A DNA stretch of 64,000 nt, from assembly GCA_017848795.1 (NCBI GenBank), contig JAFIHG010000011.1, positions 1-64,000 on the forward strand, given 5' to 3'. Made by a program: the position numbers and the translations under genes. The notes below the pieces were generated by a model, which ran no database searches, was not told the origin of the DNA, and saw nothing but the letters and a program-made list of their open reading frames with translations. This document shows positions 1 to 64,000 of this stretch, piece after piece. Source of the stretch: Candidatus Nanopelagicales bacterium. Lineage in GTDB: Bacteria; Actinomycetota; Actinomycetes; S36-B12; CAIYMF01. How positions within the stretch are numbered: position 1 is the first letter of the stretch; each line of letters starts with the position of its first letter.

Positions 1-145
1 AACCCGCGTGATGTCGAGCGACACGCCCGCAGTCGTGTGCCTACACAATTTCGGGTCCAAGAGGCTCTCCGACCTCCTGACCTGCACCGATGCTACCGAC
101 CACGCCGTCATGTGCCCGTGATCTTCGGAAGTCCGGCCTGAGTCG

Positions 146-1093
146 GTGAGCGGTTCACGGCGTGTCCTCGACCTCGTCCCCGGTCTGCGCGAGTTGGCCC
201 TCGCCCAGCAACAGGTGGTGAGCCGACTACAACTGCGCGAGCTCGGAATCGGCTCCGACGACGTCGCGGCCCAGGTGCGAGCGCAGCGATGGCGGACGAT
301 CGGCCACGCGGTGGTCGTCCTGCACCGTGGCGGCATCTCGCGCGAGGGCCAGTTCTGGGTCGCCCTCCTGCATGCGGGTCCGGCGGCACTCGTGGCGTGG
401 ACTGCGCTGGAGTGGTACGGGATGCAGCGTTGGGAACGCAGGGATGTCCACGTGATCGTCGCGCGCGGAACCTCGGTCACGCCATTGCCGGGGCTGGTCG
501 TACACGAGTCGCGCCGGTTCCGCATGGAACGTGACGCCGTGCAGTGGCGCGGGCTCACGACGGTGCGCCGACCCCGCGCGGTGCTCGACGCGGCGAGCTG
601 GGAGAAACGGCCGGATACCGGCGCCGCGCTCCTGGCCGCCGCAGTGCAGCAGCGACTCGTGGGCGTCGACCGGCTCGCCGCCGAGCTCGCCACGGCCGGA
701 CAGATCCGCCACGCGCGCCTGCTCCGGGAGCACCTCGTCGCCGTCTCGCGCGGGACCGACAGTCTCGGCGAGATCCGGATCGCGAGCATCCTTCGGGACG
801 CCGGGCTGCCCTCCCCGCGCCGCCAGACGCCGATCCGGGTCGCCGGGGTCCGCAGACGCATGGACGTCGAGGTCGACCTCCCGGATGGCAGCGTGCTCGT
901 GCTCGAGATCGACGGCGTCGACCATGACGACCTGCGTGCCCGGGCGACGGACACGCTCAAGGATCTCGCCGCTGTGACGACTGCCCGGCTCCCGGTACGG
1001 GTCACGCCGTGGATGGTGCGGCATCGCCGCGACCAGTTGGTCGCCGCGCTGCGCGGCGTCCGCGACGCGGCCGCGGCGCGTGCGGAGGGCTGA
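146..1093 (+). CDS. AbiEi-like / DUF559-type hypothetical protein
   Basis: A 315-residue protein from a GTG start. The N-terminal third resembles the winged-helix and regulatory part common to AbiEi-like actinobacterial proteins (RWRTIGHAVVVLHRG, then the WTALEWYGM segment). The C-terminal third (about 255-305) has the DUF559/Vsr-like nuclease-fold pattern: a hydrophobic strand, LEIDGVDHDD, then RLPVRVTPWMVRHR. Such proteins are abundant and mostly uncharacterised in Actinobacteria. No cognate AbiEii-type nucleotidyltransferase toxin lies beside it, so a toxin-antitoxin role is not supported. The stop codon lies inside an inverted repeat, and the next gene converges on it. Confidence 0.8.
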   Translation: MSGSRRVLDLVPGLRELALAQQQVVSRLQLRELGIGSDDVAAQVRAQRWRTIGHAVVVLHRGGISREGQFWVALLHAGPAALVAWTALEWYGMQRWERRDVHVIVARGTSVTPLPGLVVHESRRFRMERDAVQWRGLTTVRRPRAVLDAASWEKRPDTGAALLAAAVQQRLVGVDRLAAELATAGQIRHARLLREHLVAVSRGTDSLGEIRIASILRDAGLPSPRRQTPIRVAGVRRRMDVEVDLPDGSVLVLEIDGVDHDDLRARATDTLKDLAAVTTARLPVRVTPWMVRHRRDQLVAALRGVRDAAAARAEG

Positions 1094-1160
1094 CACGTCG
1101 AGTTGTCAGTCGTACAACGGCGAATTCGTCGGCCAGACGCTGACAGCTCGAGTTGTCAGC
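1090..1160. terminator. paired inverted repeats at convergent gene ends
   Basis: Two short palindromes with the same arms, CTGACA...TGTCAG, occur at 1090-1109 and 1139-1160. The second reads GCTGACAGCTCGAGT followed by TGTCAGC. The first overlaps the TGA of the plus-strand gene (1091-1093) and the second overlaps the TGA of the minus-strand small gene (1156-1158). This placement suggests back-to-back terminators, one for each gene. Neither has a U-tract. Confidence 0.55.
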
Positions 1161-1347
1161 GCTTGAGCCGGCGGGCGCGGCGCAGCACCACCTGCTGCTC
1201 GGCCGCGGCCAGGTCCTCGGCATCGGGCCGCGACACGTCCCGGGCCCGGCGGGCACCGTCGACACCGACGCGTGAGGGGGCGCGGTCGGCGAGCCGCTCC
1301 AGCGCGCGGTCGGTGGTCTGCTCGCGGCGTGCATGCGGTTCGGCCAT
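1156..1347 (-). CDS. small charged hypothetical protein
   Basis: A 63-residue, Arg/Glu/Ala-rich, probably helical protein ([20 protein letters not shown]...). No domain is recognised. Three observations support it as a real gene. A TACCGT box lies 7 nt before the ATG at 1347, the leaderless spacing seen elsewhere in this window. Its stop codon falls inside a palindrome that mirrors the one on the neighbouring gene's stop. It also fills an otherwise empty gap between convergent genes. A GTG at 1356 is an alternative start but would overlap the -10 box. It is close enough to the ABC importer operon to be read with it or from its own promoter. Confidence 0.5.
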
Positions 1348-1354
1348 GGGTGCC

Positions 1355-1360
1355 ACGGTA
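1355..1360 (-). promoter_or_regulatory. -10 box for leaderless small gene
   Basis: Read on the minus strand the sequence is TACCGT, followed by 7 nt and an ATG at 1347, with no Shine-Dalgarno sequence between. No convincing -35 was identified. Confidence 0.35.
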
Positions 1361-1389
1361 CGGCCGGACCGCTCACGAGCGCACGGGCC

Positions 1390-2160
1390 CTACAGCACCT
1401 TGGACAGGAAACTGCGGGTGCGTTCGTGCTGCGGGTCGGTGAGCATCTCGCGCGGCTTGCCCGACTCGATGATCACCCCGCCGTCCATGAACACCACCGC
1501 GTCGCCGACCTCGCGCGCGAAGCCCATCTCGTGCGTGACGACGACCATCGTCATGCCGGCCCGCGCCAGCCCACGCATCACGTCGAGCACCTCGCCGACC
1601 AGTTCCGGGTCGAGCGCCGAGGTCGGCTCGTCGAACAGCATCAGCTTCGGCTCCATCGCCAGCGCGCGGGCGATCGCGACGCGCTGCTGCTGGCCGCCGG
1701 AGAGCTGGCGCGGGTAGGCGTCGAACTTGTCCCCGAGCCCGACCTGTTCGAGCAGCCTGCGGCCCCGGTCGGCCGCGTCCGCCTTGTTCTCGCCCTTGAC
1801 CTGGATCGGCGCCTCCATCACGTTGGCAAGGGCGGTCTTGTGGGGGAACAGGTTGAAGTGCTGGAACACCATGCCGATCTCCGCGCGCTTGGCGCACACC
1901 TCCTTCTCGCGCAGCTCGTACAACCGGTCGCCCTTCTGCCGGTAGCCGACCAGCTCCCCGTCGACCGACAGCCGCCCACCGTTGATCTTCTCGAGGTGGT
2001 TGATGCAGCGCAGGAAGGTGCTCTTCCCCGAACCCGACGGGCCGATCAGGCAGAACACCTCACCGCGCTCGACCTGCAGGTCGATGCCGCGCAGCACCTC
2101 GACCAGGCCGAAGGACTTGCGTACGTCCTCGGCCTTGACCATCGGGGTGTCGGCGGTCAT
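1390..2160 (-). CDS. polar amino acid ABC transporter ATP-binding protein
   Basis: A 256-residue cytoplasmic ATPase of the GlnQ/HisP type that energises uptake of a polar amino acid. Walker A is GPSGSGKST (40-48), the Q-loop Gln is at 100, the signature LSGGQ at 153-157, Walker B LMLFDE at 173-178, and the switch His at 210. Length and motifs are normal for the family. Its ATG overlaps the permease stop by 4 bp, so the two are translationally coupled. It is the last gene of the three-gene importer operon. Substrate (Glu, Gln, His, Arg or cystine) cannot be assigned from sequence alone. Confidence 0.93.
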
Positions 2161-3122
2161 CGGGTGTCCTTGCTGCTCGCCAGCAGGGCGGCGGTGTCAT
2201 GCGGGCCGGGGCCGCCGCGGCTGAACTGGCGGCGCAGCCGCTGCAGGGGTGTCGGGGGCAGGGTGCGTACCGCGCCGCGGGCGAAGTAGCGCTCCACGTA
2301 GAACTGCCCCGCGGACAGCACCGAGGTGAGGATCAGGTACCAGATCACCGCGACGATCAGCAGCGGGATGGTCTGGAAGGTGCGACCGTAGATGATCTGC
2401 GCCGAGTACAGCAGCTCGGCCAGCGCGATGACGCTCGCCAGCGAGGTGGTCTTGAGCATCGAGATCGTCTCGTTGCCGGTCGGCGGTACGACGACCCGCA
2501 TCGCCTGGGGCAGCACGATGCGGCGCATCGTCCTGAGCCGGTTCATCCCGAGTGCTTGCGCGGCCTCGGTCTGGCCCTGGTCCACCGACAGGATCCCGGC
2601 GCGGATGATCTCGGCCATGTACGCGGCCTCGTTCAGGCCGAGCCCGAGGATCGCCGCGGCGAGCGGGGTGATGAAGTTGTTCGCGCTGCCGCTGACGAAG
2701 CTGGGGCCGAACGGCACACCCAGCGAGATCACCGGGTACAGCGCCGCCAGGTTGAACCACACGAGCAGCTGCACCAGGACCGGTGTGCCGCGGAAGAACC
2801 ACACGTACGTCCACGCCGCCCCGCTGACGATCGGGTTGGGCGACAGGCGCATCACGGCGAGGATCACGCCCAGCACGATGCCGATCGCCATTGCAATAAC
2901 CGTCAACTCGAGGGTGAGCACCAGCCCGCGCAGGATCGGCTCGCTGAAGAAGTACTCACGGACGACGGCCCACTGGTAGTTGTCGTTCGTGACGAGCCCG
3001 CTGACCAGCATCGCCACCAGGACGAGGACTACCGCCGCGGCGACCCAGCGGCCCGGGTAGCGGACCGGCACGGCCTTCAGCGGGACCGTGCCGGTCCCCG
3101 GAGCGGTTCGGGTGTCGGCCAC
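2157..3122 (-). CDS. polar amino acid ABC transporter permease
   Basis: A 321-residue integral membrane protein of the His/Glu/Gln/Arg/opine permease family. A long hydrophilic N-terminus is followed by TM1 (about 27-45), then the BPD-type core. The cytoplasmic EAA loop, which docks on the ATPase, is visible as EAAQALGM (186-193) followed by [10 protein letters not shown]. It starts 3 bp after the substrate-binding protein stop and overlaps the ATPase start. A single permease gene implies a homodimeric channel. The C-terminal 30 residues are Arg-rich and disordered. Confidence 0.92.
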
Positions 3123-3125
3123 GGC

Positions 3126-4070
3126 CTAGCTCACGGCACCGTTGATGACCGGGTTGTCGATCGCTCCACTCTCCACGCCCCAGTGGGTCAGGATCTGCTT
3201 GTACACGCCGTTCGCGATCAGCGCCTTCATCCCAGCGAGCACGGCCTGGTCCATCCCGCTGTTCTTCGGGATCGCGATTCCGTACGGCGCCGTGCCGTAC
3301 GTCTGACCGACGAGCTGGAACTGCCCGTTGGACTGCGCGACCTGGTAGTCCGCGACCGGCGAGTCGGCCATACCCACCTGGACCCGGCCGCTGGAGAGTG
3401 CCAGGTTCGCGGAGTTCTGGTCCGGGAACGCCTGGACGTTGACTCCCGGCTTGCCCTCGGCGGTGCACTTGGTGTTCTGCGCGGTCGCGTCCGCCAGCTG
3501 GGTCGTCCCCTTCTCGACACCGACGGTGAGGCCGCACAGATCCGCCAGGGTGTTGACCTTCACGTCGGTGCCGGACTTGATGAAGAACGACGTACCGGCG
3601 CTGAAGTACGTGACGAAGTCGACCTGCTTCTCGCGCGCCTTGGTGTCGGTGAACGAGGACATCCCGAGGTCGTACTTCCCGGACGCGAGCCCGGGGATGA
3701 TCGTGTCGAAGCTCGCGTTGACGACGTTGGCCGTCAGCCCCATCGTCTCGGCCAGGGCGTGGGCGAGGTCGGCGTCCATACCGATGACCGTCGTGCCGTC
3801 TGCGGCGAAGAACTCGTTGGGGGCGTACGACGCGTCGGCGGCGACAGTGATGGTGCCCTTCTGGCCGATCGCCGGCGGCACGAGCGCGGCGACCGAGGCG
3901 TCCTTGGTCGCGGTGATCTCGGCGGGGGAGTTCTGGGCCGCCGGGCTGCTCCCGCCGCCCGCGCCGGCGCTGCTCGATCCGCACGCCGCGAGGATCAGCG
4001 CGGCGACGGCGAGGGCGACTCCGAGAGCGAGTGCGCGGCTTCGTTGCGGGCGCGCGCGGGAACTGTCCAT
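3126..4070 (-). CDS. ABC transporter substrate-binding lipoprotein
   Basis: An extracellular, lipid-anchored amino-acid receptor (SBP family 3), 314 residues from the chosen ATG. That start is preceded by GGGAGG at 7 nt spacing and gives a proper lipoprotein signal: basic n-region, hydrophobic core, and lipobox LAAC with Cys30. Longer in-frame ORFs upstream are discounted. The mature part shows the family pattern: TITVAADASYAPNEF near the N-terminus, then YDLGMSSFTDTKAREKQVDF. First gene of the operon, so it sets transcription for the permease and ATPase. The upstream gap carries a long palindrome (4213-4267) that more likely terminates the gene behind it. Confidence 0.92.
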   Translation of the reverse strand: MDSSRARPQRSRALALGVALAVAALILAACGSSSAGAGGGSSPAAQNSPAEITATKDASVAALVPPAIGQKGTITVAADASYAPNEFFAADGTTVIGMDADLAHALAETMGLTANVVNASFDTIIPGLASGKYDLGMSSFTDTKAREKQVDFVTYFSAGTSFFIKSGTDVKVNTLADLCGLTVGVEKGTTQLADATAQNTKCTAEGKPGVNVQAFPDQNSANLALSSGRVQVGMADSPVADYQVAQSNGQFQLVGQTYGTAPYGIAIPKNSGMDQAVLAGMKALIANGVYKQILTHWGVESGAIDNPVINGAVS

Positions 4071-4212
4071 GGCGGTACCTCCCAGTCCACCGGCTCGGGA
4101 CCGCGGCCGGGCTTGGGGGCGATCAACCGCCGGATGATCCAATGCCACCACCATCCGGAGCGCCTGTCCACACATGTTGACCATGCGGGGTTCGACCCCC
4201 CACAGCTCCCGT

Positions 4213-4267
4213 GTCCCTGCTCGAAACGTCGTCAACTCGCCGAGTTGACGACGTTTCGAGCAGGGAC
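4213..4267. repeat. 27-bp-arm perfect palindrome, family A
   Basis: A perfect inverted repeat: arm 4213-4239, one unpaired base at 4240, arm 4241-4267. The arm begins GTCCCTGCTCGAAACGTCG. It lies 24 bp beyond the stop of the DUF2156 gene, where it could end transcription, and before the ABC operon. A closely related copy lies at 38034-38088. Confidence 0.85.
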
Positions 4268-4290
4268 GCGGGAAGCGGTGGGGGTGCGGG

Positions 4291-6429
4291 TCAGGTGCGG
4301 GAGGCTTTGAGACCGACCGAGGCGATCTTGCGCAGCGGGGTGTCGGGCAGGTACGCGCGCGTCAGGGCGAGGCCGATCCGCGCGAGCTGCGCCTCCTCCT
4401 GGAAGACGAGGTAGAGCGGCACCGGCCGGGGCTTGAACTTCTGCTTGAAGGACTCGAGGGAGCGGAAGCCGTACAGCGGCTCGAGCGACTCGCCGAGCCA
4501 TCCCAGCAGGGTGTCGAGGGCGCTTCCTTCGGCGCCGGCGTGCGCGAGCGGTGCGCCGGACAGCGAGGCGAAACGCAGACCCTGCTCCTGGAACTGCAGG
4601 CACGCGCTCGCGATGAGGAACTCGGTCGTCGGGCGGAACCCGTCCGGCAGCCGGCGCATCACGTCGAGGGTACGGCCGACGAGCTCACCGCCCGGTGCGT
4701 ACACCGGCAGCCACGAGGTGATGCCGTGCACCGTCCCCTCGCCGTCGACGGCGAGCCCGACGACGACCTCCGGGTCGAGCGCCTCCGGGACCCCGCCGAG
4801 GGTGAACCCCATCTCCGGCAAGGCCTTCTGCCCGGTCCACATCGTGCTGATCGCGTACACCTGGTTGAGCACCCCGCGTGGCAGCTCGCCCAAACGCCCC
4901 GAGCGGTACGTGACGTCCTCCTTGCCGGCGCGGTTCAGCGCGGTACGGATGTCCTGCCACGCCTTGCCCTTGAACTCCAGGTCGGGCAGGTCGATGACCG
5001 CCTCCTCCGCGACGACCACCGACTGCCACCCGCGCGCGCTCGCCCAGTCCGCGACCTCCTGGGTCGCGGAGAACATGCACGGCACCCGACCTTGCGAGTC
5101 CCAGTACGCCACGAAGCTGTCCAGCAGCGCGGTCCGGTCCGCCGCCGTCGGGGCGACCGGGTCGCCCAGCGCGAGCGCGGTGCCCTGGTGCAGCTGGTAG
5201 GCGACGAAACCGACCGGTTCACCGTCGGGCAGGCGCGGTACGTACCAGTGGTTGCCCTCCCAGGTCGTGATCCAGGACAGCGACGTGCCGCCGTCGCGGT
5301 GCAGCAGGCGTACCGCGTTCTCCCGCTCGTCCCCGTCGAGCGGTCCGAGCTTGCGCAACCGGCGCCGGCTCGGGCCGCGGAACGCGTCCCGGCCGAGCAG
5401 CAGCACGCCGAGCTGTACGAGCCAGAGCACGATGGTGACGACGTCGGCGGGCACCGATCCGCTCAGGTCGAGGTCGACGTCCGCGGGGTCGAAGATGGCG
5501 CCGAGCAGGGCGAGGAACAGGATCGCGACGAAGAACCCGGTGATCGCGACCGCCCACCGCCAGGCGACCCGCTTGCCGCGGCGCAGCCCGTACGCCAGGA
5601 CCAGCGCCACGCCCGCCGAAACGAGCACCGACCAGGCGTCGTCGTCGACGTCGCTCGCCCCGAGCGGTCCGTCGGCCGGCACGAAGAACACCAGCAGTTG
5701 GATGAGCGCCGAGGCCACGAACGTGACCGCGGCGAGGATCCGCCATTCGGCGCGGTCGATGCGCGGTCGGCGCAGGTGCGGCGCGCGCCCCAGCAGCACC
5801 GGTCCGAGCGCGAGCCCGACGCCGACGCCGATCAGGTGCTCGAGGTCCCACAGCACGCCCACGTACAGGAACATCAGCACCGCGTACGCCGCGACGGCCA
5901 GTCGCAGCCGGGCACGCCACGGAGCCCGGAGTACGGCCGTGGATGCGGCGAGCGCGCCGAGCGCACCGGCGGAGAAGCCGACGTCGCGGTCGTCGGCGAT
6001 CCGGATCGCCCACGCCCACTCGGTCGTGCGGGTGAGCAGCCAGAGCAGCCCAGCCGCGAGCAGCACCGCGGCGGCCTGGGTGACGATCGCCGCCACCGCG
6101 GCCCGGCGGGTGCTGAGCCGGAACTCGGCGAAGCCGGCGAGGATCGCGAAGCCGCCGGCGACCGCGACGTACTGCACCGGTTGCAGCGCGAACAGCGCCC
6201 CGGTCACGACGGTCCACCACTGGGCCTGCTCGAACGCCGGCAGGCCGTACGCCACCGAAGTGAACAACGGGCGCGGCTCGAGCGCGTCCCACAGCGTGCC
6301 GGTCACCACGCCGAGGGCGAGCATCACCAGCACCACGCAGCTGGTGAAGGGCACGCGCCGCGGCAGCGCGGCGAGCCGGCGGCTGCGGGCGCCGGCCTCC
6401 TCGACGGACGGTGCTGCGGTGGCGGTCAC
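4291..6429 (-). CDS. rhomboid-like membrane protein with DUF2156 (LPG synthase C-terminal) domain
   Basis: A 712-residue protein from a GTG preceded by AGGAAGG. The first half has about ten hydrophobic segments with a rhomboid-like arrangement (WWTVVTGALFALQPVQYV; LMFLYVGVLWDLEHLIGVGV). The second half is a GNAT-fold DUF2156 domain, the catalytic module of MprF/LysX-type aminoacyl-phosphatidylglycerol synthases (HQGTALALGDPVAP, then LASLSGAPLAHAG-like C-terminal core). The membrane part is not the canonical MprF flippase, so the acceptor and the transferred group are uncertain. It follows bioY by 26 bp in the same direction. A longer in-frame ORF to 6663 overlaps bioY and is not used. Confidence 0.8.
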   Translation of the reverse strand: MTATAAPSVEEAGARSRRLAALPRRVPFTSCVVLVMLALGVVTGTLWDALEPRPLFTSVAYGLPAFEQAQWWTVVTGALFALQPVQYVAVAGGFAILAGFAEFRLSTRRAAVAAIVTQAAAVLLAAGLLWLLTRTTEWAWAIRIADDRDVGFSAGALGALAASTAVLRAPWRARLRLAVAAYAVLMFLYVGVLWDLEHLIGVGVGLALGPVLLGRAPHLRRPRIDRAEWRILAAVTFVASALIQLLVFFVPADGPLGASDVDDDAWSVLVSAGVALVLAYGLRRGKRVAWRWAVAITGFFVAILFLALLGAIFDPADVDLDLSGSVPADVVTIVLWLVQLGVLLLGRDAFRGPSRRRLRKLGPLDGDERENAVRLLHRDGGTSLSWITTWEGNHWYVPRLPDGEPVGFVAYQLHQGTALALGDPVAPTAADRTALLDSFVAYWDSQGRVPCMFSATQEVADWASARGWQSVVVAEEAVIDLPDLEFKGKAWQDIRTALNRAGKEDVTYRSGRLGELPRGVLNQVYAISTMWTGQKALPEMGFTLGGVPEALDPEVVVGLAVDGEGTVHGITSWLPVYAPGGELVGRTLDVMRRLPDGFRPTTEFLIASACLQFQEQGLRFASLSGAPLAHAGAEGSALDTLLGWLGESLEPLYGFRSLESFKQKFKPRPVPLYLVFQEEAQLARIGLALTRAYLPDTPLRKIASVGLKASRT

Positions 6430-6455
6430 GTCAGCCTTCCTGACGCGGGTGCCGC

Positions 6456-7037
6456 TCAGCGCCCGGTACGGCGTACCAGCCGCCAGGCGGCGGGGAACAG
6501 CGCGCCGGCGAGCGCAACCTTGATCGCGTCGCCGAGCAGGAACGGCACGACGCCGAGCGAAAATGCCGCGCCCCAGCTGACCCCGATCGCCATCGCGAGC
6601 CAGGTGACCCCGACGGCGTAGATCGCGACGTTGCCCAGCACCATGACGCCGGCGGTACGCCACGGGCTACGGGTGGCTCCCTGCTCGGCGAGGCGGCCGA
6701 CCAGCGCCGCGGCCGCGACGAACCCGACGACGTAGCCGAAGGACGGCATCGCGGCGCCGGAGTGTCCCTCGGCGAACCACGGCACGCCGGCCAGCCCGAC
6801 CAGCAGGTAGACGATCATCGAGAGGACGCCGCGTACCGACCCGAGGACCCCGGCAGCGAGCAGCACCGCGAAGGTCTGGCCGGTGAGGGGCACCGGCGTG
6901 AACGGGAGCGGGATCGCGACCTGCGCGGCCGCGCCGACGAACGCGGCGCCGCCGAGCACCAGGACCGCGTCGCGGACCAGGCCGCCGGGCACGGTGTCGG
7001 CAAGGACGCGGGGTGCGGGAACGACGCTCGAGCTCAC
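6456..7037 (-). CDS. bioY: BioY family biotin transporter S-component
   Basis: A 193-residue, six-TM protein. Recognisable BioY features are PFTPVPLTGQTFAVLLA (about 45-62) and GVPWFAEGHSGAAMPSFGYVVGF. BioY captures biotin and works with an ECF module (BioMN) or a shared energising module; no ECF genes lie here, so it probably uses a distant or shared one, or acts alone. Start is a GTG with GAGGAGG upstream. It heads a two-gene unit with the DUF2156 protein. Confidence 0.92.
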   Translation of the reverse strand: MSSSVVPAPRVLADTVPGGLVRDAVLVLGGAAFVGAAAQVAIPLPFTPVPLTGQTFAVLLAAGVLGSVRGVLSMIVYLLVGLAGVPWFAEGHSGAAMPSFGYVVGFVAAAALVGRLAEQGATRSPWRTAGVMVLGNVAIYAVGVTWLAMAIGVSWGAAFSLGVVPFLLGDAIKVALAGALFPAAWRLVRRTGR

Positions 7038-7234
7038 CGTGGTCCTCCTCGTGTGGGCGGCCCGTCAGGGCCGTACGCGGTGCCCGTCGCGGGGGCCGCG
7101 CGAGCCGACAGTAGCGAACGGCAGGCCCGCGCGACGCACCCGTCGGCGGGCCGGTCTTGAGCTACCGGGCCCCTGTCCCGTACGCTCCCTCGCATTCTGG
7201 TCGATTGGCGATCAGATCGATCAGGAGTAAGCGC

Positions 7235-7438
7235 ATGGCTCAAGGCACGGTCAAGTGGTTCAACGCGGAGAAGGGCTACGGCTTCATCGAGCAGGACGGC
7301 GGCGGCGCTGACGTCTTCGTCCACTACTCGGCGATCCAGTCCGACGGCTTCCGCTCCCTCGAAGAGGGCCAGCGGGTGGAGTTCGAGATCGGTCAGGGCC
7401 AGAAGGGCCCGCAGGCCGAGCAGGTCCGCCCCGCCTGA
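7235..7438 (+). CDS. cspA: cold-shock protein, CspA family
   Basis: A 67-residue single-stranded nucleic-acid-binding OB-fold protein. RNP1 (KGYGFIE, 13-19) and RNP2 (VFVHYSAI, 27-34) are both intact. The ATG at 7235 has CAGGAG 7 nt upstream. Monocistronic: bioY diverges on the left and a strong terminator follows at 7450. Confidence 0.96.
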
Positions 7439-7449
7439 CGTACGTCACC

Positions 7450-7488
7450 GACCGGCCCCCGTTCCCCTCGTGGGAACGGGGGCCGGTC
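7450..7488 (+). terminator. strong hairpin terminator after cspA
   Basis: A perfect 17-bp GC-rich stem (7450-7466 with 7472-7488) with a 5-nt loop CTCGT, 11 bp after the cspA stop. The downstream sequence is not a U-tract, as usual for actinobacterial terminators. Confidence 0.85.
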
Positions 7489-7559
7489 GCTCGTCCGGGC
7501 CTGTGCCTGCGCTTGCGGGCCGGCGCGCCGGGCAGGCACCCGCCGGCGGCGCCCCGTCC

Positions 7560-7565
7560 TAGGCT
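7560..7565 (+). promoter_or_regulatory. -10 box, leaderless ureohydrolase gene
   Basis: TAGGCT ends 6 nt before the ATG at 7572, with no ribosome-binding site between. This fits a leaderless transcript. Confidence 0.45.
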
Positions 7566-7571
7566 GCGGCT

Positions 7572-8585
7572 ATGACGCGGTACGGCGGACAGTACGGACC
7601 CGACATCACCTTCCTCGGGGTCGACGCGTGCGACCTGGACGACGAGTCGTCGTACGCGGACGCCGACGTCGTGATCATCGGAGCGCCGTTCGACGGCGGC
7701 ACGTCCTACCGGTCCGGGGCGCGGTTCGGCCCGCAGGCGATCCGGATGACCGACTACCTCGCCCACGACGGGTCGCGGCCGAGTCTCGCGCTGCGCACCG
7801 ACGGGCTGCAGGACCTGCGGGTCGTGGACGCCGGGGATGTGGAGATGTTCAGCGGCGACGCGGCCACCGCGTGCGCGGCGCTCGAAGCGGTGGTCGAGAA
7901 AGTCGCTCGCACCGGCGCGATCCCGGTGATGCTCGGCGGTGACCACACCATCACCTGGCCCGACGTCACGGGCGTCGCCCGGGCCGTCGGGTGGGGCCGG
8001 GTCAGCGTCATCCACTTCGATGCCCACGCCGACACCGGCGACATCGAGTTCGGCTCGCTGATCGGGCACGGCCAGCCGATGCGCCGGCTCATCGAGTCGG
8101 GTGCGGCCCGCGGCGACCGGTTCCTGCAGCTCGGGCTGCGCGGCTACTGGCCGCCGCCGGACGTCCTGGACTGGATGGCCGAGCAGCGCATGCGGTCGTA
8201 CGAGATGACCGAGATCGTGCACCGCGGGCTCGATGCCTGCCTCACCGAGGCGTTCACGATCGCGACCGACGAATGCGACGGGGTGTTCCTGTCCGTCGAC
8301 GTCGACGTGTGCGATCCCGGCCACGCACCCGGCACGGGCACCCCCGAGCCGGGCGGGCTCTCGGCACGCCAGCTCCTCGACGCCGTACGCCGGATCTGCC
8401 TGGAGGTACCCGTCGTCGGGGTCGACGTCGTCGAGGTGAGCCCGCCGTACGACCACGCCGACATCACCGCCGCGCTCGGCAACCGGGTGGTGCTCGAGGC
8501 GCTGTGCGCGATCGCCCGGCGCCGCCAGGACGCGCGCGACGGGACCTCGTGGGACCCTTCCCGGCCGCTGCTCGAGGGTCGCTGA
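7572..8585 (+). CDS. speB: agmatinase / ureohydrolase family protein
   Basis: A 337-residue dimanganese ureohydrolase. All six metal ligands of the family are visible: His125 (GGDHT), Asp150, His152 and Asp154 (DAHAD), Asp243 and Asp245 (SVDVDVCDPG), with the GTGTPEPGG segment after them. The family hydrolyses agmatine, guanidinobutyrate or related guanidino compounds to urea and an amine. Exact substrate is not fixed by motifs. It stands alone, so the pathway context does not help. The symbol is given for the family-level match only. Confidence 0.9.
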   Translation: MTRYGGQYGPDITFLGVDACDLDDESSYADADVVIIGAPFDGGTSYRSGARFGPQAIRMTDYLAHDGSRPSLALRTDGLQDLRVVDAGDVEMFSGDAATACAALEAVVEKVARTGAIPVMLGGDHTITWPDVTGVARAVGWGRVSVIHFDAHADTGDIEFGSLIGHGQPMRRLIESGAARGDRFLQLGLRGYWPPPDVLDWMAEQRMRSYEMTEIVHRGLDACLTEAFTIATDECDGVFLSVDVDVCDPGHAPGTGTPEPGGLSARQLLDAVRRICLEVPVVGVDVVEVSPPYDHADITAALGNRVVLEALCAIARRRQDARDGTSWDPSRPLLEGR

Positions 8586-8630
8586 CGACGCGGCGTCCGT
8601 GATCATGTGATCGTGCGCCCCATCGCGGGT

Positions 8631-8685
8631 TGATCATGAGGTCGTGGGTCGCAACCGGCGTTTGGGACCGACGAGCTCATGATCA
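8631..8685. repeat. long imperfect inverted repeat
   Basis: Left arm 8631-8650 (TGATCATGAGGTCGTGGGTC) pairs with 8666-8685 with two mismatches and a 15-nt loop. It lies between the ureohydrolase stop and the zinc-ribbon gene. It is probably a terminator, and shares the length and gene-end placement of the other intergenic palindromes, though not their sequence. Confidence 0.65.
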
Positions 8686-8746
8686 TCGGGACGCGCGGGT
8701 GAGAGGTGCTGCCACCGGGCGCGCCGGAACGGCACAATCCGGCGCC

Positions 8747-9385
8747 ATGGCCGAGATCGTGCGCTTCACCGACAACATCCGGGACCTGTCCAACGAGAAC
8801 GGGTACCAGTTCGAGTTCGTCTGCGAACGGTGCGGTAACGGGTACCGCTCGCCGTTCAAGGACGACATGGGGGCGAAGGGCCGAGGGTTGTTGCGCGGCG
8901 CGAGCTCGCTGTTCGGCGGCAAGATCGCGGACCTGTCCAACGCCGCCGAGTCCTTCCGCTGGGACCGCAGCACGAACTCCAAGGCCAAGGACGCGGCGAT
9001 GACCGAGGCCGTCGAGTGGGTCGCCGACGAGTTCAAGCAGTGCCGCGGCTGCGGGAACTGGGTCTGCCAGCAGGTGTGCTGGAACCACGACATCGGCCAG
9101 TGCCTGGTGTGCTCGCCGAGCGTCGCCGACGAGGTGTCGCGCGCGCAGGCGGCGGCGCAGGTCGAGCAGATCCAGGAGAAGGCGCGCACCGTCGACTGGA
9201 CCGCGGACCTCGACATCGCCACCCGGGCCAAGGTGGCGTGCCCGTCGTGCGGCGCGGCGGTCGACGGCGGCAAGTTCTGCCCCGAGTGCGGGGAGAAGCT
9301 GGCCAAGACCGCGTTCTGCACCGAGTGCGGATCGCAGATGCCCGAGGGCGCCAAGTTCTGCGCGGAGTGCGGGCACCGGTTGTGA
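8747..9385 (+). CDS. multi-zinc-ribbon protein
   Basis: A 212-residue soluble protein from the ATG at 8747. CxxC pairs occur near the N-terminus (FVCERCGNGY) and mid-protein (QCRGCGNWVCQQVC, then CLVC). The C-terminus is a classic double zinc ribbon (CPSCGAAV...FCPECG, then FCTECG...FCAECG). The ribbons suggest binding of nucleic acid or protein, but no enzymatic domain is seen. The next gene starts within 5 bp of its stop, so the two are probably cotranscribed. Longer ORFs upstream run through the inverted repeat and are rejected. Confidence 0.82.
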   Translation: MAEIVRFTDNIRDLSNENGYQFEFVCERCGNGYRSPFKDDMGAKGRGLLRGASSLFGGKIADLSNAAESFRWDRSTNSKAKDAAMTEAVEWVADEFKQCRGCGNWVCQQVCWNHDIGQCLVCSPSVADEVSRAQAAAQVEQIQEKARTVDWTADLDIATRAKVACPSCGAAVDGGKFCPECGEKLAKTAFCTECGSQMPEGAKFCAECGHRL

Positions 9386-9386
9386 C

Positions 9387-10400
9387 GTGGTGACCAGCTT
9401 CTCCTGCCGCGTCGACGGGCGGGAGGCCACGGCGCAGGTGCTCGCCGAGGGTCTGGCGCTGGAGGGGCGGACGCTGGCGTACGTCGACCTGGACGCGGTG
9501 GCGCTCGAGGAACTGGCGATCACCGTGACGCCGTACGACGCGGCGCCGGTGCGCATCACCCACCTCGCGGCGCGGCGCGACGAGTTCGTACGCGACCTGC
9601 TCGCCGCGCGTGCCGACGCCCGGCGTGCGGCGCTGCTGCAATGGACCGGGGACCGGCCGATCGACAGCTACCTGGTGGGGGCGACGGGGACGCGTACGGT
9701 CCTGTTCGCCGACGCGGTCACGGTCGAGCCGGTGAGCAGGCCGACGGCGATCGTGCCGTTCGGGCTGCTGCGCGCGGTGGAGCGCGACGGCTACCGGTTC
9801 ACCTTCCGTGCGGTGGGCCTGACGCCGGTCACGGTGGGCCCGTTCGGCCCGCGTACCGACGAGTTCGTGCAGGACCTGGAGCGGGCACGCGCCGGGTTCG
9901 CTGCGCGGTCGGCGGCGGCGTACGCGGCGCTGGACGACCGGCTCGCCGGGTTCGCCGCGCCGCTCGGCACTGCCGTGTGCGCCGCCGACGCGGGCGGGTA
10001 CTGGGGAGCGCTGCGGGCCGCCGTCGCGGGGGAGGAGACCGACCTGCTCGCCGACCTCGCCGGGGACGGGCTGCGCATCGGCATCGCGGCGCTGGCGCGT
10101 GAGCAGACGATGCCGTTCCTGCTCGCCCCGACCCCACGCGGTGTCGCGGTCGAGGGCGCCGGCGAGCAGGCACGGGCGACGTACGTGTTCGCGACCGACG
10201 ACATCGACCGCCTCGGGGCGGCGCTGCTGCTGACGAGCTTCCGCCGCGAGGCGCTCTACCTGCCGCCGGAGCAGCTGGGCCGCTGGGCGCTGGCGGTGCG
10301 CACCAGTGAGGTGGTCCGCTGGGCCCGGTCGGTGCTCGCCGGCCGGGTGGTCCACGACGCCGGCTGGGCAGAGGGCGTACGCGCCCTGCTCGCGTCCTGA
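9387..10400 (+). CDS. hypothetical protein with internal repeat, partner of zinc-ribbon protein
   Basis: A 337-residue protein; GTG codons at 9387 and 9390 are equally possible starts. Two related segments are visible: HLAARRDEFVRDLLAARAD (about 59-77) and FGPRTDEFVQDLERARAG (about 152-169). Each follows beta-rich sequence, as in duplicated PH-like modules. No catalytic motif, signal peptide or membrane segment is present. Function unknown. The coupling to the zinc-ribbon gene suggests a joint role. Confidence 0.8.
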   Translation: MVTSFSCRVDGREATAQVLAEGLALEGRTLAYVDLDAVALEELAITVTPYDAAPVRITHLAARRDEFVRDLLAARADARRAALLQWTGDRPIDSYLVGATGTRTVLFADAVTVEPVSRPTAIVPFGLLRAVERDGYRFTFRAVGLTPVTVGPFGPRTDEFVQDLERARAGFAARSAAAYAALDDRLAGFAAPLGTAVCAADAGGYWGALRAAVAGEETDLLADLAGDGLRIGIAALAREQTMPFLLAPTPRGVAVEGAGEQARATYVFATDDIDRLGAALLLTSFRREALYLPPEQLGRWALAVRTSEVVRWARSVLAGRVVHDAGWAEGVRALLAS

Positions 10401-10432
10401 GGCGCGCGCCGCCCCGCCCGCCGACCGGGCAC

Positions 10433-10504
10433 GTTGATCAAGGAGAAGGTGACGTTTTCGATCTTCGTGCCATGATCGAAAACGTCACCTTCTCCTTGAT
10501 CAAC
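10433..10504. terminator. 31-bp perfect inverted repeat, bidirectional terminator
   Basis: Arms 10433-10463 and 10474-10504 are perfectly complementary over 31 bp around a 10-nt loop (TTCGTGCCAT). It sits between convergent genes and its right arm contains the stop codon of the MatB-like gene (10500-10502). A terminator for both strands is the likely role. Confidence 0.85.
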
Positions 10505-11957
10505 GAGGCGGCGGCTCGAGCTGGGCGCGCAAGCGCGCCTTCTCGACCTTGCCCATGGCGTTGCGTGGCAGCGCGGCCACCACGTGGACCTGCTTGGGGA
10601 CCTTGAAGCCGGCGAGCCGTTCGCGGGCCGCGGCGCGTACCGCGCCTGGATCCAGTTGTACGCCCTCCTGTGCGACGACCGCCGCCACGACAGCCTCGCC
10701 GAGGTCGGCGTGGGGCACGCCGACGACCGCCGACTCGAGCACCCCGGGAAGCGCGTCGAGGACCTGTTCGACCTCCTTCGGGTACACGTTGAGCCCGCCG
10801 CTGATCACCAAGTCCTTGCTGCGACCGACGATCTCCAGGTAGCCGTGCTCGTCGAACCGTCCCAGGTCACCGGTGACGAACCAGCCGTCAGCGGTGAACT
10901 CGCTCTCGCGCAGCTCCGGGCGGCGCCAGTACCCGTCGAACACGTTCGGTCCGCGCACCTCCACCGCCCCCACGTCGTCGCCGGCGATGCGTACGCCGAC
11001 GCCGGGCAGTGGCGGTCCGACGGTGCCGGGCCGCCGTGGTCCGTCGAGCGGGTTCGAGGTGAGCATGCAGGTCTCGGTCATGCCGTAGCGCTCGAGGATC
11101 GTCTGCCCGGTACGCGCACGGAACTGCTCGTGCGTCGAGACCAGCATGGGGGCGGACCCGGAGGTGAACAGGCGCACTCCGGCAGCGACCTCGGCGCTGA
11201 ACGCGGGGTCGGCCAGCAGCCGTACGTAGTACGTCGGCACGCCCATGAACATGGTGGCCCGCGGCAGCTGCGCGCACACACCGCCCGGGTCGAACCCGTC
11301 GAGCAGGATCAGCGAGGAGCCCGCGACCAGCGTGCAGTGGACCGCCACGAACAGACCGTGGGTGTGGAACAAGGGCAGCGTGTGCAGGAGTACGTCGTCC
11401 GCCGTGAATCCCCAAGCGGCGGTGAGGGTCTGTGCGCTGAAGGCGAGGTTGCGGTGGCTGAGCACGGCGCCCTTCGGTCGCCCGGTCGTGCCGCTCGTGT
11501 AGAGCATCGCCGCCGGGTCGTCGTCGGTCCGCGGTACGTCCGCGAAGACACCGGGGTGCGCGGCGGCCTCGGCGACGAGTCCGGCGAGACCGATCTGGGC
11601 CATGGCGGACGGGACCTCGTGGGCGGTTCCTGCCGGTGGGCCGACGAACAGCGCCGGCGCGGCGTCGGCGAGCAGCTCATCGAGTTCGCTCGCCACGTAC
11701 GCGGGGTTCAGCGGCAGGTAGACGGCGCCGGCGCGGACGCAGGCCAGATGCAGCGCGATCGCGTCAGCGGACCGCTCGGTCTGGACCGCGACCCGGTCAC
11801 CGCCGCGTACGCCGCGCTGCTGCAGCGCGTGCGCGAGCCGGCCGGATGCCGCGTCCAGGTCGGCGTACGTCCAGGTCGTACCGGCAGGGGTATCGAGGAA
11901 GGGTGCGGCGGGACGCGAGCGCGCCGCGTGCAGGAGGACGTCGCTGAGCGGGTTCAC
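10500..11957 (-). CDS. matB: malonyl-CoA synthetase-like acyl-CoA ligase
   Basis: A 485-residue AMP-forming ligase. The P-loop is YTSGTTGRPKG (153-163) and the C-terminal catalytic Lys is Lys470 (RNAMGKVEK). Segments typical of MatB are LPLFHTHGLFVA, GVPTYYVRLL and RYGMTETCMLTSNP followed by RRPGTVGPPLPG. MatB makes malonyl-CoA from malonate, ATP and CoA; fatty acyl-CoA ligases differ in these segments. Substrate remains inference. No malonate decarboxylase or polyketide genes are nearby. It diverges from the FMN reductase gene across a region carrying a palindromic operator. Confidence 0.82.
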   Translation of the reverse strand: MNPLSDVLLHAARSRPAAPFLDTPAGTTWTYADLDAASGRLAHALQQRGVRGGDRVAVQTERSADAIALHLACVRAGAVYLPLNPAYVASELDELLADAAPALFVGPPAGTAHEVPSAMAQIGLAGLVAEAAAHPGVFADVPRTDDDPAAMLYTSGTTGRPKGAVLSHRNLAFSAQTLTAAWGFTADDVLLHTLPLFHTHGLFVAVHCTLVAGSSLILLDGFDPGGVCAQLPRATMFMGVPTYYVRLLADPAFSAEVAAGVRLFTSGSAPMLVSTHEQFRARTGQTILERYGMTETCMLTSNPLDGPRRPGTVGPPLPGVGVRIAGDDVGAVEVRGPNVFDGYWRRPELRESEFTADGWFVTGDLGRFDEHGYLEIVGRSKDLVISGGLNVYPKEVEQVLDALPGVLESAVVGVPHADLGEAVVAAVVAQEGVQLDPGAVRAAARERLAGFKVPKQVHVVAALPRNAMGKVEKARLRAQLEPPPR

Positions 11958-12001
11958 GGGGCCAGTGTCGCGAAGCCCGTTCCGTGTGAGCGCCGCGGCA
12001 A

Positions 12002-12039
12002 TAGTTGAAATATGGATTAGATAGTGCTATCTTCAACTA
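12002..12039. promoter_or_regulatory. nested palindromic operator
   Basis: An AT-rich patch unlike its surroundings. Outer arms TAGTTGAA (12002-12009) and TTCAACTA (12032-12039) enclose an inner palindrome AGATAG-TG-CTATCT (12019-12032). TTGAA/TTCAA half-sites are typical of MarR-family operators. Possible -10 elements overlap the arms, which would allow repression of the FMN reductase, the ligase, or both. Confidence 0.55.
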
Positions 12040-12073
12040 CGTCATCTGTTCATTGCACCAGGGAGGACGCACC

Positions 12074-12661
12074 TTGACCACGTACAAGATCGGTTACTTC
12101 GTCGGGAGCCTCGCCGAGTCCTCGATCAACCGGAAGCTGGCGGACGCGTTCGTCGCACTCGCCCCCGAATCGCTCGAACTCGTCGAGATCCCGATCAAAG
12201 ACCTGCCGCTCTACAGCCACGACATGGACGGCGACTACCCGCAGGTCGCTCGGGACTTCAAGGCGGCGATCGAGAGCGTCGACGCGCTGCTCGTCATCAC
12301 TCCGGAGTACAACCGCGGCGTACCGGGCGGACTGAAGAACGCGATCGACATCGCGAGCCGTCCGTGGGGTACGAACTCGTTCGCGGGCAAGCCGGTCGCT
12401 ATCGCCGGCGCGTCCATCGGCGCCGTCGGAACTGCCGTCGCGCAGCAGCAGCTGCGAGGCATCTTCGGCTTCCTCGACACGGTGATCATGGGACAGCCGG
12501 AGGCCTACATCCAGCTCACTGCCGAGTCGTTCGACGCGGCGACCGGTGAAACGAGCGAGTCGCTGGCGGGCTTCCTACGCGGCTACCTCGCCACGTTCGA
12601 GTCCTTCGTCGTCCGTCACGCCGAGAAGCCGCGTGACGCGTACGACGAGACGGCTGCGTGA
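12074..12661 (+). CDS. NADPH-dependent FMN reductase family protein
   Basis: A 195-residue flavodoxin-like oxidoreductase. The FMN phosphate loop is GSLAESSINRKLA and the flavin-ring loop PEYNRGVPGGLKNAID. Members reduce FMN, quinones or azo compounds with NAD(P)H. The start is TTG at 12074 with GGGAGG upstream; a longer in-frame ORF from 12005 would run through the operator and is not used. No regulator gene is adjacent, although the upstream operator looks MarR-like. Confidence 0.9.
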   Translation: MTTYKIGYFVGSLAESSINRKLADAFVALAPESLELVEIPIKDLPLYSHDMDGDYPQVARDFKAAIESVDALLVITPEYNRGVPGGLKNAIDIASRPWGTNSFAGKPVAIAGASIGAVGTAVAQQQLRGIFGFLDTVIMGQPEAYIQLTAESFDAATGETSESLAGFLRGYLATFESFVVRHAEKPRDAYDETAA

Positions 12662-12681
12662 GGCGTCCTCCCGCGCAGCCG

Positions 12682-12720
12682 TGACGAAGCCCGGGCCACC
12701 ATCGGCCCGGGCTTCCGTCA
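12682..12720 (+). terminator. hairpin after FMN reductase gene
   Basis: GAAGCCCGGGCC and GGCCCGGGCTTC pair around a short loop, extended by TGAC/GTCA. The hairpin lies about 20 bp after the stop and before tRNA-Gly. A separate perfect palindrome, GTCAGGTAACCTGAC, lies at 12722-12736. Confidence 0.75.
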
Positions 12721-12750
12721 TGTCAGGTAACCTGACGCGGCGTACGACAC

Positions 12751-12821
12751 GCGGGTGTAGCTCAATGGCAGAGCCCCAGCCTTCCAAGCTGGCCATGCGG
12801 GTTCGATTCCCGTCACCCGCT
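12751..12821 (+). tRNA. tRNA-Gly (TCC)
   Basis: A 71-nt cloverleaf: acceptor GCGGGTG/CACCCGC, anticodon stem CCAGC/GCTGG with loop CTTCCAA (anticodon TCC), and T-arm GCGGG-TTCGATT-CCCGT. The 3' CCA is not encoded. Confidence 0.95.
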
Positions 12822-13067
12822 CTTCAATGAAGGTCTCTCACCGCACGCAGTTCGCGGGTGCCCTGAGACCGTCGGCGGCTGCATGGCCGGGATCTGCAGA
12901 AGCGGCCGCGCTGCAGGCGCCGCCAAGCGACGGATGCCGCCCCGCCACGCTGTGTGTCGCGTGGAGGCTTGTCTTGCGCGACGCAGCACGGCGCCCGCGA
13001 GCGCTACTTGCAATGGCACGGATCTGCCGTGCGTCCTAGCCTGGCCGCGAGCATCGAGGGAGGCGAG

Positions 13068-13445
13068 ATGGAAGCAGCCGGTGGGCGACGCGACACCCGC
13101 GAGGTCATCGATGCGCACCTTGCGCGGCGCGCAGCGGGAGATCTGGAGGGTGATCTGCGGGAGAACTACTCACCCGATGTCGTGGTGCTCTCGGCGGAGG
13201 GCGTGCACCATGGGCACGACGGTGTGCGTACCACCGCCGGCGTTCTGCGCACGTACGTTCCGGACGGCCGGTACGACTACCGGCAGGTGCTCGCCGCGGG
13301 ACGGTTCGCCCTGTTGCAGTGGACCGGACGGAGCGAGCAGACCCGCATCCACGACGGTGCCGACTCGTACGTGGTCGAGGACGGCCTGATCGTCGCCCAG
13401 ACGATCCACTACTCGGTGACGGACCGCGAGCAGGCGCCAGACTGA
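13068..13445 (+). CDS. SnoaL/NTF2-like domain protein
   Basis: A 125-residue protein with the NTF2-like order: N-terminal helix REVIDAHLARRAAGD, DLRENYSPDVVVLSAEG, the loop HHGHDGVRTTAGVL, then beta strands ending YSVTD. Start is the ATG at 13068, preceded by GGGAGGCGAG. The fold serves ketosteroid isomerases, polyketide cyclases and many binding proteins; no catalytic assignment is possible. A possible -10 (TAGCCT) lies at 13037. Confidence 0.82.
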   Translation: MEAAGGRRDTREVIDAHLARRAAGDLEGDLRENYSPDVVVLSAEGVHHGHDGVRTTAGVLRTYVPDGRYDYRQVLAAGRFALLQWTGRSEQTRIHDGADSYVVEDGLIVAQTIHYSVTDREQAPD

Positions 13446-13458
13446 GATCGGCCCACGC

Positions 13459-13968
13459 TCACGCCCCCGATCCGCGGTTCTGCAACGCCAGCTGTGCCGC
13501 TTGCCTGCGAGCGGGTTCGACCATGTCGAGCTGTTTGCCCGCACGGTCGACGAGTCCGTCCAGGCGCTGCCGGTCAAGGCGGGTGTCGGTCTCGGCGATG
13601 GTCCGGAGGGACAACCAACCTGCCCGTTTCCCGGTTATCGCGATTGTCAGGCCCTCGAGCTCCACTAGCGGCGTCAGCTCGCTCGTGCGCACGATCTTGC
13701 CGTTGAGCTTCAGGCGGGAGACCCGCTCGGCAGCCAATGCCAGCAACCGCTTGTACGGGCGCTCACTGATGCCCAACACCGCCATGAAATCGCGTAGTGA
13801 GGCCAGGTCTTCGCGGATCTCCTTGCGCAGCTGTGCCATCTGTGCCGGGTCACCGACGCCGGGGTGCCGGGTGGCCCGTTCGGTCAGCTGAACGCCCGCA
13901 GTCGCCGCTGCGAGGTGGTCGTTGAGGTACGTGGCGCGGTAGCGCTGTGTCAGTTCACTGCCTTGCAT
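13459..13968 (-). CDS. conserved-looking hypothetical protein, helical
   Basis: A 169-residue protein using the ATG at 13968 (MQGSELTQRYRATYLNDHLA). It is largely alpha-helical: an N-terminal helical segment with MAQLRKEIREDLASLRDFMA, a linker GKIVRTSELTPLVELEGL, and a charged C-terminal helix. No signal peptide, membrane segment or known motif. The sequence resembles small actinobacterial proteins annotated only as hypothetical. In-frame codons upstream to 14211 give low-complexity translation and are excluded; the start is therefore moderately certain. It is converged upon by the NTF2-like gene. Confidence 0.68.
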   Translation of the reverse strand: MQGSELTQRYRATYLNDHLAAATAGVQLTERATRHPGVGDPAQMAQLRKEIREDLASLRDFMAVLGISERPYKRLLALAAERVSRLKLNGKIVRTSELTPLVELEGLTIAITGKRAGWLSLRTIAETDTRLDRQRLDGLVDRAGKQLDMVEPARRQAAQLALQNRGSGA

Positions 13969-14170
13969 CGAAGTGCACCGCCTCGCCGTCCGGTCGGCGC
14001 TGGCCTCCAGCACCGTCACTGACGGTAGGCGGGGACGGGGCGGGCCGCCACCGGGCGGCGCCCGACCGTCGAGCATCGTCGACACCAGGGCTGCTGAAAG
14101 GGCACCGATGATGCACGCCACCCGGGAGTTCCCGGATTCGCACGGCCGACAGGCACCAGCGCGATCGTGA

Positions 14171-15931
14171 TCAGCCGGCGAGGCGGACCGAGCACTCGAG
14201 CATGGCGGCATGGACGAACGCCTGCGGGATGTTGCCCCGCAACTGCCGCTGGCGCACGTCGTACTCCTCGGTGAACAGGCCGGGTGACCCGCACGCGGCG
14301 CGGTTGCGTTCGAACCACCGGAACGCCTCCACCCGGTTGTTCTGCGTCAGTTCAGCGAGCGAGATCATGAATCCGCAGAGCAGGAAGGCGCCCTCGGCAT
14401 CGCCGAGCCGCAGGTCGTCGTGCACATACCGGTAGGAGTAGTAGTCCTCGACGAGGTTCCGCTTGACGGCAGCGAGGGTCGCCCGGGTACGTGGGTCGTC
14501 GGCCGGGAGCGCACCGCGGGTCGGTGGGAAGACCAGCGCGGCGTCTGTGCCGGTCAGCGTGGGTGAGCGCTGCCAACGACCGTCGGGGTGCAGACAGCGC
14601 CTGCTCGTCTCCGTGACGATCTCGTCGGCCAGGGAGACGAGTCCGGCCGCGTCGTGCGCCGACTGCACGCTCGCCGCGGCGCGAAGCCCCGCGCAGCACG
14701 CCAGTCGTGAGTGCGCCCACCAGTCGTCGGCGAGTTCCCAGATGCCGGCCTCCGGCTCCTGCCACCGGTCCGCTATGACGGAGGTGGTGAGGCGCATCGC
14801 CTTCCATCCGTCGCTGTCGAGGCAGTCGTACCTGGCCGCCACAGTGAACAGCTGCAGGAGCTCGCCCATGGTGTCGAGCTGGAACTGGGTGTTCACCCAG
14901 TTGCCCGCGATGTCCCGCCCACCGGGGTAGCCGACGAGCGGGAGCTCGCGCTCGTCGGGCACCGGACCGCCGTCGACCCGGCTGGCCGGCCGGACCTGAC
15001 CACCGCTTTCGAGCACCCGCTCGACCGCGAAGCCGACAAGCTCGGCGAGCAACGGCTGCATGCCGGCGGCGGCGGCGGCGTAGCCGGCGTAGCTCAGGTC
15101 GCGCAACCAGACGTAGCGGTAGTCGTAGTTGCGCCGGCCTTCCGAGCGTTCCGGAAGGCTCATCGTCGCCGCGGCCACCATGCCGCCGCTGGTGCTGGTC
15201 ATGCCGCGCAACAGTGCGCACGCGAACGCGCTGTCGCGCGGGGCAGCAGTGTGCATGAGGTCGGGTACCACTGTGGACCACACGTACGTCGTGCGTTCCC
15301 ACAGCTCTTCGGCAGACGTGGGCTCGGGGAGCGCGGCTGCCGAGAGCTCGAGGACGAGGTCGTGATGAGCACCCTGCGGAACGGCGAGAGCCAGGGTGAG
15401 CCGCCCGTCCGCGTCGATCTCGGCCGCTTGCGCGCCCCGCAGCCGGATCCGCAGGTCACCTGTGCGGGCCGTCCAGGTGCCGTCCTCGTCCCGGTGCAAC
15501 CGTCCCATCCGATGCCGCCCGAAACCGGCGCGAGCGTCCAGCACGACCTGGACCCGAGCGGTTCCCTCGGTTGCCAGCACACGGCGCAGCAGCACGGCCG
15601 TCTGCCGATCCGCGGGCATGGCCAGGGCTTCCTGCGTCTCTATCACGCCCTCGTCGGAGACCCAGCGCCCCCGCCAGATCAGGCTCCCTGATTGGTAGGA
15701 CCCACCCCAGACGAAGCGTTCTGCAGTCGGGGTCAACAGGAATCGGCCACGGCCGCCGATCAGTGAACTGAAGACGGCATCATCGTGCCACTGCGGCACG
15801 CAGAGCCAGGAGAGGTCACCGCGCGGGCCGATGAGCGCTCCGCGCTCCCCGTCGGCGATCAACGCGTACCCGCGCAGCACTTCCACCGGCGCCTCCGCGG
15901 AGCCGGCGGTGCCGTCGTGTTCAGCGGTCAC
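14171..15931 (-). CDS. glycoside hydrolase family 15 protein (glucoamylase/trehalase-like)
   Basis: A 586-residue protein from a GTG that overlaps the SDR stop (GTGA). An N-terminal beta-sandwich (about 1-230) precedes an (alpha/alpha)6 barrel (about 250-580). GH15 landmarks are [11 protein letters not shown] (268-278), [14 protein letters not shown] (344-357), GIWE with the presumed acid Glu399, and [20 protein letters not shown] with the presumed base near Glu555/556. Bacterial members without a signal peptide act inside the cell on trehalose, maltooligosaccharides or glucosides. Last gene of a six-gene operon. Confidence 0.88.
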
Positions 15932-16947
15932 CGGCGTGCGATCCGCAGTGCGGCAGCCGTGGCGCCCGCACCGAGGAGTGCGGCGCCGGCGGTGATCCCG
16001 ACCGGGTACCGGTGCCGGGACAACCACATCTGGCCGCTGCGGTCGTGGGCGCGGTCATCGAAGACGCCGTGCGGACCGTGGTCCGGGCCCTCGCCGCCGT
16101 CCACCGGCTCCCACAGGTTGTCGGGTCGCGAGGTGTCCAACGGCTCGTCGGTCTGCTGCGAGTCGAAACCGGTGCGCGCGAGGTAGCGGTCGAGGATCGC
16201 CGGGGCCACCCGGTTGCCGAGCAGGGTCAGGACCGTACTGCCGCCCACCCAGTACTCGCGCCGCTGCGGGTGGTCCGAGGCGTACACCACCGCCCGGGCG
16301 GCGACCTCGGGCTGGTAGATCGGTGGTACGGGCTGCGCCTCGCGCGAGAGCCGGCTGCGCACCCACCGGAACTGCGGGGTGTTCACCGCCGGCATCTGCA
16401 CCATGGTGGTGCGCACGCCGCTGCCCTCGTGCAGCAGCTCGGTGCGCAGGGACTCGTGGAACCCCTGGATCGCGTGCTTGGCCCCGCAGTAGGCCGACTG
16501 CAACGGGATCGAGCGGTAGGCGAGCGCGGACCCGACGTGCACCAGCGCACCACGATTTCGAGCCTTCATCCGCGGGAGCACGGCCATCGTCGAGTACACG
16601 TACCCGAGGTAGGTCACCTTGGTGACGCGTTCGTACTCCTCGGGTTCGATCTCGTCGAAGGGTGCGAACACCGACACGAACCCGGCGTTCACCCAGGTAT
16701 CGATGGGTCCGAGCTCGCGCTCGACCTCGTCGACGACCTCCTGCATCCGCGCCGCGTCGGAGACGTCCGCGGGTGCGACGTACGGCGTGCCCCCCGCCTC
16801 CCGCACGTCCCGCTCGGCACCGGCCAGCCCGGTGGTTCCGCGCGCGACGAGCGCGACGCGATCACCGCGCGCCCCGAACGCGATCGCACTCGCTCGCCCG
16901 ATGCCCGCGCTCGCGCCCGTCACGACGACCGTTCTCCCGGATTCCAC
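15928..16947 (-). CDS. SDR family oxidoreductase with C-terminal membrane tail
   Basis: A 339-residue NAD(P)-dependent short-chain dehydrogenase. The cofactor loop is TGASAGIG (10-17) and the catalytic set Ser140, Tyr153, Lys157 (AYCGAK). Canonical NNAG is replaced by VNAGF. After the core, about 80 extra residues end in a hydrophobic stretch ([19 protein letters not shown]), suggesting membrane tethering. The enolase-like gene ends 21 bp upstream and the GH15 gene overlaps its stop, so it belongs to the operon. Substrate unknown. Confidence 0.88.
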
Positions 16948-16968
16948 AAACGTCTCCCTCTCGTCCCT

Positions 16969-18075
16969 TCACGCCACCTGGTACTGCTCGGCATCTTGCG
17001 AGCGCAGCGTCAACCCGTTGCCCACGGCGTCCCGTCGGGGCCGCATGACACCGTCCTGCGCGTCGAGCGACCCCTCGAAGAACATCGACTCGATCCGGAC
17101 GTGATCGTGGAACCACTCGAGGTGGCGCAGGTTGGGAGTCGCCGCCGCGACATGGACATGCAGGTGCGGCGCGCAGTGCCCGGAAACCTGCAGCCCGCAG
17201 GCTGCGGCCACTGCGGCGGCGCGGATCCATTCGGTGATCCCGCCGCAGCGGGAGACGTCGACCTGCAGGCAGTCGACCGCCTCGGCGTCGCACATGCGGC
17301 GGAAGTAGTACAGGTCGTAGCCGTACTCGCCCGCGGCGACGTCGGGCGCCACCCGGTCCCGTACCTCGCGCAGCCCCGCAAGGTCGTCCGAGCTCACCGG
17401 TTCCTCCAACCAGCGGATGTCGAGGTCGGTGACCTCGGCCATGACGCGGATCGCCTGCTTGCGTCCGTACCCGCCGTTCGCGTCGACGTACAACTCGACG
17501 TCATCGCCGACGACGTCGCGGGCCTGCCGCATCCGGGCGATGTCGCGGGGCACGTTGCCGCCCCAGGACTCGCCGATCTTGATCTTCACCCGCGGGATCC
17601 GGTCGGTCTGCACCCAGCCGTCGAGCTGACGGCGCAGCTGCTCTTGGTCGTACGTCGTGAATCCGCCGCTGCCGTAGACCGGCACCTCGTCGCGGACCGC
17701 ACCGACCAGGTCCTGCAGCGGCAGGCCCACGAGCCTGGCCTTGAGGTCCCAGAGCGCGACGTCGACCGCGGACAGCGCATAGCCGGCGATCCCGGGCCGC
17801 CCGGCGTTGCGGATGCGGCGCACCATGGCCTCCCATGCGCCGCGTACGTCCCAGACCGACCGCCCGGTGACTGTCGGAGCGAGCAGGTCGTTCACGACAC
17901 CCGCGATCGCCGCGGGGCCGTACGTCCACCCGACACCCTGGTGGTGGCCGCACTTCGCGTGCACCACGACGATCGTCGTGGAGTCCCAGGTGAGCGTGCC
18001 GTCCCCCTCCGGCGCGTCCGTCGGGACCCGGTACGCCGCGACGGTGACCGCGCCGACCTGTTCGTCGCCGGTCAT
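16969..18075 (-). CDS. enolase-superfamily (mandelate racemase/muconate lactonizing-like) enzyme
   Basis: A 368-residue protein with an enolase-type capping domain and a (beta/alpha)7beta barrel. Barrel landmarks are KIKIG (Lys164, Lys166), Mg ligands Asp198 (DANGG), Glu224 (EEP) and Glu250 (AAGEYGYD), Asp273 (QVDVSRCGG) and His300 (GHCAPH). This residue set matches the mandelate-racemase subgroup, which abstracts a proton alpha to a carboxylate and often dehydrates sugar acids. Its operon with a GMC sugar-oxidoreductase-like protein fits acid-sugar metabolism, but the substrate is unassigned. Confidence 0.88.
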   Translation of the reverse strand: MTGDEQVGAVTVAAYRVPTDAPEGDGTLTWDSTTIVVVHAKCGHHQGVGWTYGPAAIAGVVNDLLAPTVTGRSVWDVRGAWEAMVRRIRNAGRPGIAGYALSAVDVALWDLKARLVGLPLQDLVGAVRDEVPVYGSGGFTTYDQEQLRRQLDGWVQTDRIPRVKIKIGESWGGNVPRDIARMRQARDVVGDDVELYVDANGGYGRKQAIRVMAEVTDLDIRWLEEPVSSDDLAGLREVRDRVAPDVAAGEYGYDLYYFRRMCDAEAVDCLQVDVSRCGGITEWIRAAAVAAACGLQVSGHCAPHLHVHVAAATPNLRHLEWFHDHVRIESMFFEGSLDAQDGVMRPRRDAVGNGLTLRSQDAEQYQVA

Positions 18076-18081
18076 CGCGGT

Positions 18082-19881
18082 TCAGTCCTTGTCGCCGCTG
18101 TGCGGCAGGAACTCCTGCAGCTTCGTGAGCATGCCTTCCTTGATCACACCCCAGCGTGCCGAGTCGCCCTTCATGAGCGCCTCGATGGTCGACTTCATCT
18201 GCTCGTACGTCGCGTGCGGTGGGATCGGCGGGACGTCCGGGTCGGTGCGCACGTCGAGCACGGTGGGCCGGTCGGCTGCGAGCGCCCGCTCCCACGCCGG
18301 GCCGACGTCCTCCGGCTTGTCCACCGAGATCCCCTGCAGCCCCAGGCTGTTGGCGAATGCCGCGTACGGCACGTCGGGAAGGCGCTGTGAGGGCAGGAAC
18401 TGCGGTGAGTTGTTCATCGCGCGCAGCTCCCAGGTCACCTGGTTGAGGTCGTCGTTGTGCAGGATGGCCACGACCAGGCGGGGGTCGGACCAGCTCTCCC
18501 AGTAGTGCTTGATGGTGATCAGCTCGGCCATGCCGTTCATCTGCATCGCGCCGTCGCCGGCGAAGACGACCGCGGGGCGGTCGGGGTGGGCGAACTTCGC
18601 GCCGATGCCGTACGGGACGCCCGGTCCCATGGTGGCGAGGGTGCCGGAGAGTGATCCGCGCATCCGGCCGCGGAACTTCAGCTGCCGGGCGTACCAGTTC
18701 GCCGACGATCCGGAGTCCGCCGTGACCATGAGGTCGTCCGGCATCCGGCCGGACAACTCGTGGAACAACAGCATCGGGTTGATCGGGTCCGCCTCGACGG
18801 CGGCCTGCATCTCCATCGTCTCCCACCACCGGGCGACCTGAGACTCGACCTCCTCGCGCCATGAGCGGTCGGTCTTGCGCTGCAACTGCGGCAGCAGCGT
18901 CCGCAACGTGCTGGCAGCGTCGCCGACCAGGTTCACCTCGTACGGGTAGCGCATGCCGATGAAGGTGGAATCGATGTCGATCTGCACGGCGCGCACCTTG
19001 TCGAACGGCGGCATGAACTGCGAGTACGGGAAGTTCGACCCGACGGTCAGCAGCGTGTCGCAGTCGCGCATCAGCTCGTAGCTCGGCCGGGTGCCCAGCA
19101 GCCCGATCGAACCGGTGACGTACGGCAGCTCGTCGGAGAGCACGTCCTTGCCCAACAGCGCCTTCGCGACGCCGGCACCGAGCAGGTCCGCGACCTGCTG
19201 CACCTCCTCGCGAGCCCCGCGCGCGCCCTGGCCGATCAACATCGCCACCTTCGTGCCCGCGTTGAGCACGTCCGCCGCTCGGCGGATCGCCTCGCTGTTC
19301 GGCTGCACCTCGGGCCACTCGATGCCCAGCGAGGACGGCACCATCTTGAAGCTGTGCGTCGGTTCGCGATGCTCGAGCTCCTGGACGTCCGACGGGATGA
19401 TGATCGCGGTGGGCGCCCGGCGGCCCATCGCGACCCGCATCGCGCGGTCGAGGACGTTGGGCAGCTGCTCGGGCACGGTGACCGTGTGCACGTAGTCGCT
19501 CGCCACGTCCTTGTACAGGGTCTGCAGGTCGACCTCCTGCTGGTACGAGCCACCGATGGCGCTGCGGGCCGTCTGACCGACGATCGCCACCACCGGCACG
19601 TGGTCGAGCTTGGCGTCGTAGAGCCCGTTCAGCAGGTGGATCGCGCCGGGCCCGGACGTGGCCATGCAGACCGCGACCCGGTCCCCGAACTTCGCGTACC
19701 CGACGGCCTCGAAGGCGGCCATCTCCTCGTGCCGGGCCTGGACGAACTGCGGGTGGTCGTCCGCGCGGCTCCAGGCTGCGATGATGCCGTTGATGCCGTC
19801 ACCCGGGTAGGCGAAGACGTGCTCGACACCCCAGTCGCGGAGCCGGGACAGCAGGTGGTCGCCGACGGTCATGCTTGCCAT
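18082..19881 (-). CDS. thiamine-pyrophosphate enzyme, pyruvate oxidase-like
   Basis: A 599-residue three-domain TPP enzyme. The cofactor-activating Glu is in RHEEMAAFEAVGYAKF (Glu53). A central FAD- or nucleotide-binding domain follows (about 195-330), then the TPP/Mg motif GDGAMQM (442-448) with Asn476 (LHNDDLN). The overall pattern is of the pyruvate oxidase/pyruvate:quinone oxidoreductase group rather than acetolactate synthase. It lies 6 bp before the enolase-like gene. Whether it acts on pyruvate or on a longer 2-keto acid from that enzyme is open. A second, clearly different homologue is at 42585. Confidence 0.85.
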   Translation of the reverse strand: MASMTVGDHLLSRLRDWGVEHVFAYPGDGINGIIAAWSRADDHPQFVQARHEEMAAFEAVGYAKFGDRVAVCMATSGPGAIHLLNGLYDAKLDHVPVVAIVGQTARSAIGGSYQQEVDLQTLYKDVASDYVHTVTVPEQLPNVLDRAMRVAMGRRAPTAIIIPSDVQELEHREPTHSFKMVPSSLGIEWPEVQPNSEAIRRAADVLNAGTKVAMLIGQGARGAREEVQQVADLLGAGVAKALLGKDVLSDELPYVTGSIGLLGTRPSYELMRDCDTLLTVGSNFPYSQFMPPFDKVRAVQIDIDSTFIGMRYPYEVNLVGDAASTLRTLLPQLQRKTDRSWREEVESQVARWWETMEMQAAVEADPINPMLLFHELSGRMPDDLMVTADSGSSANWYARQLKFRGRMRGSLSGTLATMGPGVPYGIGAKFAHPDRPAVVFAGDGAMQMNGMAELITIKHYWESWSDPRLVVAILHNDDLNQVTWELRAMNNSPQFLPSQRLPDVPYAAFANSLGLQGISVDKPEDVGPAWERALAADRPTVLDVRTDPDVPPIPPHATYEQMKSTIEALMKGDSARWGVIKEGMLTKLQEFLPHSGDKD

Positions 19882-19903
19882 GGGCTTTCCTTCCGGTGCT
19901 CGG

Positions 19904-21538
19904 TCACGACCTCGACGAAGCCATGAGACGGTCTGCGGTACGGGCGGCGATCGCCATGATCGTCAGTGCGGGGTTCGCGCTGCCCTGGGTCGGCAGCACG
20001 CTGCCGTCGACCACGTAGAGGTTCGGTACGGCGAAGCTGCGGCAGTCGGCGTCGACGACGCCGTCCTGCTCGTTGGAGGACATCCGGCACCCGCCGACCA
20101 GATGCGCGTAGCGGTCGATCGTCATCGTCTCCGAGGCGCCGGCCGCGGTCAGCATGTCCTCCATGATCTGCTGGGCCGCGGCGGTCAGCTTCCGGTCGTT
20201 CTCGCACTGGGAGTAGCTGAACCGGGCGATCGGCAGACCGTACTCGTCGGTCTCGTCGGCGAGCGTCACGCGGTTCTCGGAAAGCGGGAGGAACTCGCAG
20301 AGCGCCCCGAAACAGGCCCAGTGGACGTAGTCGGACATGTATTCGCGGAAGGGAGCACCCCAACGTCCCTGGGCCGCCACGTGTTCGGCCCAGGTGATCG
20401 GAAGTGGTGAGACGCACTGCAACGAGAAGCCGCGTACGTAGTCCTTGCCAGGATCGGTCTCGTAGAACTCCTCGGTGCTCGCCTCCGGCGGCGGCGCCTT
20501 GTACATGCGGATCTCTTGTTCGAAGCGGCCGGCCGTCTGCGGGGCGCCCTGCACCATGATGTGACGACCCACTTGGTCGAACTCGTTGCACAGCCCGTGG
20601 GGGAAGCGCCGGCTGACCGAGTTGAGCAGTAGCCGTGGCGTCTCGATCGAGTAGCCGGCAACAACCACTCCCGCCGCGCGTTGGAAGCGCTGCACCCCGT
20701 TGCGTACGTAGTGCGCCCCGGTCGCCCGGCCGCTCTGTTCGTCGATCTCGACCCGGGTCACCATGGAGTCGGCCCGGAACTCGACGCCGTGCGCGAGCGC
20801 GTCGGGCACGTGAGTGATCAGTGGGGAGGCCTTGGCGTTCACCTTGCAGCCCTGCAGGCAGAAGCCGCGGTAGATGCAGTGCGGCCGGTGCCCGAACCGG
20901 CCGTTCGCGATCGCCACCGGCCCGACTCTTGCCTCCACACCGATTGCGAGCGCGCCGCGCAGGAACATCTCCCCGTTCCCTCCGACGGGGTGAGGGCTGT
21001 GCGGATAGCGGTGCGGATCTCCCCAGGGCCAACTCTCACCCGCGACCGGCAGCTCGGCCTCGATCTGTTCGTAGTATGGGCGCAACTGCTCGTACTCGAT
21101 CGGCCAGTCCGCTCCTACGCCGTCGACGGACCGGGTATGAAAGTCGCTGGGATGCAGCCGTGGCACATAGCCCGCGAAGTGCGTCATCGACCCGCCCACC
21201 CCCCGGCCGGAGTTGTTCGAGCCCAGCGGTACGGGATCGGTGCCGTCGATGACCCGCGGGTCGGTCCAGTACAGCGGGTGCGAGCCGGCTTCGTCGCTCA
21301 CCCAGTCCCGGTCCGGGTCCCAGAACGGGCCGGCCTCCAGCACGGCGATGCGCCAGCCGTGCCGGGCCAGCCGCTGCGCCAGGGTCGAACCGCCCGCTCC
21401 GGCACCCACGATCAGGAGGTCGACCTCATCGTCGTCGGCGAAGCAGCGCATCTGCGCGCGCAGCGCATGATTCGTGCGGGACCCGTCGAGCGGCAGCAGC
21501 CAGGCCGACTCGTTGCGGGACCGCACGTCGTCTCGCAC
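19904..21538 (-). CDS. GMC family oxidoreductase
   Basis: A 544-residue flavoprotein from a GTG with GGGAGGAG upstream. The FAD Rossmann loop is GAGAGG (45-50) with Glu68 ending strand 2. A Cys-rich segment CIYRGFCLQGCKVNAKAS lies mid-protein. The C-terminal GMC signature includes HLVGGCRMS (catalytic His) and GSANPALTIMA. It resembles the large subunits that pair with gluconate-2-dehydrogenase subunit 3, a homologue of which is encoded divergently at 22339. No Tat or Sec signal is evident. It starts 2 bp after the upstream membrane-protein gene stops. Confidence 0.9.
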   Translation of the reverse strand: MRDDVRSRNESAWLLPLDGSRTNHALRAQMRCFADDDEVDLLIVGAGAGGSTLAQRLARHGWRIAVLEAGPFWDPDRDWVSDEAGSHPLYWTDPRVIDGTDPVPLGSNNSGRGVGGSMTHFAGYVPRLHPSDFHTRSVDGVGADWPIEYEQLRPYYEQIEAELPVAGESWPWGDPHRYPHSPHPVGGNGEMFLRGALAIGVEARVGPVAIANGRFGHRPHCIYRGFCLQGCKVNAKASPLITHVPDALAHGVEFRADSMVTRVEIDEQSGRATGAHYVRNGVQRFQRAAGVVVAGYSIETPRLLLNSVSRRFPHGLCNEFDQVGRHIMVQGAPQTAGRFEQEIRMYKAPPPEASTEEFYETDPGKDYVRGFSLQCVSPLPITWAEHVAAQGRWGAPFREYMSDYVHWACFGALCEFLPLSENRVTLADETDEYGLPIARFSYSQCENDRKLTAAAQQIMEDMLTAAGASETMTIDRYAHLVGGCRMSSNEQDGVVDADCRSFAVPNLYVVDGSVLPTQGSANPALTIMAIAARTADRLMASSRS

Positions 21539-21540
21539 CC

Positions 21541-22005
21541 TCACTCCTCCCGACGCAGCACCGCGGCGAGCACGCCCATGCCGCCCACCAGTGCCATCGC
21601 GAGCGGGGCGAGGACCGGCGGCCCCATCTCGAGGTTGTACCGCGTATTGCGCCAGCCGCCGGGCTTCTGGGCGATGCCGCGAGCGTGCAGGAAGAGCCCT
21701 TGCATCCCGTTGCCGATGAGCACCGCAGAGACGATCGGGAGGACCGTCTTTGCCGCGCGCCGAGAGACAACGGCGCTGATTCCGGCGGCGGCGCCGACGG
21801 GGGCGAGGGCTACCGGTAGCCACATCATGTTGTTGCCGAAGCTCGCGCGGTCGTGCTCCAGATAGATGTCCGCTGCCGTGATCAATGCGCCAGCGGCCAT
21901 GAGACCAGCGAGACTGCGCTCGAACCTTCCGGTGCGCACGTCCCGGAGCAGCCGATCGATACCCATCGCGTCGAGCAGTACGGCGCGCTCGAGCGAGTCG
22001 GACAT
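21541..22005 (-). CDS. four-TM hypothetical membrane protein
   Basis: A 154-residue protein; the ATG at 22005 has GGAGGA upstream. After a short soluble N-terminus (ERAVLLDAMGIDRLLRDV) there are four hydrophobic segments: LAGLMAAGALITAADIYL, WLPVALAPVGAAAGISAVV, VLPIVSAVLIGNGMQGLFL and PPVLAPLAMALVGGMGVLAA. It is the first gene of the operon and sits 2 bp from the GMC gene. It may anchor that enzyme or pass electrons, but no haem or metal motif is evident. Confidence 0.75.
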   Translation of the reverse strand: MSDSLERAVLLDAMGIDRLLRDVRTGRFERSLAGLMAAGALITAADIYLEHDRASFGNNMMWLPVALAPVGAAAGISAVVSRRAAKTVLPIVSAVLIGNGMQGLFLHARGIAQKPGGWRNTRYNLEMGPPVLAPLAMALVGGMGVLAAVLRREE

Positions 22006-22140
22006 GTCGTTGCTCCTCCTCGTTCGAACCGGCCGGTCGGACCGATGTGCGTACGCCCAAGGCGGTCGGGGTATGGGGCTCGGCCGCATTCCATGCAAAC
22101 GCGGGCCGCTGATCGTCGCAACTTCTGGGACGGAGCTCGG

Positions 22141-22169
22141 TTGCCGCAGCTGCGAAGCACGCCTAGTGT
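22141..22169 (+). promoter_or_regulatory. promoter TTGCCG-N17-TAGTGT
   Basis: A -35-like TTGCCG (22141-22146) and -10 TAGTGT (22164-22169) at 17-bp spacing, upstream of the gluconate-dehydrogenase subunit gene. Nearly identical boxes precede the ferritin-like and hemerythrin genes. Confidence 0.55.
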
Positions 22170-22220
22170 CCAAGGAAGGGATCGAAGTCCAACTGCAACG
22201 GTGATCGAGTGCAGCGGTGA

Positions 22221-22271
22221 TGGTCTCGACTACGCTCGACCGGCGGCTGGTTGCGTCCGCTCTTAGGAGCA
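22221..22271. repeat. dispersed repeat, family B, copy 1
   Basis: A stretch starting TGGTCTCGACTACGCTCGAC and running on through GGTTGCGTCCGCTCTT. It closely matches 53466-53515. Here only the right half is well kept; the 53.4-kb copy has a full hairpin. Confidence 0.65.
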
Positions 22272-22338
22272 GGCCTTCGTGGCGGTGCTCGATCGGGCTC
22301 GATCGCCGACGAAGGCTGCTCGTCGACTGGAGGTTGGC

Positions 22339-22938
22339 ATGATGATGCGTCCAGTGCGGTTTCCTGGTTTCGACGTTTCCCGCCAAGCGCCGCGGTGGGA
22401 CGCGGTGACGCGGGCGACGATCGAGGACCGGGTCGCCACCACCGTCGCCGAAGGATTCTTCACGGACCCCGAGCGACGCGCGGCCCGTCGGCTGCTCGGG
22501 CGATTGCTGGACCTGGACGGCGAGGCGTTGGAGTCCGTCCTCGCGCTGGTCGAGCAGCGGCTGGCGCTGGGTCGGCAGGACGGCTGGCGGTATGCGGACC
22601 TTCCCGAGGACGGTGCGGCCTGGCGCGGATCACTAGCGCGCTTGGACCGGGATGCCCAGCTGCGGTGCGGCGCCGGGTTCGTGGAGATCCCAAATGCGGA
22701 CGCGGACGCACTGATCTGCGCGTTACGTGAGCGCGACGGCGCGCAGTGGCACGGCTGGACGGCGCGGCACGTGTGGAGTCTCTGGACGCGCTACGCCTGC
22801 ACCGCGCTCTACTCTCACCCGCGGGCGTGGGAGGAGATCGGTTTCCCAGGACCCGCGTATCCGCGCGGCTACAAGAACGCGAACGTGGACGGCCGGGAAC
22901 CGTTCGAGGTCAAGGATCATCACAACGTGGCCCCGTGA
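22339..22938 (+). CDS. gluconate 2-dehydrogenase subunit 3 family protein
   Basis: A 199-residue protein whose C-terminus carries the family signature YSHPRAWEEIGFPGPAYPRG followed by KNANVDGREPFEV. In characterised enzymes this small subunit partners a GMC-type flavoprotein that oxidises gluconate or related sugars. Those homologues have a Tat signal; none is visible here, matching a partner that also lacks one. GGAGG lies 5 nt before the first of three tandem in-frame ATGs (22339, 22342, 22345). The likely partner is the divergent GMC gene. Confidence 0.85.
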   Translation: MMMRPVRFPGFDVSRQAPRWDAVTRATIEDRVATTVAEGFFTDPERRAARRLLGRLLDLDGEALESVLALVEQRLALGRQDGWRYADLPEDGAAWRGSLARLDRDAQLRCGAGFVEIPNADADALICALRERDGAQWHGWTARHVWSLWTRYACTALYSHPRAWEEIGFPGPAYPRGYKNANVDGREPFEVKDHHNVAP

Positions 22939-23029
22939 CCGGTCACCGGTGTCGGGCCCGTTACGAGTGGCGCTCCAACCGATCGTCCTTGACGATGGAA
23001 CGCGCACCACCAACCGGAAGGGAACCGAC

Positions 23030-23206
23030 ATGAGTGCCACCGACAAGATGAAGAACATGGCCGAGGACGCCAAGGGCAAGATCAAGGAGGCGGCCGGCAA
23101 GGTCACCGGTGACGAATCGCAGGAGCACGAGGGCCAGGCCGACCAGACCAAGGCCGACCTCAAGCAGCGCGGCGAGCACGTCAAGGACGCCTTCAAGACC
23201 GACTGA
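23030..23206 (+). CDS. CsbD family stress protein
   Basis: A 58-residue, highly charged, helical protein with the CsbD pattern: DKMKNMAEDAKGKIKEAAGK, VTGDESQEHEGQADQTKADL. CsbD proteins are general-stress-induced in many bacteria; the biochemical role is unknown. It lies 91 bp after the gluconate-dehydrogenase subunit gene and 14 bp before the P450. Confidence 0.92.
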   Translation: MSATDKMKNMAEDAKGKIKEAAGKVTGDESQEHEGQADQTKADLKQRGEHVKDAFKTD

Positions 23207-23220
23207 CGCAGCACCGCAGG

Positions 23221-24447
23221 ATGCTTCGCGACTCGACGCTCGAACTGCTCGCTCTCGGTTACGACTACGGGGGCCGGCAGTTCGAGCGTCGTGGCGCGTC
23301 CGGGGGAGCGCAGACCAGGCTGCTCTTCGCACGCACGACGGTGCTCCGTGGGCCCGAGGCGGTAGCCCTCTTCTACGACGAGTCGCTTGTGGCACGCGCG
23401 GGCGCCATGCCCTCACGGGTCCGGCGCACCTTGCTGGGCGTGGGTGGCATCCAAGGCTTGGACGACACGGCACATCACGCGCGCCGCGGACTGTTCCTGC
23501 GATTGCTCGACGGTGCAGCGGTCGAGGACGTGCGTGAGCGGGTGGAGACGCTCTGGCGCGACGAACTACCGCGGTGGGAGCGCGCCGGGCCCATCACCCT
23601 GCACGACGAGATCGGGCTGCTGCTGTGCCGCGCCGCCCACGACTGGGTCGGCGTGCCCTACACCCAGGGGCAGCTGGCCGGCAGGTACGCCTCGCTCGCC
23701 GCCATGATCGACGCTCCGGCGGCACTCGGACCACGCCATCTGCGCGGTCGCGCCGCGCGACGTGGCGCGGAGCGCGGCCTGGCCCGGCTCGTCAGCGACG
23801 TGCGCGCAGGCGTACGGGATGCGCCGCCGGGTTCGCCGCTGGAGGCGATCAGCGCCTTCTGTGACGAGAGCGGCTCGCGTCTCGCCCCCCGGGTAGCAGC
23901 CGTGGAGCTGCTAAACCTGCTGCGGCCCATCGTCGCCGTACAGCGCTTCGTCGTGTTCGCCGCTCTGGCACTGGAGACGCACCCGGAATGGCGCGCGAAG
24001 GTCCGTGCCGATCCCTCGCGCGCCGCGGACGTCGCATCGGAGGTGCGCCGCTACTACCCGTTCTTCCCGATGGTCGCGGGAAAGGCGCGCCGGGCGATCA
24101 TGTTCGACGACCTACGGGTTCCGGCCGGAAGCCGGCTGCTGCTCGATCTGGAGACGACCGACCACGAGCCGGCGGACTGGAGCAGGCCTTGGGTCTTCGA
24201 CCCCGACCGGTTTGCGCACGAGCCGTCCTTGCGGAACCGGCTCGTCGCCCAGGGCGGCGGGCCGCCCGGTGGTCACCGGTGCCCCGGTGAGGCGCTCACC
24301 CAGGAACTCACGGCTCTTGCGATACGGAGGTTGTGCGCAATGAGTTACACGGTGCCCGCCCAGGACCTGCGGGTCGACCGTCGACGGATGCCCACCGGGC
24401 CACGCAGTGGCATGGTCCTCGACGTGACGCGGACGGGCGGCGAGTGA
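23221..24447 (+). CDS. cytochrome P450, CYP152-type peroxygenase
   Basis: A 408-residue haem-thiolate protein. The haem Cys is Cys354 in GGHRCPGEA, with the unusual QGGGPPGG run before it. The ExxR motif is EVRR (274-277). The I-helix has LLRPIVAVQRF with Arg235-Pro236 instead of the acid-alcohol pair, the hallmark of CYP152 fatty-acid peroxygenases, which use hydrogen peroxide directly. The aligned B-prime residue is Gln78 (GIQGLDDTAHH), as in the BS-beta hydroxylase rather than the His of the OleT decarboxylase, so alpha/beta-hydroxylation is more likely than alkene formation. Confidence 0.9.
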   Translation: MLRDSTLELLALGYDYGGRQFERRGASGGAQTRLLFARTTVLRGPEAVALFYDESLVARAGAMPSRVRRTLLGVGGIQGLDDTAHHARRGLFLRLLDGAAVEDVRERVETLWRDELPRWERAGPITLHDEIGLLLCRAAHDWVGVPYTQGQLAGRYASLAAMIDAPAALGPRHLRGRAARRGAERGLARLVSDVRAGVRDAPPGSPLEAISAFCDESGSRLAPRVAAVELLNLLRPIVAVQRFVVFAALALETHPEWRAKVRADPSRAADVASEVRRYYPFFPMVAGKARRAIMFDDLRVPAGSRLLLDLETTDHEPADWSRPWVFDPDRFAHEPSLRNRLVAQGGGPPGGHRCPGEALTQELTALAIRRLCAMSYTVPAQDLRVDRRRMPTGPRSGMVLDVTRTGGE

Positions 24448-24463
24448 CTGCGCCACACATGCG

Positions 24464-25480
24464 CTAGGCGGCCCGGGCGGTGGGGGAGTGCAGCATCCGG
24501 TAGACCGCGCGTTCCACCCGACCGTGCACCGGTACGTCCAGCCTCGACCGGGGCAGGACGCGCTGCGGCAGGGCCACCCCGTCCGCGTACAGTTCCACGA
24601 CGCGCGGATCCACGTAGGCCGAGCGCGCCACGGCGACCGTGTTCCCGAGGTACTCCGCCACCCCCTGGTAGCCCTCGAGCACCGCCCGTTTGCGACCGCG
24701 GACGCTCCCCGGACGTGGTCCGGCCGCGAGCAGTTGCGCCATGAGAACGGTCGCATTCCAGGTACGGAAGTCCTTCGCCGTGAAATCGCCTCGCGTGACC
24801 GTGCGGACGAAGTCGTTCACATCGGCGCTGTGCACGTCGTGCCAACGACCGTCACTCTCCTGCCAGGCCAGCAACTCCTCGGCGGACGTCGGGCGCGCGA
24901 GCAGTTCACCGAGCACCTGCGCGAGCCGCGCATCGACGATCCGCTGCTTGCGCTCCTGGCCGCCCTTCGCCGGATAACAGAACCAGTTCGTGCGGCCCGA
25001 GACGCGAAGATGCTCCCGCCGTAGTGTCGCCAGCCCGTAGGTGTCGTTGGTGTCGGCGTACGACTCCGAGCCGATGCGGAACGCCCCGAGGTCCAGCAAC
25101 CGGAACGCGGCTGCGAGCACCCGTTCTCGAGTGAGTCCCTCGGCCTGCAGGTCGGCGGCCACTACCTTCCGGCAGCCCGGCAGGACGCGCGCCAGCTCGA
25201 GCACGCGGTCGTGCTTGATCCCGTCGCGCTGACGACGCCACTCCTCGTGGTAGAGGTACTGGCGGCGCCCGGCGGCATCGGTCCCGATTGCCTGGATGTG
25301 ACCGTTGGGCCAAGGACAGATCCACACGTCCTTCCAGGCCGGAGGGATGACGAGCGCCTCGAGCCGGGCACGATCCTCCCCGGAGATCGTCACCCCGTCC
25401 GGTGCGACGTAGCGGAAACCGCGACCGGCGCGCAGGCGCCGGATTCCCGGCGCGTCGGGGTGGGAACGTCGCAACCTCAT
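24464..25480 (-). CDS. DNA topoisomerase IB
   Basis: A 338-residue poxvirus-like type IB topoisomerase that relaxes supercoils through a 3'-phosphotyrosine intermediate. Recognisable positions are FRIGSESY (Arg135), AKGGQERKQR (Lys172), TAKDFRTWNATV (Arg239) and the nucleophile Tyr289 in ARSAYVDPRV. Length is normal for bacterial members. No ribosome-binding site is obvious at the ATG. It converges on the P450 gene with only 16 bp between stops. These enzymes are scattered among bacteria and often accessory. Confidence 0.93.
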   Translation of the reverse strand: MRLRRSHPDAPGIRRLRAGRGFRYVAPDGVTISGEDRARLEALVIPPAWKDVWICPWPNGHIQAIGTDAAGRRQYLYHEEWRRQRDGIKHDRVLELARVLPGCRKVVAADLQAEGLTRERVLAAAFRLLDLGAFRIGSESYADTNDTYGLATLRREHLRVSGRTNWFCYPAKGGQERKQRIVDARLAQVLGELLARPTSAEELLAWQESDGRWHDVHSADVNDFVRTVTRGDFTAKDFRTWNATVLMAQLLAAGPRPGSVRGRKRAVLEGYQGVAEYLGNTVAVARSAYVDPRVVELYADGVALPQRVLPRSRLDVPVHGRVERAVYRMLHSPTARAA

Positions 25481-25662
25481 CGCGCCGACCGCCTACCGTG
25501 CGCTCAATCTGCGCCCGATGGCGCTCTCGAACCGCGTGGCCCGCGCGTATCGAACTGCCTTTCGCGCTCCGTGCTCCATCGGCTCGGCATGGCTCACCTC
25601 GTCTCGGGTGATCCGACCATAGGAGCGCATGGTGATCTTCGCCAGTCGTACGCACGCTGCTG

Positions 25663-25691
25663 TTGCCGGCTCGGTCGCGGGCACCTAGCGT
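25663..25691 (+). promoter_or_regulatory. promoter TTGCCG-N17-TAGCGT
   Basis: TTGCCG (25663-25668) and TAGCGT (25686-25691) at 17-bp spacing, 38 bp before the ferritin-like start. It belongs to the group of three matching promoters in this region. Confidence 0.6.
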
Positions 25692-25729
25692 CGGAGCGTT
25701 CCCAGGACTGTCGAGCCCGTGGAGGGGCG

Positions 25730-26266
25730 ATGCCGAGCAACAAGTTCGAGATCGATGTCAAGGCCATCCGCGAGGATGCTCGCGCGAAGATGGCGGAGGG
25801 GGCGGTCACTGCGGGCAACACAGCCGACAGCGAACGGATCATCGAGGTCCTCAACGCTGTGGTGGCAACGGAGATGGTCTGCGTCATGCGCTACACGCAG
25901 AACGCGATCGCCGCCAGTGGCATCGACCGGGCCCAGGTGGCGAAGCTCTTCACCGAGCACGCGGCGGAGGAGATGCAGCACGGGCTGCAGGCGGCGGAGC
26001 GGGTGAGCCAGCTCGGTGGTGATCCGGACTTCGATCCGGCAACCCTGGTGGAGCGCTCGTACACCGACTATGTCGCGCCGGAGTCCACCGACCTCGAGAA
26101 GATGCTCACCGAGAACCTGTTCGCCGAGCGGATCGTGATCACTGCCTACCAGGAGATCATCAGGTGGATCGGCGACGCCGACCCGACCAGCCGGCGGGTC
26201 GTGGAGTCGATCCTCGAGGAGGAAGAGGAGCACGCCGACGACCTCAACGACCTGCTCGGCAACTGA
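25730..26266 (+). CDS. ferritin-like diiron protein (bacterioferritin-like)
   Basis: A 178-residue four-helix protein with diiron ligands in the expected order: Glu48 (ATEMVCVMRY), Glu81 and His84 (AAEEMQH), Glu133 (NLFAERIVI), then Glu and His168 (EEEEEHADD). It could store iron or detoxify peroxide. A 35-residue N-terminal extension precedes the first helix. No haem-binding Met is obvious. The ATG has GGAGGGG just upstream and its own promoter at 25663. Confidence 0.87.
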   Translation: MPSNKFEIDVKAIREDARAKMAEGAVTAGNTADSERIIEVLNAVVATEMVCVMRYTQNAIAASGIDRAQVAKLFTEHAAEEMQHGLQAAERVSQLGGDPDFDPATLVERSYTDYVAPESTDLEKMLTENLFAERIVITAYQEIIRWIGDADPTSRRVVESILEEEEEHADDLNDLLGN

Positions 26267-26280
26267 CACGCTCGCTCCGG

Positions 26281-26309
26281 TTGCTGGCACCCGTTGGCGG
26301 ACCTAGCGT
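26281..26309 (+). promoter_or_regulatory. promoter TTGCTG-N17-TAGCGT
   Basis: TTGCTG (26281-26286) and TAGCGT (26304-26309), 17-bp spacing, before the hemerythrin gene. The -10 and its flanks (ACCTAGCGTCGG) match the ferritin-like promoter almost exactly. Confidence 0.6.
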
Positions 26310-26363
26310 CGGCTCGGTCGGGTCCGACAGGGCGGCCAGCACAGTTCTAGATGCGGAGGCGTC

Positions 26364-26921
26364 ATGGCCGAGCAGGCAACGGGAACGGACGACGTGGTCG
26401 ACTTCCTGACCATGCAGCACGAGCAGATCAAGAGTCTGTTCGCGCAGACTCTGGCGGCCCCGGGCGACGAACGGGGCAAACATTTCGGTGACCTCTGCGC
26501 GCTGCTCGCGGTCCACGAGACGGGGGAGGAGTTGGTCCTGCGCCCGGTCACCGAGAAGACCGCCGGATCCGCGGTGACCGATGCGCGCAACAAGGAGGAG
26601 AAGGAAGCGACAGAAGCTCTCGCGGAGCTGGAAAAGATGGATCCGGCCAGTGAAGACTTCCTGACCAAGTTGCGCAGCCTGCAGACCGACGTCGTCGACC
26701 ATGCCGAGAAGGAGGAGCACACCGAGTTCCCCACGCTGCGCGACCAGCGCACCGCGGAGGAGCGGGAGAAGATGGGCCGACGCCTGCGCTCGGTCGAGAA
26801 GATGGCACCGACCCACCCGCACCCCACCGCGGCCGGGTCGCCGGTCGCACAGGCGGTGACCGGGCCGTTCGCCGCCATCGTCGATCGCGTGAAGGACGCA
26901 CTGTCGAGCGACGGGGGATGA
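26364..26921 (+). CDS. hemerythrin HHE domain protein
   Basis: A 185-residue protein with the helical hemerythrin pattern: His19 (MQHEQIKSLF), His51 and Glu55 (AVHETGEELVL), then HAEKEEHTEFP with His113, acidic residues and His119. These could bind a non-haem diiron site for oxygen, NO or peroxide sensing. The C-terminus (MAPTHPHPTAAGSPVAQAV) is typical of actinobacterial members. The next gene, a GT2-HAD fusion, starts inside its stop codon (ATGA), an unexpected coupling. Confidence 0.9.
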   Translation: MAEQATGTDDVVDFLTMQHEQIKSLFAQTLAAPGDERGKHFGDLCALLAVHETGEELVLRPVTEKTAGSAVTDARNKEEKEATEALAELEKMDPASEDFLTKLRSLQTDVVDHAEKEEHTEFPTLRDQRTAEEREKMGRRLRSVEKMAPTHPHPTAAGSPVAQAVTGPFAAIVDRVKDALSSDGG

Positions 26922-28411
26922 GCCAGCCGCAGCCCACTGTCGCCGTCGTCATCCCGACCATCGGCCGACCCAGCCTGCACCACCTGCTGCAGGCACTCGC
27001 TGCGGACGGTCCGCGCGCCCAGTGTCTGATCGTCGTCGACGACCGCGTCGACCCGACTCCGCCGCTGTGCTTGCCATCCTTGTCCGTTCCTCACCGCGTC
27101 CTGCGATCCGGTGGACGTGGTCCGGCAGCTGCCCGCAACGTGGGCTGGCGGGCTGCACGTACCGAATGGATCAGCTTCCTCGACGACGACGTGCTGCCGC
27201 CCGCCGGCTGGTGGCGGGCGCTGCATCACGATCTGGCAGCCGCCGCAGACGCCGCGGGAACCCAGGCCCGGGTGACGGTGCCACTGCCGGGGTGGCGCTG
27301 GCCGACCGACTGGGAACGGTCCGTCGCCGGTCTTGCCCAGGCGCGGTGGATCACCGCCGACATGGCGTACCGGCGTGATGCGCTGCGGGCCGTCGGCGGT
27401 TTCGACGAGCGGTTCCGGCGGGCGTACCGGGAGGACTGCGACCTGGCGATCCGTCTGCAGGATCGCGGGTTTCGGCTCGTCCGCGGCTCCCGTACGATCT
27501 CCCACCCGGTGCGTTCCGCGGATCCCTGGGTCAGCGTCAGGCTGCAGGTCGGCAACGCCGACGACGCCCTCATGCGGAGGTTGCACGGGCCGGCGTGGCG
27601 GGAGCGCGGCGATGCCGGACGGGGCCGATTGCCCAGCCACCTGGCCGTCACGGGAATGTTCGCCGCGGCGGCCGTCCTCGGAATCGCCGGGCGCCGCAGG
27701 ATCGCGGGCCTGCTGGGCGCGCTCGCTGCCGCGGAGACCGCACGCTTCGCTCGCGAGCGGATCCGGCCCGGACCGAGAACGGTCCGTGAGGTCGCGACCA
27801 TGCTCGCGACGAGTGTCGCGATCCCACCGCTCGCGACCTGGCACGCGCTTCGCGGCCGGATCCAGCACCGGCACGCGAAACCATGGCGCGGACTGCCCGA
27901 GGCCGTCCTCATCGACCGGGACGGCACGCTCGTCGAGGACGTCCCTTACAACGGCGACCCGGACGCAGTACGCCCGAGACCAACAGCGCACGAAGCAATA
28001 TCCGCGTTGCGGCAGGCCGGTGTCCCGGTCGCGGTCGTCACCAACCAGTCGGGAGTGGCGCGCGGTTCGTTGACTCCTGCCCAGGTCGAGGCGGTGAACG
28101 CCAGGATCGACCAGTTGTTGGGACCGTTCGCGTCCTGGCACGTCTGCCCGCACGGCCCCGACGACGGGTGCGAGTGCCGCAAGCCCAACCCCGGACTGCT
28201 CTTGCGCGCCTGCGAGCTGCTCGACGCGGATCCCGGCCGGAGCGTGATGATCGGCGACATCGGCTCCGACCTGTCGGCCGCAGCTGCCGCAGGCTGCACC
28301 GGCGTCCTCGTGCCGACGCCGGTGACGCTCCTCGAAGAGGTCCGCGCCGCGGAACGCGTCTACCCGGACCTGGCGGCTGCCGCCGGCGTGCTGCTGTCCG
28401 GCACGTGGTGA
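26918..28411 (+). CDS. GT2 glycosyltransferase fused to GmhB-like HAD phosphatase
   Basis: A 497-residue fusion. Residues 1-310 are a GT-A glycosyltransferase: VAVVIPTIGRPSL, RGPAAARNVGW, the FLDDDV metal motif (DDD 89-91), and REDCDLAIRLQDRGF near 171-185. Residues 328-497 are a HAD-IIIA phosphatase: DRDGTL (Asp333, Asp335), VTNQSGVARG, the zinc loop Cys410-His412-Cys418-Cys420, RKPNPG, and GDIGSD. That zinc loop is typical of GmhB, which removes a phosphate from D-glycero-D-manno-heptose 1,7-bisphosphate. GmhA and HldE are encoded downstream, so a complete heptose route can be inferred. Both domains appear intact. Confidence 0.9.
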   Translation: MSQPQPTVAVVIPTIGRPSLHHLLQALAADGPRAQCLIVVDDRVDPTPPLCLPSLSVPHRVLRSGGRGPAAARNVGWRAARTEWISFLDDDVLPPAGWWRALHHDLAAAADAAGTQARVTVPLPGWRWPTDWERSVAGLAQARWITADMAYRRDALRAVGGFDERFRRAYREDCDLAIRLQDRGFRLVRGSRTISHPVRSADPWVSVRLQVGNADDALMRRLHGPAWRERGDAGRGRLPSHLAVTGMFAAAAVLGIAGRRRIAGLLGALAAAETARFARERIRPGPRTVREVATMLATSVAIPPLATWHALRGRIQHRHAKPWRGLPEAVLIDRDGTLVEDVPYNGDPDAVRPRPTAHEAISALRQAGVPVAVVTNQSGVARGSLTPAQVEAVNARIDQLLGPFASWHVCPHGPDDGCECRKPNPGLLLRACELLDADPGRSVMIGDIGSDLSAAAAAGCTGVLVPTPVTLLEEVRAAERVYPDLAAAAGVLLSGTW

Positions 28412-28550
28412 GGGTGGGCGGAGTCGCTGTAGTCAGCGCGTAGCGCTCGGCTCACAGCGAGAAGCGCTTCGAGTGGCGGGGTGCCGAGGTTGCGCCTTTA
28501 CTTGCCGCACGGGTTGGAAAACGCAGCCCACTTCTGCGGGAAGGGCTTCG

Positions 28551-30230
28551 ATGCGGATCCTCGGGATCAACGCGTTGTTCCACGACCCCGCCGCTGCACT
28601 CGTCGTCGACGGACAGGTGGTGGCGGCGATCGAGGAGGAGCGCCTGAGCAGGCGCAAGCACGGCAAGCGTCCAGTGCCGTTCTCGGCGTGGGAGCTGCCG
28701 GAACTCGCGGCTGCGGCGTGCCTGCAGCGCGCAGGGCTCGAGCCGGGCCAGCTCGACCGGGTCGCCTACTCCTACGACCCGCGGCTCGCCGAACCTGCCG
28801 AGACGCTCGGCCTGCAGGATCCCTGGGACCCGCTGCGACAACGGTTCGCCCGGACGGCGCCCGGCTTCCTCGCGACTGCGTTGCCGGGCCTGGATCCCGC
28901 CGACGTCGACTTCGTCCCGCACCACGTCGCGCACGCCGCCAGCGCCGGGCTGGCCGGACCCGGTGCACGCCAGCGCTGCAGCGTGCTCGTGCTTGACGGG
29001 CGGGGAGAGGCGACGAGCCACCTCGCTGGTCGTTACCGGCGCGGAGAGCTGGAAGTGATGGCACGGCAACGGCTTCCGCACTCGTTGGGGCTCGCCTACG
29101 AGTCGCTCACGGAGCACCTGGGTTTCCTGCGCAGCAGCGACGAGTACAAGGTGATGGCGTTGGCGTCGTACGGCGAACCGCGCTTCCTTCCCGAGGTGCG
29201 CGCTGCGATCCGCTCCACCGGCGACGGCGGGTTCCGCACCGACCCGATCGACTGGAACCGGTTCGCCAAGCGAGTCCACGCAGGGGACGAACTCGCGCAG
29301 AGCCATGCCGATCTGGCCGCATCGGTGCAGCGCGCAGTCGAGGACACGGTGCTGTCGCTGGCGCGCTGGGTGCACGCCCACACGAAAGACCGGCTGCTGG
29401 TGCTCGCCGGCGGCGTCGCACTGAACTGCGTCGCCAACACCCGGATCCACGACGAGTCGCCATTCGACGAGGTGTGGGTCCAGCCCGCGGCAGGCGACGC
29501 CGGGACCGCGCTGGGCGCCGCGCTGCACGTGGCGACGGTCGGCGGCGACGAGTGCGCGCCGATGCCCGATGCCGCCCTCGGCCGGGACTGGACCGACGCC
29601 GAGCTCGAGGCCGAGCTGGTGCGAACCCGCACCGCGTACGAGCGGCCGGACGACCTCGCCGAAACGGTGGCCGCGGCACTGTCCGCGAACCAGATCATCG
29701 CCTGGTTCCAAGGGCGCAGTGAGTACGGTCCGCGAGCGCTCGGGCAGCGGTCGCTGCTCGCGCATCCGGGGTACGCACAGAACCTGGAGCGGCTCAACGA
29801 GATCAAAGGACGCGAGCAGTTCCGCCCGGTCGCGCCGATGGTGCTCGCCGAACGTGCCGGCGACATCTTCGGTCGCGGACCACTGCCCTCGCCGTACATG
29901 CTCTTCGTGCACGACGTGGAACCGGCCTGGCGCGACCGGATTCCCGCGGTCGTCCATGTGGACGGGACCGCACGCGTGCAGACCGTCGAGCGTTCCCGGC
30001 AGCCGTTGCTGGCGGCGACCCTCGGCGCGTTCGAGCGCCGAACCGGGCTTCCCGTCCTGGTCAACACCAGCCTCAACACTGCAGGCCGACCGATGGTCGA
30101 CAGTCCGCGCGATGCGCTGGAGTGCTTCGGGTCCGCGCCGGTCGACGTGCTCGTGCTCGGCCCGTTCGTGGTCCGCCGCTGCACGGGCCACCAGGTAGGG
30201 CTGCCAGGCGTTCCAGGGACGGCCGCATGA
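28551..30230 (+). CDS. carbamoyltransferase, NodU/CmcH/TobZ family
   Basis: A 559-residue two-domain enzyme that makes carbamoyl-AMP from carbamoyl phosphate and ATP in a Kae1-like domain and transfers the carbamoyl group to a sugar hydroxyl. Visible features are MRILGINALFHDPAAALV, the metal-binding HHVAHAASAG (His124, His125, His128), SSDEYKVMALASYG, and the C-terminal YGPRALGQRSLLAHP, REQFRPVAPMVL and NTSLNTAGRPMVDSP. Start is the ATG at 28551. The next gene overlaps by ATGA. The acceptor is probably a sugar of the glycan built by this cluster. Confidence 0.93.
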   Translation: MRILGINALFHDPAAALVVDGQVVAAIEEERLSRRKHGKRPVPFSAWELPELAAAACLQRAGLEPGQLDRVAYSYDPRLAEPAETLGLQDPWDPLRQRFARTAPGFLATALPGLDPADVDFVPHHVAHAASAGLAGPGARQRCSVLVLDGRGEATSHLAGRYRRGELEVMARQRLPHSLGLAYESLTEHLGFLRSSDEYKVMALASYGEPRFLPEVRAAIRSTGDGGFRTDPIDWNRFAKRVHAGDELAQSHADLAASVQRAVEDTVLSLARWVHAHTKDRLLVLAGGVALNCVANTRIHDESPFDEVWVQPAAGDAGTALGAALHVATVGGDECAPMPDAALGRDWTDAELEAELVRTRTAYERPDDLAETVAAALSANQIIAWFQGRSEYGPRALGQRSLLAHPGYAQNLERLNEIKGREQFRPVAPMVLAERAGDIFGRGPLPSPYMLFVHDVEPAWRDRIPAVVHVDGTARVQTVERSRQPLLAATLGAFERRTGLPVLVNTSLNTAGRPMVDSPRDALECFGSAPVDVLVLGPFVVRRCTGHQVGLPGVPGTAA

Positions 30231-31249
30231 GCCGGCGCGTGCTGGTGGTGCGACTGGACAGCGCCGGCGACGTGCTGCTGACCAGTCCGGCCGTCCGGGC
30301 CATCGCGGCCCGTGCGGAAGTCGCCTTCCTGGCCGGCCCGTTGGGCACCGAGGCCGCCCGCTTGTTGCCCGGTGTCGGGCAGGTGCTCACCTGGAACTGC
30401 CCCTGGGTGGTGCGCGACCCGGACCCGGTGACGGCGTCCGACGTGCTCGACGTGGCGGCGCTGGTGCGGTCCAGCGAGGTCGACGAGGCGCTGATCTTCA
30501 CGTCGTTCCATCAGAGCCCGCTACCGACTGCGCTCGTCCTGCGGATGGCGGGGGTGGCGCAGATCGGCGCCACCAGCGTGGACTACCCCGGCGCGCTGCT
30601 CGACCTGCGTCACCGGCCGGAGCCCGGTGGGCACGAGGTGGACCGCAACCTCGCGCTCGCGGCTGCGGCCGGGTTCGCCTGGCCCGACGCGGACCCGCCG
30701 CGCCTGGCGGTGCGTCAACCACTGCCCGACGTACTGGCGCGTACCGGCCCGGGCCGCTACGTCGTGGTCCATCCCGGGGCGTCGGCGCCCGCGCGCACCT
30801 GGACCCCGCGGAGCTGGCGGCGCGCGGTACGTGCCTTGGCGGACAACGGCTTCCGGGTGGTCGTCACCGGGTCCGCAGGAGAACGGGCACTGTGCCAGGA
30901 AGTGGCGGCGCATGCGGCACGTGACCTGTCGGGACGTACCACGCTCGCCGAGACCGCTGCCGTCCTGCAGGGGGCCGATGCCGTCGTCGTCGGCAACACC
31001 GGGCCCGCACACCTGGCCGCCGCCGTCGGTACGCCCGTCGTGTCCTTGTTCGCGCCCACCGTCCCGGCCGAGTCGTGGGCGCCGTACGGCGTGCGCTCCG
31101 TGCTGCTGGGCGACCAGCAGGCCGCGTGCCGTGGATCGCGCGCGGTGCGGTGTCCGGAACCGGGCCATCCGTGCTTGGAATCGGTGAGCGCCGACGATGT
31201 CGTCGCCTGTGTGGAGAAGCTGGTCGGGGGGCTGTCGTGCGTGTCCTGA
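30227..31249 (+). CDS. GT9 glycosyltransferase (heptosyltransferase-like)
   Basis: A 340-residue GT-B enzyme of the ADP-heptose:LPS heptosyltransferase family. The N-terminus is VLVVRLDSAGDVLLTSPAVRA, the C-terminal donor domain begins VVVHPGASAPARTWTP, and the donor-site loop is [17 protein letters not shown]. In Gram-negatives GT9 enzymes transfer heptose to inner-core LPS; here the acceptor must differ. Translationally coupled on both sides (ATGA upstream; 13-bp overlap downstream). Confidence 0.92.
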   Translation: MSRRVLVVRLDSAGDVLLTSPAVRAIAARAEVAFLAGPLGTEAARLLPGVGQVLTWNCPWVVRDPDPVTASDVLDVAALVRSSEVDEALIFTSFHQSPLPTALVLRMAGVAQIGATSVDYPGALLDLRHRPEPGGHEVDRNLALAAAAGFAWPDADPPRLAVRQPLPDVLARTGPGRYVVVHPGASAPARTWTPRSWRRAVRALADNGFRVVVTGSAGERALCQEVAAHAARDLSGRTTLAETAAVLQGADAVVVGNTGPAHLAAAVGTPVVSLFAPTVPAESWAPYGVRSVLLGDQQAACRGSRAVRCPEPGHPCLESVSADDVVACVEKLVGGLSCVS

Positions 31250-32202
31250 TGTGGCACGTGCACGGCTCGTGGACGACGTCGTTCGTCCAGGGCCGGCACG
31301 AGGTCGTGCTTCCGGTCCTGCCCGATCGCGGTCCGGACGGGCGGGGGCGTGCCACGACCTGGGACTGGCCGGACCGTGTCGTCGAACTGCCTCCCGAACA
31401 GCTCGCCGACGCAGGCATCGACGTCGTACTGCTGCAACGGCCGCAGGAGTTCGACCTTGCGGCGCAGTGGTTGCGCCGGCGCCCCGGAGCGGACGTGCCG
31501 GCCGTGTACGTGGAGCACGATCTGCCGCGCCGTGAGGTGCCGTACCTGCCCCATCACGTCGCCGACCGGCCCGATGTCACGTTGGTGCACGTCACGCACG
31601 TCGGCGCGGCGCTGTGGGACAACGGACGGGCCCGGACACGGGTGATCGAGCACGGCATCGTCGATCCCGGCGCGCGCTGGACCGGGGAGCTGGACCGCGC
31701 AGCCGTTGTCGTGAACGAACCGGTCCGGCGGGCGCGCTTGGCGGGCACGGACCTGCTCCCGCGGCTGATTCCCGCGGACGTGGGCCTCGACCTGTTCGGG
31801 ATGCAGGCCAGTGCCGCCCGTGAACTGCCCTGGTGGCCGGCGGGGAACGGCACCTTCGACGACCTGCCGCAGGACCGACTCCATGCGCAGTTGGGCAAGC
31901 GGCGCGTCTACGTGCATCCCTACCGCTGGACCTCGCTCGGGCTGTCGCTGCTCGAGGCGATGCATCTCGGCATGCCGATCGTGGCGCTCGGTGCCAGCGA
32001 GACCTGGCGAGCGGTCCCGGCCGAGGCCGGCCTGGTGTCGAGCGACCCCGACGAGTGCCGCGCCGCCGTCCGGTACTTCGCCCACGAACATGAGGCGGCG
32101 GCGGTAGCCGGCAAGGCCGCCCGCGCCGCCGCGCTCGAACGCTACGGACTCGAGCGGTTCCTGACGCGATGGGACCAGCTGCTCCTGGAGGTGACGCAGT
32201 GA
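31237..32202 (+). CDS. glycosyltransferase, GT4-like C-terminal domain
   Basis: A 321-residue protein starting at GTG 31237, with GGGGGG 5-10 nt upstream and overlapping the GT9 gene by 13 bp. The N-terminus VRVLMWHVHGSWTTSFVQG is common in actinobacterial cluster glycosyltransferases. The C-terminal half shows the donor-binding pattern YVHPYRWTSLGLSLLEAM followed by GMPIVALG. Donor and acceptor are unknown. The following gene begins within its stop (GTGA). Confidence 0.85.
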   Translation: MRVLMWHVHGSWTTSFVQGRHEVVLPVLPDRGPDGRGRATTWDWPDRVVELPPEQLADAGIDVVLLQRPQEFDLAAQWLRRRPGADVPAVYVEHDLPRREVPYLPHHVADRPDVTLVHVTHVGAALWDNGRARTRVIEHGIVDPGARWTGELDRAAVVVNEPVRRARLAGTDLLPRLIPADVGLDLFGMQASAARELPWWPAGNGTFDDLPQDRLHAQLGKRRVYVHPYRWTSLGLSLLEAMHLGMPIVALGASETWRAVPAEAGLVSSDPDECRAAVRYFAHEHEAAAVAGKAARAAALERYGLERFLTRWDQLLLEVTQ

Positions 32203-33428
32203 GGATCGCGATGGTGTCGGAGCACGCGAACCCGCTGGCGGCGATCGGTGGAGTGGACGCGGGTGGGCAGAACGTCCACGTCGCCGCACTGGCCGCTGCA
32301 CTCGTACGCCGCGGGCATGGTGTGACCGTCTTCACCCGCCGCGACCGCGCCGACCAGTCCACCGTCGTACTGACCGACGACGGCTACCGCGTGCACCACC
32401 TCAGCGCCGGTCCGGCCGCAGAGGTGCCCAAGGACGAGCTGCTGCCGTACGTGCCCCAGCTCGCGCGCGGCCTCACCGACGCCCTTCGCGCGGAGCCGTT
32501 CGACGTTGTCCACGCACACTTCTGGATGAGCGGACTGGTCGCGACGGCAGCGGTACGGGAGGTCGCGGACAGCGGCGGCCCGGAGGTGCCGGTCGTGCAG
32601 ACGTTCCACGCGCTCGGGTCGGTGAAGCGCCGCCACCAGCGCGAACGCGACACCAGTCCGCCGGGACGGGTGACGCTCGAGCGACGGCTGTGCCGCGATG
32701 TCGACCACGTCATCGCCACGTGCAGCGACGAGGTGCACGAACTCGCCGCGCTCGGCCTGCCGCGGTCCAAGGCGTCGGTCGTGCCGTGCGGCGTTGATAC
32801 GACGCGGTTCCGCCCGGAGGGAGCGGTCGCGGCGCGGCCTGCAGCACCGCGGATCCTGTCGATCGGACGCCTGGTCGAGCGCAAGGGCGTTGAGGACGTC
32901 ATCCGCGCGATGCCGTACGTGCCCGGAGCCGAGCTCGCCATCGCGGGTGGTCCGGCGCGGGAGGCGCTGCACGTGGATCCCGAGGCGTGCCGGCTGGCGG
33001 ACGTTGCCGGTCGGTTGGGCGTCGCTGATCGGGTCACCCTCCTCGGCGCGGTGGCGCGCGAGGACGTGCCGCCGCTGCTGCGTTCCGCGGACATCGTTGT
33101 CGCCACCCCGTGGTACGAGCCGTTCGGCATCGTGCCGCTCGAGGCGATGGCCTGCGGGCGTCCGGTCGTGGCCTCGGCCGTCGGCGGCCTCACCGACACG
33201 GTCTCCGACGGCGAGACCGGCATCCTCGTCGCGCCGCGCGATGCTGCGGCGATCGGGGGCGCGTTGCAGCGCCTGCTCGGGGACCCCGCGCTGTGCGTCC
33301 GGCTCGGGCAGGGCGGCCGGGCGCGGGTGCTGGCCCGCTACCGCTGGGACCACGTCGCCGAGGCCAGTGAAGCGGTCTACCTCGCGCTCACCGCGCGGCG
33401 GCTGAGCAGGACGGGGACGACGTCATGA
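32199..33428 (+). CDS. GT4 family glycosyltransferase
   Basis: A 409-residue GT-B enzyme. The acceptor domain opens with MVSEHANPLAAIGG and GGQNVHVAALAAALVRRGH; the donor domain has ILSIGRLVERKGVEDVI and the retaining-enzyme E-x7-E region YEPFGIVPLEAMACG. The GGQNV loop is shared with MshA and sucrose-phosphate synthase-like enzymes. It overlaps neighbours at both ends (GTGA, ATGA). It could add the first sugar of the glycan, but this is inference. Confidence 0.92.
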   Translation: MRIAMVSEHANPLAAIGGVDAGGQNVHVAALAAALVRRGHGVTVFTRRDRADQSTVVLTDDGYRVHHLSAGPAAEVPKDELLPYVPQLARGLTDALRAEPFDVVHAHFWMSGLVATAAVREVADSGGPEVPVVQTFHALGSVKRRHQRERDTSPPGRVTLERRLCRDVDHVIATCSDEVHELAALGLPRSKASVVPCGVDTTRFRPEGAVAARPAAPRILSIGRLVERKGVEDVIRAMPYVPGAELAIAGGPAREALHVDPEACRLADVAGRLGVADRVTLLGAVAREDVPPLLRSADIVVATPWYEPFGIVPLEAMACGRPVVASAVGGLTDTVSDGETGILVAPRDAAAIGGALQRLLGDPALCVRLGQGGRARVLARYRWDHVAEASEAVYLALTARRLSRTGTTS

Positions 33429-34030
33429 GCACCGCGGCACACCGGCACCTGCACGAGATCAGCGACGCCCTCGATCGGTTCGCCCCGCAGGCCGAGCTGG
33501 CATCGGCGTGGGGTCGGACGCTGGGTCCGGTGCTGCTCGACGGGGGCCGACTGCTCGCCGCGGGCAACGGCGGCAGCGCTGCCCAGGCGCAGCATCTGAC
33601 GGCCGAGCTCGTCGGGCGTTTCGAAAGTGAACGGCGAGCGCTGTCCGCGGTGTGCCTCACCAGCGAGACGTCGACCCTCACCGCGCTCATCAACGACTAC
33701 CCGTCCGACCAGCTGTATGCCCGCCAGGTCGCCGCGCACGGACGCCCCGGTGATGTGTGCGTGCTGCTGTCCACCAGCGGACGCAGCCGGAACATCCTGG
33801 CGGCAGCGGAGCAGGCGCGCCGGAGCGGGCTGCTGGTGTGGGCGCTGACCGGGTCGCTGCCGAACCCGTTGGCGTCGGCGGCCCACGAGGTCATCGCCGT
33901 ACCGGCCGCGCGGACCAGCACGGTGCAGGAACTGCACCTTGTCGCGCTGCACGTGATGTGTGCCGGCGTCGACGAGGTCGTCCGGTCGGCCGCGCCGGCC
34001 CCCGTCGCGGGTGAGCTGGTCGCTCCATGA
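33425..34030 (+). CDS. gmhA: phosphoheptose isomerase (sedoheptulose 7-phosphate isomerase)
   Basis: A 201-residue SIS-domain protein. GNGGSAA (48-54 region) binds phosphate. His57, Glu61, Gln168 and His176 sit at the same spacings as the E. coli GmhA zinc and catalytic set His61, Glu65, Gln172, His180. Other family segments are LTALINDYPSD and LLSTSGRSRNIL. GmhA converts sedoheptulose 7-phosphate to D-glycero-D-manno-heptose 7-phosphate, the first committed step to NDP-heptose. Coupled by ATGA overlaps to the GT4 and HldE genes. Confidence 0.92.
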   Translation: MSTAAHRHLHEISDALDRFAPQAELASAWGRTLGPVLLDGGRLLAAGNGGSAAQAQHLTAELVGRFESERRALSAVCLTSETSTLTALINDYPSDQLYARQVAAHGRPGDVCVLLSTSGRSRNILAAAEQARRSGLLVWALTGSLPNPLASAAHEVIAVPAARTSTVQELHLVALHVMCAGVDEVVRSAAPAPVAGELVAP

Positions 34031-35430
34031 GGCGCACTTCCACTGCACCGGTCGTCGTGGTCGGCGACGCGCTGCTCGACATCGACCTGCTCGGCACGGC
34101 AGAGCGGATCTGCCCTGACGCGCCCGTGCCGGTCGTCGAGGTCGCCGGTCGGCGGACCCGGCCCGGGGGCGCGGCGCTGGCCGCCGTGCTCGCCGCCCGG
34201 CTCTCCGACCGGCCGGTGGTGCTGCTGTGCCCGATCGCTGGGGACGACGCCGGAAACACGTTGCGGGAGCTCGTATCCGAGGACGTCGAGCTGGTCTCGC
34301 TGCCGGCGTACGGCAGCACAGCGGTCAAGACGCGGGTGCGTGTCGGCGACAGCTCGGTGGTACGGCTGGACTCCGGCTGTGGCGCTTCGGCACGCGGCGG
34401 TCTGACGGTCGAGCAGCGGGCGCTGCTGGAGTCGGCCGCAGTCGTCCTGGTCAGCGATTACGGCAACGGCACCAGCGCGTCTCCCGAGCTCCGGGCACAG
34501 CTCGGCGGACGCAGAGCACCCGTCGTCTGGGACCCGCATCCGCGGGGTTCGGAGCCTGTCGCCGGTGCGCGGCTGGTCACGCCCAATGCCCGGGAGGCGT
34601 TGACCCTGCTCGGTGAAGCGGCGCCCGGGGCGCATCTCGCCGACCTGGCCGAGGTCGGGCGGCGGCTGGCCGAACGGTGGCGTGCCGGTGCGGTCGCAGT
34701 GACCTCCGGTGCGTCCGGGGTCGCGTTGACCTTCGGGGCCGGCGCCCCGCTGCTGGTGCCGGCCGACCCGGTCGCCGGGCGTGACGCCTGCGGCGCCGGG
34801 GACAGCTTCGCGGCGGCCGCCGCCGTTGCGCTCGCCGACGGCGCTCTGGTCAGCGAAGCGGTGCGTACGGCAGTCGCGACCGCATCCGCGTTCGTCGCGG
34901 CTGGTGGCGCAGGTGCCGTCGTGGCCCGCGACGAGGCGAGCCCGCCCCCTGGTCCGGAGGACTCGTTCGCCCGACGGTCCGTGCCGGGCCGCGGCACCGT
35001 CGTCGCCACCGGCGGCTGTTTCGACGTGCTGCACGCCGGTCACATCGCCACGTTGACCGGGGCGCGCAAGCTCGGGGACCGGCTCGTCGTGTGCGTCAAC
35101 TCCGATGCGTCCGTACGCCGTCTGAAGGGGGCCGGGCGACCGGTCGTGCCGATCGAGGACCGGGTGCGGGTGCTGCAGGCGCTCGAATGCGTCGACGAGG
35201 TCGTCGTTTTCGAGCAGGACACCCCGGACGAGGTCCTGGCGCGGCTGCGCCCGGACATCTGGGTCAAGGGCGGTGACTACGCCGGCGCGGAGTTGCCCGA
35301 GGCCGCGGTCCTCGCCAGGTGGGGAGGCCGGGCGGTGGTGCTGCCCTACCTTGCAGGCCGCTCCACCACCGCAATCGTCGACCGCCGGGATCGGCCGTCG
35401 GACATCGAACGAGCAGGAGATCGAGCATGA
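34027..35430 (+). CDS. hldE: bifunctional heptose-7-phosphate kinase / heptose-1-phosphate adenylyltransferase
   Basis: A 467-residue two-domain protein. Residues 1-300 are a PfkB/ribokinase-type kinase with VVGDALLDIDLLGTAERICP and the catalytic DACGAGDS (253-260). Residues 325-455 are a nucleotidyltransferase: GCFDVLHAGH (330-339, HxGH motif), VNSDASVRRLKG and KGGDY (414-418). This domain order and these motifs match HldE, which makes heptose 1,7-bisphosphate and later ADP-heptose. The intervening phosphatase step can be supplied by the HAD domain at 26918. ADP rather than GDP as product is inferred from the RfaE-type fusion. Confidence 0.92.
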   Translation: MRRTSTAPVVVVGDALLDIDLLGTAERICPDAPVPVVEVAGRRTRPGGAALAAVLAARLSDRPVVLLCPIAGDDAGNTLRELVSEDVELVSLPAYGSTAVKTRVRVGDSSVVRLDSGCGASARGGLTVEQRALLESAAVVLVSDYGNGTSASPELRAQLGGRRAPVVWDPHPRGSEPVAGARLVTPNAREALTLLGEAAPGAHLADLAEVGRRLAERWRAGAVAVTSGASGVALTFGAGAPLLVPADPVAGRDACGAGDSFAAAAAVALADGALVSEAVRTAVATASAFVAAGGAGAVVARDEASPPPGPEDSFARRSVPGRGTVVATGGCFDVLHAGHIATLTGARKLGDRLVVCVNSDASVRRLKGAGRPVVPIEDRVRVLQALECVDEVVVFEQDTPDEVLARLRPDIWVKGGDYAGAELPEAAVLARWGGRAVVLPYLAGRSTTAIVDRRDRPSDIERAGDRA

Positions 35431-36122
35431 ACCAATTGCGCTCTGCCGGAACGGTTCTGGTCACCGGCGGTGCGTCCGGGCTCGGCGCAGCGGTGGTCAC
35501 CGCGGTGCGCGAGGCGGGCGGTCGGCCGTACGTCCTCGACCGGGCCACCCCCGACATCGACGTCGAGCACGGGGTCGTCGACCTCGCCGACACCCGGGCG
35601 GCCGAGGACGCTGTCCGCGCCGCGGTGGAGGAGGTCGGCGGGCTCGATGCCGTCGTTGCCGCCGCGGGCACCGACCGGTGCGGCCGCCTCGCCGACGTTC
35701 CCGGTGCGGAGTGGGACCGTGTCGTGCTGGTGAACCTGCTGGGAACCGCCGCGGTCGTCCGGGCAGCGCTGCCGTCGCTCGAGGAGCGCGCCGGTCGGGT
35801 CGTCACCGTCGCGTCCACCCTGGGCTTGCGGGCGCTCAGCGATGCCACCGCATACTGCGCCTCGAAGTTCGGTGTCGTCGGCTTCACCCGCGCGCTCGCC
35901 GCCGAGACCCAAGGTCGTATCGGCGTGACGCTGCTGCTGCCCGGCGGCATGGCCACGCACTTCTTCGACGACCGCGCGCCCCAGTACAAGCCCGGTCCGG
36001 ACGCCAAGCTCAACCGCCCGGAAGACGTGGCGCGTACGGTGATGTTCGCCCTGAGACAGCCGGCGGGGTGCGAGGTGCGCGAGCTCGTGGTGACGCCGTC
36101 ACTCGAGGGCTCATGGCCCTGA
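35427..36122 (+). CDS. classical SDR family oxidoreductase
   Basis: A 231-residue NAD(P)-dependent dehydrogenase. TGGASGLG (13-20) binds the cofactor; Ser130, Tyr143 and Lys147 (YCASK) form the catalytic set. The substrate could be a sugar nucleotide or the glycan carrier; it is not an HldD-type extended SDR. It overlaps HldE by ATGA and the next glycosyltransferase by 10 bp. Confidence 0.9.
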   Translation: MNQLRSAGTVLVTGGASGLGAAVVTAVREAGGRPYVLDRATPDIDVEHGVVDLADTRAAEDAVRAAVEEVGGLDAVVAAAGTDRCGRLADVPGAEWDRVVLVNLLGTAAVVRAALPSLEERAGRVVTVASTLGLRALSDATAYCASKFGVVGFTRALAAETQGRIGVTLLLPGGMATHFFDDRAPQYKPGPDAKLNRPEDVARTVMFALRQPAGCEVRELVVTPSLEGSWP

Positions 36123-37062
36123 CAGCAGTCGTGCTGCGCTCGCTCGGCCTCGGCGACCTGCTCACCGGCGTACCCGCGCTGCGAGCCGTACGGCGCGCGC
36201 TGCCCGATCACCGGCTCGTGCTCGGCGCGCCGGCGTACCTGCTGCCGCTGGTCCGGCTCACCGGAATCCTCGCCTCGGACGGCGACCTGGTGGGGATCCG
36301 GGACCTTGTGCGCATCTCCCGGCCCGACGTCGCCGTCAACCTGCACGGGCGCGGTCCGCGAAGCGACCGGCTGCTGCTGCGGGGCGCACCGCGTCGGCTC
36401 GTGGCATTCCGGTGCCCGAGGCCGGCGTGGACGGTCCGGACTGGAGGGCCGAGGAGCACGAAGTCGCGCGCTGGTGCCGCCTCGTCGGCCAGACCCTTGG
36501 AGGAGGGCCGGACCCCGATGAGCTCGACCTCGCCCCGCCGCCCGCGGCGGCGCTGCCGAGCGGGGTCACGGTGCTGCACCCGGGCGCGGCGGCAGCTGCC
36601 CGCCGCTGGCCGGCCGAGCGTTTCGCGCACGTCGCCGCTGCGCTGGAACGGCGCGGGCACGACGTCGTCGTCACCGGCGGTCGCCAGGAGGTCGAGCTGG
36701 CCGCACGCGTGGTCTCCCTCGCGCGCCTGTCTTCGAGGGCGCTGCTCGCCGGCCGTACCGACCTGGCAGCGCTGGCGTTCCTGGTGGCCCGGGCCGAGCT
36801 CGTGGTGTCGGGTGACACCGGCGTCGCGCACCTGGCGAGCGCCTACCGGCGGCCGTCCGTGGTGCTGTGCGGGCCCGTACCACCGCGGTTGTGGGGCCCG
36901 CCGCAACGGGCGCGGCACGTCGCCCTGTGGCACGGCGGGTCGGGAGACCCGCACGCAGCGGTGCCGGACCCGGCGCTGCTGGAGATCACCGCCGAGGAGG
37001 TCATCGCCGCCGTGGAACGAGTTCTGTCATCGACACACCTGCAGCGGGAGGCGGTGCCATGA
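36113..37062 (+). pseudogene. second GT9 heptosyltransferase-like gene, split by a frameshift
   Basis: The two halves of one GT9 protein lie in different frames. From the ATG at 36113 the first frame gives MALTAVVLRSLGLGDLLTG through RRLVAF, ending near 36410. The continuing homologous sequence ([49 protein letters not shown]) is in the frame that reads CCC GAG at 36415. One base appears missing at about 36411-36415. No slippery heptamer is seen. Either the gene is inactivated or the base is an assembly error. Gene spacing is undisturbed: it overlaps the SDR by 10 bp and the next gene by ATGA, suggesting a recent change. Confidence 0.82.
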
Positions 37063-38027
37063 ACCGGGACGTGGACTTCGCGGACCGACGCGTCGTCGTG
37101 ACGGGTGGAGCGGGATTCCTCGGCTCGCACCTGTGCGAGGAACTGCTGCGACGGGGAGCGCGGGTGGTGTGCCTGGACAACTTCCTCACCGGCAGTCCGG
37201 TGAACGTCGCGCACCTGCTGCCGAACCCGCGGTTCCGGTTGGTGCGTTGCGACGTGAGCGACTACGTGCACGTGCCTGGCGCGGTGGACCTGGTGCTGCA
37301 CTTCGCCTCGCCGGCATCACCGATCGACTACCTGCGCGTACCGATCGCCACGCTGAAGGTGGGCAGCCTCGGCACACTTCACACGCTCGGGCTGGCCGCG
37401 GAGAAGGGCGCTCGGTTCGTGCTCGCCTCCACGTCGGAGGTCTACGGCGACCCGTTGCAGCACCCGCAGCGGGAGGACTACTGGGGCAACGTGAATCCGG
37501 TCGGTCCGCGCGGCGTCTACGACGAGGCGAAACGCTTCGCCGAGGCACTCACCACGGCGTACCGGACCAGCCGCGGCGTCGACACCGGAATCGTGCGGAT
37601 CTTCAACACGTACGGGCCGCGCATGCGCCCGGACGACGGCCGGGCGATACCGACGTTCATCGGACAGGCGCTCACCGGAGCGCCCGTGACGGTGGCGGGC
37701 GAAGGGCGGCAGACCAGGTCGATCTGCTACGTCGACGACACCGTGTCGGGGATCCTCGCGCTCGCCGGGTCGGACTTCGCCGGTCCGGTGAACATCGGGC
37801 AGGGCGACGAGATCTCGATCCTCGACCTGGCCCGCAAGGTCATCGCACTGTGCGACTCCCGCTCCCGGATCACGCACGTACCGCTGCCGCAGGACGACCC
37901 GTGCGTGCGCCGCCCCGACACCACCCTCGCGTACCGGGAACTGGGCTGGTCGGCGCGGATCGACAACGACGACGGACTGCGCCGTACGATCGCGTGGTTC
38001 CGCACCGCGCTCGACCTCGCCTCCTGA
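37059..38027 (+). CDS. NAD-dependent epimerase/dehydratase, UDP-glucuronate decarboxylase-like
   Basis: A 322-residue extended SDR. GGAGFLG (16-22) binds NAD. Family-specific segments are [29 protein letters not shown] (124-132) and [19 protein letters not shown] with Tyr154 and Lys158. These match UDP-xylose synthase rather than HldD. It would supply UDP-xylose, or modify another sugar nucleotide, for the cluster's glycosyltransferases. Last gene of the chain; a family-A palindrome follows 6 bp after its stop. Confidence 0.9.
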
Positions 38028-38033
38028 CCGCGT

Positions 38034-38088
38034 GTCCCTGCTCGAATCGTCGCTAACTGCTGGAGTTGACGACGTTTCGAGCAGGGAC
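38034..38088. repeat. palindrome, family A, imperfect copy
   Basis: Begins GTCCCTGCTCGAATCGTCG and ends with the complementary ACGTTTCGAGCAGGGAC. Same family as 4213-4267, but the left arm has several changes. It lies between the end of the glycan cluster and the stop of the converging PncC gene, so it probably terminates one or both. Confidence 0.8.
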
Positions 38089-38093
38089 GCGGG

Positions 38094-38588
38094 TCAGGAG
38101 GGGGTGCGCTCGAGGCGGTCGAGCAGTTGCTGGAGAGCGGTACGAACCGTCGCCGCGACGATCTGTTCGCTGTCACCGGAGAACCGGTGCTCGGTCGCGA
38201 CGGTATCTCCGAGCCCGGCGACGCTCGTCCAGACGGTCCCGGCCGGCTGGTCCTCCTCCGGACCGGGCCCGCCGACACCCGAGACCGCGACGGCCAGGTC
38301 GACCCCGAGCAGCCGTCGCACGCCCTCCGCCATCTCGGTGACACACGCGCTGGACACGACCGGGCCGGGCCGTACGCCGAGCGCCTGTTGCTTGACCGCC
38401 GGGGAGTAGGCGATGACCGCGCCGCCGTACCACTCGCTCGCCTCGGGCGCGGCGGCGAGGGTCGCCGAGATCGTTCCGCCGGTCAACGACTCGGCAGCGC
38501 CGACGGTCGTGCCGCGGCGCTGGGCCGCGTGACCGACCCGCTCGGCGAGCGCCGAGAGTTCCTCCGACCCGGCTGCGGGCCCGTTCAC
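38094..38588 (-). CDS. pncC: CinA-family nicotinamide-nucleotide amidohydrolase
   Basis: A 164-residue stand-alone CinA C-terminal domain. Recognisable segments are TVGAAESLTGGTISATLAA, GGAVIAYSPAVKQQALGV and AVAVSGVGGPGPEEDQPAGT. The family deamidates NMN to nicotinate mononucleotide for NAD recycling. Start is a GTG at 38588 with GGAGG at proper distance; the in-frame region beyond it to 38729 overlaps the divergent dehydrogenase gene and is rejected. Confidence 0.92.
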   Translation of the reverse strand: MNGPAAGSEELSALAERVGHAAQRRGTTVGAAESLTGGTISATLAAAPEASEWYGGAVIAYSPAVKQQALGVRPGPVVSSACVTEMAEGVRRLLGVDLAVAVSGVGGPGPEEDQPAGTVWTSVAGLGDTVATEHRFSGDSEQIVAATVRTALQQLLDRLERTPS

Positions 38589-38662
38589 GATTCCTCCAGC
38601 ACGTGTGCGGTCATCGCCCCATCGTGCCCGTTGATCGACCTGCGGGCACGGCGAGCCGTACC

Positions 38663-38668
38663 TACTCT
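38663..38668 (+). promoter_or_regulatory. -10 box, leaderless D-lactate dehydrogenase gene
   Basis: TACTCT ends 6 nt before the ATG at 38675, with no Shine-Dalgarno sequence. Same arrangement as the ureohydrolase gene. Confidence 0.45.
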
Positions 38669-38674
38669 CGATGA

Positions 38675-41600
38675 ATGAGCGCTCCCGCACATGCGGAGCA
38701 CACGCTCCGCACCTCGTCGGTCGGATCAAGCGCCGACAACCACGCGTCCACGGCGGCTCTGCTGGACCGTGGCCGGTTGGCGCGCGACTTGGAAGCGGCG
38801 GTCCGAGGTGAGGTGCGATTCGACGAGCCGAGCCGCCGACTGTATGCGAACGACGCGTCGATCTACCGGACCGTCCCTGTCGGCGTGGTCATTCCTCGCG
38901 ACGACAGCGATGTGGTGGCGGCGCTCACGGTGTGCCGTCGCCACCATGCGCCGGTGTTCGCGCGAGGCGGTGGTACTGGTCTGGCCGGACAGACCGACAA
39001 CGCGGCCGTGGTGTTCGACTTCTCCAAGTACATGAACGAGATCGTGGAGCTGGACCCGGTCGCGCGTACGGCACGCGTGCAGCCGGGCGTGATCTGCGAT
39101 CAGCTCCGGTTCGCTGCCATGGAGCACGGATTGAACTTCGCGCCGGACCCGGCGACCCACGATCACAACACTCTCGGCGGGATGATCGGCAACAACTCGT
39201 GCGGGACGCACTCGGTGTACGGCGGTAAGACCGTCGACAACGTGCTCGAGCTCGACGTGCTGCTGTATGACGGCACTCGGATGACAGTCGGGATCGACGA
39301 AGAATCCCGGCTGCCGGAGCTCGCAGCGAGGCCGGGCCGTCCTGGGGAGATCTACGGACAGCTGCGGGCGCTGCGTGACCACTACGCCGAGTTGATCCGC
39401 GCCCGCTATCCCGACATCCCTCGACGGGTGTCCGGCTACAACCTCGATGACCTCCTGCCGGAGAAGGGATTCAATCTCGCTCGCGCTCTGGTGGGGTCGG
39501 AGAGCACGTGCGTACTGGTGCTTTCGGCGCTGATGCGACTGGTGCCTTGGCCGCCGAAGCGCTCGCTCGTGGTGCTCGGCTATCCAGATTCGCCGAGCGC
39601 CGCCGAGGACGTGACAACGATCCTCGACAGCGGCCCGATCGGGCTCGAGTTCTTCGAGTACGGCGTCATCGACAACCTGCGCAAGAAGGGGTTCATCTCG
39701 GCCGGCATGGACGAGCTGCCCTCGGGGCACAGTTTCGTGCTGGTCGAGTACGGCGGCGACACCCAGGACGAGGTGGATGCGCGCGGTCGGGCATTGGCCG
39801 ACGCGCTCGGGCGGCAGCCGCATCCACCGGTCATGAAGACGGTGACCGACCCGCAGCACGAGACCGACATCTGGGAGATCCGCAAAGAGGCGATCGGTTC
39901 GACTCGGATACCGCAAGAGCACGGCGGCTACGCGGGTTGGGAGGATGCCGCGGTCCACCCGTCCAAGTTGCCCGAGTACCTGCGCGACTATCGGGCACTG
40001 GTCGAGCGCTACCACTACCACACTGTGCTGTTCGGCCATTTCGGGCAGGGCTGTATTCACAACCGGCTCGATCTCGACATCAAGTCGACGGAGGGCATCG
40101 AGACGTTCCGCCGGTTCCTGTCCGATGCGGCCGACCTCGTCCTGTCGTACGGCGGTTCGCTCTCCGGGGAGCACGGCGACGGCCAGCTCCGGGCGTGGGG
40201 CCTGCCGCAGATGTTCGGTCCCGAGCTGGTGCGTGCGTTCGAGCAGTTCAAGGAGATCTTTGACCCGGACTGGGCGATGAATCCTGGCAAGATCGTCCGC
40301 CCGAACTCGCCGATCGACAACCTGCGCCTCGGGGCCGGGTACAGCCCGCCAGCGCTCGAGACGCACTTCAGTTTTCACGAGGACGGCTACAGTTTCGCGG
40401 ACGCAGCGGACCGGTGCTTCGGCGTGGGCAACTGTCGGCACCTGGACGGTGGGACGATGTGCCCGAGTTTCATGGTCACCCGTGAGGAGCGGAACTCGAC
40501 TCGAGGGCGATCCCGGCTCCTCTTTGAGATGATGCAACAGGCCGGAGAGCGTCGGAATCCCTGGCGCGACGAGGGTGTGAAGGAAGCGCTCGACCTCTGC
40601 CTGTCGTGCAAGGGCTGCAAGGGTGACTGCCCGGTGCGGGTGGACATGGCGACGTACAAGGCGGAGTTCTTCTCCCACTACTATAAGGGGCGACTGCGCC
40701 CCCGCCAGGCGTACGCACTCGGCCTGATACAACGTTGGGCGCGTATCGCGTCCCTCGCGCCACGGATCGTAAACGCGGTCACCAGCTCCGCGTTGACCGC
40801 CCCGGCTCTCAAGTGGATCGCAGGAGTCGCGCCGCAGCGGGAGCTGCCTGCTTTCGCCGAGCAGACCTTCCAGAGTTGGATCAAACAGCACCCGGCCACT
40901 CCCAGCAGCGGCGAACGGGTGCTGTTGTGGGCTGACACGTGGAGCAACCACTTCCAGCCGCAGGTCGCGATCGCTGCGCTCCAGGTCCTGCAGGATGCCG
41001 GGTTCGATGTGCTGGTGCCCCAGCACCACCTGTGCTGCGGCCGGCCCCTCTACGACTACGGCATGCTCGAGACAGCCCGCCGATACCTCGCGTCGATGCT
41101 CGAGGAGTTGCGACCGCTCATCAGGGAAGGCGTCACCGTCGTCGGGCTCGAGCCTTCCTGCATCTCGGTCATCCGCGACGAGCTGGTCAACCTGATGCCG
41201 CACGACGAGGACGCCCGCAGGCTGGCGGCGCAGACGCTCACATTGGCGGAGGTGCTGCGCCAGCGTGCGCCCGACTGGGAACCGCCGCAGGTGGCGCAAC
41301 CGGCGATCGTGCAGGTTCACTGCCATCAATCGGCCGTGCTCGGCTTCGAGGACGACAAGGAACTCATGGCGCGCATGGGCCTTGATGCCACCATCCCGGA
41401 CAGCGGTTGCTGCGGCATGGCCGGCACGTTCGGTTATGAGAAGGGCGAGCGGTACGACGTCTCGGTGGCCTGCGGTGAGCGCGTCATCCTTCCGGCAGTT
41501 CGTGAGGTGCGCAAGGACGCGGTCGTCATCGCCGACGGCTTCAGTTGTCGGCAGCAGCTCGCCGGCGGCACGGACCGTACCCCCGTGCACCTCGCAGAGG

Positions 41601-41785
41601 TGATCGCCGCCGCCAGCCGGCCGCGAGACACGCGCCGCACGAGCGCCTATCCCGAGCGGAGCATCCGTCCGGATGGTGACGGTCACCGTCCGCGCCGTTT
41701 CGGACGAGGAACCGCCATCGCGGTCGCAACGAGTTTCGGCGTCGCTGCTGCGGCGACGTTCCTGCGTCGAACCATGGCGCACTGA
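38675..41785 (+). CDS. FAD-linked D-lactate dehydrogenase/oxidase with Fe-S and CCG domains, C-terminal membrane tail
   Basis: A 1036-residue respiratory-type dehydrogenase. The N-terminal FAD domain carries FARGGGTGLAGQ and the covalent-type region GMIGNNSCGTHSVYGGKT; a D-lactate/glycolate cap domain follows (HFGQGCIHNRLDLD). An Fe-S module has CFGVGNC...MCPSFM and CLSCKGCKGDCPV (about 645). Two CCG motifs follow (HHLCCGRPLYDYG; DSGCCGMAGTFGYE). The last 25 residues are an added hydrophobic helix (AIAVATSFGVAAAATFL), likely a membrane anchor. It would oxidise D-lactate or a similar 2-hydroxy acid and pass electrons to quinone. It heads the operon with the acetate transporter and pyruvate oxidase. 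Confidence 0.9.
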   Translation: MSAPAHAEHTLRTSSVGSSADNHASTAALLDRGRLARDLEAAVRGEVRFDEPSRRLYANDASIYRTVPVGVVIPRDDSDVVAALTVCRRHHAPVFARGGGTGLAGQTDNAAVVFDFSKYMNEIVELDPVARTARVQPGVICDQLRFAAMEHGLNFAPDPATHDHNTLGGMIGNNSCGTHSVYGGKTVDNVLELDVLLYDGTRMTVGIDEESRLPELAARPGRPGEIYGQLRALRDHYAELIRARYPDIPRRVSGYNLDDLLPEKGFNLARALVGSESTCVLVLSALMRLVPWPPKRSLVVLGYPDSPSAAEDVTTILDSGPIGLEFFEYGVIDNLRKKGFISAGMDELPSGHSFVLVEYGGDTQDEVDARGRALADALGRQPHPPVMKTVTDPQHETDIWEIRKEAIGSTRIPQEHGGYAGWEDAAVHPSKLPEYLRDYRALVERYHYHTVLFGHFGQGCIHNRLDLDIKSTEGIETFRRFLSDAADLVLSYGGSLSGEHGDGQLRAWGLPQMFGPELVRAFEQFKEIFDPDWAMNPGKIVRPNSPIDNLRLGAGYSPPALETHFSFHEDGYSFADAADRCFGVGNCRHLDGGTMCPSFMVTREERNSTRGRSRLLFEMMQQAGERRNPWRDEGVKEALDLCLSCKGCKGDCPVRVDMATYKAEFFSHYYKGRLRPRQAYALGLIQRWARIASLAPRIVNAVTSSALTAPALKWIAGVAPQRELPAFAEQTFQSWIKQHPATPSSGERVLLWADTWSNHFQPQVAIAALQVLQDAGFDVLVPQHHLCCGRPLYDYGMLETARRYLASMLEELRPLIREGVTVVGLEPSCISVIRDELVNLMPHDEDARRLAAQTLTLAEVLRQRAPDWEPPQVAQPAIVQVHCHQSAVLGFEDDKELMARMGLDATIPDSGCCGMAGTFGYEKGERYDVSVACGERVILPAVREVRKDAVVIADGFSCRQQLAGGTDRTPVHLAEVIAAASRPRDTRRTSAYPERSIRPDGDGHRPRRFGRGTAIAVATSFGVAAAATFLRRTMAH

Positions 41786-41825
41786 GACGCGGGCTAGCGG
41801 TCCGCTTGATGAGGAAGTGACGTCA

Positions 41826-42557
41826 ATGGCCCAGATCACAGACAGCCGTCACGGGATCAGACGGGATCCCGCAGTGCGCCACTGGACGACCGGCGGTCCG
41901 GTCGACAGCGCGGTCCTCGCCGAGGATGAGATCACCGTCGTACAGGAGCGGCAGGAAGCGTCGATGGCCGAACCCGCGGGCATGGCGCTGTTCGGGTTCG
42001 CCGTCGGCACGCTCATCGTCGCCTGGCCGATCGCCGGATTCGTACCGTTAACCGCGCTCACCGCGACTGTGCCGCCGGTGCTCGTATTCGCCGGTATCGC
42101 GCAGTTCATCGGCGGCCTCATTGCGTTCCGCAGAGGGAACGCGTTCGCCGGGACAGCGTTCTGCGCGTATGGGGCGAACAACGTCGTCGTCGCACTGATC
42201 TTCCTGATGATGGCCGGCGGAGTGATCTCGACGCTCCCGGGAACCGTCGGAACGCAGATGCTGGCGCTCGAGCTCTACTGCTTCGCTTACATCTCGCTGG
42301 TGCTGGGCATCATGGCGACCCGACTCAACATCGCGTTCATCGCGATCTTGTTCAGTCTCGTACCCGGCTTCACCCTGGCCGGCATGGCGAACTGGTACGG
42401 CGCGTCCATCCCCGCTATCTGGGGGCACATCGGCGGCTACTGCCTGATCGCCGCCGCCGCCTTCGCGGGCTACACCGCGACGGCGATGGTGCTCAACAGC
42501 ACCTGGAAGCGGCCAGTGCTGCCGCTGATCGGCGTGGGCAATGTGGCTCACGTGTGA
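41826..42557 (+). CDS. acetate/succinate uptake transporter, GPR1/FUN34/SatP family
   Basis: A 243-residue six-TM protein. The family N-terminal motif NPAPLGLxGF appears as AEPAGMALFGFAVGTL, and FAGIAQFIGGLIAFRRGNAF and FCAYGANNVVVALIF follow. Homologues carry acetate or other small monocarboxylates. A 45-residue soluble N-terminus is longer than in E. coli SatP. Its place between lactate dehydrogenase and pyruvate oxidase supports acetate as substrate. ATG at 41826 with GAGGAAG upstream. Confidence 0.9.
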   Translation: MAQITDSRHGIRRDPAVRHWTTGGPVDSAVLAEDEITVVQERQEASMAEPAGMALFGFAVGTLIVAWPIAGFVPLTALTATVPPVLVFAGIAQFIGGLIAFRRGNAFAGTAFCAYGANNVVVALIFLMMAGGVISTLPGTVGTQMLALELYCFAYISLVLGIMATRLNIAFIAILFSLVPGFTLAGMANWYGASIPAIWGHIGGYCLIAAAAFAGYTATAMVLNSTWKRPVLPLIGVGNVAHV

Positions 42558-42584
42558 ACGCCCGCCAACCTCGGAGGAACCGGC

Positions 42585-44435
42585 ATGAGCGACACCACAA
42601 CGGCATCCGACGTCCTCGTCGACCGATTGATCGAATGGGGCGTCGACACGGTATTCGGCCTGCCCGGCGACGGTATCAACGGGCTGATGGACGCGCTGTG
42701 CAAGAAGCGGGACAAGCTCCGATACATCCACGTGCGGCACGAAGAGGTTGCTGCCATGGCGGCGGTCGGGTACGCGAAGTTCACCGGTCGCCTCGGAGTG
42801 TGCTTCTCGACCGCGTCTCCTGGCGCAGCGCACTTGCTGAACGGTCTGATCGACGCGCGAGTGGAGCAGGCGCCGATCCTGGCGATCTCCGGCATGACAT
42901 ACAGCGATCTGATCGGTACCAGCTACCTGCAGGACATCAACACCGACTACCTGTTCAACGACGTAGCGCTCTTCAACGAGCGGATCATGGGTCCGTCCAG
43001 CATCACGAACCTGGTCGACTATGCGTGCCGGACCGCGCTGACGCAACGCGGACCGGCGCACTTGGCGTTCCCGATCGACTACCAGGCAGCGCCGGCGGAC
43101 AGCGGGCCGCGATACCAGCGCAACGTACCGGGCCACACCTCGCCGGCGTACCGGCCGCCGGTCCGGGTCCCGACCCGGGACGACCTCGCGGACGCGGCCG
43201 CTGCGCTGAAGGGCAAGACCCGGGTTGCAATCCTCGCCGGGGCGGGAGCACGCGGGTGCGCGATCGAGCTCGAGGCGCTCGCCGACCGGCTCGGTGCGCC
43301 GGTCATCAAAGCGATGCTCGGCAAGGACTGCCTTCCGGACGATTCGCCGTTCAGCACCGGATCGATCGCCCTCGTGGGCACCCGACCCAGTGTCGAGGCG
43401 CTCGAGCAGTGCGACGCTCTGGTCATCGTGGGCAGCACCATGCCCTATATCGAGTACTACCCCTCGCCGGGCCAGGTCGTGTGCGTGCAGATCGACGACC
43501 GGCCGGAACGGATCGGTCTCCGCCATCCGGTCGACGTAGGTCTGTGCGGGGATGCGCGCGCGACCCTGCGCGAGCTGGTACCGATGCTGGAACCGGTGAC
43601 CGACCGGTCCTTCCTCGAGCAGGCACAGCGGGGCATGCGCGAGTGGTGGAGCCTCATGGAGGAACGCGGCACGCACGATGAACTGCCCATGAAGCCCCAG
43701 GTGCCTGCCTGGAGCCTGAACTCGGTGCTCGCGGACGACGCGATCGTCTGCGGGGACTCCGGCACCGTGACGACTTGGGTGGCGCGGCACGTCAAGATGC
43801 GCAAGGGGATGCAGTTCAGCTTCAGCGGCACCAACTGCTCGATGGCCGCCGGGTTGCCGTACGCGATCGGAGCGCAAGCGGCCTTCCCGGGCCGGCAGGT
43901 GGTTGTGTTCACCGGCGACGGCTCGCTGACGATGCAGCTCGGCGACTTCCTCACCTGCGTCCAGCACGACCTGCCCATCAAGATCGTCGTGGTTCGTAAC
44001 GACAGCCTGGGGCTGATCAAGTGGGAGCAGATGGTGTTCCTGGGCAACCCTGAGTACGGGGTGGACATGGCTGCGCTCGACTTCGTCAAGTTCGCGGAAG
44101 CTTGTGGCGCCATGGGGGTCCGCGTCGAGCACCAGCGCGACTGCGTCTCGGCGATGCGCGCCGCCTTCGCCCACGACGGTCCGGCGATCGTGGAAGCAGT
44201 CGTCGACCCGCACGAACCCCCGCTGCCTGCCAAGGTCAAGAAGACTCAGGTGACCAAGCTGTTGAAGGCGCTCCGCGATGGCACGCCGAACCGCAACCGG
44301 ATCGCGCTGCAGATGGTCAAGGACATGCTCGACGAGTCGTCCTTCGACGCCAGTCCGGGGCACGTCATACCCGAGCCCATCGCCAACATGGCTTCTCGCG
44401 CGGTCGAAGCAGCCCGACGACGGTCCTCGCATTAG
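42585..44435 (+). CDS. pyruvate oxidase / pyruvate:quinone dehydrogenase-like TPP enzyme
   Basis: A 616-residue enzyme with the TPP-activating Glu in HVRHEEVAAMAAVGYAKF, a central FAD-type domain (VAILAGAGARG, near 210-220) and the TPP motif GDGSLTMQLGDF. Unlike its 18-kb homologue it has VVVRNDSLGLIKWEQ after the TPP motif. It would decarboxylate pyruvate to acetate or acetyl phosphate, passing electrons to quinone or oxygen. Follows the acetate transporter by 27 bp, with GGAGG before the ATG. The order suggests lactate to pyruvate to acetate. Confidence 0.88.
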   Translation: MSDTTTASDVLVDRLIEWGVDTVFGLPGDGINGLMDALCKKRDKLRYIHVRHEEVAAMAAVGYAKFTGRLGVCFSTASPGAAHLLNGLIDARVEQAPILAISGMTYSDLIGTSYLQDINTDYLFNDVALFNERIMGPSSITNLVDYACRTALTQRGPAHLAFPIDYQAAPADSGPRYQRNVPGHTSPAYRPPVRVPTRDDLADAAAALKGKTRVAILAGAGARGCAIELEALADRLGAPVIKAMLGKDCLPDDSPFSTGSIALVGTRPSVEALEQCDALVIVGSTMPYIEYYPSPGQVVCVQIDDRPERIGLRHPVDVGLCGDARATLRELVPMLEPVTDRSFLEQAQRGMREWWSLMEERGTHDELPMKPQVPAWSLNSVLADDAIVCGDSGTVTTWVARHVKMRKGMQFSFSGTNCSMAAGLPYAIGAQAAFPGRQVVVFTGDGSLTMQLGDFLTCVQHDLPIKIVVVRNDSLGLIKWEQMVFLGNPEYGVDMAALDFVKFAEACGAMGVRVEHQRDCVSAMRAAFAHDGPAIVEAVVDPHEPPLPAKVKKTQVTKLLKALRDGTPNRNRIALQMVKDMLDESSFDASPGHVIPEPIANMASRAVEAARRRSSH

Positions 44436-44525
44436 AGATGGGACTGCCTCGGTAGGCGGCGCGTGGTCCGAACCTCCCTCGCCTGTCGAGTAAAGTCGAC
44501 ACGGCCGCGCGGAGCGCCGTGCGGG

Positions 44526-44879
44526 TCAGCGCGCCAGCGGGCTGTAGAAGACGAGCCCGTTGCCCTTGTTGTCGTAGACGACGGCGCGCCGTTCGTGCGC
44601 ATCGTCGTACGGGTCCTTGACGATCCCGCCGCCGTTCTGCTCCACGAGCGCTGCCGCGGCGTCGACGTCATCGGTCTTGATCCCGACGACGACCTGGCCG
44701 GGCATCGGGTGATCGACGGCCGTCGCGAGTGCGATGGTGACCGACCCGCCGTCGATGGCCGCGAAGTGCGCACCGTCGCGGAACTTCAGGGCCATGCCGA
44801 GGGACTCGGTGTAGAAGCGGATCGACTCGTCGAGGTCGTCGGTCGACAGCACGATCATCCGGACGTCGTGAGAACTCAC
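44526..44879 (-). CDS. VOC superfamily (glyoxalase-like) protein
   Basis: A 117-residue single VOC unit with VLSTDDLDESIRFYTESLGM, AIDGGSVTIALA and GNGLVFYSPLAR. Such proteins are metal-dependent dioxygenases, isomerases or resistance proteins; no specific assignment. The start chosen is GTG 44879, preceded by GGAGG at 6 nt. Converges on the pyruvate oxidase gene. Confidence 0.87.
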   Translation of the reverse strand: MSSHDVRMIVLSTDDLDESIRFYTESLGMALKFRDGAHFAAIDGGSVTIALATAVDHPMPGQVVVGIKTDDVDAAAALVEQNGGGIVKDPYDDAHERRAVVYDNKGNGLVFYSPLAR

Positions 44880-44961
44880 CGGGCACCTCCGAGTCGATTG
44901 CCGTCGAGCATAGTCACGGCGATGCCGCCGACCGACGAACGTGAGTGCAGCGACGGGCCCT

Positions 44962-45420
44962 TCAGGCCACGTCCGGCAGGTCCTGGTGGGTGCTGACCGC
45001 AAGCCGGTTCCAGACGTTGATGGCGGCGATCGCCATGAGCAGCGCGACGATCGTGCGCTGGTCGAACTCCCGCGCGACGTCGTCCCATACCGCGTCGGGT
45101 ACGCCCGCCTCGCCGATCCGCGTCACGGACTCGGTGAGCGCCAGCGCCGCCCGCTCGGAGGCGGTGAACAGGCCCGGCGCCTCCCGCCAGGCCGAGAGCA
45201 CGTCGAGCCGACGCTGGTCCTCGCCGGCCTTGCGTGCGTCCCGGTTGTGCATGTCGAGGCAGTACGCGCAGCCGTTGAGCTGGGAGGCACGGATCTTCAC
45301 CAGTTCATAGAGGCCACGGTCGAGGCTGCTTGCTCCGACGTACTTCTCCATCGCGAGCACCGCCTCGTAGGCGGACGGGTCGACCGCATGGATGTCGAGG
45401 CGCTGTGCCTGAGTCGTCAT
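44962..45420 (-). CDS. carboxymuconolactone decarboxylase / AhpD-like protein
   Basis: A 152-residue all-helical protein with the AhpD-type redox motif CAYCLDMH (Cys51, Cys54, His58) and LDVLSAWREAPGLFTASERA, the pattern of alkylhydroperoxidase-like proteins. It may reduce peroxides, but no AhpC partner is adjacent. ATG at 45420 with AGAAGGA upstream. The VOC gene lies 82 bp downstream on the same strand. Confidence 0.9.
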   Translation of the reverse strand: MTTQAQRLDIHAVDPSAYEAVLAMEKYVGASSLDRGLYELVKIRASQLNGCAYCLDMHNRDARKAGEDQRRLDVLSAWREAPGLFTASERAALALTESVTRIGEAGVPDAVWDDVAREFDQRTIVALLMAIAAINVWNRLAVSTHQDLPDVA

Positions 45421-45481
45421 CTGTCGTTCCTTCTGTCGTTCATCGGCTACCACCTCGGCAGCCGCGCGCCGTGCGCCGCTG

Positions 45482-48274
45482 CTAGCGGTCGGCCGTGAGC
45501 AGCTGGCGCAGCACGTACTGCAGGATCCCGCCGTGGCGGTAGTACTCCGCCTCGCCGGGGGTGTCGATGCGGACCAGGGCGTCGAACTCGACGTCGCCGG
45601 CGCGCACGTGCACGGTCTCGGGGATCCCGCCGTCCAGGGCCGTCAGCCCGGTGATGTCGAAGGTCTCCTCGCCGGTCAGGCCCAGCGACTGGGCCGACTC
45701 ACCCGCGGCGAACTGCAGCGGCAGTACCCCCATGCCGATGAGGTTCGAGCGGTGGATCCGCTCGTAGGACTGGGCTATCACCGCCCGCACGCCGAGCAGC
45801 AAGGTGCCCTTGGCGGCCCAGTCGCGCGAGGAACCCGACCCGTACTCCTTGCCCGCCAGCAGCACGAGCGGGACGCCTGCGGCGGCGTAGCGCTCTGCGG
45901 CTTCGAAGATGCTGGTGACCGGGCCGCCGTCGCGGGTGAAGTCACGGGTGAACCCGCCCTCGGTCCCCGGGGCGATCAGGTTCCGCAACCGGATGTTGGC
46001 GAAGGTGCCGCGGATCATCACCTCGTGGTTGCCGCGCCGCGAGCCGTACGAGTTGAAGTCCTTGTGCTCGACGCCGTGCTCGCTCAGGTACCTGCCCGCG
46101 GGGGAGTCGGAGCGGATGGACCCGGCCGGGCTGATGTGGTCGGTCGTGACGGAGTTCCCGAGCATCGCCAGGACGCGGGCGCCGGTTATGTCGGAGACCG
46201 GCTCGCGCTCCTTGCCCATGCCGTCGAAGTAGGGCGGGCGGCGCACGTAGGTGGAGTCCGTGGACCACTCGAACGTGTCGCCGTCGGGGACGGGGAGCGA
46301 GCGCCAGCGTTCGTCGCCGGCGAAGACGTCGGAGTAGCCCTTGGTGAACATGTCGGCCTCGATGCAGGAGTCGATCACTTCGGTGATCTCCTCGGTCGTC
46401 GGCCAGATGTCGCGCAGGTGCACGGGTCGGCCGTCGCTGCCGGTGCCGATGGGCTCGCGCAGCAGGTCGACGTGCAGGGTGCCGGTGAGCGCGTACGCGA
46501 CGACCAGCGGCGGCGAGGCCAGGAAGTTCATCTTGGTCTCGGGGTGGATCCGGCCCTCGAAGTTGCGGTTGCCGGACAGGACCGAGGCCACGGTGAGGTC
46601 GTTCTCGACCACCGCCGCACTGACCTCCGGGATGAGCGGGCCGGAGTTCCCGATGCAGGTGGTGCAGCCGTACCCGACCAGCTGGAAACCGAGTTTGTCG
46701 AGGTACGGGGTGAGGCCGGACCGCTCGTAGTAGTCCGTCACGATCCGGGAGCCGGGCGCGAGGGTCGTCTTGACCCACGGCTTGCGGGAAAGACCGCGTT
46801 CCACGGCCTTCTTGGCCAGCAGCGCCGCCGCGATCATGACCGACGGGTTCGAGGTGTTGGTGCACGACGTGATCGCCGCGATCACCACGTCACCGTTGTC
46901 GATGGTGTGGGACTGCCCCTCGAGCTCGATCGTGGCCGGCGTGCTCGGCCAGTCGTGCGGCATGGTGCAGCTGCACGGGGCGGTCGGCCCGTCCTCGGTG
47001 TGCCCGAAGTCGATCGCGATGGGGTCGCTCGCGGGGAACGTCTCGGCGAGCGCCTCGTCGAGTCCCGGTTCGATCGCCTCGGCGTGCGACCGCCCGGACA
47101 GCAGCTCGGCGATGGCGTGCGGCGCGATCCGCAACGGGATGCGGTCGTGCGGGCGCTTCGGACCGGCGATCGACGGTTCGACGGTGGACAGGTCGAGCTC
47201 GATGCGCCGGGAGTAGTCCGGCTCGCGGCTCGGGTCGTGCCACATCCCCTGTTCCTTCATGTACGCCTCGACCAGGCGGATCCGTTCCTCCGAGCGGCCC
47301 GTGAGGCGCAGGTAGTCGAGGGTCACGTCGTCGACCGGGAAGATCGCACAGGTGGCCCCGTACTCGGGGCTCATGTTGCCGATCGTCGCGCGGTTCGCCA
47401 GCGGCACGTTCGCGACCCCCGGGCCGAAGAACTCGACGAACTTGCCGACGACGCCGGTGGCGCGCAACAACTCGGCGACCGTCAGGACCAGGTCGGTGGC
47501 GGTGGTGCCGGGTTGCAGCTCACCGCTCAGCTTCAGCCCGACGACCGGCGGGATCAGCATGCTCATCGGCTGCCCGAGCATCGCGGCCTCGGCCTCGATG
47601 CCGCCCACTCCCCAGCCCAGCACGCCGAGCCCGTTGATCATGGGGGTGTGCGAGTCGGTGCCGACCAGGGTGTCCGGGTAGGCGGCGGCGCCGTCCGGCC
47701 CGTCCTCGGTGAACACCACCCGAGCCAGGTACTCGAGGTTCACCTGGTGACAGATGCCGGTGTCCGGCGGTACGACGCTGAAGTCGGTGAAGGCCTGCTG
47801 GGCCCAGCGCAGCAGCTGGTACCGCTCGGCGTTGCGCTCGAACTCGAGTTCTGCGTTGATACGGAACGCGTCGGCGCGCCCGAACACGTCGGCGATGACG
47901 GAGTGGTCGATCACCAACTCGGTCGGGCACAGCGGGTTGATCCGGCTCGTGTCTCCGCCGAGCTCCTCGATCGCGTCGCGCATCGCCACCAGGTCGACGA
48001 CGCAGGGCACCCCCGTGAAGTCCTGCATCAGCACCCGCGCCGGGGTGTAGGCGATCTCACGGCCGTGCTCGGGCTCCGGGTCCCAGGCGGCGAGCGCGCT
48101 GATCTGCTCACCCGTCACGAGATGCCCGTCCTCGTTGCGCAGCAGGTTCTCGAGCAACACCTTGAGGCTGTACGGGAGCCGATCCGTCCCGTCGAGGCGG
48201 TCCAGCCGGTGGATGGTGTACGTCCGGTCGTTCACCGCCAGCCGGTCCCGGGTCGCGAAGCTGTCGGCAGCCAT
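45482..48274 (-). CDS. acnA: aconitate hydratase, AcnA type
   Basis: A 930-residue 4Fe-4S enzyme of the TCA cycle that isomerises citrate to isocitrate. Cluster Cys residues appear in SCTNTSNP (about residue 470) and [11 protein letters not shown] (about 536 and 539). Other landmarks are [28 protein letters not shown] and the swivel-domain [15 protein letters not shown]. The ATG at 48274 with AAGGGGG gives normal AcnA length; in-frame extension through the divergent exporter gene is rejected. Confidence 0.96.
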
Positions 48275-48401
48275 CGATCCCCCTTCGGGTCGCGGTTTCG
48301 TACTCCTCAACCTGCCACCACGCGCAGCCGAAGGCCAGCGGTGCAGCGGCGCGGTGCCTTCCAGCGACGCGCCACAGCCGGGCCGCTGTCGCAGCGTCCG
48401 C

Positions 48402-48407
48402 GATACT
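48402..48407 (+). promoter_or_regulatory. possible -10 box for leaderless exporter gene
   Basis: GATACT ends 6 nt before the GTG at 48414 and no ribosome-binding site is visible. Weaker match than the other leaderless boxes. Confidence 0.3.
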
Positions 48408-48413
48408 CCCGGC

Positions 48414-50255
48414 GTGCGGATCGTCAGGACGAGCGGGCCCGGCAGGGCACGGGTGGCGGCGGTGACGCTGGTCGCCGGCTTGCTCACCGTCCTACCGGCT
48501 GTCGCGGCTGCGGCCGCGGTACCGGGCGCCGCCGCGGCGCCGATCGTCGACGCCACACCGCACGCCGCGCCACAGCCGACACCACCCCAGACCTCCGACG
48601 ACCCGACACCGGAGGACTCGACTCCCGTACCGCCACCCGAGCCCAGCCCGTCGCGTACGACAGAGTCGCCGTCGACGCCGACCCCGACGCCGACCACGAC
48701 CACCCCGTCGCCGACCGAGTCGTCGCAACTGCCGGTGCCCCCGCCGTCGCCGACCCCGACGGCGACGCCGTCCGCCACCCCCGGAGCGTCCCCGACGGCG
48801 ACGCCGTCCCGCAGCCCGGCCGTGCTGGTGCCCGGTTCCGGACCGGCGGTGCAGAGCACCGACATCCCGCTGGTGACCGGGCTCGTCGCCCTCGCGGTGC
48901 TCGTGGTCGCGGCGCTCGTGCTCTGGCTCGTCTCGCGCAGCGACCGGAGTTCCCGCCCGCCGGCCGCGGCCACCATGCCGCTGCCCGCGGTGCCGGCCGG
49001 AGCCGAACCGGGCCTCACCGCACTGCTGATCGAGCTCGCCGAGGCGATGATCGCCGCCGGCTACGGCGTGTCGGAGGTGCAGCAGACCCTGATGCGGGTG
49101 GCCACCGCGCGCGGCGCCCCGGGCGCCGAGGTGATCGTGTTCCCCACGGCCGCGCTGGTGTCGGTGCCGGGGGAGACCCGGGTCGAGACCGCAGCCGCGG
49201 TGGTCGGCGCCGGCTCGCTGCGGCTCGAGCAGGTGGACGCGGTCGGCCGGGCCAGCGCGGCCGCGGCCGACGGCGCCGTCTCCCCGGCACAGTCCGTCGC
49301 GGAGCTGCGGCGCATCTGGGCGATGCCACCGGCGTACCCACCGCTGCTGCGGACCGCCGGGTACGCGCTGCTGAGCGTGGGACTCGTGCTGCTGCTGAGC
49401 GGCAGCCTGCTGGACCTGCTCGTCGCGGCCTGCCTCGGTGCGGTCGTCGGCGGTGAGCTGCTGCTGGTCGGCCGGGCCTCCTCGACGGTGCGCGCTGTCG
49501 TGCCGCTGCTGAGCGCGTTCGTCGTCGCCCTCGTCGTGTTCCTGCTGGGACGCACCACCCTCGACATCGGTGTGCTCGCGCCGCTGATCGCCCCGCTCGT
49601 GGCACTGCTGCCCGGGGCGCTGCTCACCACGTCGATGACCGAGCTGGCGACCGGCCAGCTCGTCTCGGGCGCAGGACGGGTGGCCGGGGGGATCATGCAG
49701 CTGGTGCTCCTGGCGATCGGGATCATCGCCGCCGGGCAGCTGGTGGGCGTACCGGCGAGTGACGTCACCTCCACCGCGGTACGCCCGCTCGGCGACCTCG
49801 CCCCATGGGTCGGCGTCGCGGTGTTCGGCATCGGGATGGCCGTCCACCAGTGCGCGCCCCGCACCACCGTCCGCTGGATCCTGCTGGTGCTCTACGTGGC
49901 GTACGCGGCGCAGGTGATCGGCGGCATCTTCTTCGGCCCGGTGCTCGCCGCGTTCGTCGGCGCCCTGGTCATGACGCCGGTCGCGGCGTACGTCGCACGG
50001 CGGCCCACCGGCCCCGCCACGCAGGTCAGCTTCCTGCCGGCCTTCTGGATGCTCGTCCCCGGATCGCTCGGCCTGGTCGGGGTGACCAAGCTGCTCGGCA
50101 ACGACCGCGTTGACGCGGGGAGCGTGCTCGTGACGACGGCGATCACGATGGTGGCGATCTCGTTCGGGGTGCTGATCGGGCGTGCCCTCGTCGGGGCGCT
50201 TCCCGGGCAGGTCGCCCGGTTCACGCGCTCGTTCCCGCTGCCCGGGCGGCGCTGA
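48414..50255 (+). CDS. ThrE-family threonine/serine exporter with secreted Pro/Thr-rich N-terminus
   Basis: A 613-residue membrane protein. A signal-like hydrophobic segment (about 13-42) is followed by about 100 residues of Pro/Thr/Ser-rich low complexity (50-148), then TM 152-174, a soluble ThrE domain ([20 protein letters not shown], then [20 protein letters not shown]) and about ten TM segments (DUF1212 plus DUF3815 halves fused). ThrE exports threonine and serine by proton antiport. The extracellular linker is not part of the Corynebacterium ThrE prototype and could be glycosylated or span the wall; that is inference. It diverges from acnA. Confidence 0.85.
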
Positions 50256-50321
50256 CAACCGGGACGCGGGTCAGCCGGGTCGGTGTCGCGCGCCGGTTGC
50301 TCTAGGATGGGCCGGCTGCCG

Positions 50322-50397
50322 CGGGGCGTAGCGTAGTGGCTAGCGCGCCTGCTTTGGGGGCAGGAGATCGGGAGTTCGAATCTCCCCGCCCCGACCA
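50322..50397 (+). tRNA. tRNA-Pro (TGG)
   Basis: A 76-nt cloverleaf: acceptor CGGGGCG/CGCCCCG, anticodon stem CCTGC/GCAGG with loop TTTGGGG (anticodon TGG), T-loop TTCGAAT, and encoded CCA at 50395-50397. It precedes tig, as in many actinomycetes. A TAGGAT box lies at 50303. Confidence 0.95.
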
Positions 50398-50504
50398 GGA
50401 CCGCCGCCGGCGGTTCCCCGCTCTCCGTCGTCTCCGTGGGATCGTCCCCGTGGGGAGCGCCCGGGCAGCACGAGACCTCCCACCGACCAGGAGCCGGATC
50501 CACT

Positions 50505-51857
50505 GTGAAGAGCGCTGTCGAGAACCTGTCGCCGACCCGGGTGAAGCTCACCGTTGAGGTGCCCTTCGAGGAGCTGCGTCCAGCACTCGACAAGGCGTAC
50601 AAGCGGATCGCCTCCCAGGTGAACGTGCCGGGGTTCCGCAAGGGCAAGGTCCCCGCCCGGGTCATCGACCAGCGGTTCGGTCGGGCGCTGGTGCTCGAGG
50701 AGGCAGCGAGCGAGGCGGTCGGCGAACACCTCGAGGCAGCGGTTCGCGAGCACGACGTCAAGCTGCTCGGACGTCCCGAGGTGGAGATGGGCGAGCTGCA
50801 CGACAACGCGCCGCTCGAGTTCACCGCCGAGGCCGATGTGGTGCCCGAGTTCGACCTGCCCGAGTACGCGGGGCTCGAGGTGACCGTCGACGCCGCCGAG
50901 GTCACCGACGAAGACATCGACAAGCAGGTGGACGCCCTCCGCAGCCGCTTCGGGACGCTGTTGGCCGTGGAGCGGCCGGCCGGCGACGGCGATGTGCTGC
51001 TCTTCGACCTCCGCGGGACCGCCGACGGCGCGCCGGTCGAGGACCTGACTGCCTCCGCGATGTCGTACGAGGTCGGCACCGACGGGATCGTCCCCGGCTT
51101 CGATGACGCGGTCCGGGGCGCGTCGGCGGGCGAGACCCGCACCTTCACCTTCACCCCGACCGCCGGTGAGTACCTGGACCGGCTGATCGAGGTGACGGTC
51201 GACATCACGACGGTGCGGGAGCGCTCGTTGCCCGACCTCGACGACGACTTCGCGGCACTGGCCAGCGAGTTCGACACGGTCGAGGAGCTGCGCGATGACC
51301 TGCGCAGCCGGCTCGCGCGCGTCAAGCTCGCCGAGCAGGCGTACGCGGCCCGCGACGAGATCGCCCGGGTGCTGCTCGAGAAGGCCGACGTGCCACTGCC
51401 GGAAGGGGTCATCGCGGCGCAGGTCGAGGACCACTTCGAGGACGGGCACGGCGACGACGAGCACCGTGCGGACGTCGAGGCCGAGGTGCGCGAGGCGCTG
51501 AAGACCCAGCTCGTACTCGACCGCATCGCCGAGGCCGAGCAGGTCGCGGTCAGCGAGTCCGAGCTCTCCGCCTGGCTGGTCGGGCAGGCACCCCGGTACG
51601 GCATGACCCCGGACCAGTTCGCGCAGGAGCTCGTCGGTTCCGGGCAGGTCACCGCCGCCGTCGCCGAGGTACGCCGCGGCAAGGCGCTCTCCACGGTGCT
51701 GGAGAAGGCCACGGTCGTCGACAGCAACGGTGCAGCGGTCGACCTGTCGGCCGTGTTCCCCGACCGCGACGAGGAGTCCGGGACGCTGAGCGAGGTCGAG
51801 GACGACGAGCCGTCCGACGACTCGCCCGCAGACGGGGGGCCCGCCGCCGCGGAATGA
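50505..51857 (+). CDS. tig: trigger factor
   Basis: A 450-residue ribosome-associated chaperone and peptidyl-prolyl isomerase. The ribosome-docking signature GFRKGKVP lies near residue 45 (VPGFRKGKVPARVI); the FKBP domain spans about 150-235 and the helical C-domain follows. The acidic Ser/Asp tail is typical of actinobacterial members. Start is GTG 50505 with AGGAG upstream. It leads into the Clp genes, as usual in Actinobacteria. Confidence 0.96.
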   Translation: MKSAVENLSPTRVKLTVEVPFEELRPALDKAYKRIASQVNVPGFRKGKVPARVIDQRFGRALVLEEAASEAVGEHLEAAVREHDVKLLGRPEVEMGELHDNAPLEFTAEADVVPEFDLPEYAGLEVTVDAAEVTDEDIDKQVDALRSRFGTLLAVERPAGDGDVLLFDLRGTADGAPVEDLTASAMSYEVGTDGIVPGFDDAVRGASAGETRTFTFTPTAGEYLDRLIEVTVDITTVRERSLPDLDDDFAALASEFDTVEELRDDLRSRLARVKLAEQAYAARDEIARVLLEKADVPLPEGVIAAQVEDHFEDGHGDDEHRADVEAEVREALKTQLVLDRIAEAEQVAVSESELSAWLVGQAPRYGMTPDQFAQELVGSGQVTAAVAEVRRGKALSTVLEKATVVDSNGAAVDLSAVFPDRDEESGTLSEVEDDEPSDDSPADGGPAAAE

Positions 51858-51997
51858 GCGCCGGTCGGTCGGGTCGGCGCGTACCGGCTCTGCCATCGGC
51901 GAACACCTGCGCCGTCACGGAAGGTGCGGGAGGGTCCGGCCGTTAGGGTCCAGGAGCGGGCGAACGCGCGACGACTACCGGACCAACGAGGAGCACC

Positions 51998-52609
51998 GTG
52001 AGCGAGAACTTGGCCGACCGGGGCAACGGCATCACCGGGTACCACGACTCGATCCGTGAACGGTTGCTGCGCGACCGCATCCTCTTCCTCGAGGGGGAGG
52101 TGCGCGACGAGATGGCCAACGACATCGTGCGCCAGCTGCTGCTGCTGTCGGCCGACGACGCCGAGCAGGACATCTACCTCTACATCAACTCACCCGGCGG
52201 CAGCGTGTCGGCGGGCATGGCGATCTACGACACCATGCAGTACGTCAAGAACGACGTGGCGACCTTCGGTCTCGGCATGTGCGCCTCGATGGGCCAGTTC
52301 CTGCTGACGGCGGGCTCCGCCGGCAAGCGGTACGCCCTGCCCAACACGCGGATCATGATGCACCAGCCGCTCGGCGGCCTCGGCGGCGTGCAGTCGCTCG
52401 TCGCCAAGCAGGCCGAGCAGATGGTCATCATCAAGCGCAAGATGACCGAGCTGATCGCACACCACACCGGTCAGGACTTCGAGACCATCGAGAAGGACTC
52501 CGAGTGGGAGAAGTGGTTCTCCGCGGAGGAAGCCAAGGACTACGGCATCGTCGACCACGTCGTCACCTACGCCGCCGAGGTGACCGGCGGCGGTGGCACG
52601 GCGGCGTGA
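51998..52609 (+). CDS. clpP1: ATP-dependent Clp protease proteolytic subunit 1
   Basis: A 203-residue serine protease subunit with Ser97 (MCASMGQF), His122 (MMHQPLGG) and Asp167 (EKDSEW). Actinobacterial ClpP1 and ClpP2 form a mixed tetradecamer that degrades proteins delivered by ClpX or ClpC. GTG start with GAGGAG upstream; a TAGGGT box at 51944 may be the promoter. ClpP2 follows after 28 bp. Confidence 0.97.
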
Positions 52610-52637
52610 CGTGACCGACGAGAGACGAGGATCTTCC

Positions 52638-53348
52638 ATGCACTCCATCGCTGCCACGACGATGCCCGCCATGACCGCGGTGAGCCGGCCGGCGCCGGGC
52701 GCGTACCAGCCGCAGACCGGGAGCGGACGCCACGACGGCGCACTGGCGCCCCAGAGCCGGTACGTGCTGCCCAGCTTCATCGAGCGGACCGCGCAGGGTT
52801 TCCGCGAGTTCAACCCGTACGGCAAGCTGTTCGAGGAGCGCATCATCTTCCTCGGCGTGCAGATCGACGACGCGAGCGCGGACGACGTCATGGCGCAGCT
52901 GCTGTGCCTGGAGTCGATGGACCCCGACCGGGACATCAGCATCTACATCAACTCCCCGGGTGGGTCGTACACCGCGATGACCGCGATCTACGACACCATG
53001 CAGTTCGTCAAGCCGCAGATCCAGACCGTCTGCCTCGGCCAGGCCGCCTCGGCCGCCGCCGTGCTGCTCGCCGCCGGCGCGCCCGGCAAGCGTTTCGCGT
53101 TGCCGCACAGCCGGATCCTCATCCACCAGCCCTACACCGAGGGCGGCGGACAGGGATCCGACATCGAGATCCAGGCACGTGAGCTGCTGCGGATGCGCGA
53201 GGAGATGGAAGGCATCCTCGCCCGCCACACCGGGCGCTCCGTCGAGGACATCCACCTCGATATCGAGCGCGACAAGATCCTCACCGCGCCGGAGGCCGTC
53301 GAGTACGGCATCGCCGACCAGGTCATCACCTCCCGCAAGGCGGTATAG
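52638..53348 (+). CDS. clpP2: ATP-dependent Clp protease proteolytic subunit 2
   Basis: A 236-residue subunit with Ser138 (QAASAAAV), His163 (LIHQPYTEG) and Asp212 ([12 protein letters not shown]). An N-terminal extension of about 40 residues (propeptide-like) precedes the fold and is longer than in ClpP1. ATG 52638, with GAGACGAGGA upstream. Confidence 0.96.
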
Positions 53349-53753
53349 CCCGCGCGCTGTTTGGCGGGCGCAGCGTCCGCCATGCGGCCGCTCGCGCCCG
53401 TCGACGCGTGAAAGTCCGGGCGAGTACCCGGTGGTCGAGCGCAGTCGAGACCACGCCGGCGATCATGGTCTCGACGACGCTCGACCAACTGTTGGTTGCG
53501 TCCGCTCTTTCGGAGCAGCAACCCGGGCCCGCGTCCGGTCGTGTCGCGGAGCGGTCGCGGTGTACGCGTGGCGTGTTCCGCTTTCGGCGAAACGGGGGCC
53601 CGACACGGTGTGGGGGTGCCGATGGGTGGGGTGCTCGGGGTACCGTCACTAGGACGTCCGCAGCCAGCGGGCCGCGCGAGGATCGCCTGAGCGAAGGATC
53701 CGTACCTCACCCGCGGTGCGGGTGGACATCGATCTACGAGGAGGACCGAGCCC
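53349..53753. other. intergenic region between clpP2 and clpX, with dispersed repeat
   Basis: A 405-bp gap in a normally compact operon. It holds the family-B hairpin (53433-53515) but no believable ORF; the small ORFs read through the repeat. A promoter for clpX probably lies near 53650-53720. Confidence 0.65.
53433..53515. repeat. dispersed repeat, family B, copy 2
   Basis: Left arm 53433-53453 (GGTCGAGCGCAGTCGAGACC then A) pairs with 53466-53486 with two mismatches and a 12-nt loop. The right arm continues into GGTTGCGTCCGCTCTTTCGG, matching the copy at 22221-22271. Confidence 0.7.
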
Positions 53754-55037
53754 GTGGCACGTGCTGGGGACGCCGGTGACCTGCTCAAGTGCTCCTTCTG
53801 CGGGAAGAGCCAGAAGCAGGTCAAGAAGCTGATCGCCGGGCCTGGGGTCTACATCTGCGACGAGTGCATCGACCTCTGCAACGAGATCATCGAGGAGGAG
53901 CTCTCGGAGTCCTCCGACCTCGGTTTCGAGGAGTTGCCCAAGCCGCGCGAGATCTTCGACTTCCTCGACCAGTACGTGATCGGTCAGGACACCGCGAAGA
54001 AGGCGCTGTCCGTGGCCGTCTACAACCACTACAAGCGCGTACAGGCGGGTGGGGACACCAAGCGCGACGATGCCATCGAGATCGCCAAGTCGAACATCCT
54101 GCTGCTCGGCCCGACCGGCTCCGGCAAGACACTGCTCGCACAGACCCTCGCCCGGATGCTCAACGTCCCGTTCGCCATCGCCGATGCGACGGCGCTGACG
54201 GAGGCGGGCTACGTTGGGGAGGACGTCGAGAACATCCTGCTCAAGCTGATCCAGGCGGCCGACTACGACGTGAAGAAGGCCGAGACCGGGATCATCTACA
54301 TCGACGAGATCGACAAGGTGGCCCGCAAGAGCGAGAACCCGTCGATCACCCGCGACGTCTCGGGCGAAGGGGTCCAGCAGGCACTGCTGAAGATCCTCGA
54401 GGGGACGACGGCCTCGGTGCCACCGCAGGGTGGGCGCAAGCACCCGCACCAGGAGTTCATCCAGATCGACACCACGAACGTGCTGTTCATCGTCGGTGGC
54501 GCGTTCGCCGGACTCGACACGATCATCGAGCAGCGGATCGGCAAGAAGTCCCTCGGGTTCACCTCGTCGCTGAACGCGGAGGAGGACGTCGAGACCGGGG
54601 ACGTGTTCGGCCGGGTGATGCCCGAGGACATGCTCAAGTTCGGGATGATTCCGGAGTTCATCGGCCGGCTCCCCGTCTTCACGTCGGTGACCGCGCTCGA
54701 CCGCGACGCGCTGGTGCAGGTGCTCACCGAGCCGCGTAACGCGCTGGTGCGTCAGTACCAGCGGCTCTTCGAGCTCGACGGGGTCGACCTCGAGTTCACC
54801 GGCGATGCGCTGGAAGCGGTCGCCGACCTGGCGATCCTGCGCGGCACCGGTGCGCGGGGGCTGCGCGCGATCATGGAGGAGGTCCTCCTGAACGTGATGT
54901 ACGACGTGCCCAGCCGCTCCGACGTGGCACGCGTCGTCGTCAACGCGGACGTGGTGCGCCAGAACGTGCTGCCCACCCTGGTGCCGCGCGAGGCCCCGAC
55001 GACCAGCCGCCGGTCCCGCCAGGAGAAGAGCGCCTGA
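53754..55037 (+). CDS. clpX: ATP-dependent Clp protease ATP-binding subunit ClpX
   Basis: A 427-residue AAA+ unfoldase. The N-terminal zinc-binding domain has Cys13, Cys16, Cys35 and Cys38. Walker A is GPTGSGKT (119-126), Walker B IIYIDEID (about 183-190), and the pore-loop and sensor regions are present ([22 protein letters not shown]). GTG start with GAGGAGG upstream. Unfolds substrates for the ClpP1P2 core encoded just before it. Confidence 0.97.
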
Positions 55038-55062
55038 CGGAACCGGCGGTCCGTTCGGGCCG

Positions 55063-56022
55063 TCAGCCCAGGGCTGCGACGAACCGCGGGAGCGCCTTGG
55101 CGGCGCCGTTCGCCGTGCCGCCCTTGAGGACCAGCACCCCTGCCTTCGCCGGTGTGGTGAAGGCGCACGCCGCGCCTGCCTTGACCGTTCCGCACTGCGC
55201 CGTGACGCCGTTGCCGGCCTGCGCGGCCGTGGCGCCGTGGACGCCGTACGCCTTGCGCCACTTGGCGAGGTAGCCGGCGGGAGCAGCAGCAGCGGGCGTG
55301 CCCGCGACAAGGGTGGCCTGCGGCGCGCCCTTCGCCGTGTACACGGCGGCGTGCGCACCACCCACTCCGAGCGCGGCGACCGGCTTCACCGCCGCGTTCG
55401 CCGCGTCGGCCGCGGCGGGCGTGGTGAGCTGGGCGTACGACCCGACGTGGGCCGGCAGGGCGCTCGCGGCCGGCGGCTTCGGCGGGACGACCGGTCCGAG
55501 GTCGTCCTCGCCGCCCGAGACCAGCAGGCCGGGGGACACGAAGGCGGCGTACGCGCCACCGCCGAGCACGACGACCGCACCCAGCAGCGCGAGCAGCCGG
55601 CGCCGCGAGCCGGAGCCGGTCGAGGTGTCGACGGCACCGGGAGTGACCGGCGCGGCCCGGTGCGACCCGGGGGCCGGCGCTGCGGCTGCAGGCAGTACCG
55701 CGTCCGGGAACGGCTGTGCGGCGGGCGCCTCAGCAACCGGAGCGGGAGGCGGGCCGGGAAGGATGTCGACCGCCGTGACGGGCGGTGGAACGGGAACGGC
55801 CTCCAGCGGCGCCGTGGCGGCACTCTCGGCGCTCTGCGCGCCCACGCTCACGAGGGCCGGCTCGGGTTCCGGCGCGCGCACCGGCTCGGGGTCAGGCTCG
55901 GGCGCGACGGCTGCGGGCGGGGGCATCGCCCAGGAGGGCAGCGGGACACCGGGCAGGACGGATGCGGACAGTGCCGAGCTGCTCGGCGCGGGAGGTGCGG
56001 TCGAGCTGGACTGACGTGCCAT
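55063..56022 (-). CDS. Pro-rich single-pass membrane protein, function unknown
   Basis: A 319-residue protein; the ATG at 56022 follows AAAGGTG. Residues 1-140 are Pro/Ala-rich and disordered, residues 143-163 form one TM helix (LLALLGAVVVLGGGAYAAF), and residues 165-319 form an extracellular domain with Ala/Gly-rich helices and two Cys (QCGTVKAGAACAF). Topology is cytoplasmic N, external C. No known domain is recognised. It converges on clpX and lies downstream of valS with 177 bp between. Confidence 0.72.
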   Translation of the reverse strand: MARQSSSTAPPAPSSSALSASVLPGVPLPSWAMPPPAAVAPEPDPEPVRAPEPEPALVSVGAQSAESAATAPLEAVPVPPPVTAVDILPGPPPAPVAEAPAAQPFPDAVLPAAAAPAPGSHRAAPVTPGAVDTSTGSGSRRRLLALLGAVVVLGGGAYAAFVSPGLLVSGGEDDLGPVVPPKPPAASALPAHVGSYAQLTTPAAADAANAAVKPVAALGVGGAHAAVYTAKGAPQATLVAGTPAAAAPAGYLAKWRKAYGVHGATAAQAGNGVTAQCGTVKAGAACAFTTPAKAGVLVLKGGTANGAAKALPRFVAALG

Positions 56023-56199
56023 GGGATCACCTTTGCCAAGAGTCAGGAAGACGGATGAAGAGGACTCCTTAGTCCGTCTCGACGTTCTCGACGTGGTGCA
56101 ACAGGTCCGAGTGGGTGAAGAGGTCTTGCCGATCCGGGCATTCGTCGCCCCGTGCACAAGGCGGCGGTGTTCGGCCGCCGTCGGGATGCGCGCGGCCGG

Positions 56200-58800
56200 T
56201 CAGAGGGTGACGTCGACGTGGACCGGCCCGTCGTCGGCCGGCTGGAAGTCGAGTTCGGTGATGCGCCCGGTGTCCGCGAGGTCGGCCGCTGCCGCGCGCA
56301 CCCGTGCGAGCCGGTGCTCCGGGGCCCGGACGAGCGCCCGGGCGACCGGAGCCCGCATCGAGACCTTGGCGTCGGTCTTGGCCCGCCGCACGGCCGACAG
56401 CGCCTCCGCGACGTCGTCGAGCAGGGCCGGTTCACCGTCCGCGGCGTACGCCAGCAGTTCCTCGGCAGTCGGCCAGGTGGTCCGGTGCACCGAGTCCTCG
56501 TGCGTCCACGACCACACCTCCTCGGTGGCGAAGGGCAGGAACGGCGCGAACAGGCGCAGCAGCACGTCGAGTGCGAGCGCGAGCGTCGCGGACGCGGAGG
56601 CCGCCGGCTGCGGGCCGTGGCTGCCGTACGCGCGTTCCTTCACCAGCTCGAGGTGGTCGTCGCAGAACGCCCAGAAGAATGTCTCGGTCACCTCGAGCGC
56701 CCGGGTGTAGTTGTACGCGTCGAAGGCGTCGGTCGCCTGCCGCACGACCTCGGCCAGCCGGGCGAGCAGCGCACGGTCGAGGGCCGCAGTGACGACGCTG
56801 GCGTCGGTCGGGAGCGCCGGCCCCGGCGCGAGGACGAACTTGCTCGCGTTGAGCACCTTGATCGCCAGCCGGCGTCCGACCTTCATCTGACCCACGTCGA
56901 ACGCGGTGTCCGTACCCGGGCGCCCGGACGCCGCCCAGTAGCGCAGCGCGTCGGCACCGTGTTCCTCGAGCAGGTCGATCGGCGTGACGACGTTGCCTTT
57001 GGACTTGCTCATCTTCTTGCGGTCCGGGTCGAGGATCCACCCGGAGATGGCCGCGTTGCGCCACGGTGCGCTGTCCTGCTCGAAGTGGGCGCGCACGACC
57101 GTCGCGAACAGCCAGGTGCGGATGATGTCGTGCGCCTGCGGCCGGACGTCGAACGGGAACACCTTGCCGAACAGTTCCTCGTCGCGGCACCAGCCACCGG
57201 CGATCTGCGGTGTCAGCGAGGACGTGGCCCAGGTGTCCATGATGTCCGGGTCGGCGGCGAAACCGCCTGCGGCGCCTCGTTGTTCCGGCTGGTAACCGGG
57301 CGGGGTGTCGCTGCTGGGATCGACCGGCAGCGCGTCCTCGTCGGGGATGATCGGCTCTGCGTAGACGGGTTCGCCCTGCTCGTCGAGCGGGTACCACAGC
57401 GGGATCGGCACACCGAAGAACCGCTGCCGGCTGATCAGCCAGTCGCCTGCCAAGCCTTCGACCCACGAGGTGTAGCGGGCCTGCATGTAGGGCGGGTGCC
57501 AGGTGATCTGGTCGCCTCGTGCGATGAGCGCGTCGCGCAACTCGGGCTCGCGTCCGCCGTTGCGGATGTACCACTGGCGGGTGGTGACGATCTCGAGCGG
57601 CCGGTCGCCCTTCTCGAAGAACTTCACGGCGTGGGTGATCGCGCGGGGCTCGCCCTCGACGTACCCCGCCTCGGCGAGGCCGGCGACGAGGCGCTCGGCG
57701 GCGGTGAACGGCGTCGCACCGGCCAGCTGGTCGTAGAGGGCGCGCCCGGCGGGCGACTCGATCCAGGCGGGCGTCTCGCGCTGCAGGCGGCCGTCCCAGC
57801 CGATGACCGGCCGGGTCGGCAGCGACAGCTCGCGCCACCAGGTCACGTCCGTGGTGTCGCCGAAGGTGCAGATCATCGCGATGCCCGAGCCCTTTTCCGG
57901 CTCGGCGAGGTGGTGGGCGAGCACCGGCACCTCGACGTCGAACACCGGAGTACGGACCGTGGTCCCGAAAAGTGGTTGGTAGCGCTCGTCGTCCGGGTGG
58001 GCGACGAGCGCAACGCACGCGGGCAGCAGCTCGGGGCGGGTCGTCTCGATGTGGACGCGAGTTCCGTCCGGGGCGGGGAATCCGATGCGGTGATACGCCC
58101 CTGGGCGCTCGCGATCCTCGAGCTCGGCCTGCGCGACTGCGGTACGGAAGGTGACGTCCCACAGCGTCGGTGCCATCGCCTGGTACGCCTCGCCGCGGGC
58201 GAGGTTGCGCAGGAACGCGCGCTGCGAGGCGGCCTGGCTCACCGGGTCGATGGTCTGGTACATCTGCGACCAGTCGACGGACAGCCCGAGCCGGCGCCAC
58301 ATGTGCTCGAACGCCTTCTCGTCCTGGGTGGTCAGCTCGAGGCACAGCTCGACGAAGTTGCGTCGGCTGACCGGCAGCGGTTGCTTGCCCGGCTCGGCGG
58401 GCGGCACGAAGTCGGGGTCGTACGGCAACGAGGGCTCGCAACGGACGCCGTAGTAGTTCTGCACCCGGCGTTCGGTCGGCAGGCCGTTGTCGTCCCACCC
58501 CATCGGGTAGAACACCTCCCGACCCCGCATCCGCTGGTAGCGGGCGACGCAGTCGGTGTGGGTGTAGGAGAACGCGTGCCCGACGTGCAGCGACCCGCTC
58601 GCGGTCGGGGGTGGAGTGTCGATCGAGTAGATCCGCTCGCGGTCCGCCGAGCGGTCGAAGCGGTAGGTCCCCTGCTCCTCCCACCGCTGCGACCAGCGCT
58701 CCTCGAGCCCCTCCAGGGAGGGCTTCTCCGGGATCCGCTCGTCGACGTGGCGGGACGGCGGGCGCACGGGTGACCCGGGCTGATCGGCGGGGGTGGACAT
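56200..58800 (-). CDS. valS: valyl-tRNA synthetase
   Basis: An 866-residue class I aminoacyl-tRNA synthetase charging tRNA-Val. The HIGH-type motif is LHVGHAFSY and the KMSKS motif is KKMSKSKGNVV; the editing (CP1) domain lies between, with TTRPELLPACVALVAHPDD. The start chosen is ATG 58800, because TAGGAT lies 7 nt before it and overlaps the alternative ATG at 58809-58807; the longer form would add only three residues. Confidence 0.96.
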   Translation of the reverse strand: MSTPADQPGSPVRPPSRHVDERIPEKPSLEGLEERWSQRWEEQGTYRFDRSADRERIYSIDTPPPTASGSLHVGHAFSYTHTDCVARYQRMRGREVFYPMGWDDNGLPTERRVQNYYGVRCEPSLPYDPDFVPPAEPGKQPLPVSRRNFVELCLELTTQDEKAFEHMWRRLGLSVDWSQMYQTIDPVSQAASQRAFLRNLARGEAYQAMAPTLWDVTFRTAVAQAELEDRERPGAYHRIGFPAPDGTRVHIETTRPELLPACVALVAHPDDERYQPLFGTTVRTPVFDVEVPVLAHHLAEPEKGSGIAMICTFGDTTDVTWWRELSLPTRPVIGWDGRLQRETPAWIESPAGRALYDQLAGATPFTAAERLVAGLAEAGYVEGEPRAITHAVKFFEKGDRPLEIVTTRQWYIRNGGREPELRDALIARGDQITWHPPYMQARYTSWVEGLAGDWLISRQRFFGVPIPLWYPLDEQGEPVYAEPIIPDEDALPVDPSSDTPPGYQPEQRGAAGGFAADPDIMDTWATSSLTPQIAGGWCRDEELFGKVFPFDVRPQAHDIIRTWLFATVVRAHFEQDSAPWRNAAISGWILDPDRKKMSKSKGNVVTPIDLLEEHGADALRYWAASGRPGTDTAFDVGQMKVGRRLAIKVLNASKFVLAPGPALPTDASVVTAALDRALLARLAEVVRQATDAFDAYNYTRALEVTETFFWAFCDDHLELVKERAYGSHGPQPAASASATLALALDVLLRLFAPFLPFATEEVWSWTHEDSVHRTTWPTAEELLAYAADGEPALLDDVAEALSAVRRAKTDAKVSMRAPVARALVRAPEHRLARVRAAAADLADTGRITELDFQPADDGPVHVDVTL

Positions 58801-58807
58801 GGTCGCC

Positions 58808-58813
58808 ATCCTA
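58808..58813 (-). promoter_or_regulatory. -10 box, leaderless valS
   Basis: On the minus strand TAGGAT is followed by 7 nt and ATG 58800. The box overlaps the alternative ATG at 58809, arguing against that start. Confidence 0.45.
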
Positions 58814-58886
58814 GGCGGGCGTCCATGCAGTGCTGCTTGCGTGTGTTGCGGCGCCCGCTGTAGGCAGCGTTCCCGCTTGCTTCAGC

Positions 58887-59618
58887 TCAGCTCCTGGCGG
58901 CCAGCCGGGCGGTCAGCTCGGCGAAGGAGAGGTCGCGCCATCCCGACGCCCGCCCGGCCGAGCCGTACTGCACAGACAGCAGCTGCGGATGCTGACCGGT
59001 GAGCAGTGTCGAATCGGCGGGCCGCCCACGACCACGCTCGACCACCTGTGACGCGGGGTCCTCGGGGTATTCGAATGGAGAGCTGATCACCACGACCGGA
59101 GTGCCCTTCGGCAGGGTGTTGGCGTACGCCGCGACAGTGGTGATCGTCGAGACCGTACCCGCCGCGCGTTCCGGCTCGCCGTCCTCATCGATCACTTCGG
59201 CGCCACGAGAGAGCGAAAGGTACGCGAAGCCATCGGGGAATTGGACTCCCTCGGCCTTGAAGACTTGATCGATGCGTATCCTCAGCACGGCGTTGCGCAG
59301 CCTGATGTCGGGGAATGCTGAGCCGGACTCCCGCTCGAGCACGGTATGGCCGTCTTCGAAGCCGTCGATGCGGCCGGCGAGCGCAACGGCATACTGCTGC
59401 GCCAGCTCCTCGGGAGCGTCGAACACGCGGTAGTCGCCACTCCCGCCTGCGTCCAGTATCGACAGGTCAACAGCACGGGCCGTTGCCGCGGCAGAGGTGC
59501 TCCCCGCGGCCTTCGTGCTGGTGTCGTCCGATCGTGTCCCCGACACTGTCCCGCACCCCCCGGTCAGCAGCACGCCCACCGCCAAACCGATCCCGATGCG
59601 CGTCGTCTTTGCCCTCAT
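58887..59618 (-). CDS. putative lipoprotein, function unknown
   Basis: A 243-residue protein from ATG 59618, which has GAGGGGGG upstream. The signal MRAKTTRIGIGLAVGVLLTG ends in a lipobox with Cys after TGG. A Ser/Thr/Ala linker is followed by an alpha/beta domain with LRIRIDQVFKAEG and YLSLSRGAEVID. This pattern resembles small secreted actinobacterial lipoproteins with a domain of unknown function. It stands between valS and folC, which are usually neighbours. Confidence 0.78.
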   Translation of the reverse strand: MRAKTTRIGIGLAVGVLLTGGCGTVSGTRSDDTSTKAAGSTSAAATARAVDLSILDAGGSGDYRVFDAPEELAQQYAVALAGRIDGFEDGHTVLERESGSAFPDIRLRNAVLRIRIDQVFKAEGVQFPDGFAYLSLSRGAEVIDEDGEPERAAGTVSTITTVAAYANTLPKGTPVVVISSPFEYPEDPASQVVERGRGRPADSTLLTGQHPQLLSVQYGSAGRASGWRDLSFAELTARLAARS

Positions 59619-59632
59619 GCGCGGACCCCCCT

Positions 59633-59785
59633 CTAGAACCATGCGTTGACGTGTGCGATGTGATGTGGGCCGAATGTTCGGGGTAGTAGGGGTAGGCGTC
59701 GTAGCGGCCCAGGCCGACTGAATGGCCGATTTCGTGGCAGGACGTCTTGCGCACCTGGAAATACTGCGACGATCGCTAGTCTTCG
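59633..59785 (-). pseudogene. decayed zinc metalloprotease C-terminal fragment
   Basis: Read on the minus strand, one frame gives YFQVRKTSCHEIGHSVGLG with the HExxH...H-like zinc motif, followed by RYDAYPYYP. The typical ending of such secreted peptidases, FGPHHIAHVNAWF and a stop, is in another frame, so a frameshift lies near 59675-59685. A TAG stop interrupts the frame upstream of RSSQYFQ, and no N-terminal part, signal peptide or start is found. Best read as the remnant of a gene lost between valS and folC. Confidence 0.55.
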
Positions 59786-59948
59786 TCGCGCTGCTTGAGT
59801 TGTCCTCACTGACCATTCCCCCCGACTGCGGCACCTGTCAGCGTCCGAGCTGCCGTACGACCGCTGGAACCCTGACAAAGTGCCCCGGTCCAGCGCGAGG
59901 CCCGTCGACCGCCTGGCCGGCCCGCCGCCGGCTCTTCGGGCCGCCACC

Positions 59949-59954
59949 TAGACT
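59949..59954 (+). promoter_or_regulatory. -10 box, leaderless folC
   Basis: TAGACT ends 8 nt before GTG 59963 and no ribosome-binding site intervenes. Confidence 0.4.
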
Positions 59955-59962
59955 CGGCGTCC

Positions 59963-61381
59963 GTGGCTGGACCTGACCGCCCTTCCCACCTGAGCGGTGA
60001 AATGAACCATGACGGCGGCGACCCGGAGCTTGCCCGGTACCGGCAGGTGAGCGCCGAGCTGCTCGCGCGGTGGCCGGAGAACCGGATTGCACCGGACCTG
60101 GACCGGATCCGCGCGCTGCTCGAACTGCTGGGGGACCCGCAGCGCAGCTACCCCGTGATCCACCTGGCCGGGACGAACGGCAAGACGTCGACCGCCCGCA
60201 TGATCGAGTCGCTGCTGCGCGCACTCGGGCTGCGCACCGGGCTGTTCACCAGCCCGCACCTGCACTCCATGCGCGAGCGCATCCAGCTCTCCGGCGAGGC
60301 TGTCGGCGTCGCCGCGCTGCTCCGCGCGTACGACGACGTCGCCCCGTACCTGGCGATGGTCGACGAGCGTTCGACGGCGGCCGGCGGACCGCGGCTGTCC
60401 TTCTTCGAGGCGGTGACCGGGCTGGCGTACGCGCTGTTCGCCGACGCGCCGGTGGACGTCGCCGTCGTCGAGACCGGCCTCGGCGGTACCTGGGACGCGA
60501 CGAACGTCGCCGACGGCAGGGTCGTCGTGATCACCCCGGTCGACCTGGACCACCAGCAGTACCTCGGGGACACCATCGAGGACATCGCCGCCGAGAAGGC
60601 CGGCATCATCAAGCGCGGCAGTCACGTCGTGCTCGGCCAGCAGGTGCAGGCCGCGGCCGAGGTGCTGCTCGAGCGGGTGCATCGCCTCGGCACCGACGTG
60701 GTCCGCGACGGCATCGACTTCGGGGTGCTGCGACGCGTGGTCGCCGTCGGTGGTCAGCAGGTGGACCTGCAGGGCCTCTCGGGGCCGTACGAGGAGCTGT
60801 TCCTGCCGCTGTACGGCGACCACCAGGCGCACAACGCCGCGATCGCCCTGGCGGCGGTGGAGTCCTTCGTCGGTGGCGGGCGGGAGCGGCTCGACCCCGA
60901 GGCCGTACGTGAGGGGTTCGCGGCGGTGACCTCGCCGGGCCGGCTCGAGGTCGTGCGCGGCGGGCCGACCGTGCTGGTGGACGCCGCGCACAACCCGCAC
61001 GGCGCGCGGGCGCTCGTCGCCGCGGTGCGCGACGGGTTCGACTTCACCCACGTCGTGGGCGTTGTCGCGGTGCTCGCGGACAAGGACGCGTACGCGATGC
61101 TCGTGGAGCTCGAGCCGCTGCTGGCCGAGATCGTCGTCACGACGAACTCCTCCCCGCGCGTGCTCGACGCTGACGAGCTCGGCGAGATCGCCGCCGACGT
61201 GTTCGGATCCGAGCGCGTCGAGGTCGTCCCCGAGCTGCCCGCCGCGCTCGATGCCGGCGTACGGCGGGCGGACGAGGCGGCTGCCCGGCTCGGGGGAGGC
61301 GTCGGCGTGCTGGTGACGGGCTCCGTCGTGACCGTCGCCGACGCGCGAGAGCTGCTCGGGCGGGCCGATACCGTGGACTGA
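59963..61381 (+). CDS. folC: bifunctional folylpolyglutamate synthase/dihydrofolate synthase
   Basis: A 472-residue Mur-ligase-family enzyme that adds glutamate to dihydropteroate and folates. The P-loop is GTNGKTS (70-76), followed by GLFTSPHLHSMRERIQ, VETGLGGTWDATNV and DAAHNPHGARALV. The GTG at 59963 fits the upstream -10 box; ATG 60002 is a possible alternative start. It leads into DUF4233, ndk and mreB. Confidence 0.95.
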   Translation: MAGPDRPSHLSGEMNHDGGDPELARYRQVSAELLARWPENRIAPDLDRIRALLELLGDPQRSYPVIHLAGTNGKTSTARMIESLLRALGLRTGLFTSPHLHSMRERIQLSGEAVGVAALLRAYDDVAPYLAMVDERSTAAGGPRLSFFEAVTGLAYALFADAPVDVAVVETGLGGTWDATNVADGRVVVITPVDLDHQQYLGDTIEDIAAEKAGIIKRGSHVVLGQQVQAAAEVLLERVHRLGTDVVRDGIDFGVLRRVVAVGGQQVDLQGLSGPYEELFLPLYGDHQAHNAAIALAAVESFVGGGRERLDPEAVREGFAAVTSPGRLEVVRGGPTVLVDAAHNPHGARALVAAVRDGFDFTHVVGVVAVLADKDAYAMLVELEPLLAEIVVTTNSSPRVLDADELGEIAADVFGSERVEVVPELPAALDAGVRRADEAAARLGGGVGVLVTGSVVTVADARELLGRADTVD

Positions 61382-61445
61382 CCGGTCGGGCCACGGGCCG
61401 TACCGACCGGAAGGCGAACCCCGCGCCCGCGGGACGGAGGCGATC

Positions 61446-61784
61446 GTGAAGACGCTGTGCCCGGCGATCCTCGGGCTCGAGGCGATCGTGCTGCTGCTCG
61501 CCATCCTGGTGTTGCTCTCGCTCACGACGGTCGGCGCACCGGGGGCGTGGGCGCTGGCCGCACTCGCGCTGCTCGCGGTGGTCGGCGCCGGGCTGTTCCG
61601 TCGGCGACCGGCCGTCGGGCTGGCCGTCGGCTGGGCCGTGCAAGGGCTCGCCGTACTGTCCGCACTGATGGTCCCCGCGATGCTCGCGGTCGGGATCGTG
61701 TTCGGTGCGCTCTGGTGGACCGCCGTGCACTTCGGCGGCAAGGTCGACCGGCTGGAAGCCGCTCGCGCCCGCCGTCCCGAGTAG
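61446..61784 (+). CDS. DUF4233 membrane protein
   Basis: A 112-residue four-TM protein (LEAIVLLLAILVLLSLTTVG, WALAALALLAVVGAGLF, LAVGWAVQGLAVLSALMVP, LAVGIVFGALWWTAVHFG). It is the small actinobacterial protein usually encoded between folC and ndk; function unknown. GTG start with GGACGGAGG upstream. Confidence 0.9.
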   Translation: MKTLCPAILGLEAIVLLLAILVLLSLTTVGAPGAWALAALALLAVVGAGLFRRRPAVGLAVGWAVQGLAVLSALMVPAMLAVGIVFGALWWTAVHFGGKVDRLEAARARRPE

Positions 61785-61839
61785 CGAGCCGCGCGTACCG
61801 GTCGGTTAGGGTCGGCCCGCCCGGCCGCACCCGCGGCCG

Positions 61840-61898
61840 TTCCGGATGAATGTGGCAGAACTCCGCAAAGAGCGGACTCCTGCCACATTCATCCGGAA
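61840..61898. repeat. 27-bp-arm inverted repeat before ndk
   Basis: Arm 61840-61866 (TTCCGGATGAATGTGGCAG...) pairs with 61872-61898 with two mismatches and a 5-nt loop AAAGA. It is 42 bp before ndk. A TAGGGT box at 61807 would place it in an ndk leader; otherwise it terminates the DUF4233 transcript. Confidence 0.8.
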
Positions 61899-61940
61899 TC
61901 GCTCGCCGCTCGCGCGGCCGACACCCCGAGGGAGTCTCAC

Positions 61941-62357
61941 GTGTCCGAGCGCACGCTGGTCCTGGTCAAGCCCGACGGGGTCGCCCGCGGACTGGTGGGG
62001 GAGGTCCTCGGCCGGCTGGAGCGCAAGGGGTTCGAGCTTGTCGCGATGGAGCTGCGTACGCTCGACCGCGCCACCGCCGAGGAGCACTACGGCGAGCACC
62101 GTGACAAGCCGTTCTTCGCGGACCTGGTGGCGTTCATCACGTCCGCACCGCTCGTCGCCGCGGTCGTGCAGGGCAGGGACGTCATCGCGAGCTGGCGCAC
62201 GATGATGGGCGCGACCGACCCGGCCAAGGCCGCCCCCGGCACCATCCGGGCGGACCTGGCCACCGAGACCAGCCAGAACGTCACGCACGGGTCGGACTCG
62301 CCGGAGTCGGCGGCGCGCGAGATCGCGCTCTTCTTCCCGGACCTCGCCCAGCGCTAG
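61941..62357 (+). CDS. ndk: nucleoside diphosphate kinase
   Basis: A 138-residue enzyme that equilibrates NTPs. The phosphorylated residue is His116 in NVTHGSDS; other family segments are [15 protein letters not shown] and [17 protein letters not shown] start with GAGGGAG upstream. Typical neighbour of folC and mreB in Actinobacteria. Confidence 0.97.
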
Positions 62358-62512
62358 CCGCTGCGGCCCGGCCGCCGCGGACGGCGTGTGGACGAGCACC
62401 CCTGCGGGCGCCCTACCATGGGCTCTCACGCGTCCGGCGGCTGCGGGGTACCCCTGGCATCTGCTACGTCCGTCGCCCGCGCCAGCAACCGATCGGAAGG
62501 CCTTCCGCCCCC

Positions 62513-63544
62513 ATGGCTAACAACATGTCGTTCATCGGCCGCGACATGGCCGTCGACCTCGGCACCGCGAACACGCTGGTGTACGTCCGCGGCCGCGGGA
62601 TCGTGCTGAACGAGCCGAGCGTTGTCGCGATCAACCAGAACACCGGGGGAATCCTGGCCGTCGGATCCGAGGCGAAGAAGATGATCGGGCGTACGCCCGG
62701 CAACATCGTCGCGATCCGGCCGCTCAAGGACGGCGTCATCGCGGACTTCGACACCACCGAGCGGATGCTGCGCTACTTCATCCAGAAGGTGCACCGCCGC
62801 CGGCACCTGGCCAAGCCGCGGCTGGTCATCTGCGTACCGTCGGGCATCACCGGAGTCGAGCAGCGGGCCGTCAAGGACGCCGGGTACGCCGCCGGCGCGC
62901 GCAAGGTCTACATCATCGAGGAGCCGATGGCCGCGGCGATCGGCGCGGGCCTGCCGGTGCACGAGCCGACCGGCAACATGGTCGTGGACATCGGTGGCGG
63001 TACGACCGAGGTCGCGGTGATCTCCCTCGGCGGCATCGTGACGAGCATCTCGATCCGCGTGGGCGGTGACGAGCTCGACCTGGCGATCATCAACTACGTC
63101 AAGAAGGAGTACTCGCTCATGTTGGGCGAGCGCACCGCGGAAGAGATCAAGATGGCTATCGGGTCGGCGTTCCCGATGCCCGACGAGCCGCACGCGGAGA
63201 TCCGCGGGCGGGACCTGGTGACAGGTCTGCCGCGCACGGTCGTGGTGACCGCCGAGGAGATCCGACGGGCGATCGACGAACCGACGAGCGCGGTCGTCGA
63301 CGCGGTGAAGACAACCCTGGACCGCACCCCGCCCGAGCTCTCCGGCGACATCATGGACCGCGGGATCGTGCTCACCGGCGGCGGTGCGCTGCTCAAGGGC
63401 CTCGACGAGCGGCTCCGGCACGAGACCGGCATGCCGATCGTGATCGCCGACGACCCGCTCGACTGCGTGGCGCTCGGCTCGGGCAAGTGCGTGGAGGAGT
63501 TCGAGGCGTTGCAGCAGGTGCTCATCTCCGAGCCCCGCCGCTGA
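62513..63544 (+). CDS. mreB: rod-shape determining protein MreB
   Basis: A 343-residue actin-like filament protein that directs lateral wall synthesis or, in spore-forming actinomycetes, spore-wall assembly. Phosphate-1 motif [11 protein letters not shown], phosphate-2 [14 protein letters not shown] and the adenosine loop [13 protein letters not shown] are intact. ATG start with GGAAGG upstream. Confidence 0.97.
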
Positions 63545-63637
63545 CCTCGTCGGGAACCGGCCGCGGGCCGGGAGCGTCACGACTCGAGGTGGCGTTGACG
63601 CGCCGCCGGTCGGCGCGACGGACGTGAGGCAGGGACT

Positions 63638-64000
63638 GTGAGGGACACCCGACGCAGCCGGGTCGTGCTGTCCCTGCTGCTGGTGGTGTCCCTCACCATC
63701 GTCGTGGTGGGGCTGCGCGGCGCGGGCGACGGCGCCCGGGAAGGCGCGGCAGGCGTGTTCGGGCCGCTGGAGAGCGCCGCGGCGGCCATCGTGCGGCCGG
63801 TGAGCGACTTCATCGGCTCGATCCGCACCCTGGGCAGCAAGGACGAGCAGATCGCGGCGCTGCAGGCGGAGAACGACGCGCTACGCACCGAGCTGAACAC
63901 CTCCGAGTACGCCCGTACGCGCGCCCGCGAGCTCGACGAGCTGCTCCACGTCGCCGGCCTCGGCCGCTACCGCACGGTACCGGCGCAAGTCGTCGCCACC
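63638..64000 (+). CDS. mreC: rod-shape determining protein MreC (partial, runs off the window)
   Basis: The first 121 codons from GTG 63638, with no stop before the end of the window. A basic N-terminus is followed by a TM helix (VVLSLLLVVSLTIVVVGL), the MreC-type FGPLESAAAAIVRPVSDF, a coiled coil (DEQIAALQAENDALRTEL) and the start of the beta domain (YRTVPAQVVA). It bridges MreB to periplasmic wall enzymes. Gene order confirms the identity. Confidence 0.93.
   Translation, partial: MRDTRRSRVVLSLLLVVSLTIVVVGLRGAGDGAREGAAGVFGPLESAAAAIVRPVSDFIGSIRTLGSKDEQIAALQAENDALRTELNTSEYARTRARELDELLHVAGLGRYRTVPAQVVAT

Follow-up and report, generated by a model that had tools for sequence, protein, structure and literature searches.

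A single open reading frame at positions 26918–28411 of the stretch of DNA analysed here (the window, 64,000 nucleotides from a Candidatus Nanopelagicales bacterium) joins a glycosyltransferase to a phosphatase and lies beside genes for heptose synthesis. Which reaction does this phosphatase catalyze, and why is it part of a glycosyltransferase? We propose that the protein is probably an enzyme of two domains encoded in a heptose-glycan operon conserved among actinobacteria, and that its HAD half supplies, as a domain of the GT2 protein, the GmhB activity feeding an ADP-heptose route catalyzed by GmhA and HldE.

Results

The frame runs unbroken on the forward strand from the ATG at 26918 to the TGA ending at 28411 and encodes 497 amino acids. 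Its ATG shares four bases (ATGA) with the stop of the preceding hemerythrin-domain gene, and its GC content (0.84 at the third versus 0.57 at the second codon position) follows the pattern of a coding frame. As full-length homologs with the same arrangement are found in no fewer than 24 other genomes, the frame is beyond chance and is confirmed to be a real gene. Further upstream, at 23221–24447, a P450 resembling CYP152 fatty-acid peroxygenases precedes the cluster.

The N-terminal half (residues ∼1–225; 26918–27592, +) is a GT2 glycosyltransferase of the GT-A type. In the Pfam search, Glycos_transf_2 (PF00535) matched residues 10–131 over its cut-off (1.4e-11); the predicted fold is GT-A and resembles GT2 structures (e.g., WrtF, Z 20.2), and both the DxD metal motif (D89-D90-D91) and the ED motif (E172-D173) are present, being kept in 24 of 25 aligned fusions. 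Among the profile models, no equivalog cut-off was reached by this half. Bacterial GT2 enzymes (MftF- and EpsD-like by profile, WrtF by fold) likewise have the GT-A fold and the DDD and ED motifs, but the window protein carries a phosphatase domain in addition. The two halves are joined by a connector of three predicted helices (residues ∼238–316; 27629–27865, +; AlphaFold2 secondary structure, pLDDT mostly >84). It is moderately hydrophobic, and association with a membrane is possible; anchoring in the membrane via the connector was not accepted, as the family-mean hydropathy peaks at just 1.23 (residues 240–258).

The C-terminal half (residues ∼328–497; 27899–28408, +) is a GmhB-like phosphatase domain of the HAD-IIIA type. 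Pfam placed a Hydrolase/Hydrolase_like match at residues 349–486, and two NCBIfam models, HAD-IIIA (TIGR01662) and the histidinol-phosphatase-type HAD domain (TIGR01656), were both over cut-off at residues 329–466. The HAD motifs are in place (DRDGT, 333–337; TNQSG, 375–379; RKP after the zinc loop; GDIGSD, 446–451), and the catalytic set is complete (D333-x-D335-x-T337, T375/S378, K422, D447/D451). The zinc loop (C410-x-H412-x5-C418-x-C420, followed by R421-K422 of the RKP motif) reads CPHGPDDGCECRKP, one residue apart from that of the Bordetella bronchiseptica GmhB structure 3l8h (CPHGPDDGCACRKP). Over the 25 aligned fusions, the catalytic, zinc-binding, and GT2 motif residues are invariant except for T/S at position 375 and one degenerate copy (L095). 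The initial annotation had read this frame as a GT-A transferase with an intact metal motif joined to a HAD phosphatase with the GmhB zinc loop; profile matches, motifs, and predicted structure bear out each part of this description, with D89–D91, E172-D173, and C410/H412/C418/C420 all kept.

Among solved structures, the HAD half matched 3l8h first by sequence (3.4e-24, 89 bits), then 4pnh and the Escherichia coli GmhB structures 3l8e/2gmw; HisB scored 52 bits. The AlphaFold2 model of the whole protein, built from the alignment of 25 fusions, had a mean pLDDT of 92.8 and a pTM of 0.82. In this predicted structure, the HAD half superimposed on 3l8h with a VIA-align Z of 24.9 (1.8 Å over 169 residues), on E. 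coli GmhB with 24.6, and on HisB with 19.3. Thus, both sequence and structure place it nearest to GmhB, ahead of HisB and other HADs. As the curated equivalog cut-offs for GmhB were missed (TIGR00213, 73–76 bits versus 149.6; PRK08942, 122 versus 178), we name it GmhB-like. With the B. bronchiseptica (3l8h) and E. coli (3l8e/2gmw) enzymes it shares the HAD-IIIA fold, the catalytic residues, the Cys/His zinc loop, and the context of GmhA and HldE; it differs from them in forming the C-terminal part of a GT2 protein and has 37–38% identity to them over the structural alignment.

Downstream of the fusion gene, and on the same strand, follow a NodU-type carbamoyltransferase (28551–30230; PF16861/PF02543), a GT9 protein of the ADP-heptose heptosyltransferase family (30227–31249; PF01075, 1.6e-29; best NCBIfam model heptsyl_trn_I, below cut-off), a weakly matching GT4-fold glycosyltransferase (31249–32202; PF13692, 1.8e-6; start inferred at an ATG overlapping the previous stop), and an MshA-like GT4 glycosyltransferase (32169–33428; PF00534 and PF13439). 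Next to these lie the genes for a GmhA-like SIS-domain sedoheptulose-7-phosphate isomerase (33425–34030; PF13580; NCBIfam phosphoheptose isomerase, 7e-48, below cut-off) and an HldE-like heptose-7-phosphate kinase/heptose-1-phosphate adenylyltransferase (34027–35430; PF00294 and PF01467; HldE model, 4e-86, below cut-off). A short-chain dehydrogenase kept in homologous clusters (SDR; 35427–36122; PF00106, 9e-36), a second GT9-family gene (36119–37062, start approximate; PF01075, 1.3e-26 on its 3′ part), and an NAD-dependent sugar epimerase/dehydratase (37059–38027; PF01370, 7.9e-47; homolog in 51 of 80 homologous loci) complete the set. Overlaps of the ATGA type connect several of these genes (30227/30230, 33425/33428, 34027/34030, and 35427/35430). 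No dedicated ADP-heptose 6-epimerase was recognized, the enzyme at 37059–38027 scoring far below the cut-off of that model. The second GT9 gene is split over two frames, its N-terminal half in frame 2 and its C-terminal half in frame 1 with a break near 36400, which is due to either a frameshift or an assembly error. The carbamoyltransferase gene neighbors the fusion gene in nearly all homologous loci; in the window it lies 3′ of it (26918–30230), in nearly all others 5′.

The initial annotation had also claimed that the HAD domain provides the only phosphatase needed for a complete heptose route in the cluster, which a separate gmhB would have contradicted. When the 3.45-Mb genome (98.3% complete) was searched with the fusion protein, TIGR01656, and TIGR00213, the only clear match was the window frame; no second GmhB-like gene was found with these three queries, in agreement with that claim. 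Elsewhere, matches were weak (C18, 28 bits; C55, 22 bits and partial). PF08645 had no match anywhere in the genome; as the HAD domain of the window itself was not matched either, this search is uninformative.

The fusion had furthermore been considered unusual, which was not borne out. In an evenly drawn sample of 396 Actinomycetota genomes, with three or four candidates scored per genome, at least 24 contained a full-length one-frame GT2-HAD fusion (L063–L084, L089, and L098; 51–60% identity), in addition to the degenerate copy L095. A pattern-based scan of named genomes yielded 510 relatives, the best 80 of which came from Nocardia, Mycobacterium, Amycolatopsis, Actinomadura, Saccharopolyspora, Cellulomonas, Georgenia, Jiangella, Kribbella, Nocardiopsis, and others, and included one from Dormibacterota. 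As these 80 loci were chosen by GT2 patterns and full-length score, the fused fraction among them is no estimate of frequency, for which the 396-genome sample serves instead. Given its presence in that sample and in many named genera, the fusion is common in Actinomycetota, that is, a widespread actinobacterial arrangement rather than a peculiarity of this genome.

The content of the locus is conserved as well. Nearly all loci contain a carbamoyltransferase, GT2/HAD, a GT9, two GT4-type genes, a GmhA-like SIS protein, HldE, an SDR, and a second GT9, and most in the order carbamoyltransferase–GT2/HAD–GT9–GT4s–GmhA–HldE–SDR–GT9. Among the 396 genomes, a close relative of the HAD domain was found in 32, a close HldE in 31, and both in 29 (Fisher p ∼3e-38, phylogeny ignored). 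This co-occurrence within genomes, together with the adjacent GmhA and HldE genes, supports the earlier view that the HAD domain serves the heptose route of the cluster. Five named loci had no adjoining GmhA or HldE gene, and in all five genomes a close HldE was present elsewhere. Conversely, two sampled genomes contained a close HldE and no close HAD relative, G411 and G265 (in the latter, the contig ends nearby), so that another phosphatase may serve there. The locus L187 of G411 carries a pair of HldE and SIS genes with no HAD relative within 20 kb.

This one HAD family comprises fused and separate forms side by side, as well as a form with another fusion partner. In L085–L087 (Streptomyces-like, the genus being a guess), GT2 and HAD are encoded by two ORFs that share four bases (ATGA); these loci are the only truly split ones, as L171 and L175 have a single open frame and are hence fused. 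In L097 (8271–10109, −), the HAD domain is joined in frame to the downstream GT9 heptosyltransferase instead of GT2. It occurs with no GT2 in L092, L093 (a short stretch ending inside the cluster), L094, and L096, with GmhA and HldE present in L092, L094, and L096, and L189 has a stand-alone relative flanked by the HldE and GmhA genes. These arrangements indicate that the HAD domain follows the heptose enzymes, whereas its fusion partner can change. The degenerate copy L095 (9538–11154, −) is fused and has no heptose cluster nearby; its GT2 DDD and ED motifs are changed, and the HAD lysine and one motif IV aspartate have given way to proline. The HAD tree, in which 44 of 112 inner branches are open, is too poorly resolved for a safe count of origins or for rooting the fusion, and no direction (fusion or fission) is claimed. 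Two genomes of the window's family contain, just upstream of the heptose genes, an unusual combination of a GT4-type glycosyltransferase domain and a complete sigma-70 factor (regions 2–4) in one ORF (L092, 5783–7657, −; L093, 7760–9661, +).

Discussion

The HAD half is predicted to be a GmhB-type, Mg2+-dependent phosphatase with a structural zinc loop. GmhA would isomerize sedoheptulose 7-phosphate, and the HldE kinase would then form heptose 1,7-bisphosphate, which we infer to be the substrate of the HAD domain. Removal of the 7-phosphate would yield heptose 1-phosphate, to be converted to ADP-heptose by the adenylyltransferase of HldE. HldE-type (PfkB) kinases belong to the beta route, and the presence of one in the cluster would imply the beta anomer at the window phosphatase, too. 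The GmhB of B. bronchiseptica favors the beta anomer (PMC8204981), and the steps follow one another as in the established pathway of E. coli (PMC10948575). ADP-heptose would most likely be consumed by the GT9 heptosyltransferases of the operon, with the GT2 domain adding another sugar, or possibly heptose, to the same growing glycan and the NodU-type enzyme carbamoylating it; the product of the operon is probably a heptose-containing surface sugar.

What, then, is the fusion for? The initial annotation had suggested that heptose phosphate is channeled to the transferase. This notion has been weakened: the product of the phosphatase is no donor for any glycosyltransferase, which makes channeling to GT2 chemically indirect, and adenylylation by HldE, and then probably GT9, come next, which makes direct channeling unlikely. 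It could be rescued if HldE docked on the same protein and passed the heptose on to a fused GT2 that is itself the ADP-heptose transferase. The retention of the full-length fusion at 51–60% identity in many families and the confident two-domain model (pTM 0.82) would fit such a module; however, phosphatase and transferase do not catalyze consecutive steps, the GT9 proteins of the operon are the expected ADP-heptose transferases, and the halves are separate genes in L085–L087, while in L097 the phosphatase is joined to GT9 and in L092–L094 and L096 it occurs with no GT2 at all. We therefore regard a channeling module as very unlikely.

Highly improbable, and ranked next, is that the phosphatase acts after transfer, stripping phosphate from a heptosyl-phosphate or another phosphosugar of the glycan that the fused GT2 has built. 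Its linkage to a transferase, its intact catalytic site, and connector helices that might lie at the membrane are compatible with such a role, but the operon would then be devoid of a 1,7-bisphosphatase, with no other GmhB-like gene found in the genome, and stand-alone relatives of the domain lie beside HldE and GmhA where GT2 is absent. The least probable reading, a general or histidinol-phosphate phosphatase unconnected with heptose, could invoke the name of the over-cut-off model TIGR01656 (which spans both HisB and GmhB) and a zinc loop also found in HisB, but the top similarity of the domain is to GmhB and clearly not to HisB, it co-occurs with HldE and GmhA, and a candidate for a HisN-type histidinol phosphatase is encoded elsewhere (C24:148202–148966; 257.8 bits across the full model, just missing the cut-off of 275), which makes the preference for histidinol phosphate that would have spoken against the initial annotation unlikely.

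Under the preferred reading, a GmhB-like domain serving the GmhA/HldE route, the fusion most likely keeps two operon products, translationally coupled neighbors in the three Streptomyces-like loci, at a set ratio and in one place rather than forming a direct substrate channel. A more far-reaching version, in which the production of ADP-heptose is sited on the glycan-assembling transferase and a carbamoylated, heptose-containing surface glycan is built by actinobacteria, nocardiae and mycobacteria among them, on an organized, previously undescribed multienzyme assembly, is unlikely.

Heptose-pathway activities united in one polypeptide are known from HldE and, as far as it is related in PMC11573728, from an actinobacterial tridomain isomerase/kinase/nucleotidyltransferase of NDP-heptose synthesis (Tang et al, 2022). 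These enzymes join isomerase, kinase, and nucleotidyltransferase activities; the window protein joins the phosphatase, absent from those as they are described there, to a glycosyltransferase. A literature search, whose reach did not extend to Tang et al (2022), where the operon may be mentioned, found no published description of a GT2-HAD fusion, and the arrangement is seemingly undescribed. The fusion gene is easily mislabeled, either as a plain glycosyltransferase or as a histidinol phosphatase, and it directs attention to the phosphatase missing from a heptose operon widespread in Gram-positive actinobacteria. If the proposed activity is true, these organisms would make a heptose surface glycan, no structure for which was found in the literature consulted, and also ADP-heptose, a compound that vertebrate cells sense through ALPK1 (PMC11573728).
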